NCBI RefSeq assembly: GCF_000016525.1
Contig: NC_009515.1
Location: 584,501-648,500, forward strand
DNA length: 64,000 nt
From: Methanobrevibacter smithii ATCC 35061
Lineage (GTDB): Archaea > Methanobacteriota > Methanobacteria > Methanobacteriales > Methanobacteriaceae
Direction of reading: 5' to 3'
A program made the translations under genes and the position numbers. Every line of letters begins with the position of its first letter. The stretch's first letter is position 1. Of the stretch, positions 1 through 64,000 are shown in pieces. The notes below the pieces were generated by a model, which saw only the letters and a program-made list of their open reading frames with translations, had not been told where the DNA came from and did no database searches.

Positions 1-575
<575 letters not shown>

Positions 576-747
576 TTAAACACCTCAAAATTGTATATTC
601 TAAAGTTTAGTAGAAAATAAAAAGTTAAGCAACTAGCTTAAAAAATTATTTAATATACATTCATATTTTTGGATTGTATACTATTTAATAATTATGTTTT
701 AAAATAAGTTAAAAAAAGAAAAAGATAAGAAGTTAAATTTTAACTTC

Positions 748-3700
748 TTAAGCTGAAATTGTTATTTTATTTGATGCCCAGCATTTGTCATATGTTGATG
801 TTATGATGTAATCGCCAGGCATTAATCTGATGTTTAATCTAGCTACACCGTTTGCGTCGGTTGTTTTATGATAGAATACACCGTTTACATTAAATGTTAT
901 GTTTACACCTGTTACTGCTTTACCTTGACCGTCAACAAGTGTTGCGTTAAATGAACTGCCGTCAAGATACTTCATGGAGATATCCTCAGCAATGATTCTT
1001 GGTAAAACAGTTACCTCATTAGCTCTTTGTTCACCAGTTTCTGGATTGTAAGCAGTAATAATATATGAATTAGGATCTAGTCTAATATTTAAACTAGCCA
1101 TACCGTTTTCATCAGTTACACGAGTGTAGAACACACCATTAATATTAAATTTAACAGTAGTATTTGCCAATGCATTTCCATCACTGTCTAAGAATTTAGC
1201 CACATATGATGTTCCATTAAGGAAGTATAATGTAGTGTCATTTCCTAAAATTGTGCTTTTAACTAATACAGTAGCATCAGCAGTTGCCATATCATAATCA
1301 TCAGTTCCGTTAAATACTGCACTTACTTTGTATTCATTAGGAACTAATCCAATACCCATTGAAGCCATACCGTTTTCATCAGTGATTTTAGCATAAACCC
1401 TGCCATTTATTGTGAAGTAAACAGTTGCATTAACTATTGGATTTCCAAATCCGTCAACAAGTTTAGCAATAAGTTTTTGAGAACCTCCGAAGTATTTAAC
1501 AACATCATCCATTATTAAAGTGGTTCTGGTGTTTTTATTAACTGTTATAGTTCCGTTAACAACCATGGAATCATATTTGTTATCTCCAGTGTAGAATGTT
1601 ACAACTTTGTAGCTTCCTTCATCCAAACCAGGAATGATAACTTTAGCAGTACCGTTAACAACTGTTCCGTTATAATCTGTTCCGTTTATTGTTACAATTA
1701 CACTTCCGGTTCCGTCTTCAGGAACACTAACAGTTATTGTAGCATTTTCACCTTTAACAATATCTGCAATATCAACAGTCATATTATAATCAGACACTTT
1801 GGAAACAGTAAAAGCAGTAGAGTTTTTAATAGGTGCATAAATGTCATCACCATTATAGAACACATCTACACTGTAAGTACCATTAGCCAAATCAGAAATA
1901 GTTACACTAGCCATTCCATATTTAGTCATAACAGTGTAATTTTTACCATTAACACTTATAATTACCTCACCAGTTGCATCTTCAGGCAATGCAACACTAA
2001 TTACAGCATTTTCACCAACTTTAATATTATCAACAGCAATATCAATTGTAGAAGCTAATTTAGTTACATTGAATTTAGCACTATCTTCACTAGCTAAATA
2101 TTTGTCATCACCATTAAATTTAGCAACAACATCATAAGAACCACTAGCCAAACCAGATAAAGTTAAAGATCCTTTACCATCAACAACAGCAACATTATAA
2201 ATTGCATCACCAACAGTAACACTAACTACTCCAGAAGTTATTTCAGGAACAGCAATACTAATAACAGCATCCTCACCAACTTTAATATTATCAACAGCAA
2301 TATCAATTGTAGAAGCTAATTTAGTTACATTGAATTTAGCACTATCTTCACTAGCTAAATATTTGTCATCACCATTAAATTTAGCAACAACATCATAAGA
2401 ACCACTAGCCAAACCAGATAAAGTTAAAGATCCTTTACCATCAACAACAGCAACATTATAAATTGCATCACCAACAGTAACACTAACTACTCCAGAAGTT
2501 ATTTCAGGAACAGCAATACTAATAACAGCATCCTCACCAACTTTAATATCACTAACATTGACAGTAGTTGTAGAAGCTAATTTAGCTACATTGAATGTTG
2601 TTGAATTGTATGAAGTTTTATAGTATTTATCACCATTATAGTAAGCAAATACAGGACAATCACCAGTAGTTAAATCAGCTATTTTTAAAGTAGCTACACT
2701 ATCTGTAATATCTACAACATAGGTTTTACCATTTACGAAGAATGTAACAGTTCCTGTTGCACCATTAGTAACAGTTGCAGTAATTACTGCTTCTTCACCG
2801 CATTTAATGTTTTTAGCTTCAACAGCAATTGAAGAATCAATTAAATCAATAGTGAATTTAGTGGAATTATAACTTTCAGTTACAATGGAATTTCCATTAT
2901 ATTTAGCTTCAATATAATATACTCCAGCAGGCAAATCACTTAAAGTTAATTTAGCAGAACCATTAACAATAGCTACATCATATTTGTCACCGTCTACAAT
3001 AACAGCAATGTTTCCAGTAGCTTTTTTATCAATAGTCACATCAATTAAAATTTTTCCAGGTTCTTCAGAAGTAATGTTGAATATTAAATCAGAACTTCTA
3101 GGATAGTTGTTTTCAACTACATTGTTTTTACCTGCTTTAATTTCAACAGCAGCATCTCCACCCAGATTACGAGTAATCAATAAGTTGCCAGTTACATTAG
3201 ATCCGTCTACATTAATAAATGAAACTGCATAATGGCCGTCAACGTATATTCTGTTGTCACGTATATCAAATGAACGGTCTCCGTACATGTATTGAGCATA
3301 GCTGATACCATACATATAATTTTCAGGACTATAATCGCCCACGTTGTAAGTGTAGATTGTGTTGTTGTATATTTTTGCATTACCGTTTTGCACTTCAATA
3401 CCTGAAACTAAAGCCCAGCTACCACTAGCAGAAGCTAAACCTGTTACATTAATTAAGTTATTTGCAATGTAAAGTTCAGATGTTCCGCCAGTCATACTTG
3501 CAAAGTAAATACCTAAGTTTGGACCGTTACTTATACTTGTAATGTTGTTTCCAATCATAGATACTTCACATTCTACGCCTTGTATTGCATATGCAGTACC
3601 TGCAGCATCTTTACCACCAGCAGTAGACATTTTAAAGTCATTATTGGAAATCATTAAGTTTTTATTGTATCCAATGTTAATTCCATAGAGGTAATTGCTT

Positions 3701-6700
3701 GTACCAGCAGGAATAAGTGTATCAATCATTGAGAAATTATTTCCATCAATTACACAGTCATTAGATCCGACAATAAACATACATTGTAAAGTAGGGAAGC
3801 TGGCACTTCCATCATTTGCAGTAGTGTTTACATTGTTTTTGGAAAATGTTACATTATTACATTCCCTCATCCTAATTGGATTTACAGTGTTTACACCCAT
3901 CATGAAGTATTTCATATCATAATTAGATGCAAATAGGTAAGGTAAAACAGCAGTAATATTATTTCCATTAATGAATGAATTAGAAACACCATCTATATTA
4001 ATAACGCATGCAGTTAATGTATCATCTTTAGGACATGATTCAAAGAAAATATTGCTGTTAACAACATTTAAGTTTGAAACACCATTTGCATTAATTGCAA
4101 CAGCATCTACACTTTCTTTAATAATATAGCTAATGTTCATATTAGAAACATTTACATTATTTCCAGCTACCAATATGAGAGCTCCACCATTATCAGCACA
4201 TGAAACATTAGAGATTAAAGTTAATCCGTTTAATACTACATTATCTGAAAGCACAGCAAATGCTATGTTTCTTAATACTGCATTATCGCTGGTTATTTTA
4301 AGAGGAGTTGTAATAGAAATAAGATTTACAATATCTGAGAATTCTCCTTTAAATATTAATTCATCGAAAGGAACTTCTTCTCTTAATAATCCGTCTTCAT
4401 CAAAGTAGATAAAGAATGTTTCATTAGTTACAACATTTCCGTAAACTGAAACATCAGAAGTAGCATTAATTAAAGTGTATGTTTCATCACCATAAGTTAC
4501 AGCAATATCATATTTACCTGCAGTCAAATCAGAAATAGTTACATTAGCTTTTGAATCAGTAAATGAAAGAACATATTCTTTATTATTGATTTTAAGCATG
4601 AATTTTTCAGTTAAATTAGATAATGAATCAACAGTCACATCAATTATTACATCAGTGCCTTCAAATACATCTTTTGCAGTAATTGTAACATTGACAATTC
4701 CTCCAGGAAGGTTGTCTTTTACAATGTTTGTTTCAACAGTAGAATTAACTGCATTATCACCTAATTTATCTCCAGCAATTAAATAGTTATTGGTAATTAC
4801 ATTATCTCCACCAGTTGCAAGAATTGCTGCATCACCAGTAGCAAGTACAATATTATTATATTTAATTGTGTTTTTAGCACTTTGAACAGTAAGCATACCT
4901 CCAAATGTGGAGTTAATTAATGTAGTGTTAGTTGCACTGGATTTAATAGTTCCAACACCACTAATAGATACATTTTCAATAACTGCATTTTTACCGCTTA
5001 CAGATAAAGAAGCAGCAGTTACATTAGCTACTTTAGCTCCTGCCTGAACTGTTAAAGCTGCAGTTGCACTACTATTAGATACAACAGAATTAGAACTGAC
5101 AGATATAGCTTTTGCAGTGTTATTGTAAGCAACTGAACCTGATCCGATAGTTAAAGTACCTGAAACAGTGTTGTTGTAAGCAATAGAACTAGCTGCAACA
5201 CTCATACTAGCTCCTCCAATTAAAACATTGTCACAGTAAGTGTTGTTGTTAGGAGTAGCACCCCATGCAGGAACAATACCATTACCAGCATAATTAATTA
5301 CATTTCCTGCAATTAAATTATTATTACCGTTAATTCCAATACCGTAACAAAATGCCGCAGCAGGACTTGGACCTGTTATTTTATTATTGATGATTTTATT
5401 GTAATCATTACTTAAATCACAGCCTGCATCGTTAAAGGTATTCAAGTAAAGTAAATTACCTACATTACCTTCACCGACAATAGTGTTATTTTCAACAGTA
5501 CAATTTTGAACGTGAGTTAAAACAATACTGCTTGACCCACCATTATTGCTGGTGTAAATGTAGCTGTTCTTAAGAGTTACATTAGTAGATCCGTGACGTA
5601 TAGCAGTAGTTCCAACACCAGAACCAACTCTTTTATTTTCAACAATTACACTAATATTATTTAAAACTACATTATGAGCATCATAAATCCAAACCTGAGT
5701 GTTATGGAATATAATACCAGACACATTGGATCCGGAACCTCCATTATTGATTGTAAAGCATGAACCTGGATTTTCTCCAAGTAAACTACCTGCAGTAGTG
5801 TTTAAATCAATAAATGCATCACCAGTAGTTGAAATCATATTAATTGGTTTATTAATAGCTAAATCAAATTTAACATCATCATGACTATAGAATTTACCTC
5901 TGAAGTCTAAAGTTGCACCTTCAGGAACATAATCTGCTAAAGTACCGTTAATAAAGTAATCAAAGAATGTTTCATTAGTTACAATACCATCAAATACTTT
6001 AAATGTTGTGCTGTTGGTTGAAGATTTAAATTTGCCATCACCATCATAATCCACTTTAACAGTATTTTCACCAGCAGGCAAATCAGATACTTTTAAAGTA
6101 GCTTTACCATCAGTTAAATTAACAGTGTAAGTTTTACCACCAACCATGATGTTTGCAGTACCAGTTGCAGCAGAATTAAGAGTTATGCCAATAACTGCTT
6201 CTTCACCAATCCATGCATTATTTACATCAATTATAATATCGGTAGACATAGGATAATTATTTTTAACTACATTATTAGTTCCTGATTTAAATATTGCTGC
6301 ATCATCACCGTTTAACTCATGTGCATACAATGTGTTTCCAATTATTTGTGAATCTTTAGCAGATTTAATTAATACTGCATATTTTCCTTCAGAATAAATG
6401 GTATTATTCTGAATATCAAATTGGTGGCTTCCGCTGGTTGATTGTACATAAGTAATTCCTGCAATATTATTGTCATCATTATATTCGTTTACATTTTGAA
6501 CATAGATAGTGTTATTATATGCTTTAGCTACAGTATCCTGGAATTCCATACCTGAAACCAAAGCAAATTCGGCAGGTCCAGCAAAACCAGTTACATTAAT
6601 CCAATTATTCTCAACAGTAATTTCAGTAGCACCATAATAATTTTGTGAGTACACTCCTAAATTAGGACCGTTAGATACTGTGGTTAAATTATTTCCTTTA

Positions 6701-9700
6701 ACTACAAAATTATTATAAGGACCTGTAACCTGTACAGCATAAGCAGCGCCGGCACCCTCTTTACCACCAGTAGTATTAAGTAATACACGATTATCTTCAA
6801 CAATTACACTGTTGGATTCATAAAAATCAAGTGCATAAATATAACTTGAATTTCCTTTCAGAGTTATTAAATCAGTATGAGAAATAGTATTGTTTTTAAT
6901 TAATAAATTATTAGCAGTATGAGCAATAAATGCATCGAAAGTAGGGAAATTAGCATTATTTCCTTTAGTCCAAGCAGAATTATCCACTATATTATTAATA
7001 ATTTTAACATTTTCTGATTTTTCCACACCAATTGCAAATACCAAATCAGTGTCAATACTTCCCCAATGGCTGTACTCAACATCCACTAACGGACATGAAG
7101 TAGTAATTATATTTGAATCAACAACAGCATTGTTACTTTTTGCTATTTTTATACCCTGAGCAAATACTTTACCGTCAACATTGTTTCCAGTAAAAGTAAT
7201 TGTACTGTTTACTAATTTAAAGTTATCTGCACCACTAGCATAAACTGCAATTGCATTATTAGAACCATCAGTAGCATTATAATCAATAGTAATATTATTC
7301 ACTGTGACATCACTACCGATAGCATATATAAGTACACCATCAGTATCAGCAACATAATCAGTAGCATTTAAAGTTAAATTATTTAAAGTAGTTCCTTGTT
7401 CACACATTATTGCAATATTTCTTAATACTGCATTATCACCATTAATAACAATAGCTCTTGGAACATAAACAACATTTACACCAAGATTAGAGAATTCACC
7501 TTTGAATATCAAAGTATCAAAAGTAATATCTCCCAATAACATTCCGTCATCACCAAAGTAATCAAAGAATGTTTCATTAGTTACAATATTGGTTAATTCT
7601 TTAGTGGTAACTGGAACGGTTAAAGTTTGACTGCCTGATTTAACAGTAATTTGATCATTACCTTTTACAGTGTAAGTTACACTAGCTACCCCATTATCAG
7701 TAGCTGCAACATCACTGGATAAAGTTCCATTAACAGCTTCAAAATTAACATTAATAGATGGAATAGATTTAGCTAATTCTTTAATTACGCCATTTGCATT
7801 ATAATGATTGAAGTTAACTGTTAAAATTTTTTCATTTCCAACTATGACCTTTTCAATACTTGTTGGATCAACACTCATGACAACCCAGTTAGAAACATCA
7901 ACATCATCACATGGTTCATCATAATAATCTAAACCAGCACCAACTAAAGTTGAAGGATTGCTGTTAGTTCCCCACCAGTTATATTGAGCATTAGCACTTG
8001 GTTCACGGCCTTCATTGTAAATTAATTTATTAGTTCCTTTTCCAAGTAATGCAGAGTAATGTAAAGTTAAAATACCTGAATTGTAAATATCATCACCATA
8101 ATAACCAGTATTTCCATTGGAAGCTGCATTAGCATCAAAAATGGAAGTTTCAATATTTAAGGTACCTTTATTATAAATAGCTCCACCATCTTTATTAGCT
8201 TTGTTTCCAATGAATTTGGAATCTTTAATGGTTGCAGTACTTGAATCAGATTCAATGTGAATTGCTCCACCATTTCCTACAGTAACTACATTATTTTCAA
8301 ATGTTGCATTATTAACATTTAAAGTTCCTTTATTAAGCCAAATACCACCTAATCTAGCAGTATTATCAGATAGTGTAGAGTTAATTACATTTACAGCACC
8401 ACCATCAATATATAAAAATGCATAAGTAGTACCTTTACCAACATTATTACTGGAAATAGATGTATTGATAATATCAAGATTACCTGAATTAAATATTAAT
8501 CCGTAACCGTCATTTTCATAAATATTTGAATTAACAATAGTCATTACACCAGTATTATATATTGAACTTACAGTAGGAGTACTTCCTGATTTTTGAGTGT
8601 TTTTGTAAATGCTTACATTATTTAAGTTTACAGTTCCTTTACTTTGCATAACTCCACCATAATTATTTAATGCATTGGTAAATGCAACATTAGTGAAGTT
8701 AACAATTGTATTCTCATTTATATTCATGATTTTAGAAGCATTACCATCAATGATAACTTTTCCTGAACCAATCATTGCAAATGATTTAGCTATTGTTAAA
8801 GAATTAGCAATATAAGTACCTTCACCTACATGAATAGTGTAACCTTCAGCAACTAATTCAATTGCTTTTGCAATAGTAGCTACAGGACTATCCTGACTAC
8901 CATCATTTGCATCACTACCAGTAGATGATACCCAAACATCAGTTACTGGAAGTTTTGCAACAACTTCAATAGTTAAAGTTTGACTACCTGATTTAACAGC
9001 AATCTGATCATTGCCATTTACAGTGTATGAAACAGCAGCAACACCATTAACAGTAGAAACAAGATTACTTGCTAAAGTACCATTAACAGCACTAAATTCT
9101 ACATCAATAGCAGGAAGAGGTTTTGACAAGCCATTTATAGTATCAAAACTTGAATATTTGTTGAAATTAACAGATATTGTTTTTACATCACCTATTTCAG
9201 CATCTGTTACAGTAGTTGGATCTGCACTCATGATTACCCAATTGTTTAATGTTACTGTTGAAGGCACTAAATTCTTAGGAGAATTAGTTCCCCACCAGTT
9301 GTAATTAACTGTAGCAACACCAGATGCAGATTCAGCATTAGATATTGCATAGTCTCCTTCAGCAACATTATCTAATAAAACTGAATATGAAATGGTTGAA
9401 TTACTGCCACCATTTAAGTATAATGCAGCACCTAATTTAGCCTGATTGTTTTTGAAAACAGAATCTGTAACACTGACATTACCGTTTAATGAAGTGTATA
9501 TTGCTCCTCCCTGACCACCAGTGAATTTTCCAGGATTAGCTTTGTTATTAATAAACATAGATTCTTTTATAATACATTCTCCACCAGAAACAAATAATGC
9601 TCCTCCCTGACCAGTATTTGCACTATTACTTTCAAATGTAGAATTAATTATATTAACAATACCTATAGTTGCATCAGATGATTTAGTTGCATAAATAGCT

Positions 9701-11802
9701 CCACCATATTTAACAGCATTATTTCTAAATACAGTATTGGAGATAGTTGCATTTGCTGAAGTTGTATAAACTATACCATAAGAATTAGAAAATGAAGTCA
9801 TATCATTATTATAAAACTCAGAATTATCAATAACTAATAATGTATCATTTTGATTGTTTACAACACCTTTGCCTGCAGAATTTTGATAAAATTTAGAATT
9901 ATTAATATTTAATTTATTTTTATTAGTAATTATAGTTCCAGAATTACCAGTGGCCTTATTTGAATAAAAGTTAGAGTTAGAAATGGTTAACTTACCTTCA
10001 TTTGAAATAGCACCTACAAGAGCATCATTACCATTTGTGAAAGACAAATTAGTTAAAACAACAGTTGCATCAGCAGTTACTTCCATAATTTTTGAAGCAT
10101 TACCATCAATTACTGTATTAGCACTACCTTCTAAAGTTAAACTTTTAGAAATGCTTAAAGTTTTATCATTTACATAATTACCATCAGCAATATGAATAGT
10201 ATAACCATCTCCAGCAAGTTCAATAGCTTTTGCAATAGTAGCTACAGGATTAGCTTGACTACCATCATTATCATCACTACCTGTAGTTGCTACCCAAATA
10301 TCAGCTGCTGCTTGTTTTGCAACAACATCAATAGTTAAACTTTGACTACCTGATTTAGCAGTGATTTTATCATTAGTTGTAGTAGTGTATGTTACAGTAG
10401 CTATACCATCTACACTAGCTACATTATTTTTACTTAAAGTACCACTAACAGCACTAAAGTCAACATTAATTCCAGAAATAGACTGAGCTAAATCTTGAAT
10501 ACTACCAGAAGCATCAGTATAATGATTAAAGTTAACACTTACATCAATAGCTTTACCACTTTCAGCATCAATAGTAGTTTCAGGAGTACTCATAACTACC
10601 CATTTATTTACATTATCACCAGTATAAGTATTAGTTCCCCACCAGTTGTAATCTAAATTAACAGTTGGAGTAACTCCAGATGCAATATTTAAATTTTTAC
10701 TGAATCCATTATTCATAATAGAAGAATAAGTTAAATTAACAATGGAATTTTTAAAAATATAAGCTAATGCACTAGTATCTGCATTACCAAAAGTATTGTT
10801 TTCAATTATACAGTTAGTCATATTTAATGCAGTTACAAAATTAGCATAGCCCAAATATAACAAATATTGACCATTAATTCCACTTTCTGTTTTTCCAATT
10901 ACATTATTGGAAATTACAGTATTGGAAATAGTTAAAGTACCCTTATTTTCTATAAGAGACATCATAGGTCCACTAGCTCCAGTTATACGAGAATTAGTTA
11001 AAGTTACAGTTGCATCTTTGTTATCTAAATAAAACACATTTCTTAAATGTACCGCAGCACCAGTTACAGAATCAGATAATTTAGGATTAATAATAGACAA
11101 ATTATCAAAATTATATTCACCAGTGCCTGAAATATAAACAATAGATCCCCTAGTTACTCCACAGGTCACATCTTTTATTGTAGAATTAATAATATCTGCA
11201 ACACCTGTTGTGTATAACTGCATTGCACCAAATTTAGCACTAATATCTGTAAAAGTACAATTAATTACTTTAAGATTTCCATTACCACCTACTCTTAAAC
11301 CACAGGAACTACCACTAGCAGATGAAACCCCTGTGAAAACAAGATTAGTGAATTCTAAAGTACAGTCATTTTCAAGACATTCAAATACATTTGCACCATT
11401 ACTACTTAATATAACATTACCTTCACCAACAAAAGATAAAGTTTTATTAAGACTTATTTTTCCCTGATTATAAGTTCCTTCTTTAATATGAATAGTAGAT
11501 CCACTTTGAGCTAAGTCTACAGCTTTGCTGACACTAGCTACAGGACTAGCTTGACTACCATCATTATCATCACTACCAGTAGTTGCTACCCACACCTCAC
11601 CAGATGGAGAATCGCCAACTACCTGAGAATCCTCTGAACTTATCTGATTAGCAAATACAACATCATCGACAGATATGTCTTCACTAATACCAATTGCATC
11701 AGATGAATTCATAACTATCTCATTACTATCTGCTGCACTTACACAAGATATTGAAAATGCCACAATAGCTATGAGACAGATTAATAAAATTTTCTTATCC
11801 AT
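748..11802 (-). CDS. Giant secreted adhesin-like protein (3684 aa)
   Basis: A Sec signal peptide (residues 1-23, lysines then a hydrophobic core ending VSA) marks export. Three N-terminal modules begin with WVATTGSDDNDGSQ-type sequence at about residues 71, 503 and 957, each continuing into beta-helix (pectate-lyase-like) repeats and closing with a YNWWGTN motif. Three further modules begin VTNETFF near 1411, 1945 and 2463. From about 2890 to the end come Ig-like beta-sandwich repeats, including two identical 87-residue copies, and three invasin-like repeats. I see no C-terminal membrane anchor and no pseudomurein-binding repeat, so attachment is unexplained. Many N-x-S/T sequons suggest glycosylation. 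Start has a strong GGAGGAT Shine-Dalgarno. Such adhesin-like proteins are abundant in gut Methanobrevibacter and are thought to act in attachment; the ligand is unknown. Confidence 0.9.
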   Translation of the reverse strand: MDKKILLICLIAIVAFSISCVSAADSNEIVMNSSDAIGISEDISVDDVVFANQISSEDSQVVGDSPSGEVWVATTGSDDNDGSQASPVASVSKAVDLAQSGSTIHIKEGTYNQGKISLNKTLSFVGEGNVILSSNGANVFECLENDCTLEFTNLVFTGVSSASGSSCGLRVGGNGNLKVINCTFTDISAKFGAMQLYTTGVADIINSTIKDVTCGVTRGSIVYISGTGEYNFDNLSIINPKLSDSVTGAAVHLRNVFYLDNKDATVTLTNSRITGASGPMMSLIENKGTLTISNTVISNNVIGKTESGINGQYLLYLGYANFVTALNMTNCIIENNTFGNADTSALAYIFKNSIVNLTYSSIMNNGFSKNLNIASGVTPTVNLDYNWWGTNTYTGDNVNKWVVMSTPETTIDAESGKAIDVSVNFNHYTDASGSIQDLAQSISGINVDFSAVSGTLSKNNVASVDGIATVTYTTTTNDKITAKSGSQSLTIDVVAKQAAADIWVATTGSDDNDGSQANPVATIAKAIELAGDGYTIHIADGNYVNDKTLSISKSLTLEGSANTVIDGNASKIMEVTADATVVLTNLSFTNGNDALVGAISNEGKLTISNSNFYSNKATGNSGTIITNKNKLNINNSKFYQNSAGKGVVNNQNDTLLVIDNSEFYNNDMTSFSNSYGIVYTTSANATISNTVFRNNAVKYGGAIYATKSSDATIGIVNIINSTFESNSANTGQGGALFVSGGECIIKESMFINNKANPGKFTGGQGGAIYTSLNGNVSVTDSVFKNNQAKLGAALYLNGGSNSTISYSVLLDNVAEGDYAISNAESASGVATVNYNWWGTNSPKNLVPSTVTLNNWVIMSADPTTVTDAEIGDVKTISVNFNKYSSFDTINGLSKPLPAIDVEFSAVNGTLASNLVSTVNGVAAVSYTVNGNDQIAVKSGSQTLTIEVVAKLPVTDVWVSSTGSDANDGSQDSPVATIAKAIELVAEGYTIHVGEGTYIANSLTIAKSFAMIGSGKVIIDGNASKIMNINENTIVNFTNVAFTNALNNYGGVMQSKGTVNLNNVSIYKNTQKSGSTPTVSSIYNTGVMTIVNSNIYENDGYGLIFNSGNLDIINTSISSNNVGKGTTYAFLYIDGGAVNVINSTLSDNTARLGGIWLNKGTLNVNNATFENNVVTVGNGGAIHIESDSSTATIKDSKFIGNKANKDGGAIYNKGTLNIETSIFDANAASNGNTGYYGDDIYNSGILTLHYSALLGKGTNKLIYNEGREPSANAQYNWWGTNSNPSTLVGAGLDYYDEPCDDVDVSNWVVMSVDPTSIEKVIVGNEKILTVNFNHYNANGVIKELAKSIPSINVNFEAVNGTLSSDVAATDNGVASVTYTVKGNDQITVKSGSQTLTVPVTTKELTNIVTNETFFDYFGDDGMLLGDITFDTLIFKGEFSNLGVNVVYVPRAIVINGDNAVLRNIAIMCEQGTTLNNLTLNATDYVADTDGVLIYAIGSDVTVNNITIDYNATDGSNNAIAVYASGADNFKLVNSTITFTGNNVDGKVFAQGIKIAKSNNAVVDSNIITTSCPLVDVEYSHWGSIDTDLVFAIGVEKSENVKIINNIVDNSAWTKGNNANFPTFDAFIAHTANNLLIKNNTISHTDLITLKGNSSYIYALDFYESNSVIVEDNRVLLNTTGGKEGAGAAYAVQVTGPYNNFVVKGNNLTTVSNGPNLGVYSQNYYGATEITVENNWINVTGFAGPAEFALVSGMEFQDTVAKAYNNTIYVQNVNEYNDDNNIAGITYVQSTSGSHQFDIQNNTIYSEGKYAVLIKSAKDSQIIGNTLYAHELNGDDAAIFKSGTNNVVKNNYPMSTDIIIDVNNAWIGEEAVIGITLNSAATGTANIMVGGKTYTVNLTDGKATLKVSDLPAGENTVKVDYDGDGKFKSSTNSTTFKVFDGIVTNETFFDYFINGTLADYVPEGATLDFRGKFYSHDDVKFDLAINKPINMISTTGDAFIDLNTTAGSLLGENPGSCFTINNGGSGSNVSGIIFHNTQVWIYDAHNVVLNNISVIVENKRVGSGVGTTAIRHGSTNVTLKNSYIYTSNNGGSSSIVLTHVQNCTVENNTIVGEGNVGNLLYLNTFNDAGCDLSNDYNKIINNKITGPSPAAAFCYGIGINGNNNLIAGNVINYAGNGIVPAWGATPNNNTYCDNVLIGGASMSVAASSIAYNNTVSGTLTIGSGSVAYNNTAKAISVSSNSVVSNSSATAALTVQAGAKVANVTAASLSVSGKNAVIENVSISGVGTIKSSATNTTLINSTFGGMLTVQSAKNTIKYNNIVLATGDAAILATGGDNVITNNYLIAGDKLGDNAVNSTVETNIVKDNLPGGIVNVTITAKDVFEGTDVIIDVTVDSLSNLTEKFMLKINNKEYVLSFTDSKANVTISDLTAGKYDIAVTYGDETYTLINATSDVSVYGNVVTNETFFIYFDEDGLLREEVPFDELIFKGEFSDIVNLISITTPLKITSDNAVLRNIAFAVLSDNVVLNGLTLISNVSCADNGGALILVAGNNVNVSNMNISYIIKESVDAVAINANGVSNLNVVNSNIFFESCPKDDTLTACVINIDGVSNSFINGNNITAVLPYLFASNYDMKYFMMGVNTVNPIRMRECNNVTFSKNNVNTTANDGSASFPTLQCMFIVGSNDCVIDGNNFSMIDTLIPAGTSNYLYGINIGYNKNLMISNNDFKMSTAGGKDAAGTAYAIQGVECEVSMIGNNITSISNGPNLGIYFASMTGGTSELYIANNLINVTGLASASGSWALVSGIEVQNGNAKIYNNTIYTYNVGDYSPENYMYGISYAQYMYGDRSFDIRDNRIYVDGHYAVSFINVDGSNVTGNLLITRNLGGDAAVEIKAGKNNVVENNYPRSSDLIFNITSEEPGKILIDVTIDKKATGNIAVIVDGDKYDVAIVNGSAKLTLSDLPAGVYYIEAKYNGNSIVTESYNSTKFTIDLIDSSIAVEAKNIKCGEEAVITATVTNGATGTVTFFVNGKTYVVDITDSVATLKIADLTTGDCPVFAYYNGDKYYKTSYNSTTFNVAKLASTTTVNVSDIKVGEDAVISIAVPEITSGVVSVTVGDAIYNVAVVDGKGSLTLSGLASGSYDVVAKFNGDDKYLASEDSAKFNVTKLASTIDIAVDNIKVGEDAVISIAVPEITSGVVSVTVGDAIYNVAVVDGKGSLTLSGLASGSYDVVAKFNGDDKYLASEDSAKFNVTKLASTIDIAVDNIKVGENAVISVALPEDATGEVIISVNGKNYTVMTKYGMASVTISDLANGTYSVDVFYNGDDIYAPIKNSTAFTVSKVSDYNMTVDIADIVKGENATITVSVPEDGTGSVIVTINGTDYNGTVVNGTAKVIIPGLDEGSYKVVTFYTGDNKYDSMVVNGTITVNKNTRTTLIMDDVVKYFGGSQKLIAKLVDGFGNPIVNATVYFTINGRVYAKITDENGMASMGIGLVPNEYKVSAVFNGTDDYDMATADATVLVKSTILGNDTTLYFLNGTSYVAKFLDSDGNALANTTVKFNINGVFYTRVTDENGMASLNIRLDPNSYIITAYNPETGEQRANEVTVLPRIIAEDISMKYLDGSSFNATLVDGQGKAVTGVNITFNVNGVFYHKTTDANGVARLNIRLMPGDYIITSTYDKCWASNKITISA
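2020..2541. repeat. Perfect tandem duplication, 2 x 261 bp, inside the adhesin gene
   Basis: Bases 2020-2280 and 2281-2541 appear identical base for base by eye. The unit is 261 bp, exactly 87 codons, and encodes one Ig-like domain (starting around LASTIDIAVDNIKVGE). The flanking Ig-like units have diverged, so this pair is a recent in-frame duplication or is being homogenised. Confidence 0.9.
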
Positions 11803-11850
11803 GAGTATCCTCCTTTTTATTTTATTTTGAAAATTTTAAGTTTTTGAAAG

Positions 11851-11860
11851 TTTTTATATT
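11851..11860 (-). promoter_or_regulatory. Candidate TATA box of the adhesin gene
   Basis: On the minus strand this reads AATATAAAAA. Archaeal initiation about 25 bases downstream would fall near 11828, giving a leader of about 26 nt that still carries the GGAGGAT ribosome-binding site at about 11807-11815. Positional inference only. Confidence 0.5.
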
Positions 11861-12081
11861 ATCAAACATCACCAATATATCATTATAACCCCCACAATAA
11901 GTTAAACTAGCTTTAAACCAGCAAAACACACATCTATAAATTCAAAATAAATTTATCAAAACTAAACAAATTTTGAATATGATTTATATTTATATTATAA
12001 GGATATATTTAAGATTTATCAAATAATTTTGAAAAGTAAAAAATAAGTTACATCAGAATTTAAAAAAAAGAAGAAAAAAGA

Positions 12082-13227
12082 TTAATCAATGGAATCAAAG
12101 GCTTTTTCAATAGCTTCTTTTTGATTCATTGCCCTGCAAGCCTCTTCAACCCTGTCAACATCTGCTTTTGTTTCAGGATATTTGGGAACTGCATGACATC
12201 CCCCGTCATCCAATTTAGAAATTTCAAAAGTTCCGATATCTTCAGCTATTCTGGTAATTTCCAATTTGTCCAGACCTATCAAAGGGCTTAAAATCGGCAT
12301 GTCAACACCATGACGGGTAGCCAATATATTAGACAATGTCTGTGAAGCTACCTGACCTACACTGCTTCCGTCTACAATAGCTGATGCTCCATATTTATGT
12401 GCTAATTTTTCAGCTATTTTATACATCCCTGACTTGCATAAAACACAGGTCATTTTTTCCGGAGCACAGTCTTTAGCCTGCTGCAAATACTCCCCATATT
12501 TTACAACTTTTTTTGTAATAGGAACTCCTTTTGCATAACTTTGAAGCTGATCAATTATTTTATCAAAGTTTTCATGAACTTTAGGTCCTGTAAATGGAGC
12601 ATTATCACAATGAAGTGCTATAACCTCGCATCCTCTTTTCATCATAAGATAAGCTGCCACCGGAGAATCAATACCGCTGGACACCAAAACAACAACCTTT
12701 CCCTGAGTTCCCAGTGGAAGGCCTCCCGGACCGTCAATTTTTTCATGATAAATAAAAGCTTCATCATCTCTTACTTCAACATAAATTTTAAGTTCAGGAT
12801 TTGTTAAATCAACAGGACATCCTACTTTTTTAACAACTACAGAACCGCAGAATGCAGCCATTTCCTGAGATGTGAAATCATGGTTTCCAACCCTTCTGCA
12901 TTTTATGGCAAATCTTGTATCTTTGCCTATGAATCCATCATCAACAAGATTATCTACATATTCACCTAATGTTTTTTCAATATCTTCATAGTTTCCATAT
13001 GTTGAAACAGCCGGAGAGTAAGATACAACACCAAATACCTTATTTAAATTTTCCAAACACTCGCCATAGTTTTTTGGAAAGATATATATTCTTCCCTGGT
13101 TTCTGTCAACTTCACAGTCAATAGCTGCTTTAATATTTTTAACCAATTTGCGCTCAAAACGTGCTCTTACTTTTGAGCTTTTTAAACCAATTTCACCATA
13201 ACGTGCTATAACTACATCATAATTCAT
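12082..13227 (-). CDS. thiI: tRNA 4-thiouridine synthetase ThiI, archaeal type
   Basis: Adenylates U8 of tRNA and replaces its oxygen with sulfur. The 381 residues hold an N-terminal ferredoxin-like/THUMP region (about 1-165) and a PP-loop domain with SSGIDSP at 183-189. There is no rhodanese domain, as usual in methanogens. Cys261 and Cys264 (CVLC) plus Cys344 (GGCHAV) match the three cysteines known to hold an Fe-S cluster in the Methanococcus maripaludis enzyme, offset by about four residues, so the same sulfide-using chemistry is likely. The ATG follows the antiporter stop codon by one base, so the two are cotranscribed. A pyrimidine-rich run on the minus strand (12062-12080) follows the stop and could terminate the transcript. 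Confidence 0.93.
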   Translation of the reverse strand: MNYDVVIARYGEIGLKSSKVRARFERKLVKNIKAAIDCEVDRNQGRIYIFPKNYGECLENLNKVFGVVSYSPAVSTYGNYEDIEKTLGEYVDNLVDDGFIGKDTRFAIKCRRVGNHDFTSQEMAAFCGSVVVKKVGCPVDLTNPELKIYVEVRDDEAFIYHEKIDGPGGLPLGTQGKVVVLVSSGIDSPVAAYLMMKRGCEVIALHCDNAPFTGPKVHENFDKIIDQLQSYAKGVPITKKVVKYGEYLQQAKDCAPEKMTCVLCKSGMYKIAEKLAHKYGASAIVDGSSVGQVASQTLSNILATRHGVDMPILSPLIGLDKLEITRIAEDIGTFEISKLDDGGCHAVPKYPETKADVDRVEEACRAMNQKEAIEKAFDSID

Positions 13228-13228
13228 A

Positions 13229-14416
13229 TTATTCCTCTTTTAATACTTTAAGGTGTCCAGCCATAAATTTAAGAGTAGATCCCTGTACCAGTACTGAAAT
13301 ACAAGTAACAACCATTACAATATCAAATATCATTTGTGCATTATAAATACCATGTACCAATGGATAAAATGCAAATACAATAGGTACTGCCCCTTTAATT
13401 CCTGCCCATGAAACAAACGCCTTTGAAGGTCTGTCTATATCAAATGGAGCCAAAGATATCAGTACTGCAATTGGCCTTGCCACAAATGTCAGTATCATTG
13501 CAATCCATATTGCCGGAATTAACATAGGTATAAGTTCCTTTATTGATGAAAATGCACCAAGTAATACAAACATCACAATCTGCATAATCCATGCAATACC
13601 TTCGAAAAAGGATAATTGAGTATATTTATATTTGATTTTACAATTACCTATTATTACTGCCGCAATATATACTGACAGGAATCCATTTCCCCCAACAACT
13701 TCAGTAGCTGCAAATGAAAGAATAGCTGCAGACAATAACAGTACCGGATACAATCCCTCAACGCTTAATTTAATCCTTGCAAGCAATTTTGAAAATCCTT
13801 TACCTAAAATTGCTCCCATTATTAAACCTAAAGCCAGTGATTTAAAGAAATTAAATATTAGAAGCAACATAGATGTCTCAGGATGAATTATTAAATAAAT
13901 CACTGATGTTACAAGTATATAAGCCATAGGATCGTTTGTAGCACTTTCTAACTCAAGCATGTGATCCAAATTATCTTTAATATGTAACTTTTGTGTTTTA
14001 AAAATTGAAAACACTGCTGCAGCATCTGTAGAAGATATAATTGAACCTATTAAAAATGAATCCAACCATCCTAACCCGAATAGTAAATGAACCAGTATTC
14101 CTACAACAATTGCAGTAATAAAAACACCGACGGTAGATAAAGAGATTCCTTCCCATGTTACTCTTTTAATGTTGGCAAGTTCAGTGTCCAAACCCCCCGA
14201 AAACATGATAATAATCAGAGCAAAAATACTTATCGATTGAATCATATTATAATTCGTTATCGATGATGATATAACCTGGTTGGTGTCTAAAATCAAACCT
14301 ACAATTAAAAAAATCAATAATGCGGGAACACCGATTTTAGCTGTGAATTTACTTAACAATACACAGACTAAAAGTAAAAATCCTATAAACAACAGTACCA
14401 AATGAACATCAAACAT
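13229..14416 (-). CDS. Na+/H+ (CPA1/NhaP-type) antiporter
   Basis: Membrane protein of about 395 residues with roughly 12 hydrophobic segments. It exchanges cations for protons and would serve pH and sodium homeostasis, which matters here because methanogenesis builds a sodium gradient. Family motifs are SSTDAAAVF (about 130) and ESATNDPMAY (about 155), the latter holding the Asn-Asp pair of electroneutral CPA1 exchangers. No cytoplasmic TrkA-C tail is present. I chose the ATG at 14414-14416; an in-frame TTG three codons earlier is the alternative. It is the upstream partner of thiI (one-base gap), though a functional link is not obvious. The exact substrate cannot be read from sequence. Confidence 0.87.
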   Translation of the reverse strand: MFDVHLVLLFIGFLLLVCVLLSKFTAKIGVPALLIFLIVGLILDTNQVISSSITNYNMIQSISIFALIIIMFSGGLDTELANIKRVTWEGISLSTVGVFITAIVVGILVHLLFGLGWLDSFLIGSIISSTDAAAVFSIFKTQKLHIKDNLDHMLELESATNDPMAYILVTSVIYLIIHPETSMLLLIFNFFKSLALGLIMGAILGKGFSKLLARIKLSVEGLYPVLLLSAAILSFAATEVVGGNGFLSVYIAAVIIGNCKIKYKYTQLSFFEGIAWIMQIVMFVLLGAFSSIKELIPMLIPAIWIAMILTFVARPIAVLISLAPFDIDRPSKAFVSWAGIKGAVPIVFAFYPLVHGIYNAQMIFDIVMVVTCISVLVQGSTLKFMAGHLKVLKEE

Positions 14417-14535
14417 AAATATCAAATTATTTCAAAAAATTTAGATTAAAATCGCCATTACTAAAAAAAATATAACAGCTAATATAAACTTTTAATTTTA
14501 ACATTTATAAGCATTATTGTTAAAGACCCTATTAT

Positions 14536-17229
<2,694 letters not shown>

Positions 17230-17375
17230 TTCAATCAATTTTAAAATCTATTTATTATAATTTACTATTTGTTTTTAATATAATAAATATATTTTTAGAA
17301 AAAGTAATCACATTAGTAAGTGCTTAAAATAAGTGTTAAGTTGAAAATAAGTTTTAATTAATAAAAATAGTAGTT

Positions 17376-17412
17376 AATAAAAAAGAAAAGAAAAAGATAG
17401 AAAAAATCTATC
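17376..17412 (-). terminator. Probable terminator after P1
   Basis: On the minus strand a GATAG/CTATC stem (17396-17400 with 17408-17412) with an A/T loop overlaps the stop codon region and is followed by a T/C-rich tract. Archaea terminate mainly on U-tracts, so the tract is the stronger evidence. Confidence 0.5.
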
Positions 17413-17713
17413 CGAATAAAGCTCCTAAACCAGCTGCTGCTGCTTCTTCAGCTTCTTCTTCCTCTTCCTCTTCTTCTTCCTCTTCTTCTACAGCTGCTTC
17501 AGCTGCTGCTGGAGCTGCTGCTGCAGGAGCTGCTGCCATAGCAGTAGTTTCCATTGCTTCATCAATGTCAACATCTTCTAAAGCTGCGATTAATGCTTTA
17601 ATTCTAGCATCATCAGCTTCAATTCCTGCTGCCTCTATAATACTTTTAACATTTTCTTCGTTAATATCTTTATCTGCACTGTGCAAAATCATTGCCGCAT
17701 ATATATATTCCAT
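17408..17713 (-). CDS. rpl12: Ribosomal stalk protein P1 (L12P)
   Basis: 101-residue acidic stalk protein that recruits translation GTPases. It has the N-terminal helical dimerisation domain (starting [16 protein letters not shown]), an Ala-rich hinge, an almost pure Glu run, and the terminal GLGALFG tail shared with P0 encoded just upstream. Last gene of the L1-P0-P1 unit, 68 bp after P0. Confidence 0.97.
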
Positions 17714-17781
17714 GTTATCACCATTAGTTTTATAATCTAATTTGTAAGGTTTATAATAATAAAAAATTTTAATTAATTATT

Positions 17782-18789
17782 TTAACCGAAGAGAGCCCCT
17801 AACCCAGCTGCTGCTTCTTCTTCTGCATCTTCTTCCTCTTCTTCTTCCTCTTCTTCCTCAACAGTTTCTTCAACAACAGGAGCTGCTGCAACTGCTACGT
17901 TAGAAAGTTTTTCAGCTAATTCATCATCTAAAGCTCCTTCAGTACCTGATACTTCGGATGCTAAAGCTAACATTTTAGCTTGTGCGAGACCAATTATTGG
18001 CTCTGAGGTTTCAGAAGTCATTATTGCTGCATCAACACCAACATTGATTGCTCTGGTATAAGCAAGAGTAATGATTGTGGAAATAGTTTCCTCTGTAGGA
18101 ATAGCTGCATTAACAGACAAGTTGAATGCATTTCTGAATGCATTTTGAACATCTGCTAAAGTTTGTTCTTCGTCGATTGCGAGTACTTCAGAAGTATAAA
18201 TTGCTTCTTCTTCGTATACTGCTCTTAAATCGATCCCAACTTCCATAGGATTAATATCCATTCTTGATAAAGTACTTGCAACAGCAGCAGATACTTCTTC
18301 ACCTGCTTCTACAAGAACGGTTTCTTTAGAAACAACAATTTTACCTTTATCAATTTTAGCTGGAATTCCAACTTGTTGTAATTCACCGAGGAATGGACCT
18401 GGTTCAAAACCTGTGTCTCCTTCAGGTATAACAATATCATCAGTAGCAATAGCACCTGGTTTAGCAGGAGCTGAAGTTTTACTGTCTTCTAATATTTTAT
18501 ACAATTTGAAAGGATTCATTTCAGTTGCAATAACTGCAACTTGACCTTCCATATGCTCTGATAAATCAACAATGTTGTTTTTACTAGCATTACAATCTTC
18601 GAGAGCTAAATCAATAAGATTCTTTTTTGACATTCTGATGACAGCTTTGTTATGAAGAGATTTCCTCATTTCTTGAAGCTGTTTTGCAGGAATGTTTAAT
18701 AAATCTACAATCCCGATAACATCATATTTATCAATTAAAGATTTAAGCTCATTAACTTCTTCTTTTTTCCATTCAGCAACATGAGCCAT
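17782..18789 (-). CDS. rplP0: Ribosomal stalk protein P0 (uL10)
   Basis: 335-residue uL10 that anchors P1 dimers to the large subunit beside L11. The N-terminal rRNA-binding domain begins [12 protein letters not shown]; the eukaryote/archaea-specific insertion and P1-binding helices follow, then an acidic run and the GLGALFG tail identical to that of P1. The ATG overlaps the L1 stop by one base (TAATG), so the two are translationally coupled. Confidence 0.97.
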
Positions 18790-19427
18790 TAGATCACCCT
18801 CACTATTGGACCCATAGTTGTTTTAATAAACATGGATTTAATTTGATTTCTTCCTTTATCTAAATGGCGGTCTAAGACTGTAAGAACAGTTTCAATATTT
18901 TCAGCTAAATCTTCATCTGACATATCTTGGCTTCCAACAATAATCTGAATAGCAGGTTGTTGTTTGATACCAACTTTAACTGTGCTTTGTAATCTTTCTA
19001 AAAGTGGATCTAATTTGATACTAGCTGGCACTGGTTTTGGCATTTTATTACGAGGACCAAGAATTGGACCTAAAAATCTACCAACAAGTGGCATCATATC
19101 AGCTTGAGCTATAAAGAAATCAACAGAGTTTGCTGCTTTTTTAGCTGCTTTTCTGTCTTTTCCTAACTCTTCTAAATCCGCTTTATTAATCACAAGAGCG
19201 ACACCAGCATCTTTAGCTTGAACAATAAGTTCCCCATCAGCTATGACTCCGATTTTAACTTCTTTGCCACGGCCGTTAGGAAGAGTAACTTCCTCATTAA
19301 ACCTATTTTCTGGTTTTTTGACATCTAAGTCGCGAATATTAACAATCATATCCACAGACTGTGTGAAGTTTCTCGGCTTTGATTGTTCTTTTGCCTCCTT
19401 CACCGCTTCTAATACTTCTTGTGTCAT
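18789..19427 (-). CDS. rpl1: Ribosomal protein L1 (uL1)
   Basis: 212-residue L1 with the family landmarks [28 protein letters not shown] and the C-terminal [10 protein letters not shown] chose the ATG at 19425-19427 because GGGGGAT sits just before it; an ATG ten codons upstream (19457) is preceded by no such site. In methanogens L1 is known to autoregulate the L1-L10-L12 mRNA. The leader here, about 130 nt from a likely start site, contains a strong inverted repeat annotated separately. L1, P0 and P1 form one unit separate from the L11 gene. Confidence 0.95.
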
Positions 19428-19532
19428 ATTATCCCCCATGAACAAATAAGTGTTCATTGGATTATTTTTTTAAATTTGGTTTCATGAGTAATCGATTAAA
19501 GAAAAAATTCTTCTTCGATTGCATGAATTAAA

Positions 19533-19575
19533 CAGTATATCAATTATAATCGCAATTATAACATCATATACACTG
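19533..19575. promoter_or_regulatory. Interrupted palindrome at the predicted L1 transcription start
   Basis: On the minus strand a 43-nt inverted repeat: CAG with CTG, TATAT with ATATA, then a perfect TTATAAT-TGCG-ATTATAA core, with small bulges. It follows the L11 gene and overlaps the start site predicted from the TATA box at 19575-19584. It could be an operator, an RNA hairpin at the 5' end of the L1 transcript, or the terminator of the L11 unit. Confidence 0.5.
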
Positions 19576-19584
19576 TTTTATAAG
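19575..19584 (-). promoter_or_regulatory. Candidate TATA box of the L1-P0-P1 unit
   Basis: Reads CTTATAAAAC on the minus strand in the 186-bp gap between L11 and the chosen L1 start. Initiation about 25 bases downstream would be near 19555, giving a leader of about 130 nt. Confidence 0.5.
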
Positions 19585-19613
19585 TTTGAATTTTAAATTT
19601 GAATAGATAATGT

Positions 19614-20096
19614 TTATTCAACTAAAACATCATCGTATTTTCCAGCATCAACATCTTTTTGTGCTTCTCTTGGGTCTTTACCATCAACAGAAAGTCCCAT
19701 ACTTACACAGGTTCCCATTACCTCTTTGACACCTGCTTTGTAATCATTAGCTAATAATGAATCAAATTTCATCCTAGCTATTTTTAAAGCTTTGTCAATA
19801 GGTAAATCAGCTACAATATCTGCACCTGGCTCATGAGAAGCTTTTTCAATGCCGAGTTCTTCCATAATGAGAGAAGTAGTTGGAGGAGTACCAATTTCAA
19901 TTTCAAATTCTTTAGTATCTCTATCAATGCTAACTTTAACAGGTACTTTCATTCCTGCAAAGTCTGCACTTTTATTATTAATTTCTTCAACTACTTGCAT
20001 CATGTTAATACCGAAAGGTCCTAATGCTGGACCTAATGGAGGTCCAGGAGTTGCGCTTCCGCCTTCGATAAGAATTTCAACTGTATCTTTAGCCAT
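19614..20096 (-). CDS. rpl11: Ribosomal protein L11 (uL11)
   Basis: 160-residue L11 of the GTPase-associated centre. It has the N-terminal proline switch region ([20 protein letters not shown]) and the C-terminal rRNA-binding domain with the [17 protein letters not shown] segment. The ATG overlaps the Spt5 stop codon (TGATG), implying translational coupling. Confidence 0.97.
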
Positions 20097-20566
20097 CAGT
20101 CAGCCTCCTTTTGAATAATTCTAATTTGATCAGCTTTTACAGTAACCGGAATAGGTACTGCTGCTTCTATTAACTCTAGAACTACTTCTTCACGTGATTC
20201 ATCAATACGAACCACTTTTGCTCTTTCTCCTTTAAACGGACCAGAAATAAGTTCAACAACACTTCCTTTTTGGATAGAGGAAATGATAGGTTCAGGTTTC
20301 AAGAATCTTTTAGCTTCTTCAAAAGTAATTCCATGTTTACCTTCTACAACACCTCTTAAATGAGGCACTTTAAGATCCGGATTCCTTAAATCTATTTTTG
20401 TTGAAGATTCTACTAATATATATCCTTTTAAAGATTCTGGGACAAGAATTGCAGAAATACCTATGCCTTCAACACTGATAGCTTTATGAGCTAAAAGTCT
20501 AGCAACATTTCTTTCCTGACCTGCAGAGGTTTTAAGAGCATATATGGAACTATTAGCATCTTCCAT
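20096..20566 (-). CDS. spt5: Transcription elongation factor Spt5 (NusG)
   Basis: 156-residue archaeal Spt5: an N-terminal NGN domain that sits on the RNA polymerase clamp ([17 protein letters not shown]) and a C-terminal KOW domain ([19 protein letters not shown]). It increases processivity and links transcription to the ribosome. Gene order secE-spt5-L11 is conserved from bacteria to archaea. Confidence 0.95.
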
Positions 20567-20699
20567 GAAAAAATCACCTATTTTTAAGTTAATAAAATCA
20601 TATAGTTAAGTTAAAAGTTATTATAAAAACATAATTAAACAAGAAACGAATCATGAAATAATTAGATTCTTATAATATCTATATCTATATTGATAATAG

Positions 20700-20709
20700 T
20701 ATTTAAAGT
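20700..20709 (-). promoter_or_regulatory. Candidate TATA box upstream of spt5
   Basis: In the 233-bp gap between secE and spt5 the minus strand reads CTTTAAATAC preceded by an A-rich element. It would start transcription near 20680, giving spt5-L11 a promoter separate from secE with a leader of about 115 nt. No other structure in the gap stands out. Confidence 0.35.
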
Positions 20710-20799
20710 TTTCAAAAAATTAAATTTTGAAATAAAATTAACATTACAAATTAAATTTTATTATAATTTCCTGAGATTAAATTTGTAAAACTGAATTAA

Positions 20800-20979
20800 T
20801 TATAATCCTATTAATTCACCGATTAATACAATTATAAACCCAACAACACCAATAATAGCAATTCCAATTGCTACAATTTTTGAAAATTCCAAATATTCCT
20901 GTTTGTCCGGTTTTCTTGATACTTTCAATACCCTTTTACAATCTTTAATAGTTTTATCAAAACGTTCTTGAACATTCAT
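20800..20979 (-). CDS. secE: Preprotein translocase subunit SecE (Sec61 gamma)
   Basis: A 59-codon gene read directly from the sequence: ATG at 20977-20979, TAA at 20800-20802. The protein begins MNVQERFDKTIKDCKRVLKV, continues with the amphipathic SRKPDKQEYLEFSK segment that binds the cytosolic face of SecY, and ends in one transmembrane helix (about residues 35-56). This is exactly the architecture and length of archaeal SecE, and its place directly upstream of spt5 is the conserved one. Easy to miss because of its size. A GGGTAT-like sequence precedes the ATG. Confidence 0.93.
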   Translation of the reverse strand: MNVQERFDKTIKDCKRVLKVSRKPDKQEYLEFSKIVAIGIAIIGVVGFIIVLIGELIGL

Positions 20980-21116
20980 ATAAATACCCTTTAATAAAAA
21001 ACTACAGAATTTAATCCCATAGTAGTGAATTATAATAAAATAATAGTAATGAAATAATTTTTAATTTTATTTATTAATAAAGTTTTCTATGAAAATAAAA
21101 AAAAAGAAAAATGGAA

Positions 21117-22250
21117 TTAGAATATTCCATCAATGAAATCATCTAATTGATCTTCATTAGAAGTAGTTTCTTGAGAATCTTCAAAATCATCATCAGTTAT
21201 AGAATTACTGTCTTTAGATTCAGAAATACCTGAAACAACAATAGTTGTTCTAATAGTATTCTCCAAGCTTTCATCAATTTGAGCACCCCAAATAATGTTA
21301 GCTTCAGGATCTAATTTATCAGCAACAACTTGCACGATTTTTTCTGATTCATGTAAAGTCATGTCAGAACTACCTGCAATATTAATTAAAGCACCAGTAG
21401 CATTGGAAATATCAATATCTAATAATGGGCTGCTTAATGCTTCATGGACAGATTCTAATGCCCTGTCGCCAGAATCAGATTCTCCCATACCAATCATAGC
21501 CATACCGGAACTGCCCATAATACTTTTAATATCAGCAAAGTCCAAACTTACAAGACCACTTTTAGTAATCAGTTCAGTAATACCTTTAACTGCCCTACCT
21601 AAGATTTCATCAGAAACCATGAATGCTTTGTTTAAAGGAAGGTTTGGTGCTACTTCCAATAATTTATCATTTGGAATAATAATTACAGTATCAGCTGCTG
21701 ATTTAAGTTTTTCCAAACCATTTTCTGCATTTTCCCTTCTTCTAATACCTTCAGCTGAGAAAGGCATAGTAGCTACAGCAACAGTTAATGCACCTGCTTT
21801 TTTAGCTAATTTAGCAATGATTGGTGCTGAACCAGTACCTGTTCCTCCACCAAGTCCGCAGGTTACAAATACCATGTCTGCACCTTCAAGTTCATCTCTA
21901 AGTTCATCTTCTGTTTCTTCAGCACATTCTTCACCAACAGAAGGATCTCCACCAGCACCTAATCCGCCGCATGTTTGTTTTCCTAAGAGGATTTTTTTAC
22001 TAGACTGGCTATAAAATAAATCTTGAGCATCAGTGTTTACAGTAATTGTTGTAGCTCCTTCGATTCCTATTTCATTTAACCTAGAAATAGTATTATTACC
22101 TGCTCCCCCAGCACCAACAACAAAAATATTAGTTTTATTTTGTTTAAATAATTTTATTAAATCATTATCAATATCTGAGGAAATTTTTTTAGGTGCTTTC
22201 TCTTCCATTCTTTCTTCGGATTCTTTGATTGCATCATCTATAAATTTCAC
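21117..22250 (-). CDS. ftsZ: Cell division protein FtsZ
   Basis: 377-residue tubulin-like GTPase that forms the division ring. After a roughly 38-residue N-terminal extension come GAGGAGNN (about 46), the tubulin signature GGGTGTG (about 133), and the T7-loop region (PNDKLLEV, then [10 protein letters not shown]). The C-terminus ends in an acidic, Ser/Asp-rich tail. The start is a GTG (22248-22250) preceded by GGGGTTAAC; no closer ATG fits the family. Archaea often carry two FtsZ paralogs; which one this is cannot be decided here. A U-rich tract follows the stop on the minus strand. It stands upstream of secE with a 137-bp gap. Confidence 0.95.
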
Positions 22251-23072
22251 GAGTTAACCCCACATACTCTTTAAATATGTTAACTATTTTTGTAACAACT
22301 AATATTTAAATGCCACTACTTTTTAAATTTTAATTAAAAAAAATTAAAATAAATCCATTTGACCTATTATTCAGCCATGAAATGGTGTATAATTATCTAA
22401 ATATTTTAAAAATAACTAAAATGCATATTAAAATTAAAATAAAATTATAAAAAAGAAATAAACAATATTTTAGCATGATAAAAATATTAAAAAGACAGTA
22501 ATACCAATTAAATTCAAATATATCACTTATAAATATCCAATATATCTTTTTTTAATTGCTCAATTTATAATTAATCAAAATACCACTCAATACAACATAA
22601 AATAAAATATTAACATTAATAATCAACTTTTTTAATATTAATCATGATTAAATATTAACTTATTAAAAACAGTTAAGTTATACCTCCTATTTTTGAAAAA
22701 AAGGCAAAACAAATCTATTTTACGTCAAAAAATTGAAAAAAAATAAAATTATTAAAAAATAAAAATAAATAAAAAAATTAAATAAAAATAAAAAGTTAAT
22801 TAAAAAATAAAAATAAATATTGAATAAAATACAATAGTTTTATATATATCTAAACAGTATACTATTAAATAATCTCAAAGAAATATTGAAAATAAATTAA
22901 TTAAAAAGAATATTTAATGAATATTATTTAATAAAATTAAAATATTTTTATATAATTACAATAATGTTCAAATTTTTATTGTGACATTATTAAAGAAAAC
23001 TGTAGTTTTATTAAATAATATTTGATAATTCATGTATCTTCGAGATTGCAAAAACAAACAAAGGTAATTTAA
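22251..23072. other. 822-bp AT-rich intergenic region between ftsZ and mtrH
   Basis: No convincing ORF or structured RNA. The ftsZ side carries its Shine-Dalgarno and a TTTAAATATT candidate TATA near 22297-22306 (minus). The middle (about 22733-22825) is a low-complexity A/T stretch of AAATAAAAA-like units. On the mtrH side TTTTATATATATC at about 22849-22861 and TTTTTATATAA at about 22945-22955 are candidate TATA boxes, which would give mtrH leaders of about 190 or 100 nt. Small inverted repeat AAACTGTAGTTT near 22998-23009. Confidence 0.6.
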
Positions 23073-24014
23073 ATGTTTAAATTTGATAAAGAACAAACCG
23101 TATTTGATTTTGGTGGAGTAAAAATGGGTGGACAGCCAGGAGAATATCCTACAGTTTTGTGTGGTACTATCTTTTACGGCGGACACAACATCGTTAATGA
23201 TGAATTAACCGGAGATTTCGACAAAGAAAAAGCAGACAAACTCCTTACTGACATGATTGAAATGTCTGATGTAACAGGGAATCCTTGTATTGCTCAAGTT
23301 TTCGGACAAACTGAAGAAGCTATTGTAAAATATCTTGAATTTGTTGGAGACAACTATGAACTTCCATTTCTTATAGACTCCACTTCCGGAGATGCTAGAG
23401 TAGCCGGTGCAAGATATGCTGATGAAGTCGGTTTAACTCAAAGAGCTATCTACAATTCAATCAACATGTCTGCAGAAAAATCCGAACTTGAAGCACTTAA
23501 AGAAACTGACATTGACTCTTCCATTATCTTAGGATTCAATCCAATGAACAGTACTGTTCAGGGAAAAATAGCTATGTGGGAAGACGGAGACGACGGATCT
23601 TACGAAAAAGGTTTACTTGAAGTAGCTGAAGACTGCGGAATTACCAAATTTATGATGGATACTGCTGTAACTCCATTAGGACAGGGTGCAGGTATTGCAG
23701 GCAGTGCCACTTTTGCAGAAAAATCCAAATGGGGATATCCTGTAGGATCAGGTATTCACAACATCCCGTCTGCTTGGGACTGGTTAAGAGATTACAAAAA
23801 CGAAAGCGGAAACAAAACCGCATTTACTGTTTGTGATATCGGTGCAAACATTCTTCAGGTAATGGTCGGAGGAGACTTTGTTTTATTTGGACCTATCGAT
23901 AATGCAACAATCTGTTTCCCAGCTATTGCACAAACTGATATGTTTATCGCAGAAGCAGCTGCAGAACTTGATACTGAATCTATCGAATCACACCCAATAA
24001 ATAATCTATTATAA
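23073..24014 (+). CDS. mtrH: Tetrahydromethanopterin S-methyltransferase subunit H
   Basis: 313 residues, full length for MtrH, the subunit that moves the methyl group from methyl-H4MPT to the corrinoid of MtrA in the sodium-pumping Mtr complex. The sequence opens FKFDKEQTVFDFGGVKMGGQ and keeps the GEYPTVLCGTIFYGGH, IDSTSGDARVAGARYADEVG and GSGIHNIPSAWDW segments of the TIM-barrel methyltransferase family. GGTAAT lies before the ATG. Codons lean to GGC, AAC, ATC and TTC more than neighbouring genes, as expected for a highly expressed enzyme. None of mtrE-D-C-B-A-F-G is adjacent, so this is a solitary copy: either the sole gene displaced from its operon or an additional MtrH working with another corrinoid protein. 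Confidence 0.92.
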   Translation: MFKFDKEQTVFDFGGVKMGGQPGEYPTVLCGTIFYGGHNIVNDELTGDFDKEKADKLLTDMIEMSDVTGNPCIAQVFGQTEEAIVKYLEFVGDNYELPFLIDSTSGDARVAGARYADEVGLTQRAIYNSINMSAEKSELEALKETDIDSSIILGFNPMNSTVQGKIAMWEDGDDGSYEKGLLEVAEDCGITKFMMDTAVTPLGQGAGIAGSATFAEKSKWGYPVGSGIHNIPSAWDWLRDYKNESGNKTAFTVCDIGANILQVMVGGDFVLFGPIDNATICFPAIAQTDMFIAEAAAELDTESIESHPINNLL

Positions 24015-24086
24015 AATTACTTATTTCACATATTCCATTTAACCATTAACCATCATCATATTAAAAAAATAAAAAATAAAAAGAAG

Positions 24087-24630
24087 CTATTGGCGAGGCA
24101 TAGCTATAATTTCATGAATATTCAAATCAAAAACATTAGTCATGTTGGCAGGAGTTAAAACAACTGCAGTGTCAACACCCTGTGCACGGCCACCAATAGC
24201 TATGATTTCTTCATCAACAGGAATTAAACCCGCATCAGCAGCCATAATGGAGATTTCACAAGCTACTTTTACCCCATGTGAAAACATACGAAGAGTATCT
24301 GCTATGATATCCGGAGGATTTATACCTCCTAATTTATTAGTGATTCCGCGACCGACCCCACTAAATGCATGAGACCCTATAAAAGTGTCAACACCTTTTT
24401 CTTCAAGTTTGTCAATCATTTCATCGGAGATATCCACTTCATTTGGTCCGCTGAATCCGGCATGATGACTTACATTAATTATTTGTGCATCCCCTTCAAT
24501 AGCATCTGCTAATTTCAAAGCTGATGCGCCTGATGCTGAAGCAATAAGAATATATCTAATCTCATCAGATTCATCCAATCTTTGTTTAACAAGAGAAATT
24601 AATTCATCAGTGTAATTTTCTCCTTCTTTT
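24087..24630 (-). pseudogene. Pyruvate-kinase C-domain-like protein, 3' part, split by an IS
   Basis: The reading frame continues upstream of the first usable start (TTG at 24578) as ENYTDELISLVKQRLDESDE and is interrupted at 24630 by the insertion element. The fragment resembles the stand-alone alpha/beta (C-terminal) domain of pyruvate kinase found in many archaea: ILIASASGASALKLADAIEG, IGSHAFSGVGRG and a final VLTPANMTNVFDL. Its molecular role is unknown. Joining 24622 and below to 26045-26012, with one copy of the 8-bp duplication, restores an unbroken frame of about 190 codons. The truncated 163-codon remainder could in principle still be translated from the internal TTG, but it lacks its promoter and ribosome-binding site. 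Confidence 0.8.
24623..24630. repeat. Target-site duplication, left copy (CTTCTTTT)
   Basis: Identical 8 bases occur at 26012-26019 directly outside the other end of the element. Confidence 0.88.
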
Positions 24631-24659
24631 GAGTCTGTAAAATTTTATAGGCTTATTTG
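24631..24659 (+). repeat. Left terminal inverted repeat of the IS
   Basis: 29 bases, exact reverse complement of 25983-26011. Confidence 0.93.
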
Positions 24660-24783
24660 TTTTTTAATTTTTTACAGTTGAACTTTCATTTTGATGAAAT
24701 TTCATTCTAATTTTTCTTTAATTTTAATATAAATGATTTAAAAATAGTAAAATACTTTAATAAGTGAGGACAAATAATATTTT

Positions 24784-25989
24784 ATGACCAAACAAAACAA
24801 ATCTGCCCTCAATAGTAATATAGACTTCATACAACTTAAACTTTATGATTTTTTTGATGAAAAAATTGATCAAGAAAAAATTATTTCAAAAAGATTGAAT
24901 AAAACACCTAATTTTGAAAATACTAATCATAAACTATTTTTAGATGAAAATAATACTTTTAAATATGATAATCCCATTTGTCCAGTTTGTGGAAGCCACA
25001 AAATAATCAAAAAAGGCACAATAAAGAAAAACAAACAAAATACTAATGGAAAAACAACAGAATTCAAAGAACAGCAATATCAATGCAAAAAATGTGGAAA
25101 AAAATTCGGAATATACAATAATCCATTAATTGGTGAAAATAAACAATTTTTACAAGAAATAATGGATAAAATTCCAGGAATAATGAAAATAGGGTACCAA
25201 TCACTTCGTAAAATAAGTAAATACTTTGAAATATTCCTTGGAATCAGAATATCTCATCAAACAATCAAGAACTGGTCTGACAAAAATCACGAAGAAAGCA
25301 TCAGCAATGAAAAATTTGAATATTCTGGCTATTATTTATATGATGAGCAATTTTTAAGACTTAATGGAACTAGACACTACAGATTAACTTTATTTGATGC
25401 AATACTCAATATTCCAGTCACAGAACGAATAGTACGTCGCAGAATACCAAAAAACACGAAAAAATTTATCTTAGAATCAACAGAAAATAAACCATTCATT
25501 TGCCTAACAACCGATTTATTCCCAATGTATCGTAATGTAGCAGATGAAATAGAAGTAAAACATCAATTGTGCATATTTCATCTGTTTCAAACAATAAACC
25601 ATAAATTAAAAGTATATTGTAGAAGAAACAAGATTAATGGAAAACAAAGAGACCATATTTACGAAAATGCACAAGAATTAAAAAACTGTTTCAGACAAAA
25701 CTCAAAAAAAGAAGCAATAGAACAATTTAAACAATATTTACAAAAATATACGGCCATACCAGTTGTTTTAAAAGATTTCATAAGAAAACATATCATAAAT
25801 CACTTCCACAGATACGTAGAATATCTTGATGATGAAAATATAGAAAAAACATCAAATAAAGTCGAAAATTACTACAGACAAACCAATCCTGAAAAAATAA
25901 AGAAAATATACAAAACCAAAAATGGAATCCTGACATTTTTAGACTATCAAATGCAAAATTGGACTGAAAAACACATTAAAATCAAATAA
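24784..25989 (+). CDS. ISM1-type DDE transposase (401 aa)
   Basis: Cuts and rejoins the element ends. An N-terminal zinc ribbon (Cys66, Cys69, Cys101, Cys104) and a helix-turn-helix (about 137-165) should bind the inverted repeats. The catalytic triad is readable as Asp187 in LYDEQF, Asp244 in LTTDLFP, and Glu361 in NKVENYYRQTN, with the usual spacing of the ISNCY/IS6-like DDE fold. The gene fills the element; its last codons lie within the right inverted repeat (stop 25987-25989). It has no frameshift and appears functional. It is very rich in A and in AAA/AAT codons. Confidence 0.92.
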   Translation: MTKQNKSALNSNIDFIQLKLYDFFDEKIDQEKIISKRLNKTPNFENTNHKLFLDENNTFKYDNPICPVCGSHKIIKKGTIKKNKQNTNGKTTEFKEQQYQCKKCGKKFGIYNNPLIGENKQFLQEIMDKIPGIMKIGYQSLRKISKYFEIFLGIRISHQTIKNWSDKNHEESISNEKFEYSGYYLYDEQFLRLNGTRHYRLTLFDAILNIPVTERIVRRRIPKNTKKFILESTENKPFICLTTDLFPMYRNVADEIEVKHQLCIFHLFQTINHKLKVYCRRNKINGKQRDHIYENAQELKNCFRQNSKKEAIEQFKQYLQKYTAIPVVLKDFIRKHIINHFHRYVEYLDDENIEKTSNKVENYYRQTNPEKIKKIYKTKNGILTFLDYQMQNWTEKHIKIK

Positions 25990-26011
25990 GCCTATAAAAT
26001 TTTACAGACTC
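25983..26011 (-). repeat. Right terminal inverted repeat of the IS
   Basis: 29 bases, exact reverse complement of 24631-24659; contains the transposase stop codon. Confidence 0.93.
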
Positions 26012-26045
26012 CTTCTTTTTCAAAATATGTTATAGATTTTTCCAT
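26012..26045 (-). pseudogene. 5' stub of the IS-split pyruvate-kinase C-domain gene
   Basis: ATG at 26043-26045 with GGTGAT before it encodes MEKSITYFEKEG and then runs into the element, where TAG at 25992-25994 ends a 17-residue peptide. Bases 26012-26019 are the right copy of the 8-bp duplication. The frame agrees with that of the 3' part on the other side of the element. Confidence 0.85.
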
Positions 26046-26109
26046 TGAAATCACCTTAAATAATAATAAATACAATATATTATTTATATTAAATAGTTGA
26101 AGGAATTTT

Positions 26110-26967
26110 ATGAGTAAGAATTTGGAAAATATTAAACACATAACTAATGGAGACTACATTGTAATACCAATTGAAACCGGATATATTAAACCTAATGAAA
26201 ATTTAAATTCAATCATAAATCCTGCAAAAGAGATTATGGAAGACGGAGATTATTTGGTAATAGCTGAAACACCGGTTTCCGTTTCACAGGGCAGATTAGT
26301 TGATGAATCCAACTACAGCCCATCACTTAAAGCCAAATTTCTTACAACAGTCTGGAGCAAATACCTTTGGGGATATGTCTTCGGACCCATTTTAGGAATT
26401 AAAAAAAGAACCATTAAAAACCTGCGAAGACTTCCCAAGGAAACTTATGCTCATAAAGAGGTAGTGCTGCAATTATACGGTTTGAAACATGCACTAAAAC
26501 CTGCATCAGAAGCCGGAATTGATTTAAGTAATGCTCCGGGAACTTGTGTGTCTTTACTTCCTGAAAATCCCCAAAAAGTAGCCAAACAGCTGAAAGCTGA
26601 AATAGGCAAAAATGTTTGTGTGATGATTATCGACACTGATGCAACATATAAAAAGAATGGAAAATATTTTACCGGACTGCCAATAGCTATTGACGGTATT
26701 GAAGCCAATAAAGGCGTAATCGGATATGTCAAAGGACAGTTAGGAGAAAATATGGGATCAACACCATTGGGTTGCAGTGAGAATATCAGTGTTGAAGAAG
26801 GTTTGAAAATAGCCAATATTGCTGAAGACTATCAAAAATCATTAGCTACTGAAATGTCAACAATACACAGTGTCAAATCTGTTTTGGGAACTGATGAAAG
26901 CAGTGTAACTATAGAAGCTCTTGATTCAATAACTCATACACCTGCTGTAATTATAAGAAAGAAATAA
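26110..26967 (+). CDS. CofE-like F420-0:gamma-glutamyl ligase family protein
   Basis: 285 residues related to the ligase that adds glutamate to coenzyme F420-0. The opening VIPIETGYIKPNENL, the MIIDTDATYK segment (compare the Asp-Ser/Thr metal site of CofE) and GVIGYVKGQLGENMG fit the fold, but the middle (about 75-110, KYLWGYVFGPILGIKKR) is longer and basic/hydrophobic. It is therefore either the F420 ligase itself or a paralog acting on another cofactor or peptide. GAAGGA precedes the ATG. It starts 64 bp from the split gene and points away from it; the two probably shared a divergent promoter region. Confidence 0.7.
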   Translation: MSKNLENIKHITNGDYIVIPIETGYIKPNENLNSIINPAKEIMEDGDYLVIAETPVSVSQGRLVDESNYSPSLKAKFLTTVWSKYLWGYVFGPILGIKKRTIKNLRRLPKETYAHKEVVLQLYGLKHALKPASEAGIDLSNAPGTCVSLLPENPQKVAKQLKAEIGKNVCVMIIDTDATYKKNGKYFTGLPIAIDGIEANKGVIGYVKGQLGENMGSTPLGCSENISVEEGLKIANIAEDYQKSLATEMSTIHSVKSVLGTDESSVTIEALDSITHTPAVIIRKK

Positions 26968-27052
26968 TATTTATAGTAGAAAATACATAATTAAATCATT
27001 GATTATTATATTATTATTTTTTTAAAATCAAAGCATTTTTAGGAGAAATTAA

Positions 27053-27574
27053 ATGATAGACGATCCCTTAGTAAAATCCTTATTAACCAATGTTGTGGAA
27101 GATGAAAGCAATTTACCTATTGTTCAGGCATTAATTGATGGTGTTGAAACAGATGAGGCAATTGCTGAAAAAACTGAAATTAAATTAAACATCGTTAGAA
27201 AAATCCTTTACAAACTTTATGATATGGGATTGGCTACCTACAAAAGAAGTAAAGACCCGGAAACACAATGGTTTACTTATTCCTGGAAATTTGAAGAACA
27301 GGAAGTGATTAATCATATTAAAAGCGATTCAGAAGAATATCTAAAAATGCTTAATAAGGAACTGGAAAAAGAAGAAGATACAATGTATTTTGTATGTCCT
27401 CAAGGACACATCAGACTTGATTTTGAAACTGCTACAGAATATGATTTCATTTGCCCGGAATGTGGTGAAGAATTAGAATTCTTTGATAATACTAATCTAA
27501 TTAAACAGATAAAAGATGATATTAAAACTGTTGAAAGCAACTACAAATCTTTCACCAAAAAGGTTGATGCTTAA
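27053..27574 (+). CDS. tfe: Transcription initiation factor TFE (alpha)
   Basis: 173 residues: an N-terminal winged-helix (about 1-95) that contacts the RNA polymerase clamp and TBP, followed by a helical linker and a C-terminal zinc ribbon with CPQGH and CPECG (about 115-145). It helps open promoters and stabilises the open complex. AGGAG sits eight bases before the ATG. First gene of a tight three-gene unit with the HD protein and the ArcS-like gene. Confidence 0.95.
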   Translation: MIDDPLVKSLLTNVVEDESNLPIVQALIDGVETDEAIAEKTEIKLNIVRKILYKLYDMGLATYKRSKDPETQWFTYSWKFEEQEVINHIKSDSEEYLKMLNKELEKEEDTMYFVCPQGHIRLDFETATEYDFICPECGEELEFFDNTNLIKQIKDDIKTVESNYKSFTKKVDA

Positions 27575-27580
27575 GATAAC

Positions 27581-28075
27581 ATGGAATTGAAAATTTTAAA
27601 ACAAGAAGAAACACCTGAAAATGTAATTGAACATTCAAAAGCAGTCTGTAAAAAAGCCATGAAAATAGCGGATAATTTTAAAGATGCCGATAAAGATCTT
27701 ATTAAAAAGGGAGCATTATTGCATGATATTGGCAGATCCAAAACTCATGGCATAACCCATGCTGTTGAAGGGGCCAAAATAGTTAGAGAATACGGTTATC
27801 CTGAAGAGGTTCAAAATATTGTAGAAAGACATATCGGAGCAGGCCTTAGTGAAGATGAAGCTATTAAGCTTGGCCTTCCTAAAAAATCTTACATTCCACA
27901 AACAATTGAAGAAAAAATAGTTGCACATGCAGACAATCTAATTAGCGGAACCAAAGAAGTGGACGTTGATTTTGATATTGCCAAATGGAAAAGAAAAATA
28001 GATGAACCTGAAGAAGATATTAAACGATTAATTGAACTAGATAACGAATTAATAAAAGCATTTGAGGATGAATAA
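27581..28075 (+). CDS. HD-domain phosphohydrolase-like protein
   Basis: 164 residues of the archaeal HDIG/TIGR00295 type. Metal ligands are visible: His18 in EHSKAV, the HD pair in LLHDIGRSKTHGITHA, His near 87 (ERHIGAG) and the late AHADNL Asp. Likely a metal-dependent hydrolase of a phosphorylated or nucleotide substrate, not identified. Starts six bases after tfe and ends two bases before the ArcS-like ATG, so cotranscribed. Confidence 0.88.
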   Translation: MELKILKQEETPENVIEHSKAVCKKAMKIADNFKDADKDLIKKGALLHDIGRSKTHGITHAVEGAKIVREYGYPEEVQNIVERHIGAGLSEDEAIKLGLPKKSYIPQTIEEKIVAHADNLISGTKEVDVDFDIAKWKRKIDEPEEDIKRLIELDNELIKAFEDE

Positions 28076-28077
28076 AT

Positions 28078-28992
28078 ATGAAAGTAATTTGTTCAAGTGA
28101 AGAGTCATTATACCGTCCGGAAGCTGTAAGATGGCGTCAAAGAATGGAGTTAATGAAACCTCTGGGAGATACCGTTGTTTTATTGCCCTGCAGTATGAAA
28201 AAACCATATTCAAATTCCAAGTCTCATCAAAAATTTAGAAAAGTAAGCAGATCATTTCAAGAACTCATAATAACATCACCTTTCGGAATCTGTCCAAGAG
28301 AATTAGAAAATACTTTTCCAATCCAGTCATATGATGTTGCAGTAACAGGTTCATGGTCTCAGGATGAAATAGATGAGTCAGGAAAGCTACTTGAGAAATA
28401 TGTCAAAGGCAAAAATGTCATAGCTAATGTGCATGGAGGCTATGAAGAAGTCTGCAGACAATATCTTGACGAATGTACATATACATGTAAAGACGGACGT
28501 CCAACATCCCCAGATTCCATTTATAATTTAAGAATGGAACTTAAAGAACATAAAAGGAATAATAGACGAGATAAAGTTTTAAATGAACTTAAATCAATAG
28601 CTACTTACCAATTTGGAAAAGAGGGAAGCAAACTTATTCCAGAGGATGTTAAGACAAAAGGAAGATATCACAGAAAAATCATCAGCAATGGAAAACAACT
28701 TGCTTTATTAAATCAGGACACCGGATTATACAGACTTAATTTAGCAGGTGGAGAAATATTAAAAGATTTGAATATTAATGTTGTTAACATTGACTTTAAT
28801 TTAGAAACAAATACTGTCTTTGCTCCGGGAATTAGAAAAGCAGATCATAACATCATACCTAATGATGAAGTAGTTGTTGTTAAAGATGATGAAGTCGTAG
28901 GTGTCGGAAAGGCAATATTAACCGGCCGTGAAATGGAACAGTGCACAAACGGTATCGGTGTCAAAATAAAACATAGAGTGAAAAACAACTAA
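28078..28992 (+). CDS. arcS: Short archaeosine synthase (ArcS)-like protein with PUA domain
   Basis: 304 residues. The PCSMKKPYSNSKSH segment (about 39-52) is the diagnostic motif of ArcS/TgtA2, which modifies preQ0 at G15 of tRNA toward archaeosine. A C-terminal PUA-like RNA-binding domain follows (about 225-300, FAPGIRKADHNIIPNDEVVVV). The N-terminal TGT-like half of long ArcS proteins is missing, so this is a compact form that may need a partner. GAGGATGAA overlaps the end of the HD gene and precedes the ATG. Last gene of the tfe unit; the 204 bp after it contain only AT-rich sequence. Confidence 0.82.
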   Translation: MKVICSSEESLYRPEAVRWRQRMELMKPLGDTVVLLPCSMKKPYSNSKSHQKFRKVSRSFQELIITSPFGICPRELENTFPIQSYDVAVTGSWSQDEIDESGKLLEKYVKGKNVIANVHGGYEEVCRQYLDECTYTCKDGRPTSPDSIYNLRMELKEHKRNNRRDKVLNELKSIATYQFGKEGSKLIPEDVKTKGRYHRKIISNGKQLALLNQDTGLYRLNLAGGEILKDLNINVVNIDFNLETNTVFAPGIRKADHNIIPNDEVVVVKDDEVVGVGKAILTGREMEQCTNGIGVKIKHRVKNN

Positions 28993-29196
28993 AAACTCTT
29001 ATTTTTTAAAAATTTAAATTAAAAAGTCTTTTAAAATTGAAAATGTATTATAAAATTTAGGCATATCAAAATATAGTTATTAAATGCTTAAATTTCCTTA
29101 TTTTATTATTAAACAAGCCATAAATCCAAATAACTACTTATAAATATAACAAAACCAAATACTATTAACAAGTTTAAAAATTAGGAGAAAAAAGAT

Positions 29197-29481
29197 ATGT
29201 CAGAAGATTTAGTAAATGATATTAAAAATGCTGTTTCAGTAATTAATGACCCACACATGGGTGTAAGTATTGTAGAAATGGGTATTGTACAAGACATTAT
29301 CGTCAATAATGATGAAGCAAAATTAATTATCAAACCAACAAACCCTGGTTGTATGAGTATTGTCCGTATTGCTGCTGATGCAAAAACTGCAGCTGAAAAT
29401 GTAGATGGCATCAACAAAGTTGAAATTCAAGTTGAAGGCCATGCTATGGCAGACTCAATTAATGAAATGTTAAACAAATAA
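29197..29481 (+). CDS. DUF59/MIP18-family Fe-S assembly-type protein
   Basis: 94 residues. The MIP18/PaaD fold is recognisable from INDPHMGVSIVEMGIVQDI and NPGCMSIVRIAAD, where the family usually shows a TxxxCP turn. Members assist Fe-S cluster maturation, often beside Mrp/NBP35 ATPases; none is adjacent here. AGGAG precedes the ATG. Confidence 0.82.
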   Translation: MSEDLVNDIKNAVSVINDPHMGVSIVEMGIVQDIIVNNDEAKLIIKPTNPGCMSIVRIAADAKTAAENVDGINKVEIQVEGHAMADSINEMLNK

Positions 29482-29501
29482 TCAGTGAAAAAACTAGAAT
29501 A

Positions 29502-29520
29502 ACCGAAAAGGTTATATATA
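29502..29520 (+). promoter_or_regulatory. Promoter of tRNA-Ile (BRE + TATA)
   Basis: ACCGAAAAGGTTATATATA, a textbook archaeal BRE/TATA, followed by GTAAC. Initiation about 25 bases later (near 29542) leaves a roughly 30-nt 5' leader before the mature tRNA. A nearly identical element precedes cdc48. Confidence 0.85.
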
Positions 29521-29571
29521 GTAACAATCATAAGTATAAGTGTTGCTTGTATCATAGCGACACATTATCAT

Positions 29572-29646
29572 AGGCTAGTGGCACAGCTTGGTTAGCGCGC
29601 TCGGCTGATAACCGGGAGGTCATGGGTTCGAATCCCATCTAGCCTA
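29572..29646 (+). tRNA. tRNA-Ile (GAT)
   Basis: Cloverleaf: acceptor AGGCTAG/CTAGCCT, anticodon arm CTCGG-CTGATAA-CCGGG with anticodon GAT at 29607-29609, T arm ATGGG-TTCGAAT-CCCAT, discriminator A. The D stem GCAC/GCGC has one A-C mismatch. CCA is not encoded; no intron. Confidence 0.96.
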
Positions 29647-29749
29647 CTTTAAAACTAATTTTACCAACTAACTTTTACCTATAATTTAAAATACTAATTT
29701 TTATATACTAATTCTAACTAAAAATTACATTAATGTACAAAAAGTTGGA

Positions 29750-30265
29750 ATGATGATTAAAATGTGGGAAAAGATTAACGAAAAATTCAAAAAATATCCG
29801 GCACGTATGAAAGTAGCCGAAAAAATGATTGAATTAGGACTGTCTCTGAACAATGACGGGAAAATATATTGCGGCAATCTTAAAATAAGTGACAAAGCAT
29901 TAGCTATTGCTGCAGATGTTGACAGACGAGCTATTAAATCAACAATTGAAATAATTCAAAATGATGAAGATCTATTTAATATTTTCAGCAATGTTTTGCC
30001 TGCTGGAACTCTTTTGAAAAACATAGCTAAAAATTTAAATCTTGGAGTTATTGAAATAGAAGTCGGATCCCAAAATGAAGGAATACTGGCTGCAATTACA
30101 AAAATAATTTCAAAAAAAGGTATAAACATAAGACAGGCTTATGCTGAAGATAACGAACTTGAAGAAAATCCAATTCTCACAGTAATTACCGAAAATCCAA
30201 TAGATAATGATTTAATAAGTGAATTTTTAAAAATAAAAGGAGTAAATAGAGTATCAATTTACTGA
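29750..30265 (+). CDS. Predicted ACT-domain regulator of amino acid metabolism
   Basis: 171 residues matching the archaeal COG2150-type family: an N-terminal HTH-like region (about 5-75, with [20 protein letters not shown]) and a C-terminal ACT-like ligand-binding domain (about 95-170, [24 protein letters not shown]). Likely senses an amino acid; target unknown. Three ATGs are possible at the start (29750, 29753, 29762); TTGGA upstream suits the last best. The 3' end overlaps hypC by seven bases, tail to tail. Confidence 0.78.
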
Positions 30266-30534
30266 TTCAAATCAGCCATTCTGGCTTTTTCCATTTCTCT
30301 ATCTTCTTCTTCAAGAACTTCTAAAAGTTCTTCCCAAGCTTCTAAAGATTCTTTAGCAGCTTCTTCAGATAGTTTTTCTATTGCATAACCGGCATGAATA
30401 AGAACATAATCACCAATCTCAACATCAGGCAAGAGATTAATTTTTGCTTCCTGTCTTACTCCTCCGAAATCTGCAAATAAACTTTCTTTTTCTCTGTTGA
30501 TTTCAACAACCTTAGCAGGTGCTGCAATACACAT
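30259..30534 (-). CDS. hypC: Hydrogenase maturation chaperone HypC
   Basis: 91 residues starting [12 protein letters not shown], with the essential Cys2 and the [14 protein letters not shown] segment of the HypC OB-fold. It carries the Fe(CN)2CO unit with HypD to [NiFe] hydrogenases, which the cell needs for H2 use. The C-terminal tail is Glu-rich. AGAGGGAG precedes the ATG. No other hyp gene is adjacent. Confidence 0.94.
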
Positions 30535-30627
30535 AGTTTTTCTCCCTCTTGTAAAATTAATTCAAAAATATAATATATTATCTATAATAAATTAAACCTA
30601 TATATAATTATCTATGAGGTTGTATAA

Positions 30628-31929
30628 ATGAAAAATATTGTTATCGGATCAGGACCTGCAGGGAGATTAGGGTCTTTGGAACTTGGAAAATTAGGCAAAG
30701 AAGTTACTTTAATTGAAAAAAACCATATAGCTGGAACCTGCCTAAATGAAGGCTGTATGGTTATATGTGCATTAACTGACATTACCAAATTCATTGAAAA
30801 CAATAATAAGTTTAATAGCTATGGATTCATTAAAAGTCAGCTCGATATTTCATATGAAAAAATAGTGGAAAAAATCACCGAAACTCAAAAAATGCTCAGA
30901 AAAATAAACGAAGAAGAAAACAAAGGTGCTGGAAACAATATAGTTTATGGTGAAGCTGAAATAAACGGCAGTCAAGTTGAAGTAAATGGAGAGTCCTTTG
31001 ACTGGGACAATTTATTAATAGCTACTGGTGCACGTCCTTTTATTCCGGATATTCCCGGCAGCCAATACGGTTTAACCAATAGGGATATTTTGAAAATAGA
31101 TAAAGTTCCTGAAAAATTGAATATTGTCGGCGGAGGAATCATAGCTGTTGAAGTAGCCAATATTTACTCAACTCTTGGAAGTGAAGTCAACATAATAGCC
31201 AGATCAAAAGCACTGAAAGAAATCGACAGCGACATTAAAGATTACATTTTTAAAAATCTCCTTTCTGAAATAAATATTCTAGAAGAAACTGATGTTGTTG
31301 AATGCAAGAAAAACAAAGTAATTACCAATAAAAATGAAGAATTGGAAGGAGTTCCTTTTTTTGCAACAGGAAGAGTAGCAAATTCAGAAATAGTCAGGGA
31401 TATTGTTGAGTTAAATCCTGACAATACCATCAAAGTTAATGAAATGATGGAAACAACCAAAGAACACGTATATGCAGCAGGTGATGTTACTGGAGGATAT
31501 CAGTTGACACCAGTAGCTAGAATGGAGGGCATAACAGCTGCAAGGAATATGGCCAACTACCCAAATAAAGTTGTTTACCATGCAATTCCTCAAACATTAA
31601 GTTTGAACACAGAAGTAAGTTTTGTTGAAGATGAAAAAAATAACTGTTCCGAAGAGGATAAAGTTGATATTGGAATTCCTGGAATAGCAGGACCTGGAGC
31701 ATTCTGGAAAATATTAAGCGGAGATACAGGTTATACAAAAATATCCTTTGATAAAAAACAAAACAAAATTAAAAAAATAAACTCCATCTCACCGTCTTCA
31801 GTTAGTGATATTGCATATTTATCATATTTAATGCGAATAAACTCCCCATTGGATGAATATGGAGACTTTTTAGAAATACATCCTTCAACAGATGCAAATT
31901 ATAAAATTATAAAAAGTATGTGGTTGTAA
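30628..31929 (+). CDS. Dihydrolipoamide-dehydrogenase-like FAD/NAD(P) disulfide oxidoreductase
   Basis: 433 residues. FAD site IGSGPAGRLGSLELGKLG at the N-terminus, redox-active pair in GTCLNEGCM (about 37-45), NAD(P) site VGGGIIAVEVANIY (about 168), second FAD motif AAGDVTGGYQL (about 283), and a C-terminal HPSTDA resembling the His-Pro catalytic motif of the dimer domain. The surroundings of the disulfide (CMVICALTD) differ from classic lipoamide dehydrogenase (CIPSK). No 2-oxoacid dehydrogenase or lipoylation gene is near, so the substrate is probably another disulfide or thiol. TATATATA at 30599-30606 lies 25 bases before the ATG although GAGGT is also present. Confidence 0.82.
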   Translation: MKNIVIGSGPAGRLGSLELGKLGKEVTLIEKNHIAGTCLNEGCMVICALTDITKFIENNNKFNSYGFIKSQLDISYEKIVEKITETQKMLRKINEEENKGAGNNIVYGEAEINGSQVEVNGESFDWDNLLIATGARPFIPDIPGSQYGLTNRDILKIDKVPEKLNIVGGGIIAVEVANIYSTLGSEVNIIARSKALKEIDSDIKDYIFKNLLSEINILEETDVVECKKNKVITNKNEELEGVPFFATGRVANSEIVRDIVELNPDNTIKVNEMMETTKEHVYAAGDVTGGYQLTPVARMEGITAARNMANYPNKVVYHAIPQTLSLNTEVSFVEDEKNNCSEEDKVDIGIPGIAGPGAFWKILSGDTGYTKISFDKKQNKIKKINSISPSSVSDIAYLSYLMRINSPLDEYGDFLEIHPSTDANYKIIKSMWL

Positions 31930-31931
31930 AT

Positions 31932-32978
31932 TTATTTAACCACATCAATTATTTTTTGAGCCAAATTGGATTTGGTTTCCAAAGATTCTTTAGCATACTT
32001 AACAGCATTCTTTTTAAGTTCGTCAAACTCATCAAATGCCCTGAATATATTGTCATTTAAACTGTCAAGGTCAGATTCTATAATGGCTCCTTTAAAGACA
32101 CCCGCCATATTATGATATCTTCCCCATTTTACTTTTGTTAGTGTTACAATAGGAAGTTTGGAAGCCAGTGTTTCTTCAAGCAATACACCGTCATCTGTTA
32201 AAACTGCCAAATCAATATAAGTTAATAAGTGACTCATCCAGTCAATATAACCCAAATAAATTACATTTCCATCCAGATCATCCAAATATCCTTCTTTTAA
32301 AGGCAATCCAACCAATAAAATATTATACTCATCAGAGAATTTGGCAAAGTTATTAGCTCCTTTTATTATTCCTTTAAATATTGAAGAACCTGAAGAAAAC
32401 AGTATTGTTTTTTTATTTTCATCAAATTTCGGAGATTCTTTTAATTTTTCAAGAGCAATATCAGGATTACCATTGCCTACTCCTTCACTTAAAGGATATA
32501 AAGTGTGATTTATATTTTTCGGAAGGTGTTCAGGCAGAAAATACTTCATTTCAGGCAATGCATAACATTGATTAAGTTTAGGACATATCTTAGAATCCAA
32601 AGGAGTGGAGATTATTGATACTCCCGGTTTACCAGCTAATTTAGCACCAACAGAACCTACAATAGCTCCTCCACCAATAACTCCTACAACAATATCAACA
32701 TCCAGTTTTTTAATAAGGCTTCTTGCTTTAAATGTTGCAGTCAACATTTTAAATGCTGCTTTAACAGATGAAGCTTTTGTTGCTGCATGGCCTCCGGCCT
32801 GAGGAATTTTTATTTTATGCCATGTTCTGCCTTTTTTCTTAAATAATAAACCTGGTGCAGACTCATCCAGAGCTATTTCACATTGAACTCCCTTGGCTTC
32901 AAGACCTTCAATTATATTGTATGCTATAACTGAATCTCCTCCAAGTCCCCTACCAGTAATTACAATTAATGCCTTCAT
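31932..32978 (-). CDS. MurG-like GT28-type glycosyltransferase
   Basis: 348 residues with the two-Rossmann GT-B layout: N-terminal GRGLGGDSVIAYNIIEGLEAKG, a Gly-rich VVGVIGGGAIVGSVGAKLAGKPG segment matching the acceptor side of MurG, and the C-terminal ILFSSGSSIFKG and LTDDGVLLEETLASKLP donor site. The gene follows the MraY-like one by six bases, mirroring the bacterial mraY-murG order. In methanogens with pseudomurein such a pair is expected to build the lipid-linked disaccharide precursor; this role is inference from family and position. Confidence 0.78.
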   Translation of the reverse strand: MKALIVITGRGLGGDSVIAYNIIEGLEAKGVQCEIALDESAPGLLFKKKGRTWHKIKIPQAGGHAATKASSVKAAFKMLTATFKARSLIKKLDVDIVVGVIGGGAIVGSVGAKLAGKPGVSIISTPLDSKICPKLNQCYALPEMKYFLPEHLPKNINHTLYPLSEGVGNGNPDIALEKLKESPKFDENKKTILFSSGSSIFKGIIKGANNFAKFSDEYNILLVGLPLKEGYLDDLDGNVIYLGYIDWMSHLLTYIDLAVLTDDGVLLEETLASKLPIVTLTKVKWGRYHNMAGVFKGAIIESDLDSLNDNIFRAFDEFDELKKNAVKYAKESLETKSNLAQKIIDVVK

Positions 32979-32984
32979 AATATT

Positions 32985-33947
32985 TTAACTCCCGTCAAGT
33001 CTTACTTTATATGATTTTTTCTGTTCATGACTGCCATGAGTTGGAGCATAAGGATTATAAAGAAGTCTTCTAAATCCTAATTTTATCAAAGTCGGATTTT
33101 CCACATCATACTGTTTTGTTTTTAATATGATTCTTCTGAATAAATCTCCCAATCCGCCACCAGTTAAAACATCCATGAAGAAATCTCCAAATGTCGGATT
33201 TAAAATGCCCAATCTTTGGTTGAAAAATACTTTAAGAGTGCTTCTTCTAACAAATGCTGTAAGACATACAGTCACAAAAGATAGTGCAATTACCCACCAG
33301 AATCCTCCGATTAAATAGAAACAAATTCCCAATGCAACTGCAAATGAATGGTTTCCAACTTCCCCCAACATGATTTTTCCAGCAAAATCCAATGGAGAAT
33401 ATGCTATACAAACAATTATCAATAATAAAGGAGTGTAAATAGCAGGCAATTCTGAAACTTGCGGAGATCCGACAATCAGCATACAGATTATACTTACAAC
33501 AGACATGATGACTGTAACCATACAGGTTGATCCCGGCTGCATATCAGAAATGTTAATAGGCTGTACCAGCAATGCAATGAAAATTGAAGATAAACCCATT
33601 CCGGAATAGAATCCTGCAATCATAACAAAAAGCATTCCAATACCTCTGAAAAGTTGACCCCACTCAATACCAATTGGAGAAGGAGTTCTTCCCAAAACAT
33701 CATCCAAAAATGCAAAAAGACCCATAATTAAAACTAATGTATTATATTCCGGTAAGAAAAAGAAACACAATATAATAAATGGAACTAAACCTATAGCTCG
33801 AGGAATTCCACCACGTACATTTGGATACAAGTTACCCAAATAACCTTTTTTACCAAAAAAGCGAAATACCATATTTAAAACCAGTGAACCTACAGCTGAT
33901 AAAATAAATACAATAATAAATGCTTCAATCATACCTGTATACAACAT
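32985..33947 (-). CDS. MraY/WecA-like glycosyl-1-phosphate transferase (pseudomurein pathway)
   Basis: About 320 residues with some ten transmembrane segments. FAFLDDVLGR holds the catalytic Asp pair, and LGEVGNHSFAVALG takes the place of the GDTGS-type loop of bacterial MraY, a departure typical of the pseudomurein-specific homologs. It would load a sugar-peptide phosphate on undecaprenyl phosphate. I chose ATG 33945-33947 (GTGAT before it); the GTG at 33956 is the alternative. First gene of the pair with the MurG-like enzyme. Confidence 0.82.
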   Translation of the reverse strand: MLYTGMIEAFIIVFILSAVGSLVLNMVFRFFGKKGYLGNLYPNVRGGIPRAIGLVPFIILCFFFLPEYNTLVLIMGLFAFLDDVLGRTPSPIGIEWGQLFRGIGMLFVMIAGFYSGMGLSSIFIALLVQPINISDMQPGSTCMVTVIMSVVSIICMLIVGSPQVSELPAIYTPLLLIIVCIAYSPLDFAGKIMLGEVGNHSFAVALGICFYLIGGFWWVIALSFVTVCLTAFVRRSTLKVFFNQRLGILNPTFGDFFMDVLTGGGLGDLFRRIILKTKQYDVENPTLIKLGFRRLLYNPYAPTHGSHEQKKSYKVRLDGS

Positions 33948-34051
33948 GTTAATCACAGTTTTTCATTAAAAAATATAGTCATTTTTTAATATTGTTACTA
34001 GTTATAACTTATAATAATTAATATTATATAAATCTTTATTTAAAAAAGAAA

Positions 34052-35113
34052 TTAAGCTATTTCATATCTTAAAATAGCTGCCATACTACCCAAACCTTTA
34101 AGTTGCTCCCCACCTTCATGCTGGCTACTGATAACCATTACTTCACCATTCATATTTTCAACCATGTCCATTAAATTTCCCATATCATTAATAGCTACTG
34201 CAGAATCCAGTACCAATAACTGTTTAACTGCACCAAGGTTTATTGCTTTAACAGTTTCTTTTTCACCATAAGCCACTTTAGATGAATTCTTACCTATTTC
34301 TTCAAGAAGATTGTTGATGGCAACCATTTCACTGGCTACCCTATTTTCCACAGTTAGTTTCTCAACAGTCCCTTTTTTAAGAACTTCATGAATTCCAACC
34401 CTTCCTCCAGAACCTGTACTTTCAATAATTGCCTTATCAGCTAAATCCTTATGCTTATTTTTAATATAATCATAAAAATCATTTTTAACAAAGCCCGGTC
34501 CTGCAACTACAATATTTTGAATATCATGGAATTTATTGACTGATTCAATGACCTTTTCATAAAACTGGGCGATTGCCTTTGATCTGTTTTTATCCACAAT
34601 GCGCTTTCCTGAAACAGAACCTTTAATCGGACCATAATATTCAATACCGAACTGTCTCATCAAACCTAAAGTAGCTGTGTCATCCTCCAAAAGAACAATG
34701 ATTGCAGCTAATTTTTTAGATGCTTCAATAGCCTGATTGAGTCTTTTTAGTGCCCAGTTTGCCCACTTTTCCTTTTTAATGGTTATTGGAGTGTTAAGTT
34801 TAACTTCAACTGTATGGTGTGAACCTAAAGGAATAAGATCTTCCGGACCTTTTGTAATTACCCCGGTAAGCCTTAATTTTCCGGTAAAAATATGAAAAGT
34901 AATATTTTCAACATCAATTCTTAAAGTAAATGTTTTTTTGACCCCTCTGTCACTTCTTAATTTATCTCCAGTATTGTCCTGAATACGTCTGGTAGTTTTG
35001 GAAGATACACTGTCTCCAACCTCTACAATATGAGACAAATGCCACAAATCATCAAGAGTTTCTGGAACTAATGTCACAATTCCTTCTTTTTTATCCTGTT
35101 TTACAATTTTCAT
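34052..35113 (-). CDS. pelA: Pelota, mRNA surveillance/ribosome rescue factor
   Basis: 353 residues with the three eRF1-like domains: N-terminal Lsm-like domain (KIVKQDKKEGIVTLVPETLDDLWHL region), the middle domain (IVVAGPGFVKNDFYDYI) and the C-terminal L7Ae-like domain (AINLGAVKQLLVLDSA). No GGQ motif, as expected. It works with aEF1A or ABCE1 to release stalled ribosomes. The ATG is about 22 bases from a TATA box shared with divergent tyrA, suggesting a leaderless or very short-leader mRNA. Confidence 0.94.
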   Translation of the reverse strand: MKIVKQDKKEGIVTLVPETLDDLWHLSHIVEVGDSVSSKTTRRIQDNTGDKLRSDRGVKKTFTLRIDVENITFHIFTGKLRLTGVITKGPEDLIPLGSHHTVEVKLNTPITIKKEKWANWALKRLNQAIEASKKLAAIIVLLEDDTATLGLMRQFGIEYYGPIKGSVSGKRIVDKNRSKAIAQFYEKVIESVNKFHDIQNIVVAGPGFVKNDFYDYIKNKHKDLADKAIIESTGSGGRVGIHEVLKKGTVEKLTVENRVASEMVAINNLLEEIGKNSSKVAYGEKETVKAINLGAVKQLLVLDSAVAINDMGNLMDMVENMNGEVMVISSQHEGGEQLKGLGSMAAILRYEIA

Positions 35114-35130
35114 ATTTCCACATCTAAATT

Positions 35131-35140
35131 ATTTATATAT
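35131..35140. promoter_or_regulatory. Shared TATA box between divergent pelA and tyrA
   Basis: ATTTATATAT reads as a TATA box on both strands (ATATATAAAT on the minus). It is about 25 bases from the tyrA ATG (35160) and about 22 from the pelA ATG (35113), so both transcripts would start at or next to the start codon. The gap is only 46 bp and holds no second TATA-like element. Confidence 0.6.
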
Positions 35141-35159
35141 CTGATAACTTAAATTATTA

Positions 35160-36470
35160 ATGATTGAAATGAAAGTTGGAATAATAGGCGGAAGTGACGG
35201 TTTGGGAAAAACCCTCATTTACTTTTTAAGAGATGATTTTGACGTAATCATAAGTGCAAGAGATCACAAGAAAGGAAGAAAAATAGCTAATGAATTAGGT
35301 ATCGAATATATCGAATCAAACACACAGCTGGCTGAAATGTGTGATGTCGTAATCGTATCTGTCCCTATTCATTTTACACCTGACGTTATTCGTGAAGTGG
35401 CTCCATTTATGAGAAAAGAATCCCTGATGGTTGATGTAACTTCCGTTAAAGAAATCCCAAGTCAGACTATGAAGGAATCACTGCCTGATGATATTGAATA
35501 TCTTCCAACACACCCAATATTCGGTCCGAGAACCACAGAACTGGACAATCAAGTAATTGTCTTAACTCCAGATAAAAAAGGAAAGTGGTTTAATAAGGTC
35601 TACAATTATTTGGATAATAAAAATATGAGAATAATCGAAACCACCGCTAAAAAACATGATTATATGATGAGCATTGTTCAGGTTTTAACTCATTTTTCAT
35701 TTATTTCAACTGCATCAGCTATGGAGAAACTAAAAGTAGATATTGGAGAAACTGAAGACTTTGAAAGCCCAATCTACAATCTCATGATTGATATGATTGC
35801 AAGGATTGTAGCGCAAAATCCTTATTTAACATATTACATCCAGTCAATGAACAACAACGGTCCCCAAATAAGAAATACTTTTGCCGAAGCTGTTAACGAA
35901 CTCAGAGATGTTATAAATAATGGAAATGAAGACAAATTTGTTGATTTAGCTATTAAAGCTACTAAAAATATGGGAGACATTAGCGGAGCACTGGGTAGAA
36001 GTGATAAAGCTATCAATTCACTAAATCATGAACACAGCTTACTGAACCAATCCATCGGCAAAGAAATAGGACTGAAACATATATACTCCAGAAAAATTCA
36101 TGTCGGCATTTTAGAAAGGGTTGACAAAAATACGGCTATTCTAAAAAACGGGAACAAAACTAAAAAATTAGTTGTAGCAAACATTGAAGTTTTAAGTGAC
36201 AGCGAACTTTATGACTGGAAAGTTAAAAATTTAAATAAGAAAACTGAATCAATAAGTTGTGTTTTCCCAATACGTGTTGATAAACATGTTATTTTAGATA
36301 CAATAATCAATTTGGACAATATAATTGATGCTAAAATCACTGATGTTTACCAAGGCCCTCAAATTAAAAAAGAGGATGTCAGTTTAACTTTTGAGGTTAC
36401 CGGCCTTTACAAAGACAGTATTGAAAATGCCAAATCTTTATTAACAGGATTTGGTGGAATCATAAGATAA
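35160..36470 (+). CDS. tyrA: Prephenate dehydrogenase (TyrA) with C-terminal extension
   Basis: 436 residues. The N-terminal NAD-binding domain begins VGIIGGSDGLGKTLIYFL and contains VIVSVPIHFTPDVI, DVTSVKEIP and the catalytic THPIFGPRT segment; helical dimer domain to about 285. Converts prephenate to 4-hydroxyphenylpyruvate for tyrosine. A further 150 residues (from about 295) form an unnamed C-terminal region that looks like a beta-rich piece followed by an ACT- or ferredoxin-like fold, perhaps for feedback control. ATG at 35160 fits the TATA spacing of a leaderless mRNA; ATG at 35169 is possible. No Shine-Dalgarno. Confidence 0.88.
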   Translation: MIEMKVGIIGGSDGLGKTLIYFLRDDFDVIISARDHKKGRKIANELGIEYIESNTQLAEMCDVVIVSVPIHFTPDVIREVAPFMRKESLMVDVTSVKEIPSQTMKESLPDDIEYLPTHPIFGPRTTELDNQVIVLTPDKKGKWFNKVYNYLDNKNMRIIETTAKKHDYMMSIVQVLTHFSFISTASAMEKLKVDIGETEDFESPIYNLMIDMIARIVAQNPYLTYYIQSMNNNGPQIRNTFAEAVNELRDVINNGNEDKFVDLAIKATKNMGDISGALGRSDKAINSLNHEHSLLNQSIGKEIGLKHIYSRKIHVGILERVDKNTAILKNGNKTKKLVVANIEVLSDSELYDWKVKNLNKKTESISCVFPIRVDKHVILDTIINLDNIIDAKITDVYQGPQIKKEDVSLTFEVTGLYKDSIENAKSLLTGFGGIIR

Positions 36471-36851
36471 ATTAGTTCGTTTGAATGTATACGAAACAAA
36501 TTTATTATCACAATACTTTATTAAATTACTTCTTTTTATGAAATAAAATAATAAAGTTGTTAATTTTTAAAATAAAACTTTAAAAAATATATATTAATTT
36601 ATTATAAATAATTTATCTCTTTTTTAAATAAATAATGCTCAATAATTAATTTTTGATTTTACACTTGAACCGAAAGCTTTATATAGTAACACATATCAAT
36701 ATATAATTGTTTCTAAGAAAAGAAACATAAAATAAGCAAAAAAAAAATTATTATATTATTTTTATTATTTAGTGAATTTAAAGGAATTTATCCTAAGCAT
36801 GTAGTTTTTTAAAACTATATAGTGCGCCATTTAAAAAAAGGAGATGATACC
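36471..36851 (+). other. 381-bp tyrA-cdc48 intergenic region with long cdc48 leader
   Basis: AT-rich, no ORF. Holds the cdc48 promoter at 36668-36686 and then about 145 nt of leader with two small inverted repeats: GTTTCT/AGAAAC (36709-36726) and TAGTTT/AAACTA (36802-36817), before GGAGATGAT and the ATG. The first 190 bp contain nothing I can name. Confidence 0.6.
36668..36686 (+). promoter_or_regulatory. cdc48 promoter (BRE + TATA)
   Basis: AACCGAAAGCTTTATATAG followed by TAAC. It matches the tRNA-Ile promoter at 29502-29520 nearly base for base (ACCGAAA, 2-3 bases, TTATATA, GTAAC). Predicted start near 36707. Confidence 0.75.
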
Positions 36852-39044
36852 ATGGCACAAAATGAAATTACTTTAAAAGTAGCTGAAGCTCTTTCACAAA
36901 GAGATATCGGTCAAGGAATCGCAAGATTAGACCCAAAAACCATGAGCGATCTCGGAATTAATGAAAGAGACCTTATCGAAATTACTGGTGACAAAAAAAC
37001 AGCAGCAATTGCCCTACCTTCACAAACCGACATTGGTCTTGGAGTGATAAGAATTGACGGATTAGTTCGTAAAAACTCAGGAGCAACCATCGGCGGAGAA
37101 GTAACCATTAAAAAAGCACAAGTTATTGAAGCTAAAAAAGTTGTTCTTGCACCAACTGAAAACAACATTCGTGTACAAGGAGATGTACGCGGATTATTCC
37201 AAGGAAAAGCAATGGTTCAAGGAGACATTATAGGGTCTCAAATCAGAACCAGACCAACCAGCATGGGAATGGGATTTGACAGCATATTTAGTGATTTAAT
37301 GGATTTCTCACCAATGAAAGAAATTAAATTTGCTGTAGTGTCCACCAAACCGGCAGGAATTGTTGTAGTTGGACCAAACACCGAAGTGGAATTACACGAA
37401 AGTCCTGTAGATGTATCCAACATCGAAGGTGTAACTAATTTAGTTGATGTAAGCTATGAAGATATCGGCGGTCTTAAAGATGAAGTTAAAAAAGTTAGGG
37501 AAATGATTGAAATTCCTCTTAAAAGACCGGAACTCTTTGACAAATTAGGAATTGCACCTCCAAAAGGAGTGTTAATGCACGGACCACCAGGTACAGGAAA
37601 AACATTACTGGCTAAAGCAGTAGCCAGTGAAAGTGATGCTCATTTCATTGCAATAAATGGGCCTGAAATCATGAGTAAATATGTTGGCGGATCTGAAGAA
37701 AACTTAAGGGAATACTTTGAAGAAGCAGAAGAAAATGCACCATCAATTATATTCATTGATGAATTAGATGCTATTGCTCCAAAAAGAGAAGATACTCAAG
37801 GTGAAACTGAAAGAAGAACTGTAGCTCAACTTTTAACCTTAATGGATGGTCTTAAATCCAGAGGACAAGTTGTTGTTATTGGTGCAACCAACAGGCCGGA
37901 TTCTCTTGATCAAGCATTAAGAAGACCTGGAAGATTCGACCGTGAAATTGAAATTGGTGTTCCTGATTCTGAAGAAAGGGAAGAAATTCTTGAAATCCAT
38001 ACAAGGAACATGCCTCTTGCAGAGGATGTGGACTTACATAAACTAGCCAGTACAACTCACGGATTTGTAGGAGCAGACTTGGAATCATTATGTAAAGAAG
38101 CAGCAATGAGAGTTGTTAGAAGAATTATTCCGGAAATCAAAAACGATGAAGAAATTCCAGAAGAAGTTCTTAAAAAAATCGTTGTTACAAACGATGACTT
38201 TAAATCAGCTTTAAAAGAAATTCAACCTTCTGCATTAAGAGAAGTTCTTGTACAAGTACCTAATGTTAAATGGGATGATGTAGGTGGACTTGACGATGTT
38301 AAACAAGAGTTAAAAGAAGCTGTTGAATGGCCATTAAAACATCCTGAAAAATTCGAAAAATTTGGAGTAAAACCACCAAAAGGAACCTTACTTTACGGAG
38401 TTCCAGGTACAGGAAAAACATTACTTGCAAAAGCAGTAGCCAGTGAAAGTGAAGCTAACTTCATCTCCATCAAAGGTCCTGAATTACTATCCAAATGGGT
38501 AGGTGAATCTGAACAAGGTGTAAGGGAAGTATTTAGAAAAGCAAAACAAACTGCACCTACTGTAATATTTTTCGATGAAATCGATTCAATTGCAAGTACC
38601 CGTAGTGCAAATGACAGCGACAGCGGAGTAACCAAAAGAGTAGTAAATCAATTATTAACTGAAATGGACGGTTTAGAAGAACTCGAAGATGTTGCAATCA
38701 TTGCAGCAACCAACAGACCGGACATATTAGATGCAGGTTTAATGAGACCTGGAAGATTTGACAGACACATCAAAGTTGATTTACCAAACGAAGATGCAAG
38801 ATTATCTATCTTCAAAGTACATACTGAAGGTATGCCACTAGCTGACGATGTAAGTCTTGAAAAATTAGCTAAACAAACTGACGGATATGTCGGAGCAGAT
38901 ATTGAAGCAGTATGTCGTGAAGCAGCAATGTTAACTTTAAGAAACAACCTTGATGCTGAAAATGTACCTTACAAATACTTTAAAGAAGCTCTTGAAAAAG
39001 TCAAACCATCTAACAGTCCTGGCGATCAGGTTCAGTATATCTAG
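36852..39044 (+). CDS. cdc48: Cdc48/VAT family AAA+ unfoldase
   Basis: 730 residues: double-psi barrel N domain (about 1-180), D1 with Walker A GPPGTGKT and Walker [11 protein letters not shown]2 with Walker A GVPGTGKT and Walker [10 protein letters not shown], then a short tail ending QYI. Unfolds proteins, probably for the proteasome. D2 carries Val in place of the usual second Pro of the P-loop. I moved the start to ATG 36852-36854 because GGAGATGAT precedes it; the longer frame starts ten codons upstream without a site. D1 and D2 share a nearly identical run of about 50 bases around the P-loop. Followed by a strong hairpin terminator. Confidence 0.96.
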
Positions 39045-39077
39045 ATAGGGAAGATTAAATTTCTTCCCTATTTTTTT
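39045..39077 (+). terminator. Hairpin terminator of cdc48
   Basis: Perfect 10-bp stem ATAGGGAAGA / TCTTCCCTAT (39045-39054, 39062-39071) with a 7-nt loop and a following T run, starting right after the stop codon. Confidence 0.85.
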
Positions 39078-39155
39078 AAAACAATCGTAATACTTTTTTT
39101 AAAATTAATAATAAACAGTAAATTTTTAACATAATGATTAACTAATATAAAAATC

Positions 39156-39989
39156 ATGAGTGAACATATTGTTGAAGCAATCGGATTAAGTAAGGTAACA
39201 ATCAAGGACGGAAAGGTAATTGATGTTAGCGAACCTAAACTGAATTACTGTCCATTATTTCATCACCACAGAGGAATGGAAAAAATAACTAAGAAAGCTA
39301 TTTGGGACAATATGCAATTTAGAATCGATGATTTTGGAATGTGTACATCAAATAGACAGCTTAGAATGAAAGATTTTCTTTCTTTTGGAATTTCTGAAAT
39401 TTTATCCACATTAATTAAGGAAAATGTAATAGACTGTGTAGTAATGGTTTGTGAAGGTTGCGGAACATTAATAGTAACTGAAAGTGAATTAGTTCAAGGT
39501 ATTGGAGGAAGAGTCTCAGGACTTGTTAAAACTAGCCCGATTCCTGAATTGTTTGACCAATTAGGCAGAAAAAATATTTTAGAACCTGAAACTGCCAAAA
39601 TTGATCAGACAGAAGGAATCAAATTAGCTATCAAACAAGGTTATAAAAACATAGCTGTAACAATAACATTAGCCCAGGACTGTCTTAAAATCCGGGAACT
39701 TAAAAAAGCACATCCTGATGTAAATATTTACACATTTGTCGTGCATACAAGTAACATAACTAAAAAAGAAGCTAGAATTCTTTTTGATGAATGTGATGTA
39801 GCAACCGCCTGTGCATCCAAATACATTAGAGAAATTGGAGAAGCTGAAAGTTTAAAAACAGTCGGCCAGTCAATTCCTATTTATTCTAAAACTGAAAATG
39901 GTAAAAAATTCTTAGAAATGAGGCTGGAAAAAATTGGCGGGAAAAAACCTAAAAAAGAAAATCCAAAAATACCTGATCCATTATTATAA
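39156..39989 (+). CDS. Methanogenesis marker protein 8 (DUF2099)
   Basis: 277 residues of a family found in methanogens and related alkane-oxidising archaea and used as a methanogenesis marker. Landmarks are NYCPLFHHHRGMEKI, FGMCTSNRQL, MVCEGCGTLIV and the late DECDVATACASKYIRE; the conserved cysteines suggest metal or Fe-S binding. Its biochemical role is not established as far as I know. No Shine-Dalgarno is evident before the ATG. thiC begins 21 bases downstream, so the two are probably cotranscribed. Confidence 0.82.
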   Translation: MSEHIVEAIGLSKVTIKDGKVIDVSEPKLNYCPLFHHHRGMEKITKKAIWDNMQFRIDDFGMCTSNRQLRMKDFLSFGISEILSTLIKENVIDCVVMVCEGCGTLIVTESELVQGIGGRVSGLVKTSPIPELFDQLGRKNILEPETAKIDQTEGIKLAIKQGYKNIAVTITLAQDCLKIRELKKAHPDVNIYTFVVHTSNITKKEARILFDECDVATACASKYIREIGEAESLKTVGQSIPIYSKTENGKKFLEMRLEKIGGKKPKKENPKIPDPLL

Positions 39990-40010
39990 ACTAACTTATG
40001 AGGGGAAACA

Positions 40011-41285
40011 TTGACACAAAAAAGTGAAGCTCAAAAAGGCAATATCACTCCAGAAATGGAAGCTGTTGCTCATGATGAAAATATAAACGTTAACAAACTA
40101 GCTAAATTAATTGCTGATGGAAGAGTTGTAATTCCTAAAAACATCAACGGCCATTCAAAAGCCTGCGGAATTGGTGATGGCCTTAAAACCAAAATCAATG
40201 CAAACATCGGTTCTTCAAGTAAAATTGATGATATTGAATTGGAAGTAAATAAAGCTAAATTAGCTCAGGAATACGGTGCAGATGCACTGATGGATTTGTC
40301 TACCGGATCTGATTTGACAACATTTAGGAAAAAAATCATGGACGCTGTAGATATAACTATCGGAACAGTGCCTATTTACGAATCTGGAGTAATTACACTT
40401 AATAAAAACAAAGAAATCATCGATATGGATGCCGATGACCTTTTTAAAGCTATTGAAAATCAGGCTAAAGAAGGGGTTGATTTCATGACTCTCCACTGTG
40501 GAATAACCAAAGATTTAGTTGAAAAATTAGAAAAAGCTAAAAGAATGATGGGAATTGTAAGCAGAGGCGGAACTTTCCTTGCATCCTGGATTAAACACAA
40601 CCAGCAGGAAAACCCATTATATGAAAATTACGATTATCTTCTTGAGCTGTCCTACGAATATGACATTACATTATCATTAGGTGACGGATTAAGGCCAGGA
40701 TGCCTAAGCGATGCCAGCGACATTCCGCAAATCCAGGAGCTCGTCAATTTAGGAGGCCTTGTTAAAAGAGCTCAGGATGCAAATGTTCAGGTAATGGTTG
40801 AAGGACCAGGACATATGCCATTAAACCAAATCAAAGCAAATATGGAAATACAAAAGACTATCTGTTACGGAGCTCCATTTTATGTTTTAGGTCCTCTTGT
40901 AACTGACTTGGCGCCGGGTTATGACCACATTACAGGAGCTATTGGAGGAGCAATAGCTGCAAGTAGTGGAGCTAACTTTTTATGTTATGTAACCCCTGCA
41001 GAACATTTATCTTTACCTTCTCTTGAAGATGTTAAAGAAGGAGTGATTGCCTCCAAAATAGCTGCTGAAGCTGCTGATGTTTCTAAAGGACTTGACTCTG
41101 CATGGGAAAGAGAACGTGAAATGGGAAAAGCACGTAAAGAATTTGATTGGGAAAAACAATTCGAACTTGCATTTGACCATTCCAAACCTCGCAGTTACAG
41201 AAACAAATGTGAACTTGACGATGACGAAATGTGTGCAATGTGCGGAGAATATTGTGCAGTAAAAATAGCAAAAGGCGACTTTTAA
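40011..41285 (+). CDS. thiC: Phosphomethylpyrimidine synthase ThiC
   Basis: 424 residues. Radical SAM enzyme turning aminoimidazole ribotide into HMP-phosphate for thiamine. Conserved stretches include MDLSTGSDL, DFMTLHCGI, RGGTFLASWI, LSLGDGLRPG and VEGPGHMPL. The Fe-S cysteines sit at the very C-terminus as CAMCGEYC, i.e. spacing CX2CX3C (408, 411, 415), one residue shorter than the CX2CX4C I remember for bacterial ThiC. The start is TTG (40011-40013) preceded by GAGGGG; no nearer ATG fits. No thiamine riboswitch is visible in the 21-bp gap. The DNA ligase ATG follows its stop codon directly. Confidence 0.95.
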   Translation: MTQKSEAQKGNITPEMEAVAHDENINVNKLAKLIADGRVVIPKNINGHSKACGIGDGLKTKINANIGSSSKIDDIELEVNKAKLAQEYGADALMDLSTGSDLTTFRKKIMDAVDITIGTVPIYESGVITLNKNKEIIDMDADDLFKAIENQAKEGVDFMTLHCGITKDLVEKLEKAKRMMGIVSRGGTFLASWIKHNQQENPLYENYDYLLELSYEYDITLSLGDGLRPGCLSDASDIPQIQELVNLGGLVKRAQDANVQVMVEGPGHMPLNQIKANMEIQKTICYGAPFYVLGPLVTDLAPGYDHITGAIGGAIAASSGANFLCYVTPAEHLSLPSLEDVKEGVIASKIAAEAADVSKGLDSAWEREREMGKARKEFDWEKQFELAFDHSKPRSYRNKCELDDDEMCAMCGEYCAVKIAKGDF

Positions 41286-42941
41286 ATGAAATATCAAGAA
41301 TTAGTAGATGTATATTCTGCCCTGGAAAATACAACTAAAAGACTGGAAAAAACGCAAATCATATCTAATTTCCTATTAAAATTAGACAGCACTACCCTTG
41401 AGCAGGTAGGTTTGCTAATATTAGGCAGCATATTTCCTGCATGGAGTGATAAAGAAATTGGAATTGGTAATAAATTAGTTATGCAGGCGGTTGGTGAAGC
41501 TGTAGGAGTTACTCCTGACAAGGTTGAAGATGCAGTTCGTGATCAGGGAGACATCGGACTTGCATGCATTAGCTTATATGCTAAAAAATCACAGACCACA
41601 TTCTTTTCTCAGCCTTTAACAATAGATTTTGTATTTAAAAGCTTAAGAAAACTTTCTGAAAAAAGCGGAGCAAGATCAACAAAACGTAAAATTGACATAA
41701 TTTTGGAAATGCTGTCTCAAGCTTCAGCCAGCGAAGCAAAATATTTAACCCGTACTATTCTTGAAGAACTTAGAATTGGTGTTGGAGAAGGTGTTGTAAG
41801 AGATGCAATAGCTCAGGCATTCAATATTGACAAATCAGTTGTTGAAAGGGCAATGATGCTTACAAATGACTTAGGTTTGATAGCTGTTGTTGCAAAAGAA
41901 AAAGGGGAAGGCGGACTTAAAGAGTTAAACCTGACTCCTGGAACTCCAGTAAAACCTATGCTTGCACAGCTTGCACCTCCGATTCCAGAAATCATAAATG
42001 AAATGGGAGTAGCTATCTGTGAAACCAAATACGACGGAATTCGTCTTCAGGTACACAGACACAGTGATGAAATAAAAATATTTACAAGAAGACTTGAAAA
42101 CATCACCCATGCACTGCCTGAAATCGTGGATTTATTTAATGAATACCTCCCTCATGAAGATTATATTGTAGAAGGTGAAGTAATAGCTACAAGAGACGGG
42201 AACCCCTTATCTTTCCAGAATATTCTACATAGAGTCAGAAGAAAACACAATATTGACGAAGCTATGGAACAGGTCCCTCTAAAAGTTTTCCTCTTTGATT
42301 TGTTATACTACATAGTTCCGATGATTGATGAACCATTACTTAAAAGGAGAAAAAAACTTGAGGAAATCGTCAACACCACACCAGATGAAATCAATTTAAG
42401 CAACATGGTTTATGGAACTCCAGATACTATTAAAGAAGTGGAAGATCTGTTTGAATTGTCAATAGCTCAACATCACGAAGGAATAATGATTAAAGATGCT
42501 GGAGAGCCATATATTCCAGGACTTCGTGGTAAAAAAATGCTTAAATATAAGGCAGAACCTGAAACATTGGACATGGTTGTTGTTGGCGGAACATACGGTA
42601 TCGGTAAAAGAGGAGATTTTGTCGGCTCATATCTAGTATCCCTACGTGATGAAGACAATAATCTAAAAACAGTTGCTTATGTGGCTACAGGTCTTGATGA
42701 TGCTACACTAGAATATCTTACTAAAAAAATGAAAGAATACGAACTGTCTACAAAAGGCAGAGAAATTGTTGTAGAACCTAAAATCGTATTGGAAGTGGCA
42801 TTCAGTGAAATCGTTGAAAGTCCTGAATATGAAACCGGATACTCATTGCGTTTCCCTGTTGTTAAAAATATCAGAAAAGACAAAGGAGTAGATGATATTG
42901 ATACAGTTGAAAGGTTAATTTCAATGTATGAAACTCAATAA
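41286..42941 (+). CDS. lig: ATP-dependent DNA ligase
   Basis: 551 residues, archaeal replicative ligase type: N-terminal DNA-binding domain (about 1-220), nucleotidyltransferase domain with the adenylated Lys in ETKYDGIRLQ (about 246-250), motif IIIa/IV VEGEVIATRDG and HEGIMIKD, and C-terminal OB domain. Seals nicks in replication and repair. Begins directly at the thiC stop. Its 3' end overlaps the convergent transporter gene by seven bases. Confidence 0.96.
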   Translation: MKYQELVDVYSALENTTKRLEKTQIISNFLLKLDSTTLEQVGLLILGSIFPAWSDKEIGIGNKLVMQAVGEAVGVTPDKVEDAVRDQGDIGLACISLYAKKSQTTFFSQPLTIDFVFKSLRKLSEKSGARSTKRKIDIILEMLSQASASEAKYLTRTILEELRIGVGEGVVRDAIAQAFNIDKSVVERAMMLTNDLGLIAVVAKEKGEGGLKELNLTPGTPVKPMLAQLAPPIPEIINEMGVAICETKYDGIRLQVHRHSDEIKIFTRRLENITHALPEIVDLFNEYLPHEDYIVEGEVIATRDGNPLSFQNILHRVRRKHNIDEAMEQVPLKVFLFDLLYYIVPMIDEPLLKRRKKLEEIVNTTPDEINLSNMVYGTPDTIKEVEDLFELSIAQHHEGIMIKDAGEPYIPGLRGKKMLKYKAEPETLDMVVVGGTYGIGKRGDFVGSYLVSLRDEDNNLKTVAYVATGLDDATLEYLTKKMKEYELSTKGREIVVEPKIVLEVAFSEIVESPEYETGYSLRFPVVKNIRKDKGVDDIDTVERLISMYETQ

Positions 42942-43573
42942 TCATCTAAAGCTTTTACATTTTGTATTACTTTTCTTGTTACAGGGTATACAACAACTTC
43001 ATAAGCTGTTTTGAATAATGCCTGTGCCACAATCATAGTTAGAAGTGCAAATAGAGGCATTGTTCCTAAAAATCCTATTGTAATAAATATAATTGCATCC
43101 ATTCCTTCACCGGCAAATGTAGATGCAATACATCTGAAAAATAATTTTTCCTCATTTTTATATTTTAAATAAACCATCAGTTTTGCATTAATCAATGATC
43201 CGACCAGATAAGCTATAAAACTAGCTATCAGCAATCTTAAAGTACTTCCCAAAACTGTATGGAAAGCTGCATCAGCTGTAAAATATGCAGGAGCCGGTAA
43301 AAACATGGTTATATTATAACAGATTACAGCTATTAAATTAATGAAAAATCCTAAATAAATAGCCATTCTGGCTTTCTGATAACCGTAACACTCTGCAAGT
43401 ACATCATTAACAATATATATTATTGGAAATATTATAACTGCACAGGGCAAGCTTACCCAATACAATTCAAATGTTTTGCTTGCAATTATATTTGAAACAA
43501 TCAACGATGCACAAAATATCCCAACAAGTATTGCATATAAATCTGTTTTTTTTAAATCACTGTTACCAAACAT
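42935..43573 (-). CDS. YhhQ/QueT-family queuosine-precursor transporter
   Basis: 212 residues, about six transmembrane segments, with the family's FPIIYIVNDVLAECYGYQKAR and late PLFALLTMIVAQALFKTAYE. Family members import preQ0/preQ1. In an archaeon the relevant product is archaeosine, which fits the ArcS-like gene at 28 kb in the same window. Substrate is inferred from the family. Confidence 0.87.
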   Translation of the reverse strand: MFGNSDLKKTDLYAILVGIFCASLIVSNIIASKTFELYWVSLPCAVIIFPIIYIVNDVLAECYGYQKARMAIYLGFFINLIAVICYNITMFLPAPAYFTADAAFHTVLGSTLRLLIASFIAYLVGSLINAKLMVYLKYKNEEKLFFRCIASTFAGEGMDAIIFITIGFLGTMPLFALLTMIVAQALFKTAYEVVVYPVTRKVIQNVKALDDY

Positions 43574-43676
43574 ACATATTTAAATTATATTTTTGATGTA
43601 AAAAAAGATTTTGCAAAACAATATTTTAAAATAAAAACCTATCAGCTATTTTTAAAATAAAAATCAAGATAAATTC

Positions 43677-44072
43677 ATGGAAATTACAGATGACAAATTA
43701 CTGAAAATAGCTCTTATAACTTCATTGATAGGTTTAATCGGTTTAATAATATTTACTCCTTCAATTGAAGTTAAAAAAGTGGAAATTCAGGATATAAACA
43801 GAGGCATGATTGATGAGGAAGTCAGCATTGACTGTGTTGTTAGCGACGTTAAAGCCTCAGCAAGTAAAAGCAGCTATTTTTTAACTATCAATGACGGAAC
43901 AGGACAGATGTCTTTAATAATTTTTGAGAGCCAGTTAGCCCAGCTGGAAGATAACGGAATTGCTGTTGAAAGTTACAAAGGCAAGAAAGTCAGTGTTGCC
44001 GGAACAGTTACAGAATACAATTCCCAGCTGGAACTTATCCTATCAAGCGGAGATGCAATAAAAATTGTCTAA
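43677..44072 (+). CDS. Membrane-anchored OB-fold protein
   Basis: 131 residues: one transmembrane helix (about 10-27) then an OB-fold nucleic-acid-binding-type domain (about 45-131) with YFLTINDGTGQMSLIIFES, which resembles tRNA_anti/RPA-like domains. With the helix near the N-terminus and few basic residues before it, the OB domain may lie outside the cell; orientation is uncertain. Function unknown. Stands alone between divergent and downstream genes, followed by 144 bp of AT-rich DNA. Confidence 0.75.
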   Translation: MEITDDKLLKIALITSLIGLIGLIIFTPSIEVKKVEIQDINRGMIDEEVSIDCVVSDVKASASKSSYFLTINDGTGQMSLIIFESQLAQLEDNGIAVESYKGKKVSVAGTVTEYNSQLELILSSGDAIKIV

Positions 44073-44216
44073 CGCAAGCTTTTAAAATAAGCTGAAAAAT
44101 TAACATTATCAATCAAGTAAAATCCCCTGCAGAATAAAGAATTTTCGACATCATTAACTTTTTATTTATCAAAAATAAAAATAACTGTAATATAAAAAAT
44201 TATGAGGCAATTAATA

Positions 44217-45581
44217 ATGTCAGATAAAAAAAGATTATTCGGGACTTTTGGAGTTAGAAGAGTAGCTAATGAAGTTTTAACTCCTGAATTTGCATCCAGA
44301 CTTGCAGCATGTTACGGATCAGTAGTTCAAGGAACAGTAGCTGTTGGTGGAGATACAAGAACAAGCAGTCCTATGTTAATGGAAGCTGTAAAAGCTGGAC
44401 TTTTATCTTCCGGTTGTGATGTTGTAGATTTAGGAATTCTGCCCACTCCTGGAGTCCAGTATGGAGTTCGCAAGTATTATGACGGTGGAGTTATGATTAC
44501 CGCATCACATAATCCTCCAAAATATAACGGAATTAAATTTTTAGATGAATTAGGTATTGGAATTCCTGATGAGATGGAATTGGAAATTGAAAAATTATAT
44601 TTTGATGAAGAACCGAAAAGAGCTCATTGGAGTGAAATTGGCCAATTATACCACAATGACAAAATTATTGATGAATACATCGATGAAGCAATCAGCAAAG
44701 TAGATGTTGAAGCCATTAAAAAAGCTAATTTGAAAGTTGTTGTTGACTGCGGTTCCGGAGCAGGATCATACACTGCCCCTTACCTGATTAGAAAATTGGG
44801 CTGTGATGTAACTACTCTAAACTGTCAGGCAGACGGATTTTTCCCAGGTCGTGACCCTGAACCAATTGAAGAAAACTTACAGGAGCTAATTAATGTTGTA
44901 AAACAGTTAAATGCAGATATCGGACTTGCTCATGACGGAGATGCAGACAGAACCATCTGTATTGATGAAAAAGGAAACTTTGTACTTGGAGACAAAACAT
45001 TTTCACTTGTTGAAAAACAGATGCTTAAAGAAAACAACGGAGGTACAATAGTTACAACTGTTGCAACTTCACAGGCAATTTATGATATTGCTGAAGAGTA
45101 CAACGGCAAAGTAATAGCTACTGCTGTTGGAGATTTACTTGTGGCCCGTAAATTAAAAGATGAAAATGGTTTATTTGGTGGAGAAGAAAACGGTGGTTTA
45201 ATCTTCCCTGATTTTGTTTATGGAAGAGATGCAGTTATGACTGTGGCTAAAATACTTGAAACAATAGCTAAGGAGAAAAAACCGTTATCCAAACTGGTTG
45301 AAGAACTTCCGGTTTACTATGCAACAAAAACAAAAATTGAATGCAGTGATGACTTGAAAGATGAAGTTATGAACAACATAGCGGATGAAATAAAAACCAC
45401 TACTGATTTTGAACTTGATACCACTGACGGTGTTAAAATCCTAAAAGAAGACGGATGGGTAATTATCAGACCATCAGGTACTGAACCAATCTTCAGATGC
45501 TTTGCTGAATCTGACTCTCAGGAAAAGGCAGATGCAATGACTGAGTGGGGATTAAGTTTAATTAAAAAATACAAACATTAA
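44217..45581 (+). CDS. glmM: Phosphohexomutase, phosphoglucosamine-mutase type (copy 1)
   Basis: 454 residues with the four alpha-D-phosphohexomutase domains: FGTFGVRRVANE, the phosphoserine loop MITASHNPPKYNGI, metal site HDGDADRTI, sugar loop GGEENGG and phosphate-binding RPSGTEPIFR. Converts glucosamine 6-phosphate to the 1-phosphate or acts on a related hexose phosphate. I chose ATG 44217 because GAGG lies nine bases before it. A second mutase of similar length is at 52-53 kb beside glmU, so this copy may be the phosphomannomutase/phosphoglucomutase of the cell. Confidence 0.85.
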   Translation: MSDKKRLFGTFGVRRVANEVLTPEFASRLAACYGSVVQGTVAVGGDTRTSSPMLMEAVKAGLLSSGCDVVDLGILPTPGVQYGVRKYYDGGVMITASHNPPKYNGIKFLDELGIGIPDEMELEIEKLYFDEEPKRAHWSEIGQLYHNDKIIDEYIDEAISKVDVEAIKKANLKVVVDCGSGAGSYTAPYLIRKLGCDVTTLNCQADGFFPGRDPEPIEENLQELINVVKQLNADIGLAHDGDADRTICIDEKGNFVLGDKTFSLVEKQMLKENNGGTIVTTVATSQAIYDIAEEYNGKVIATAVGDLLVARKLKDENGLFGGEENGGLIFPDFVYGRDAVMTVAKILETIAKEKKPLSKLVEELPVYYATKTKIECSDDLKDEVMNNIADEIKTTTDFELDTTDGVKILKEDGWVIIRPSGTEPIFRCFAESDSQEKADAMTEWGLSLIKKYKH

Positions 45582-46461
45582 GAAGTATTAATTTACTTCC
45601 AATATTTTTTTTTAACTCTTTTTTATTGATTGATGAGGGAACATCCTCCTTAAGCCAGTGCCTGCTGCAGGCCACTTTATCAAGGAGTACGCATTGTGGA
45701 GGCATTCCAAGTGTTGCTGCTTTCCATCCTCCAGATATTAAATTCAACGGGCATGCAACTCCAACAATAGCCAGATCTTTTTTATCTTCATCTGTTGCAT
45801 TTTGAAATGCTGAGGATTTATGGGAAACCAGATATATCTCGCAGTCATACTCATTATTTATTTTAGCTATTTCACATTCAGGATTGCAGGCTGTGCAAAC
45901 TTCACCTAATCTTTTTTCAACAGCCTGACAGTGTTTTTGGTCTATTTTCATACATGTTGGCAGGACAATTGCTTTTCTTTTTCTTGATTCATAATCTGGT
46001 CTGAAAATTCTTCCCATTATTTCAGAGCAAAGCATGTTTAAATAATATAGTTCTTTCGGACTATTGAAAAATATTTCCTCTTGCTTTGATTTAGGTATAT
46101 CTTCATATTTTTTCAAATAATCATTTAAATTAAATGTATATGATGATAAGTATTTTTGTGCATTTTTACAAAACCACTCCCCCAAAACCAGATACGGAGA
46201 AAAATCAACATTTTCCCATTTTCTTAAATAGGGAAGCTGATCATTAAAATCACCTATATATTCCAAATAATCAATTATTTGTTCTAAAGAAGAAAATTTA
46301 TCACAGCACATCTTCCAATATATGCTGACAATCAATCCTTCAAGAATTTTTTCATCATCATCAAAGTAGTTGTGAGCAAAGTCTAAAAATTCACTGGCAA
46401 ATCTTTTGACATCCCTGTAATAACTGTCATTAACTTCATAAGGTGAATCCAAACTACTCAT
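45562..46461 (-). CDS. DUF116 cysteine-rich protein
   Basis: 299 residues. An N-terminal helical region (about 1-150) precedes a DUF116 domain beginning RKRKAIVLPTCMKIDQKHCQ and containing VCTACNPECEI, VACPLNLISGGWKA and CVLLDKVACSRHW, with about nine cysteines likely to bind metal or Fe-S. Biochemical function unknown to me. The ATG lies inside the end of the TetR gene (8-base overlap), so it is cotranscribed with, and probably controlled by, that regulator. The 3' end overlaps the convergent mutase by 20 bases. Confidence 0.8.
   Translation of the reverse strand: MSSLDSPYEVNDSYYRDVKRFASEFLDFAHNYFDDDEKILEGLIVSIYWKMCCDKFSSLEQIIDYLEYIGDFNDQLPYLRKWENVDFSPYLVLGEWFCKNAQKYLSSYTFNLNDYLKKYEDIPKSKQEEIFFNSPKELYYLNMLCSEIMGRIFRPDYESRKRKAIVLPTCMKIDQKHCQAVEKRLGEVCTACNPECEIAKINNEYDCEIYLVSHKSSAFQNATDEDKKDLAIVGVACPLNLISGGWKAATLGMPPQCVLLDKVACSRHWLKEDVPSSINKKELKKNIGSKLILLNVCIF
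45582..45613 (+). terminator. Terminator of the copy-1 phosphohexomutase
   Basis: GAAGTA/TACTTC stem (45582-45587, 45594-45599) followed by a nine-base T run. It lies inside the 3' coding end of the convergent DUF116 gene. Confidence 0.6.
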
Positions 46462-47077
46462 TTTTATCAGCCCTTACACTATCAAGCAGGAATTTATGAT
46501 ACTCTTCAACTTCATCAAACATGATTTCAATTTCTGCTTTTGGAAAGTCGTCATATTTCAGAAATATTTCCCATAACTTGAACATTGAAAATCCAAAGTA
46601 CATTTCAGCCAATTTATTTGGATTGCAGTCGCTACCAATTACATTTTTCTGAATCAGTATTTCAAAAACATCACTCCAGAAGTCAGTAGACCCTCCAAGT
46701 ATCTCCCGCAGGAAAAATTCCTTAACTTCATCTATCTGATACATCTGAACAAAAATCAGCTTCATGATTTTTAAAATCTTTTCTTCAAAAATCTGCTGTT
46801 TAAACATTTCAGATCCCTGATGATAAAATTCTTCAGGATTTTCTTCAAGTAATTTTCTGATATTTTCATCATCTAACGGATTTCCTTTAAAATACTCTTC
46901 AAAATAGTTTAAAATTGACATTAAAATATCTTTTTTACTTGAATAATGATTATAAATTGAACTTTCCTTAATTCCAACTTCTGAAGCTATTGTTCTAACG
47001 GATACTGAATCATATCCCTTTTTAGAAAATAAATCCAAAGCCGTGTCAAATATTTTATCTTTTGTTTGTGTTTTCAT
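46454..47077 (-). CDS. TetR/AcrR-family transcriptional repressor
   Basis: 207 residues. N-terminal HTH (about 5-52, FDTALDLFSKKGYDSVSVRT then GIKESSIYNHYSSKKDIL) and a C-terminal all-helical ligand domain. Two identical 18-bp near-palindromes lie upstream, one over the predicted start site and one beyond the TATA box, so autorepression is likely. It forms a two-gene unit with DUF116; the inducer is unknown. Confidence 0.92.
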   Translation of the reverse strand: MKTQTKDKIFDTALDLFSKKGYDSVSVRTIASEVGIKESSIYNHYSSKKDILMSILNYFEEYFKGNPLDDENIRKLLEENPEEFYHQGSEMFKQQIFEEKILKIMKLIFVQMYQIDEVKEFFLREILGGSTDFWSDVFEILIQKNVIGSDCNPNKLAEMYFGFSMFKLWEIFLKYDDFPKAEIEIMFDEVEEYHKFLLDSVRADKNE

Positions 47078-47088
47078 GAATATCCCAA

Positions 47089-47106
47089 AACTAACAGTTG
47101 TTAGTT
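47089..47106. promoter_or_regulatory. TetR operator site 1
   Basis: AACTAACAGTTGTTAGTT: 8-bp arms around a 2-base centre. Starts 12 bp from the TetR ATG and overlaps the predicted transcription start. Confidence 0.8.
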
Positions 47107-47123
47107 ATACTATTGTTTTGATA

Positions 47124-47133
47124 GTATATAAAA
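47124..47133 (-). promoter_or_regulatory. Candidate TATA box of the TetR-DUF116 unit
   Basis: Minus strand reads TTTATATACT between the two operators; initiation would fall near 47103, inside operator 1. Confidence 0.5.
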
Positions 47134-47149
47134 CTAACAGTTGTTAGTT
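47132..47149. promoter_or_regulatory. TetR operator site 2
   Basis: Identical 18 bases to site 1, offset by exactly 43 bp (about four helical turns), adjoining the upstream side of the TATA box. Confidence 0.8.
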
Positions 47150-47216
47150 AAATAATTGGAAAAAATCCTCAGGTAAAAATACAATTTTATATCCTCAAAT
47201 AATTGAGAAAGAGATG

Positions 47217-48353
47217 TTACAAATTATCCAGACATTCCTCTTTTAGGAAAAATGCATCTTCATTATCTGGAGATTTAAGTAAAACTTTATTGAAGCTTTC
47301 TACAGCTTCTTCAAATTTTCCCAGCTCCATTAAAACTACTCCTTTATTTAATAAAAAATCAATATTGTGTTTTTCTAAAGAAATAGCTGTATTGAAACAT
47401 TCCAGAGCTTCATCTAATTTACCCAAATCAATATAAGCATTACCCATACGATTTATAGAACCTGCATCCAATTCAGAATCATCAAAACATACTTCAAGAG
47501 CCCTGTCAAAAGATTTAATAGCTTCTTCCAATTTGCCCATATCAGACAATAAATTTCCTCTTGAGTTCCATACTTCAGGATTTTCACTATCTATTAAAAT
47601 CAGATGGTCGTAAACATCCAAAGCTTCATCAAATTTACCTAAAACTTCTAAAATAAATCCTCTCCAATATAAAACAATTGAACTGTTCGGATTTATGGCC
47701 AGTGCAATATCACTAACTTTCAGAGCATCATCCAGTTTTCCGGAGTTAAGTAAAGCTATAGCCTTATTATTTAATATATATTCATTATGAGGTTCTATTT
47801 TTAAAGCCTTATCATAACAAAATATTGCCTGATCAAAGTGGCCCAGCCTTGATAGATTATCTCCCTGTTTATTTAATAGATAAACATCATCAGGATCAAT
47901 TCTTAAAGCAGCATCATAACACATTGTAGATTTATCAAATTTACCGCTGTCAAAAAGAATATCTGCTCTTTGTGTTATCATAGCCTTTTCATCAATTTTA
48001 TCCCCTTTCCAGTCATTTACATCTAATTTTTCAAAGTAAATGATTTGAAATAGTTCAGAATCCTCAATTTTGCCAGCATACATTTTTTTGAAATCCTTAA
48101 CCATTTCCACAGCGCTTTCAAATCCTTCTTTTCTGGCAAGTTCATCATTATCTTTCAAATCAGAAAAAGGAATTGTTTGCACATCCAATACTTTAGCTTC
48201 AAAAATTTTCTTTTTTTCTTTAGAAACCAAATTCCAATAACAATAAAGTCTGTCGCCTTTTTTAAGAGGAGTTTTCCAAAGCTTACGTATTGTCATTGTC
48301 TTTTTTCCAGTGATTATATCAATATCCTGACTTGAAAATGATAAGATTGGCAT
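47217..48353 (-). CDS. ASCH-like domain fused to TPR repeats
   Basis: 378 residues. The first 110 resemble an ASCH/PUA-like RNA-binding domain (ILSFSSQDIDIITGKKTMTIRK, then LKKGDRLYCYW and a long EAKVLDVQTIPF strand). From about 125 to the end run seven or so TPR units, several with the YDKALKIEP/NKAIALLNSGKLDDAL pattern. Such a fusion would place an RNA- or nucleotide-binding head on a protein-docking scaffold. Function unknown. It is 22 bp downstream of nrdG on the same strand and may share its transcript. Confidence 0.78.
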   Translation of the reverse strand: MPILSFSSQDIDIITGKKTMTIRKLWKTPLKKGDRLYCYWNLVSKEKKKIFEAKVLDVQTIPFSDLKDNDELARKEGFESAVEMVKDFKKMYAGKIEDSELFQIIYFEKLDVNDWKGDKIDEKAMITQRADILFDSGKFDKSTMCYDAALRIDPDDVYLLNKQGDNLSRLGHFDQAIFCYDKALKIEPHNEYILNNKAIALLNSGKLDDALKVSDIALAINPNSSIVLYWRGFILEVLGKFDEALDVYDHLILIDSENPEVWNSRGNLLSDMGKLEEAIKSFDRALEVCFDDSELDAGSINRMGNAYIDLGKLDEALECFNTAISLEKHNIDFLLNKGVVLMELGKFEEAVESFNKVLLKSPDNEDAFFLKEECLDNL

Positions 48354-48375
48354 TTTTTTTCTCCTCCCAGCAAAT

Positions 48376-49080
48376 TTATATTATTTCTTCTCCAAATTCT
48401 GCAGATTTTACTTTTACAACACCGTCAAAATAAGGTTTTACGTATTCTGCAAGTTTTCTTAAATCATGAGGATTTGGAACTTCCACTTCCTCCAATGCAG
48501 GGTCTAAAACATTCCTATTCCTGAATTGTTGAATGGTATAAACTTCAGCTTCAATATCCATTACCAAATTATAAATATCCTTTTTAGTATGTAATGTCGG
48601 GACATAAGTTGTTCTGGCTTCCAGGTGAACCCCATATTTGTTTATAAGATTCATTGATTTGTGAACCTGAGAACCGACATTGGATCCTGTAACTTTCCTG
48701 TATTTTTCAAAAGGTGCTTTAACATCCAAAGAAATGAAATCCAAAATATTCAGTTTTAAAATGTTCTCAAGTTTATCGGGATAAATTCCACTGGTATCCA
48801 ATTTGGTTTTGAGACCTAATTTATGCACATATTTTAGTATTTCAATAACTGCATCACTTTGAACCAGCGGTTCCCCTCCAGATATTACAACTGCATCAAT
48901 AAAATCAGCAGCATCATTTATTTCTTTTTTAATTTCTTCAAAACTTAATTGGGTGTTGTCATCTAAAAGTTCAGCATTATGACAATAACGGCAAGCAAGA
49001 GGACATTTTGACATGAAAATAACTAAAGACATATTTCCATGAAATTCAACAGAAGAAATTACAGTTCCGCCTACATACAT
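48376..49080 (-). CDS. nrdG: Anaerobic ribonucleotide reductase activating enzyme (radical SAM, NrdG-type)
   Basis: 234 residues with the radical-SAM cluster motif CPLACRYC (Cys26, 30, 33), the GGEPLVQ SAM motif and a TIM-barrel body. Family members generate the glycyl radical of the class III reductase. Its ATG overlaps the hisC stop (TAATG). No nrdD is adjacent, so pyruvate-formate-lyase-type activation or another target cannot be ruled out. Confidence 0.85.
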   Translation of the reverse strand: MYVGGTVISSVEFHGNMSLVIFMSKCPLACRYCHNAELLDDNTQLSFEEIKKEINDAADFIDAVVISGGEPLVQSDAVIEILKYVHKLGLKTKLDTSGIYPDKLENILKLNILDFISLDVKAPFEKYRKVTGSNVGSQVHKSMNLINKYGVHLEARTTYVPTLHTKKDIYNLVMDIEAEVYTIQQFRNRNVLDPALEEVEVPNPHDLRKLAEYVKPYFDGVVKVKSAEFGEEII

Positions 49081-50180
49081 TAGGATAATACCTCTTTTAC
49101 AATGTCTATGAATTTTTTATCCTCTTCTAAAGTACAGATACTTATCCTAATCCAATATTCATCCAATCCTTTAAATGATGTGCAGTCCCTTACAATAACA
49201 CCTTTTTTCATAAGTTCAAATGCAAATTCAGATGCTGTAAATCCTGTGTCTTTTATGCCAATTAACATGAAATTAGATTTAGACGGGAAAACATTCAATG
49301 AATCGATTTTTGACAGTTCATTATAAAGATATTCCCTGCTTTCAATACCTTTTTCAATAGATGTTTCAATGTAGTTCTTATCCCTCAAAGTATTAAGAGC
49401 AGCTACATAAGACAATCTTGTTAGAGAAAATACCGGTTTAATTCTGTGCATATATTCAATAATCTCACTGCAAGCTAAACCATAACCCATTCTCATTCCA
49501 GCCAATCCCATTACTTTAGACATGGTTCTGATAATGAAAATATTGTCAAATTCATTAATCAAATCCTTATTTGTAACTTCAGCATACTCAAAGTAGGCTT
49601 CATCTACAACAATCAGAACATCAGGATTTCCAGAGGCTATATCCCTAATATCCTTTTCATCAATTAAAGTACCTGTAGGATTATTTGGTGTGCATAAGAA
49701 AATCATTTTTGTTTTATTGTTTATAGAATTTAAAATTGAATCTGTATCCAATTTGTTTTCTTCCAAATTCCATTTAGCATAAACCGGACGAGCACCGTAT
49801 TGCTGCAATAAATACTCATAATACATGTAAGAAGGTAGAGGTACAATAAACTCATCACCTTCGTCAATAAATGTTTTAGCTAAAACATCAATGATTTCAT
49901 CAGCACCATCACCACCAATAATAACCTGAGATTGTTTAACCCCAGAATAATTGGCTAATTCTTGTTGAAGCTCGTTTAAAACTGATTCTGGATATCTGTT
50001 TATGTTTTTACATTCTTTTCCGATAGCTTCAATAGCTTTAGCAGATGGGCCAAATGGATTTTCATTAGATCCTAATTTAATTATATCATCTTTATTTAAG
50101 TTGAATTCACTAGCTATCTCATCCTGAGATTTACCTGGAACATAGGAATCCATTTCACTAACTATTGCCCTTGGTTTCAT
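49080..50180 (-). CDS. hisC: Histidinol-phosphate aminotransferase
   Basis: 366 residues, PLP fold type I. The Schiff-base Lys lies in [16 protein letters not shown] (about 221), with NPTGT (about 167) and VVDEAYFEY binding the cofactor. Transaminates imidazole acetol phosphate in histidine synthesis and may also serve aromatic amino acids. Member of the glmU-hexapeptide-hisC-nrdG run. Confidence 0.93.
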
Positions 50181-50189
50181 TTTTTAACC

Positions 50190-50666
50190 TTATTTATATT
50201 GTTTTGAAAGTTTTTTGTAATTATCTGCATTTTCTTGAATATGTTCAATTTGTTCAGGAGTAACTTCCTTTATTAGTTTGCCAGGAACTCCTAAAATTAG
50301 ACTGCCTTCAGGGAATTCTTTACCTTCACTTACAACAGCTCCAGCCCCTACAATAGAATTTTTACCAATGTGTGCTCCATTTAACACAGTTGCATTCATT
50401 CCAATTAGTACATTGTCTTCCAAAGTACATCCATGAACAACAGCACCATGACCTACAGATACATTATCCCCAATTGTTATCGGGAAATCTTCAGTACAAT
50501 GTAATACACAGTTATCCTGTACATTAGAGTTGTTACCTATTTTAATAGAATCCACATCTCCTCTAACAACAGCTCCGTGCCAAATTGATACATCTTCACC
50601 TAATTCAACATCACCGAGTACTTGTGCACCTGGACATATTACAACAGAGTCTTTTTTATTTTCCAT
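50190..50666 (-). CDS. Gamma-carbonic-anhydrase-like hexapeptide protein
   Basis: 158 residues of left-handed beta-helix hexapeptide repeats ending in a helix. The zinc ligands of gamma-class enzymes are present as VLHCTE, VGHGAVVHGC. It may hydrate CO2 or be a related acyltransferase-like protein; the class cannot be fixed by eye. Nine bases upstream of hisC and eleven downstream of glmU. Confidence 0.82.
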   Translation of the reverse strand: MENKKDSVVICPGAQVLGDVELGEDVSIWHGAVVRGDVDSIKIGNNSNVQDNCVLHCTEDFPITIGDNVSVGHGAVVHGCTLEDNVLIGMNATVLNGAHIGKNSIVGAGAVVSEGKEFPEGSLILGVPGKLIKEVTPEQIEHIQENADNYKKLSKQYK

Positions 50667-50677
50667 AATATCACCAT

Positions 50678-51967
50678 TTAATTAATTTTTTTCTTTTTCT
50701 TTTGAATAATATGAGTTTGTTTTTCCAATACTCTTGTATCGGAAGGCAAATCTTCGTATAACAGCACACCTGATCCGATAGTGGAGTTATGGCCTACTTT
50801 TACACCTGGAGAAAAACTTGAGTTAATACCCGTCTTTACAGAATCACCGATAATAGCTCCCAATTTACGTCTTCCGCTGTCTATTTTCTGATTTTTAATT
50901 TTAGTTTTAATGGTTGCATTATCAAAACGCAAATTAGCTATATTTGTTCCTGCTGCTATATTGCAGTTAGAACCTATAACAGAGTCACCTACATAACTTA
51001 AATGACTAACATTTGTATTTTCCATAATAATTGAGTTTTTAATCTCAACAGCATTTCCAACATGAACATTATCACCAAAGTAAGTATTTCCACGAATATA
51101 GGAGTTAGGACCTATATCACAGTTTTTACCAATATATACATTTCCTTCAATGTAAACACCAGCCTTAATAACACTTCCCTCATCCAAAAATACTTCACCA
51201 TGAATAACTGCTCCAGCTTCCACTGTTCCTTTAATTTCTGTTTTAAGCTTGCCAATTAATTCTTCATTTACTTCAATTAATTCCCATGGCCTGCCAACAT
51301 CAATCCAATCTTTAGAAGTTTTATGTCCGATAACTGTTTTATTATCTTCAATTTGTAAAGATACTGAATCAGTAATTTCATATTCTCCCCTTTCAGAGAT
51401 TTCTGTTTCACGGATTTTATCGAAAATATCCTTATTAAATATGTAAATTCCAGCATTGACCAAATTACTTGGTGCCTCTTCACGTTTTGGCTTTTCTACA
51501 ATGTTTTTAATATTTCCGTTTTCAATTTCAACAACACCAAATGCTGAAGGATCTTCCACTTCAGTTAAAAGCATTAAAGTATCAGGTGACAAATAATTGT
51601 ACTTCTTAATTATTTCATGAATAATCTCATCATCAAGTATAATATCTCCATTTAAAACAATAATACTATCATCAATAAAATCTTCACCATATGAAATAGC
51701 ATTAGCTGTTCCTAAAAAGTCTTTTTGAGTTTTATAAGAAATATTGACTCCGAAATCACTTCCGTCTCCAAAGTAATTCCTAACAATTTCTTCTTTATAA
51801 CGTACAATAAGCAAAATATCAGTTATACCATTATCTCTTAAAGACTCGATATTGTACTGAATAATTGGTTTTCCAGCTACTGGCAACATTGTTTTAGGTT
51901 TTGTGAGGGTTAATGGCCTCATTCTAGAACCTTCACCAGCACTTAAAATTATAGCTTTCAATTTCAT
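50678..51967 (-). CDS. glmU: Bifunctional sugar-1-phosphate nucleotidyl-/acetyltransferase, GlmU-type
   Basis: 429 residues: nucleotidyltransferase domain (about 1-235) with LSAGEGSRMRPLTLTKPKTM and LNGDIILDD, then hexapeptide acyltransferase repeats (about 245-410). The archaeal enzyme acetylates GlcN-1-P and makes UDP-GlcNAc, needed for pseudomurein and glycan synthesis. GGGG precedes the ATG. It lies just past the terminator of the phosphoglucosamine mutase gene, so the two steps are neighbours but separate transcripts. Confidence 0.9.
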   Translation of the reverse strand: MKLKAIILSAGEGSRMRPLTLTKPKTMLPVAGKPIIQYNIESLRDNGITDILLIVRYKEEIVRNYFGDGSDFGVNISYKTQKDFLGTANAISYGEDFIDDSIIVLNGDIILDDEIIHEIIKKYNYLSPDTLMLLTEVEDPSAFGVVEIENGNIKNIVEKPKREEAPSNLVNAGIYIFNKDIFDKIRETEISERGEYEITDSVSLQIEDNKTVIGHKTSKDWIDVGRPWELIEVNEELIGKLKTEIKGTVEAGAVIHGEVFLDEGSVIKAGVYIEGNVYIGKNCDIGPNSYIRGNTYFGDNVHVGNAVEIKNSIIMENTNVSHLSYVGDSVIGSNCNIAAGTNIANLRFDNATIKTKIKNQKIDSGRRKLGAIIGDSVKTGINSSFSPGVKVGHNSTIGSGVLLYEDLPSDTRVLEKQTHIIQKKKKKIN

Positions 51968-52054
51968 TACCCCATAAGTTATTACTTATAAACTATTATA
52001 ATATGTTAAGTTTATACTTATTAATTAATTTTTTTAATTGAAAAAAAGAAGATT

Positions 52055-52083
52055 AAAAAAAACATGCAGTAATCCGCTGCATG
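52055..52083 (-). terminator. Hairpin terminator of the copy-2 phosphoglucosamine mutase
   Basis: CATGCAG/CTGCATG stem (52063-52069, 52077-52083) with a 7-nt loop and eight T on the minus strand, nine bases after the stop codon. Confidence 0.82.
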
Positions 52084-52092
52084 AAAAAGAAT

Positions 52093-53430
52093 TTAAATAT
52101 TTTCTTTTATGATTTTAACACATGTTTCTTTAATGGCTTGAGCTTTTGTGCTGTCTTTAGACTCTAAAGTTATTCTAATATAATCTTCAGTTCCTGAAGG
52201 CCTTACTAAAACCCAGCTATCATCATTGAAAGTTAATCTGACTCCGTCAATAGAATTAATTTCCTTAATATCATCAAAACTGTCTTTTAATAAATCTTCC
52301 ATATTTTCCATAACGGCTGTTTTGGCTTCTTTAGAACAGATTATTTTTTCACGAATATTTGGGTAAGACGGAATCTCTAAGAGCAATTCGGACAATTTGC
52401 CTTTGTTTGATACAAGTTCAGCCATCCTTAAACCTGAAAGTATGCCGTCAGGACACATACAAAAATCAGGATGCAGCCAGGTTCCGGAAGGTTCCCCTCC
52501 AAATGCAGCATCTTTTTCTATTATGACTTCAGCTACATTTACATCTCCGACTTTAGTTCTTAAAACATTACCTTTTACAGATTCATCCATACATAAACCT
52601 GCATCTACAGTAGTGACTATGTCTCCGTCAAATTCTTTAGACATTAATGCAAGTAAAGAGTCGAATGGGGAAATATCACCATTTTCATCAATTGTAATCA
52701 TTCTGTCTGCATCTCCGTCGTGTGCAATTCCAAGGTCTGCACCAATGGCTACTACAGTTTTCATCAGATTTTGCAGGTTTTCTGCATTCGGTTCAGGATT
52801 TCTTCCTGGGAAAAAACCGTCCGGCTGAGAATTAAGAGTTGTTACCTCACAGCCCGCTTTTCTAAATACCAAAGGAGATATTTCACTTCCTGCCCCTGAA
52901 GCACAATCAATGACAACCTTTAAACCTGGCTTAATATTTACCATACCTACCAGATCATCAATATATCTTCCTTTAATTTCCTCATTAACTCTTAAGCTAC
53001 CTACTTTATCCCAGCTTACTGAAGTGTAAGATTCATTTGAGTAGATTTCTTCAATTTTAGCTTCCTGAGCTGAAGTGTATGCCATTCCGTTAGCATTCCA
53101 AATTTTAATTCCATTGTACTGTGAAGGATTATGTGATGCAGTCAGCATTACTCCAGCATCAGCACCTAATTTATCAGTAGCATAACCTACCAAAGGAGTT
53201 GGAACCATTCCTATTTTAATTACATCTACTCCGCTTTCAAGCAAACCTGCACAAATAGCCTGGTCAAGCATCACATTAGTAGTTCTTGTATCATAACCTA
53301 AAACTACCGTTCCCTCATTACCCAAATAACAAGCTAATGATTTACCGACATTTAATGCAAGTTCACATGTAACTTCAGAATTTATTTTCCCCCGAATTCC
53401 AGAAGTTCCGAACAGTTTTTTAACAGCCAT
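52093..53430 (-). CDS. glmM: Phosphoglucosamine mutase (copy 2, beside glmU)
   Basis: 445 residues: FGTSGIRGKINSE, phosphoserine loop LTASHNPSQYNGI, metal site HDGDADRMITID, GGEPSGTW sugar loop and VRPSGTEDYIR. Supplies GlcN-1-P to GlmU encoded next to it. I chose the ATG at 53428-53430, where all family members begin (MAVKKLFGTSG); the longer frame reaches into the apgM gene. It follows apgM by 13 bases. Confidence 0.9.
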   Translation of the reverse strand: MAVKKLFGTSGIRGKINSEVTCELALNVGKSLACYLGNEGTVVLGYDTRTTNVMLDQAICAGLLESGVDVIKIGMVPTPLVGYATDKLGADAGVMLTASHNPSQYNGIKIWNANGMAYTSAQEAKIEEIYSNESYTSVSWDKVGSLRVNEEIKGRYIDDLVGMVNIKPGLKVVIDCASGAGSEISPLVFRKAGCEVTTLNSQPDGFFPGRNPEPNAENLQNLMKTVVAIGADLGIAHDGDADRMITIDENGDISPFDSLLALMSKEFDGDIVTTVDAGLCMDESVKGNVLRTKVGDVNVAEVIIEKDAAFGGEPSGTWLHPDFCMCPDGILSGLRMAELVSNKGKLSELLLEIPSYPNIREKIICSKEAKTAVMENMEDLLKDSFDDIKEINSIDGVRLTFNDDSWVLVRPSGTEDYIRITLESKDSTKAQAIKETCVKIIKENI

Positions 53431-53443
53431 TGAATCAACTCTT

Positions 53444-54682
53444 TTAAGCTCCAAACTTATGAGCATAGTTCATTAAATCCATCATGATGTTCATAACGTC
53501 TGCTCCTCTAATTCTGCAAAGCCCTCCTTTTGCAACAGCTACTTCAGAGTATTCACAAACATCATCCACTCTTACTTCAGGTCCTGTAATAATAACCGGC
53601 ACAGGATCTCCTGAGTGGTTTAAAACAGAAATTGGAGTTGAATGATCAGCAGTCAAGAAAATATAAACATCTTCAAGTTTTTTAAGTTCACTCATAACAA
53701 CCCTGTCAACTTTTTCAATGAAGTCACGTTTTTCAACAGCCTGCCCGTCATGACCTGCTTCATCTGCCCCATCAATATTTATCAGGAAAAAGTCATGGTC
53801 TGAATTTTTAACCTGGTCAATAATTGTGTCTCTGATATTTTCCAAATTGGTGTCAATTCCACCAGTAACATCTTCCATTTCAATAATATCCATACCGGCA
53901 AATCTTCCTATTCCCATAATAAGACCAGTTTCAGCAATACATGCAGAATTAACTTCATATTTGTCATTTAAAGCTTCTACAACCGGAACTTCACCTGCAC
54001 CACGTGGAATTATAATATTTGCAGGAGGTTCATTGTTTTCTATTCTTTCCAAATTAACAGGATGGTCTTTAATCATTTCATAAGATTTAACTACCAATTT
54101 ATTTAAAATATCTGCAGTTTTTTTAGCTTCAACTGAATCATCTAAAGGTATAACTTCTTTAGGTTTGTTTCCTTCCACTTTAGGATCAGCATCACTTACT
54201 TTATCAGATAGACCTTCACCTCTTAATACTAAAACTGCTCTGTGACCAGTTGATTCCTTAAAAATAATTTTAATATCAGGATAATCTTCCAAAACCATTG
54301 TATTTAACACTTCAACGATTTCATGAGTTCCCTCTCTGATTCTTCCTGCACGTCTGTCAGTAACTATACCATTTTCATCAGCTGTTGAGAAATTACACCT
54401 AAATGCAATATCTCCAGGAATAACATCTACTCCAACACCAGCCGCTTCAAAAGGGCCTCTTCCTGTGTATACTTCGTAAGGGTCATAACCTAAAATAGAC
54501 AAATGAGCAGTGTCACTACCAGGTATAATTCCCGGAGCTATTGAATCCATAATTCCAGTTATACCATTTTTAGCCATTTCATCCATATTCGGAGTATTGG
54601 CTGCTTGGAGAGGGGTTTGATTATCAAATTCTTTAAGTGGACGGTCCCCCATACCATCCATAACTAAAACTATTCCCTTCAT
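53444..54682 (-). CDS. apgM: 2,3-bisphosphoglycerate-independent phosphoglycerate mutase, archaeal
   Basis: 412 residues of the alkaline-phosphatase superfamily. Metal-binding and nucleophile motifs are [34 protein letters not shown] and LTADHSTP. Interconverts 3- and 2-phosphoglycerate. Cotranscribed with the mutase gene downstream. Confidence 0.95.
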
Positions 54683-54753
54683 AATGTCACCTTAATATAA
54701 TACTTTTAAATATATTTTTCAATAGTTATAAAATTATTTAAAAAAATCAGATT

Positions 54754-54942
54754 TTAGAAACCTATTAAAGGTTTAATTAAAACTTTAATTAAATTTGCAA
54801 CAAAAAACAGCACAAGTATCTTAACCCAGGTACGTTTATCCTTAAAAATCTCATCACCATACCTGCGTTTATAATATACTGCAATAATTACTGCAATAAG
54901 TGTTGAAACAGCAATATCAAAATTAAACTCTACTACAGACAT
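54754..54942 (-). CDS. Small membrane protein (62 aa)
   Basis: Two hydrophobic helices (about 8-22 and 43-60) around a basic loop KRRYGDEIFKDKRTW. I do not recognise it. It lies 36 bp downstream of the DUF92 gene in the same direction. Confidence 0.65.
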   Translation of the reverse strand: MSVVEFNFDIAVSTLIAVIIAVYYKRRYGDEIFKDKRTWVKILVLFFVANLIKVLIKPLIGF

Positions 54943-54978
54943 GATTTACTATCTGTTTTAACTTATTAAAATAATTAA

Positions 54979-55677
54979 TTAAACAAGTAAAATACCGATT
55001 AAAGCTCCGGTAATAGTAGCTATAAGATTTACATGTTCATTTGTAAGCAAATCTTTTCTTTCAAAGACTGCTCCAAGGATACTGTCCATAAAACAACCTA
55101 ATGTTCCAGGAATAACTGCTAAAATAATAGCTAAAACAGAATCATTAATAATTCCAAGCAAATAAGCACAAATACCAACAATAGCTGCACCAATCATACC
55201 TGCAACAGTTCCCAAAACAGATACTGCGCCGTCAGTTCCAGGTTCAACCTTTTTAAAAGTAGTAATTAATCTAGGCTGATGCAATACTCCTATTTCACTG
55301 GCTAAAGTATCTGCTGTTGCAGTAGCTATTGCCCCAATAAATCCTCCGACAAATGATAAGTAATAACCTCCAAATGCAGCCATCATAACTGCTACAATAC
55401 CATTTGAAATAACATTTTTAGAAGTTCTTCTACCTTCAAATTCCCCTAAAGATTTTTTATAGGATTTTGAGAATTTTGTAGCCGCCAAACTTAAAATAAG
55501 GAATATTAAAATTAATAATAACCAGTTAAATCCTGCTGAGAAAATAATGATAACTCCCATAATAATCATAACAACTGATCCAAGAGCGTCTAAGGATTTT
55601 CTTTTGTATGTTAAGAATCCCAATAAAAACAGGATTAGAACATAACCCCAATTAATCATTATTAACTTTTCAACCAT
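54979..55677 (-). CDS. DUF92 (TIGR00297-type) integral membrane protein
   Basis: 232 residues with about six membrane segments. The family motif GGFIGAIATATADTLASEIG and the later PGTDGAVSVLGTVAG and GTLGCFMDSILGAVFERK match DUF92. Plant and cyanobacterial relatives act in phytol-phosphate metabolism (VTE6), so an isoprenoid-phosphate role is possible but unproven in archaea. An ATG seven codons in (MINWGYV) could also be the start. Confidence 0.85.
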   Translation of the reverse strand: MVEKLIMINWGYVLILFLLGFLTYKRKSLDALGSVVMIIMGVIIIFSAGFNWLLLILIFLILSLAATKFSKSYKKSLGEFEGRRTSKNVISNGIVAVMMAAFGGYYLSFVGGFIGAIATATADTLASEIGVLHQPRLITTFKKVEPGTDGAVSVLGTVAGMIGAAIVGICAYLLGIINDSVLAIILAVIPGTLGCFMDSILGAVFERKDLLTNEHVNLIATITGALIGILLV

Positions 55678-55739
55678 ATTATCAACACAATAATATTTCT
55701 AAAGGATAATATAAAAAGCTACCTAATTTAACCATATAA

Positions 55740-55755
55740 TTAATATAATATATTA
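55740..55755 (+). promoter_or_regulatory. Candidate TATA box of lemA
   Basis: TTAATATAATATATTA centred about 25 bases before the lemA ATG; with no Shine-Dalgarno present, a leaderless mRNA is likely. Confidence 0.5.
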
Positions 55756-55770
55756 ACCATAATTTATTCT

Positions 55771-56409
55771 ATGAGAACATTATATAAAATAATTATCGTA
55801 CTGGCTATCTTATTTGTAAGTTTTGAAATTGAAATTGCAATTCCAGGAAGAGGAAGTTTCATTTATGCTTTAATTACCTTAATAATAATTGCAGGAATCA
55901 TTAACTACACCATTTCAATTTACAATGACTTAGTAACTGAAAGAAACAGGGTAAAAAATTCCTGGAGTAAAATTGATGTTCAGTTAAAAAGAAGAACCGA
56001 CCTAATTCCAAATCTTGTGGAAGTTGTTAAAGGTTATGCAAAACACGAACATAACACATTTACTCAGGTAAGTCAGGCCAGAGCTTCATTAATGAATGCA
56101 AGAAATATAGAAGACATACAAAAATCAAATTCCCAGCTATCCCGAAGTCTTGTTAATTTATTTGCAATAGCTGAAAAGTATCCTGAACTAAAAGCCAATT
56201 CAAACTTTTTGGATTTGCAAAGACAAATAAGCGACAGTGAAGATAAAATAGCCATTTATAGAGAAAGCTTCAATAATTATGTTTTAGTCTACAACAACAG
56301 CTGTGAACAATTTCCAAGCAATTTAGTTGCACAGTTATTCGGATTTAAAACTGCAAACTTTATTGAAATTCCTGAAGATGAAAAAACTGTACCGAATGTG
56401 GAGTTTTAA
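55771..56409 (+). CDS. lemA: LemA-family protein
   Basis: 212 residues: two hydrophobic helices (about 4-22 and 31-52; most LemA proteins have one), then the conserved four-helix body with ERNRVKNSWSKIDVQLKRR TDLIPNLVEVVKGYA and FNNYVLVYNNSCEQFPSN. Role unknown in archaea. Stands alone, convergent with eS1. Confidence 0.9.
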   Translation: MRTLYKIIIVLAILFVSFEIEIAIPGRGSFIYALITLIIIAGIINYTISIYNDLVTERNRVKNSWSKIDVQLKRRTDLIPNLVEVVKGYAKHEHNTFTQVSQARASLMNARNIEDIQKSNSQLSRSLVNLFAIAEKYPELKANSNFLDLQRQISDSEDKIAIYRESFNNYVLVYNNSCEQFPSNLVAQLFGFKTANFIEIPEDEKTVPNVEF

Positions 56410-56477
56410 TTTATTATTTTTTTACAATGAAATATAACATTGTGATATAATGAAATGAAAAAAATAAGTAAAAGTAT

Positions 56478-57059
56478 TTAGTTTAATACTTTACTTTTGA
56501 TAATTTCCACTCTTTTAAGAGGGTAGATTTTTTTAGCATTGTGATAAACTTCAGATGCTAATTTACCGTTAACAACAAGTTTTATTAATTCATCGAAAGA
56601 TTTTTCTGCTGCAGTTTCAGCTAATAAATCATTGATAACTTGTCTCATGTATTTTTGTTGGGAAGATTTAGCTCTTCTGGTAGTTACTGCAAGTACATGA
56701 AGTTTAACTTTACGATCATCTTTAGTTTTAACAACAGAAGAAGCATCGATTCTACTGGTTCCTCTTCTAATCATACTTCTTACATAATCAGTAGTAGTTT
56801 TGTGACCAGTAAATTTGGTGTTTGCAACATCTCCTGCTACATTATCAATTTCAAACCTGAGTTTGATGTATTGTTTGGAAAAGTCACCAGACAATTCCCT
56901 CATAGTAACTTCTACTCCCCTACCGATGAGATAATCAGGGTCTCTTGCTGGAGTTTCTCCAATTTCTTTGTCTTCAAAGTTTACTGGTGTTTTAATAGTA
57001 TACCAAGATTTTTCTTTCCATGTGTCACGTACTCTACGTCTTGCTTTTGCTTTTGCCAT
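56478..57059 (-). CDS. rps3ae: Ribosomal protein eS1 (S3Ae)
   Basis: 193 residues of the archaeal/eukaryotic S1e family: basic N-terminus, KSWYTIKTPVNFEDKEIGET, GRGVEVTMRELSGDFSKQYIKL and RRGTSRIDASSVVKTKDDRKV. Small-subunit protein near the mRNA exit. GGTTGATA precedes the ATG. No other ribosomal gene is adjacent. Confidence 0.96.
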   Translation of the reverse strand: MAKAKARRRVRDTWKEKSWYTIKTPVNFEDKEIGETPARDPDYLIGRGVEVTMRELSGDFSKQYIKLRFEIDNVAGDVANTKFTGHKTTTDYVRSMIRRGTSRIDASSVVKTKDDRKVKLHVLAVTTRRAKSSQQKYMRQVINDLLAETAAEKSFDELIKLVVNGKLASEVYHNAKKIYPLKRVEIIKSKVLN

Positions 57060-57488
57060 TATATCAACCTTTTATAGTTTTTCCGTAAATTTTATTATCG
57101 TTAAAAATATAGCTATCGCTATAGTAAATTTAAAAATAGTCCACCAAATACCGTACCTGTTAAATTAAACACAATACAGAATATAAAATAAGATTATAAT
57201 TGATTATAGTTTTATAATCCGTTAATCGACTACTGTGAGTTTTACTCACTTATTTTAAAGAACAATACATTATAAAGTTTTAAATTATTAAAATCCGCCC
57301 TTAAAGGTTATTATTACTTCTTTTCTTCATGATATATAAAGCTTGTTAAATGACTAAACATTTATTCCATATAATTTATAACCTTAGTTATTACAAACTA
57401 AACAAAAAGAATGATTATAATATCATTTTAAAATAGTAAAAACACATTAAAACAAAATAAAAATATGATTTCATAACACTAGTTGGAA
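57060..57488. other. Intergenic region between eS1 and a small membrane-protein gene
   Basis: About 430 AT-rich bases without an ORF. Contains CTTTATATATC on the minus strand near 57331-57341 (a candidate distal eS1 promoter, about 250 nt leader), the inverted repeats TATAGC/GCTATA (57107-57122) and GTGAG/CTCAC (57236-57250), and nothing else I can name. Confidence 0.55.
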
Positions 57489-57514
57489 AATAAGGAGTAT
57501 TAAAACTCCTTATT
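57489..57514 (-). terminator. Probable hairpin terminator of the 120-aa gene
   Basis: AATAAGGAGT/ACTCCTTATT, a 10-bp stem with a 6-nt loop that includes the stop codon; only a short T-run follows on the minus strand. Confidence 0.6.
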
Positions 57515-57872
57515 CCATACTAGGCAAATATTTCTGGTCTGAAGCATAGCTGGACCCGATTAATTTTCCGCTAGACGTATTGTACTGTCTAAAACCACCA
57601 TCAGAATAAGTTACTTCACGATAATAGCTGCCGTCATCTGCCTGATAATTATATTTTACCACTTCACTTACAACATAAACTCCTGAATTCGGCTTAGTGT
57701 TGTCACTTGTGTTTGCAGTTGTATTATTGGTTAGATTTTCAGCAGTGCAGTTAGTAGACACAGTATCGTCTTCATCATCATGGATATCATCAGCAAAAGC
57801 AATTGCAAATGCTATAATGCATGCCCCGACAATAATTGCACAGATTATTATAATCAAATCTTTAGATTCCAT
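57510..57872 (-). CDS. Small membrane-anchored extracellular protein (120 aa)
   Basis: N-terminal transmembrane helix (about 5-24), an acidic DDIHDDEDD stretch, then a Thr/Asn-rich linker with several N-x-T sequons and a C-terminal Tyr-rich beta region (EVVKYNYQADDGSYYREVTY). Start set at 57870-57872 because GGAGGTTG precedes it. Begins 30 bases after the 3' end of tRNA-Thr. Not recognised as a named family. Confidence 0.7.
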   Translation of the reverse strand: MESKDLIIIICAIIVGACIIAFAIAFADDIHDDEDDTVSTNCTAENLTNNTTANTSDNTKPNSGVYVVSEVVKYNYQADDGSYYREVTYSDGGFRQYNTSSGKLIGSSYASDQKYLPSME

Positions 57873-57901
57873 TAAAGCAACCTCCAATTGATTTTTTAAA
57901 A

Positions 57902-57974
57902 AGCCCACATGGGGAATCGAACCCCAGACCTATTGATTACGAGTCAATCGTTCTACCTTCTGAACTATATAGGC
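57902..57974 (-). tRNA. tRNA-Thr (CGT)
   Basis: Acceptor GCCTATA/TGTGGGC (two G-U pairs), D stem GTTC/GAAC, anticodon arm ATTGA-CTCGTAA-TCAAT with anticodon at 57939-57941, T arm TGGGG/CCCCA, discriminator T (U73, seen in other archaeal tRNA-Thr). Its first ten bases are also the last codons and stop of the upstream CDS. Confidence 0.95.
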
Positions 57975-58318
57975 TTAACTATTATATTTGTAATTAAGTA
58001 ATATACAAACATTCCTATAAAATAACACACAACATCCCACCAGTCAGAAACACTTCCAGGTCTTAAAAAAATAGCTATGTACTCACCTAAAAAAGATAGA
58101 AATATTGTAATTAAAGTCAGATATTTTAAGGATGTCACCTGCATATTTGACCTGTATAATGAAATGCTGTTTATTAAAGCGAAAAATAATGGCACAGCCA
58201 GCAGATCATTGAGATAATTATTGAAAAATGGAATTCCCAAATTCTTCAAAACCAGCTGATTCAAGCCATAAACAGCTAATACAACAACCAATATTACAAT
58301 ATTTGTTTTATTTTCCAT
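57965..58318 (-). CDS. Four-helix membrane protein overlapping tRNA-Thr
   Basis: 117 residues with four hydrophobic helices and short loops (RPGSVSDWWDVVCY between the third and fourth); possibly a VanZ-like or DUF-type protein, but I do not recognise the family. Its last codons AAG CCT ATA TAG overlap the 5' ten bases of tRNA-Thr. It starts one base after the stop of a 22-codon ORF. Confidence 0.72.
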   Translation of the reverse strand: MENKTNIVILVVVLAVYGLNQLVLKNLGIPFFNNYLNDLLAVPLFFALINSISLYRSNMQVTSLKYLTLITIFLSFLGEYIAIFLRPGSVSDWWDVVCYFIGMFVYYLITNIIVKPI

Positions 58319-58319
58319 A

Positions 58320-58388
58320 TTATCCGCAAATAGAAAATATTACCAGTGCAATAAGCACTCCCAAAACAATAGTACATAAGTCTTCCAT
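58320..58388 (-). CDS. 22-residue hydrophobic peptide, leaderless start
   Basis: ATG at 58386-58388, TAA at 58320-58322. The peptide starts MEDLCTIVLGVLIALV and forms one hydrophobic helix ending in CG. A TATA box lies about 25 bases before the ATG and there is no Shine-Dalgarno, so the mRNA would begin at the ATG. Its stop is one base from the start of the 117-residue gene (TAATATG), implying coupling. Could be a real micro-membrane protein or a leader ORF. Confidence 0.55.
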   Translation of the reverse strand: MEDLCTIVLGVLIALVIFSICG

Positions 58389-58410
58389 AATAATAATATC
58401 GTGACTACCA

Positions 58411-58420
58411 TATATAAAAC
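58411..58420 (-). promoter_or_regulatory. TATA box of the 22-codon ORF/tRNA-Thr cluster
   Basis: Minus strand GTTTTATATA, 25 bases before the 22-codon ATG. Confidence 0.6.
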
Positions 58421-58445
58421 TTGTTAAAAAAATAAAAAGAGAAAA

Positions 58446-58769
58446 TCAGCTATTCATGAAATTGTAGTGATCAATATATCTTTGTAAAACTTCCTCAACA
58501 GGACCTTCATCACTAACCAGCTTAATTCCTGCATCCTCTGCCTTAATTTTGGATTTGAATCCGTATTTTGTAGAAATTATAACATCACAGTCATTGCATT
58601 CTTGAATAACATCACCGCCCTGATGTTTGGCGTCCTTATCAATAGCCAATTTTCTTGTTTCAACAAAATCAAAGTCATTGTCAACTACATCATAAATAAC
58701 TAATGATACTGCTTTTCCTAAATGCAAATCAACAATATCTCCATTGGAAGATGCAAGTGCAATTCTCAT
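58446..58769 (-). CDS. NifX/NafY-like dinitrogenase-cofactor-domain protein
   Basis: 107 residues of the small RNase-H-like fold that binds Fe-Mo cofactor or Fe-S precursors: MRIALASSNGDIVDLHLGKA, then ECNDCDVIISTKYG. Start set at ATG 58767-58769, one base after the stop of the flavoprotein gene. No nitrogenase genes are near; stand-alone members exist in non-fixing archaea with unknown role. Confidence 0.85.
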   Translation of the reverse strand: MRIALASSNGDIVDLHLGKAVSLVIYDVVDNDFDFVETRKLAIDKDAKHQGGDVIQECNDCDVIISTKYGFKSKIKAEDAGIKLVSDEGPVEEVLQRYIDHYNFMNS

Positions 58770-58770
58770 T

Positions 58771-59340
58771 TTAATCAACTAATTTTTTAATTATATTGGC
58801 AACATTCTGACCAAATAACTTAATAGTGGCTATTCCTTCACTGTCATCTAAAGCTGTACCTTCAGGACCTGCAAATACCATGTTCCAGTAAGTACTTCCG
58901 GCTATTATCATATTGTTAATCGGGAAAAACATTGTCATTTCCTGTAAGGTTAAAGTCTGTCCTCCACGCCTTGCAACAGCAATCGGACCTCCAACCATCC
59001 ATTCTAAAAATTTGTCGTTTCCTCTTGAAACTTTACCTATCCTTTGAAGAGCAGCCATTATGTCTCCTCTTGCAGTTCCAAAGTAAACTGGTGCTGCAGG
59101 AATAAATCCGTCAGCCTGTCTGATTTTTTCAATGATTTCATCCAAACCGTCATTTAAAACACAATTTCCTGTTTTTGCACATCCGTTACATGCAACACAT
59201 GACTGTATCTGTTTTCCTCTTAAGGATATGATTTCAGCTTCAACACCATTTTTCTCAATTTCTTCAGCACAAACTTCCAGAACATCCTGAGTGTTACTGT
59301 TAGCTCGAGGACTGGAATTTAATAATATAACTTTTGCCAT
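58771..59340 (-). CDS. Flavodoxin-fold iron-sulfur flavoprotein / NADPH-dependent FMN reductase family
   Basis: 189 residues. LLNSSPRANSNTQDVLEV is the phosphate loop for FMN; CVACNGCAKTGNC (about 48-60) is the compact cysteine motif of archaeal Isf, which holds a 4Fe-4S cluster; FIPAAPVYFGTARG contacts the isoalloxazine. Probably an electron-transfer or O2/peroxide-reducing protein. Tightly coupled to the NifX-like gene. Confidence 0.88.
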   Translation of the reverse strand: MAKVILLNSSPRANSNTQDVLEVCAEEIEKNGVEAEIISLRGKQIQSCVACNGCAKTGNCVLNDGLDEIIEKIRQADGFIPAAPVYFGTARGDIMAALQRIGKVSRGNDKFLEWMVGGPIAVARRGGQTLTLQEMTMFFPINNMIIAGSTYWNMVFAGPEGTALDDSEGIATIKLFGQNVANIIKKLVD

Positions 59341-59398
59341 AACATCAACCTAAATAAAATTTTGTTAAATAAATAATAAATCTTTTTGAAAAAAGAAT

Positions 59399-60157
59399 TT
59401 AAACTTCAGCACCATTTAAAGCATGGCGACAAGGACAATCAAAATCGTCGTCTAAATTCCTGATGATTTCATAAATCAATTCAAGCAAATCTGATTCTTT
59501 AGCCTTAACCATTTCAAATACTTCATCAATGGTCAAGTTATCTTCAGAAATGCCTGATGCATAATTTGAAACTATACAAATGGAATTGTAACAAATTGCC
59601 CTTTCACGAGCCAATGTTACTTCAGGAACTCCAGTCATACCTACCAAATCCCCTCCAAGAAGTTTGAACATTTTGATTTCAGCAGGTGTTTCAAATCTGG
59701 GTCCCTGTGTACACACATATGTTCCGCCAGTAATAACTTCCCCACAGTCAGCCATTATATCCCTTAGACGACTGCAATAAGGTTCAGTTACATCTACATG
59801 AACAACATGGTCTTCAAAGTATGTCTTATCCCTGTTTTCTGTAAAATCTAAAAAGTCATCGGGAATGACAAATGATCCAGGAGGCATTTCCAGATTCATA
59901 GACCCAACAGAATTGGTAGCTATTATCTGTGTAACACCTACATTCCTAAGTGCATCAATATTAGCTCTGAAATTGATTTTATGTGGAGGGATACTGTGTC
60001 CTGCAGCATGTCTTGGAATAAAAGCTACTGTTTTATTGAATATATCCAAAATAGAAACTTCAACTTCCCCATAGTCTGTTTTGACTAACTTTTTTTCAAC
60101 ACTGTCTGCCTTCTGAGTTATTTCATAAACTCCGCTGCCGCCAATAATTCCAATCAT
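59399..60157 (-). CDS. mtnP: Purine-nucleoside/MTA-type phosphorylase
   Basis: 252 residues starting MIGIIGGSGVYEI, with RHAAGHSIPPHKINFRANI, TNSVGSMN and the substrate motif MTGVPEVTLARE. Cleaves 5'-methylthioadenosine, or in methanogens more likely 5'-methylthioinosine, after deamination. Begins six bases after rtcB. Confidence 0.88.
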   Translation of the reverse strand: MIGIIGGSGVYEITQKADSVEKKLVKTDYGEVEVSILDIFNKTVAFIPRHAAGHSIPPHKINFRANIDALRNVGVTQIIATNSVGSMNLEMPPGSFVIPDDFLDFTENRDKTYFEDHVVHVDVTEPYCSRLRDIMADCGEVITGGTYVCTQGPRFETPAEIKMFKLLGGDLVGMTGVPEVTLARERAICYNSICIVSNYASGISEDNLTIDEVFEMVKAKESDLLELIYEIIRNLDDDFDCPCRHALNGAEV

Positions 60158-60163
60158 CTTATC

Positions 60164-61612
60164 TTATCCTTTTGTAACAGCTAACGGTTTTACTTTTGCA
60201 ACAAGTTTAGCTATTCCTGTACTGTCAGATATTTTAACTACACTGTCCACATCTTTGTATGCCCCAGGTGCCTCTTCAGCTATTACATTTTCAGTTGTAG
60301 CTCTGATTTTTACTCCGTTTGCAGCCAAAGTGTTTTTGATTTCTTCAGGTTTGTAGTCTTTTTTAGCCTGTGACCTTGATAAAACTCTTCCGGCACCATG
60401 TGCAGTGGATCCGAATGTTTCTTCCATTGCTGTTTGTGTTCCATGCAATACATAGGATGCTGTTCCCATTGTTCCAGGAATCAATACCGGCTGACCAACT
60501 TCCCTGTATTTTTCAGGAATTTCTTCACTTCCAGGTCCGAATGCACGGGTAGCTCCTTTTCTGTGTACCACCAGTTTAATGTCATTGCCTTTGAATTTGT
60601 GTGTTTCCTGTTTAGCAATGTTGTGAGCTACATCATAAACAATGTCCATTTCCATATCTTTAGCGGATTTTCCTAAAATGTCTTCAAAGGTTTCCCTTAT
60701 CCAATGAGTCATCATCTGTCTGTTTGCCCATGCATAATTAGCTGCAGCATACATAGCTTTTAAGTAGTCCTGAGCTTCCCTTGAATCAAATGGTGCACAG
60801 GCCAGTTGTCTGTCTGCAAGATCTATTTGGTGATTTTTATAAGCTTTATCCATTACTCTTAAATAATCAGAACATACCTGATGTCCGCAGCCTCTTGAAC
60901 CGCTGTGAATCATTATTACAACCATTCCTTTTTCAAGTCCGTATACACCAGCCACTTCATCATTATATATTTCATCAACAACCTGAATTTCTAAAAAGTG
61001 ATTTCCAGAACCTAAAGAACCAAGTTGAGGTATTCCCCTTCTTTTAGCTTTGTCACTGACTTTAGCTGAGTCTGCTTCTTTGATTCTTCCGTTTTCTTCT
61101 AAAACTTCCAAATCTTCTTTCCACCCGTAGCCATTTTCTACAGCCCATTCAGCTCCGAAATTTAAAACATCATCTATTTCATTTTCTTTAAGCTTGATTT
61201 TTCCTTTGCTTCCTACACCAGACGGAATGTTTTTAAACAATGCTTCAATTAATTCATCAAGCTTGTCTTCAATGTCTGCTTGTTTAAGATTGGTTTTTAT
61301 TAATCTGACTCCACAGTTAATGTCAAAACCTACTCCTCCAGGAGAGACAATTCCATTTTTTTCATTGAATGCTGCCACCCCACCTATTGGAAATCCATAT
61401 CCGAAATGAATGTCAGGCAGACCGATTGCATATCTGTGAACACCTGGAAGACATGCAATATTTACAATCTGGTCAATAGCCCCATCTTCCAAAGCTTCAA
61501 AACTTTCATCATCAAGATACAATCTTCCAGAAGCTCTCATTTTTTTATTAACGCTTCCTGGAACTTCGTATACGTTATCTCTAACTTTTTTAATGTTATC
61601 TTTAATACTCAT
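60164..61612 (-). CDS. rtcB: RNA-splicing ligase RtcB
   Basis: 482 residues. Joins 2',3'-cyclic phosphate and 5'-OH ends, as in tRNA intron splicing. Metal/guanylate residues: FDINCGVRL with Cys100 and Asp97, the SGNHFLE segment and [14 protein letters not shown] near the His that is guanylylated. No intein interrupts it. I chose ATG 61610-61612; a GTG three codons upstream is possible. Archease, its activator, lies 0.6 kb upstream on the same strand. Confidence 0.96.
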
Positions 61613-61745
61613 AAAAATCACAAACTATTTTATAATATTTATAATAGGACAATAAATAATTTTTTGGTAGAAAACAGAATGAAATTAATAAAAAAATTAC
61701 TCCAAAAAATAAAATCGGCAACAAAAAACCTCTTTTTTACAGTCT

Positions 61746-61780
61746 AAAAAAAAACAAGTTAAATGAGGCCATAAACCTCA
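61746..61780 (-). terminator. Terminator after the DUF4064 gene
   Basis: TGAGG/CCTCA stem (61764-61768, 61776-61780) followed, after about nine bases, by nine T on the minus strand. It separates DUF4064/archease from rtcB. Confidence 0.55.
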
Positions 61781-61852
61781 CCGGCAAATTGAGAAAAATA
61801 AAATCTCTTAAAGATTAATTGTTTATTTACAAAAGCTTTATTAAGAAAATTT

Positions 61853-62173
61853 TTATTTTCTAAATAAAGCAGATATTCCTGCAACCAACAGCAGCAATGC
61901 TCCAAGAACACCAAAGAAAGTAGATCCCAGCAGAACCAAGATTGCAGAAACAATAAACAGGAATCCTCCAACATCACTATCTTTAAATACATGAATAGAT
62001 GCAAAAATACCTAAAAATGATCCAAGAGTAGCTATAAGTCCTAAAAAGGATGTTGCTCCAAATCCAAAACTTCCAATCAATAAAATAAATGAACTAGAAA
62101 CCAAACTTACAAGTGCCCCTAAGCCACCTACAATTAGTTCAAATATTCTTGAAACTGATTTTCTTCTTTGCAT
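61853..62173 (-). CDS. DUF4064-like small membrane protein
   Basis: 106 residues, three or four hydrophobic helices, basic N-terminus MQRRKSVSR and a GGLGALVSLVSS start of the first helix, matching the DUF4064 pattern. CATATATAATG 25 bases upstream suggests its own leaderless transcript rather than read-through from archease. Confidence 0.75.
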   Translation of the reverse strand: MQRRKSVSRIFELIVGGLGALVSLVSSSFILLIGSFGFGATSFLGLIATLGSFLGIFASIHVFKDSDVGGFLFIVSAILVLLGSTFFGVLGALLLLVAGISALFRK

Positions 62174-62209
62174 ATTTAATTATTTAACTATAATTCATTA
62201 TATATGTTT

Positions 62210-62632
62210 TCATAAATCAACAATTGCTGAAAGTTTTACAGCATTCCCCTCAACAATATTCATTTTGTGAAATGTTATTGCCTTAACTTCATCGCCGCGG
62301 TAATGTTTATCCCAATTAATATCTTCGCCTTCAATTGTTGCATTTAAGTGATATCCGTCATCTATTTTATCAATCATGACTTTAAATTCTGAAAATAACA
62401 TGAATTCTATTTCATGCAAAAATAAAAGTTCCTCTAAAAAATCATATAATAATGAAACTTTGTCTTCCGAGGTTATTTCAAATGATTTGGAAGTTATTGG
62501 ATTTATATTATCTGTTTTGGAAATTATATTAAATAATGCCAATCCTGCATTTTCAAAAGCTTCGTTTAAGTTGTTTCCATATGCATAAAATCCAATATCT
62601 GCAGTTACATCAAAAAATTCAAATTTTTTCAT
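62210..62632 (-). CDS. Archease
   Basis: 140 residues with DVTADIGFYAYGNNLNEAFENAG, LLYDFLEELLFLHE and the C-terminal AITFHKMNI...VDL metal-site tail. Activates RtcB turnover and guanylylation. Family match is clear; GGAAAAAAACT precedes the ATG. Confidence 0.93.
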   Translation of the reverse strand: MKKFEFFDVTADIGFYAYGNNLNEAFENAGLALFNIISKTDNINPITSKSFEITSEDKVSLLYDFLEELLFLHEIEFMLFSEFKVMIDKIDDGYHLNATIEGEDINWDKHYRGDEVKAITFHKMNIVEGNAVKLSAIVDL

Positions 62633-62725
62633 AGTTTTTTTCCTAAAATATTACTTTTCAAATGGGGTGTCTCTCTTTCTTTATATTACACTTTCAAACA
62701 ATATTAATTTAGCGATGTGATAGAA

Positions 62726-62905
62726 ATGTTAAAAAATTCAGATACCACAATAAAAGCTGATTTAAGAAAGAAAAGTTCTATAATGGATGAAATAGAATAT
62801 AGTAACTATAATATTCAAGCTTGCATGGTGATACTTGTTATAATGATGGTATTGCTTTTATCAATAATCTCTGTTGTAACTGCGCAAAATCCCAATTTAG
62901 TATAA
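62726..62905 (+). CDS. Small single-helix membrane protein (59 aa)
   Basis: ATG at 62726 with GATGTGAT before it; an in-frame GTG lies three codons earlier. A charged N-terminal half (about 1-30) precedes one transmembrane helix and a short QNPNLV tail. No family recognised. Confidence 0.55.
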   Translation: MLKNSDTTIKADLRKKSSIMDEIEYSNYNIQACMVILVIMMVLLLSIISVVTAQNPNLV

Positions 62906-63009
62906 TTGGTTTTTTCTGATTATATGCTACCAAACCCTTGGCGCAGAAAAAGCATTAGATCAAAACAGGTTGACCCATGCAAAAATCTAATGTTACAGAG
63001 ATGATTAAT

Positions 63010-63273
63010 ATGAAATTTGATTCAGATATGAAGTTTTGTCAGTCATGTGCAATGCCCATGACTGAAGAATTATACGGCAGCAACAAAGACGGCAGTAAAA
63101 ACGAAGATTACTGCATTTACTGCTATGAAAATGGTGAATTTACAGCAGATATATCTATGGAAGAAATGATTGATTTTTGTGTTCCGAAAACTGTCGAAAA
63201 TACAGATATGGATGAAAAAACAGCTAGAAAAATGTTAAATGAAGCATTTCCACAACTTAAAAGATGGAAATGA
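63010..63273 (+). CDS. Small zinc-ribbon protein (zf-ribbon_6-like)
   Basis: 87 residues. FCQSCAMPMTEELYGSN and EDYCIYCYENGEF give the two CxxC pairs of the family, followed by a helical tail (SMEEMIDFCVPKTVE). Start chosen at 63010 because GAGATGAT precedes it. Role unknown; convergent with cdc6 (3-base gap). Confidence 0.82.
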   Translation: MKFDSDMKFCQSCAMPMTEELYGSNKDGSKNEDYCIYCYENGEFTADISMEEMIDFCVPKTVENTDMDEKTARKMLNEAFPQLKRWK

Positions 63274-63276
63274 ATT

Positions 63277-64000
63277 TCATAATTTGAAATCACATGGGTT
63301 AAAACGTAAAATAATTTCTCTGGAATTTCCTCTTGATCCTTTTCCTGTGAATTTTGTATCAACTAATCTTAAAAACTCCAATTTTTCAAGGGTTCTGTTA
63401 AAGGTAGCATAACTTACATTTTCTTTTTCTTTAAACAGTTCAGATAATTCTCCAGCTGTGAAAATCTTATCTGAATCTGAAATTATTTTTAATAATGCCT
63501 TTTCGGTGTCATTTAATGATTTTAAAGTTTCTGAGATTTGCACTGAAACTAAAGAATCAACTGCTTTTTGGAAATGTTCTTCAGTGATTTCTCTAGAGGC
63601 ATCAGCCTCAGCAATATTACCGCAAGAGCGTAAAAGATTGATACCTACTCTCAAATCACCTACATCATAGGTATGCATAGCTACCAATTCCAATATTTCA
63701 TCACCCATTACTCCCGGGAAAAATCCTGCATTTACCCTGTCTCTTAATATATCTTCAATTTCTGAGTAAGTATATGGCTGAAATGTAATGTCCTGAGGTA
63801 TGAAAACCGTGTTTACGTTTTTATCAAAGGCATATCTGAATTCAAGATCAGACAATATTGCAAAAATTCCGGTTTTAACACCAGGATATTCTTCATATGC
63901 TCTTAACAAATCATAAAATACTTTATTAGCTGCCTTACTTTGGAACAAATAATTGACATCATCCAATGCAACGATTAATGCTTTTTTATCTGATTGAAGT
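63277..64000 (-). CDS. cdc6: Orc1/Cdc6 initiator, C-terminal part
   Basis: At least 241 codons; the 5' part, including Walker A, lies beyond the right edge. Visible are Walker B ALIVALDDVNYL, the sensor region IFAILSDLEFRYAF, the PYTYSEIEDILRDRV helical lid with DLRVGINLLRS (sensor 2), and a C-terminal winged helix (about the last 85 residues). Binds origin DNA and loads MCM. Its promoter and any linked origin would be outside the window. Confidence 0.92.
   Translation of the reverse strand, partial: LQSDKKALIVALDDVNYLFQSKAANKVFYDLLRAYEEYPGVKTGIFAILSDLEFRYAFDKNVNTVFIPQDITFQPYTYSEIEDILRDRVNAGFFPGVMGDEILELVAMHTYDVGDLRVGINLLRSCGNIAEADASREITEEHFQKAVDSLVSVQISETLKSLNDTEKALLKIISDSDKIFTAGELSELFKEKENVSYATFNRTLEKLEFLRLVDTKFTGKGSRGNSREIILRFNPCDFKL

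Follow-up and report, generated by a model that had tools for sequence, protein, structure and literature searches.

The closest described relative of the locus examined here is the Skillet-2 Lipocone two-gene system predicted by Burroughs, Nicastro and Aravind (eLife 2025; PMC12419801). Features of the Lipocone fold comprise an Asp in the second helix (H2), a Glu in the third (H3), and, in the fourth (H4), an Asp preceded by another Asp at a distance of three positions. Across the Skillet families, H3 'largely' carries an ExxQ motif, and a helical handle is located in the linker between H1 and H2. Lipocone proteins are predicted to act on the head groups of isoprenoid lipids, and the membrane versions are predicted to do so at the outer leaflet. 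In Skillet-2, the protein encoded upstream consists of either a cytoplasmic zinc ribbon and a helix or an HTH and a ClpS-like domain, and this zinc-ribbon/HTH partner has been proposed as a membrane-tethered signalling or transcription regulator. The VanZ and Skillet families are placed in one clade, with a previously reported fifth transmembrane (TM) helix beyond the core in VanZ. Methanobrevibacter is not mentioned in the main text of that study (PMC12419801).

The window, meaning the whole stretch of DNA that was analysed, spans 64,000 nucleotides of the genome of Methanobrevibacter smithii ATCC 35061, a single contig of 1,853,160 bases. Table 1 presents an overview of the features at positions 57510-58420. 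Like the Skillet-2 system, the locus combines a four-helix membrane protein, a probable Lipocone, with the gene of a single-TM protein directly upstream. A check of the sequence and its open reading frames (ORFs) confirmed every element and junction of the preliminary description; the gene order, the junctions, the TATA box and the stop codon within tRNA-Thr are all present.

Table 1. Features of the locus, in the order in which they are read on the minus strand
Feature	Coordinates	Strand	Basis
TATA box TTTATATA	58411..58418	minus	sequence; box and spacing shared with sister genome G002
Micro-ORF, 22 codons, single TM helix, MEDLCTIVLGVLIALVIFSICG	58320..58388	minus	orthologues in G002, G098, G066 and G024; synonymous bias
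ORF of the 117-aa four-helix membrane protein	57965..58318	minus	homologues; AlphaFold2 model; sub-threshold Pfam DUF2809/VanZ matches
TATA-like TTTGTATA within the 117-aa ORF, at -35 of tRNA-Thr	58002..58009	minus	7/8 match
tRNA-Thr(CGT)	57901..57974	minus	ARAGORN and Rfam model
120-aa protein, N-terminal membrane segment, NxT/NxS sequons	57510..57872	minus	genus-wide family

By virtue of its spacing, the TATA box offers an indication of how the micro-ORF is expressed. Counted from the A of the micro-ORF ATG, TTTATATA begins 30 nt and ends 23 nt upstream, which fits a leaderless start; in the window genome (G000), the mRNA is therefore probably leaderless with its 5' end at or adjoining this ATG. 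In G000 and G002, a TATA box spaced for a leaderless start takes the place of a Shine-Dalgarno-like site, and such sites are found before the micro-ORF in G024 and G098 (AAGGAGTGAT and AAGAGGTG, respectively). The micro-ORF ends with TAA, followed by the single base 58319 and then by the ATG of the 117-aa ORF, ahead of which the Shine-Dalgarno signal is weak. Hydrophobic ORFs of 16-45 aa occur at the junction of just 7 of 429 ORFs of at least 100 aa, the micro-ORF pair included, in 464 kb of genome (background gene counts were drawn from sampled stretches).

Close homologues of the 117-aa protein were identified at five further archaeal loci (G002, G066, G024, G098 and G037). In the first four of these genomes, a hydrophobic ORF of 22 or 23 codons ends 1-3 nt before the four-helix homologue; no peptide was found upstream of the homologue in G037, a member of the same clade. 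When 139 genomes of the family were searched with a profile of the five peptides, exactly five were recovered at E<=1.2e-11, the next best match being 0.004. In all five, the peptide is directly upstream of a four-helix homologue, and the search found no peptide without the membrane gene. The window and G002 have one genomic context in common, and those of G024, G066 and G098 differ.

Between G000 and G098, the micro-ORFs show 17 differences over 66 nt; 12 of these fall at third positions, and 19 of 22 residues are kept. None of 20,000 neutral simulations reached this pattern, and for G066 the fraction was 0.0001; the close pair of G000 and G002 alone gave 0.07, which is not significant. A chance origin of the micro-ORF was ruled out by the rarity of the junction, the neutral simulations and the gap in the peptide profile. 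On the evidence of these sequence comparisons, the 22-residue membrane peptide is encoded by a real gene under protein-level selection. The earlier suggestion that the peptide could regulate the membrane protein or be one of its subunits is thus well supported, as the pair is conserved, selection acts at the protein level and no peptide was found without the membrane gene. At the G037 locus (L010, contig C99, 1492-1851), the partnerless four-helix homologue is located between divergent and convergent genes, and this locus could reveal whether the helix is dispensable.

Alternatively, the micro-ORF may serve as a regulatory upstream ORF whose translation controls ribosome access to the four-helix start, the peptide itself being irrelevant. 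Coupling of this kind would suit both the one-base junction and the weakness of the Shine-Dalgarno signal ahead of the second ATG. However, the codons drift while the amino acids stay conserved, and at more distant loci the position of the micro-ORF is taken by proteins of 50-120 aa that end in one TM helix, which argues that the product itself is kept. A purely regulatory role is considered very unlikely.

Turning to the membrane protein, an AlphaFold2 model based on 37 sequences (pLDDT 92.3, pTM 0.82) consists of helices at residues 2-22, 30-57, 64-85 and 93-113, with a short helix at 24-27 in the H1-H2 linker. Among the 37 sequences, E79, D92, D95 and Y99 are invariant and D38 is nearly so, with D92 and D95 forming a D92xxD95 motif. 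The protein therefore resembles the Skillet-2 Lipocone in its H2 Asp, H3 Glu, H4 DxxD and short H1-H2 linker helix. D38, E79, D92 and D95 are near helix ends expected on one side of the membrane, and the positions of Lys and Arg residues (N-terminus, loop 2-3 and C-terminus) suggest that this side faces outward. Unlike Skillet-2, H3 is without ExxQ: the window protein has EYIA, and no Q was present at +3 in the sequences inspected. The best Pfam match is DUF2809 (PF10990, Skillet-DUF2809), which is sub-threshold at 18.1 bits against a gathering score of 29.3; furthermore, the helical handle reported for the H3-H4 loop of that family is absent from the 117-aa model. VanZ (PF04892) also matches weakly, at 17.3 bits against a gathering score of 30.1, and while a fifth TM helix has been reported for VanZ, there it is covalently attached and here it would be a separate peptide. 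No significant fold relatives were detected in the PDB or in a viral structure library. Two other possibilities were set aside: a defence system, as PADLOC returned no match worth following (the best was a weak 0.0075 match of one bacterial partner), and plasmid carriage, as the bacterial homologue gave no plasmid match.

Since the features match except for the H3 ExxQ and the cytoplasmic domain missing from the window's partner, the pair probably works like the Skillet-2 system and probably constitutes a variant of it. Very short single-TM peptides that act on a larger membrane protein are known in KdpF, CydX and AcrZ. The micro-ORF peptide is like them in size and topology; their large partners are unrelated to the four-helix protein, however, and no sequence relationship is claimed.

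More distant homologues of the four-helix protein, in another archaeal genus, in Cytophagales and in a halomonad, likewise follow the gene of a small protein that ends in a single TM helix. Such a partner is present at 39 of 44 homologous loci, the window included, where 38 were called by script and one (L113) fell just under the hydropathy cut-off. The background obtained by the same test, run with a somewhat tighter end window (+20 instead of +60 nt), is 1-4%, at 11 of 307 genes in this genome and 4 of 310 Cytophagales genes; while many of the 44 loci are related and their counts are not independent, the contrast with the background is still large. The partners can be classified as TM-only (6 loci), acidic tail and TM (14, from one archaeal genus), zinc ribbon and TM (17, including L113 as judged by eye) and other TM (2), with none at the remaining 5. 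Partners with a zinc ribbon are found in Cytophagales, a halomonad, Brumimicrobium and the archaeon G135, that is, at 17 of 44 loci versus 0 of 617 background genes. No such partner was found at the weak VanZ-like matches of the same scan (L079, L117, L118 and L120-L123). Four long membrane ORFs with weak four-helix matches (L012, L016, L023 and L025) appear to be a different family. In one Bacteroidia genome (G139), two four-helix homologues (L070 and L078) each overlap the 3' end of a dGTPase-like gene and have no TM partner.

The zinc-ribbon partners of the bacterial relatives and of G135 correspond to the Skillet-2 arrangement, whereas the acidic tail and helix of the related archaeal genus and the bare 22-residue helix of the window and its clade, which has no cytoplasmic domain, depart from it. 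The likeness of the 22-residue helix to that of the zinc-ribbon partners is one of position and topology, rather than of demonstrable sequence homology. In the tree, the window protein belongs to a clade of six (support 97/93), five of which have TM-only partners. A second locus with a TM-only partner, L047, groups with the zinc-ribbon archaeon L046 (89/75), which suggests that the cytoplasmic part of the partner has probably changed more than once.

Another view is that the partner is a regulator of signalling or transcription, tethered to the membrane and coupled to the Lipocone, and that the short form is its decayed remnant. This view agrees with how the bacterial system has been interpreted (PMC12419801) and with the zinc ribbons of the Cytophagales partners. 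Yet L047 adds a second archaeal lineage with the TM-only form, and purifying selection acts on the 22-aa form. A peptide that has no cytoplasmic domain is in addition an unlikely DNA binder, and a decayed remnant should therefore not persist. This reading is considered unlikely.

With moderate confidence, the micro-ORF and the four-helix gene are instead proposed to form an operon for a Lipocone-fold, Skillet-like enzyme and its small helical subunit. One TATA promoter would drive the two-gene operon, with the micro-ORF as the first cistron followed by the four-helix gene, and we infer that translation of both cistrons is probably coupled through the one-base junction. The outer-face acidic residues of the Skillet-like enzyme would probably act on the phosphate-linked head groups of isoprenoid lipids. 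In turn, the helix of the peptide would pack on the four-helix cone in the manner of the fifth helix of VanZ, and may either stabilise the cone or gate lipid access. The same partner would carry a cytoplasmic zinc ribbon in bacteria and be a bare helix in the M. smithii lineage.

Because the variant described here keeps the helix alone with no cytoplasmic domain, the helix is suggested to be the essential part of the partner; its naturally missing cytoplasmic domain argues for the helix as the most important portion. A broader proposal, held tentatively and at slightly less than even confidence, is that the TM helix is the sole indispensable part of the Skillet-2 partner and acts as a detachable fifth helix in trans, with the zinc ribbon and acidic tail as replaceable add-ons. 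If these parts are replaceable, the system would be an enzyme with a helical subunit first and a signalling device second. A cytoplasmic domain, where it exists, may have a signalling role; the 22-residue helix could hardly have one. The locus reduces a predicted two-gene lipid system to a minimal pair, with members of 22 and 117 residues, that can be put to the test in what appears to be the chief methanogen of the human gut, and its conserved 22-codon gene is short enough to slip past normal annotation.

Downstream of the pair, the 5' end of tRNA-Thr is placed at 57975 by ARAGORN, while under the Rfam model G1 falls at 57974. The TAG stop codon of the 117-aa ORF (57967-57965) forms U8-A9-G10 of the tRNA, giving an overlap of 10 nt with the Rfam G1. 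RNase P would cut within codon 115 (AAG), and the cut message would therefore be without a stop codon. Among 30 tRNA loci examined in this genome (34 matches), tRNA-Thr is the only one within which a same-strand ORF of at least 60 aa terminates. This singular overlap and the close spacing are what would be expected if the micro-ORF, membrane gene, tRNA and secreted-protein gene were transcribed as one functional unit, with processing of the tRNA 5' end deciding the fate of the mRNA. That order, however, is limited to two sister genomes, the remaining parts are found apart elsewhere, and tRNA-Thr is preceded by its own TATA-like site, making such a unit highly improbable.

tRNA-Thr adjoins the pair only in G000 and the sister species genome G002, G024, G037 and G066 have no tRNA alongside their four-helix homologues, and the overlap falls in the variable C-terminal tail of the 117-aa protein. 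The site TTTGTATA agrees with the TATA consensus at all but one of its 8 positions, a level reached or exceeded by ~6.5% of random 35-mers. In several other tRNA genes of the genome, TTTATATA is located at -38 to -45, and the tRNA-Thr site at -35 is near this range; TTTGTATA is plausibly a separate tRNA-Thr promoter. The preliminary description had treated the four genes as one cluster and had tied tRNA maturation to mRNA fate. The tie is not supported as a functional feature, and the cluster as a single unit was rejected on the gene order across genomes. Conservation of the order, which it had named as a check, is seen for the micro-ORF and four-helix gene; the tRNA and secreted-protein gene accompany them only in G000 and G002. 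Judged by gene order, these two are incidental neighbours of the pair.

A GGAGG Shine-Dalgarno site precedes the gene for the 120-aa protein, which starts at 57872, 28 nt past the tRNA. The gene product has a hydrophobic N-terminal segment and several sequons, and gave no match to a Pfam family. The family is present in 60 of the 67 genomes of the genus, at times in multiple copies. Conservation is better in the C-terminal part of the protein; the linker, rich in Asn and Thr, is variable. None of eight other family loci scanned carries a tRNA. The loci that were read have different neighbours, such as purine-synthesis-like genes (named by sequence reading), and occur without the pair. As its neighbourhoods indicate, the 120-aa gene is a unit separate from the micro-ORF and four-helix gene. 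On the other side of the locus, upstream of the pair and also on the minus strand, positions 58446-59340 contain two ORFs with an 8-base overlap, one for a member of the Nitro_FeMo-Co family and the other for a member of the NADPH-dependent FMN reductase family.
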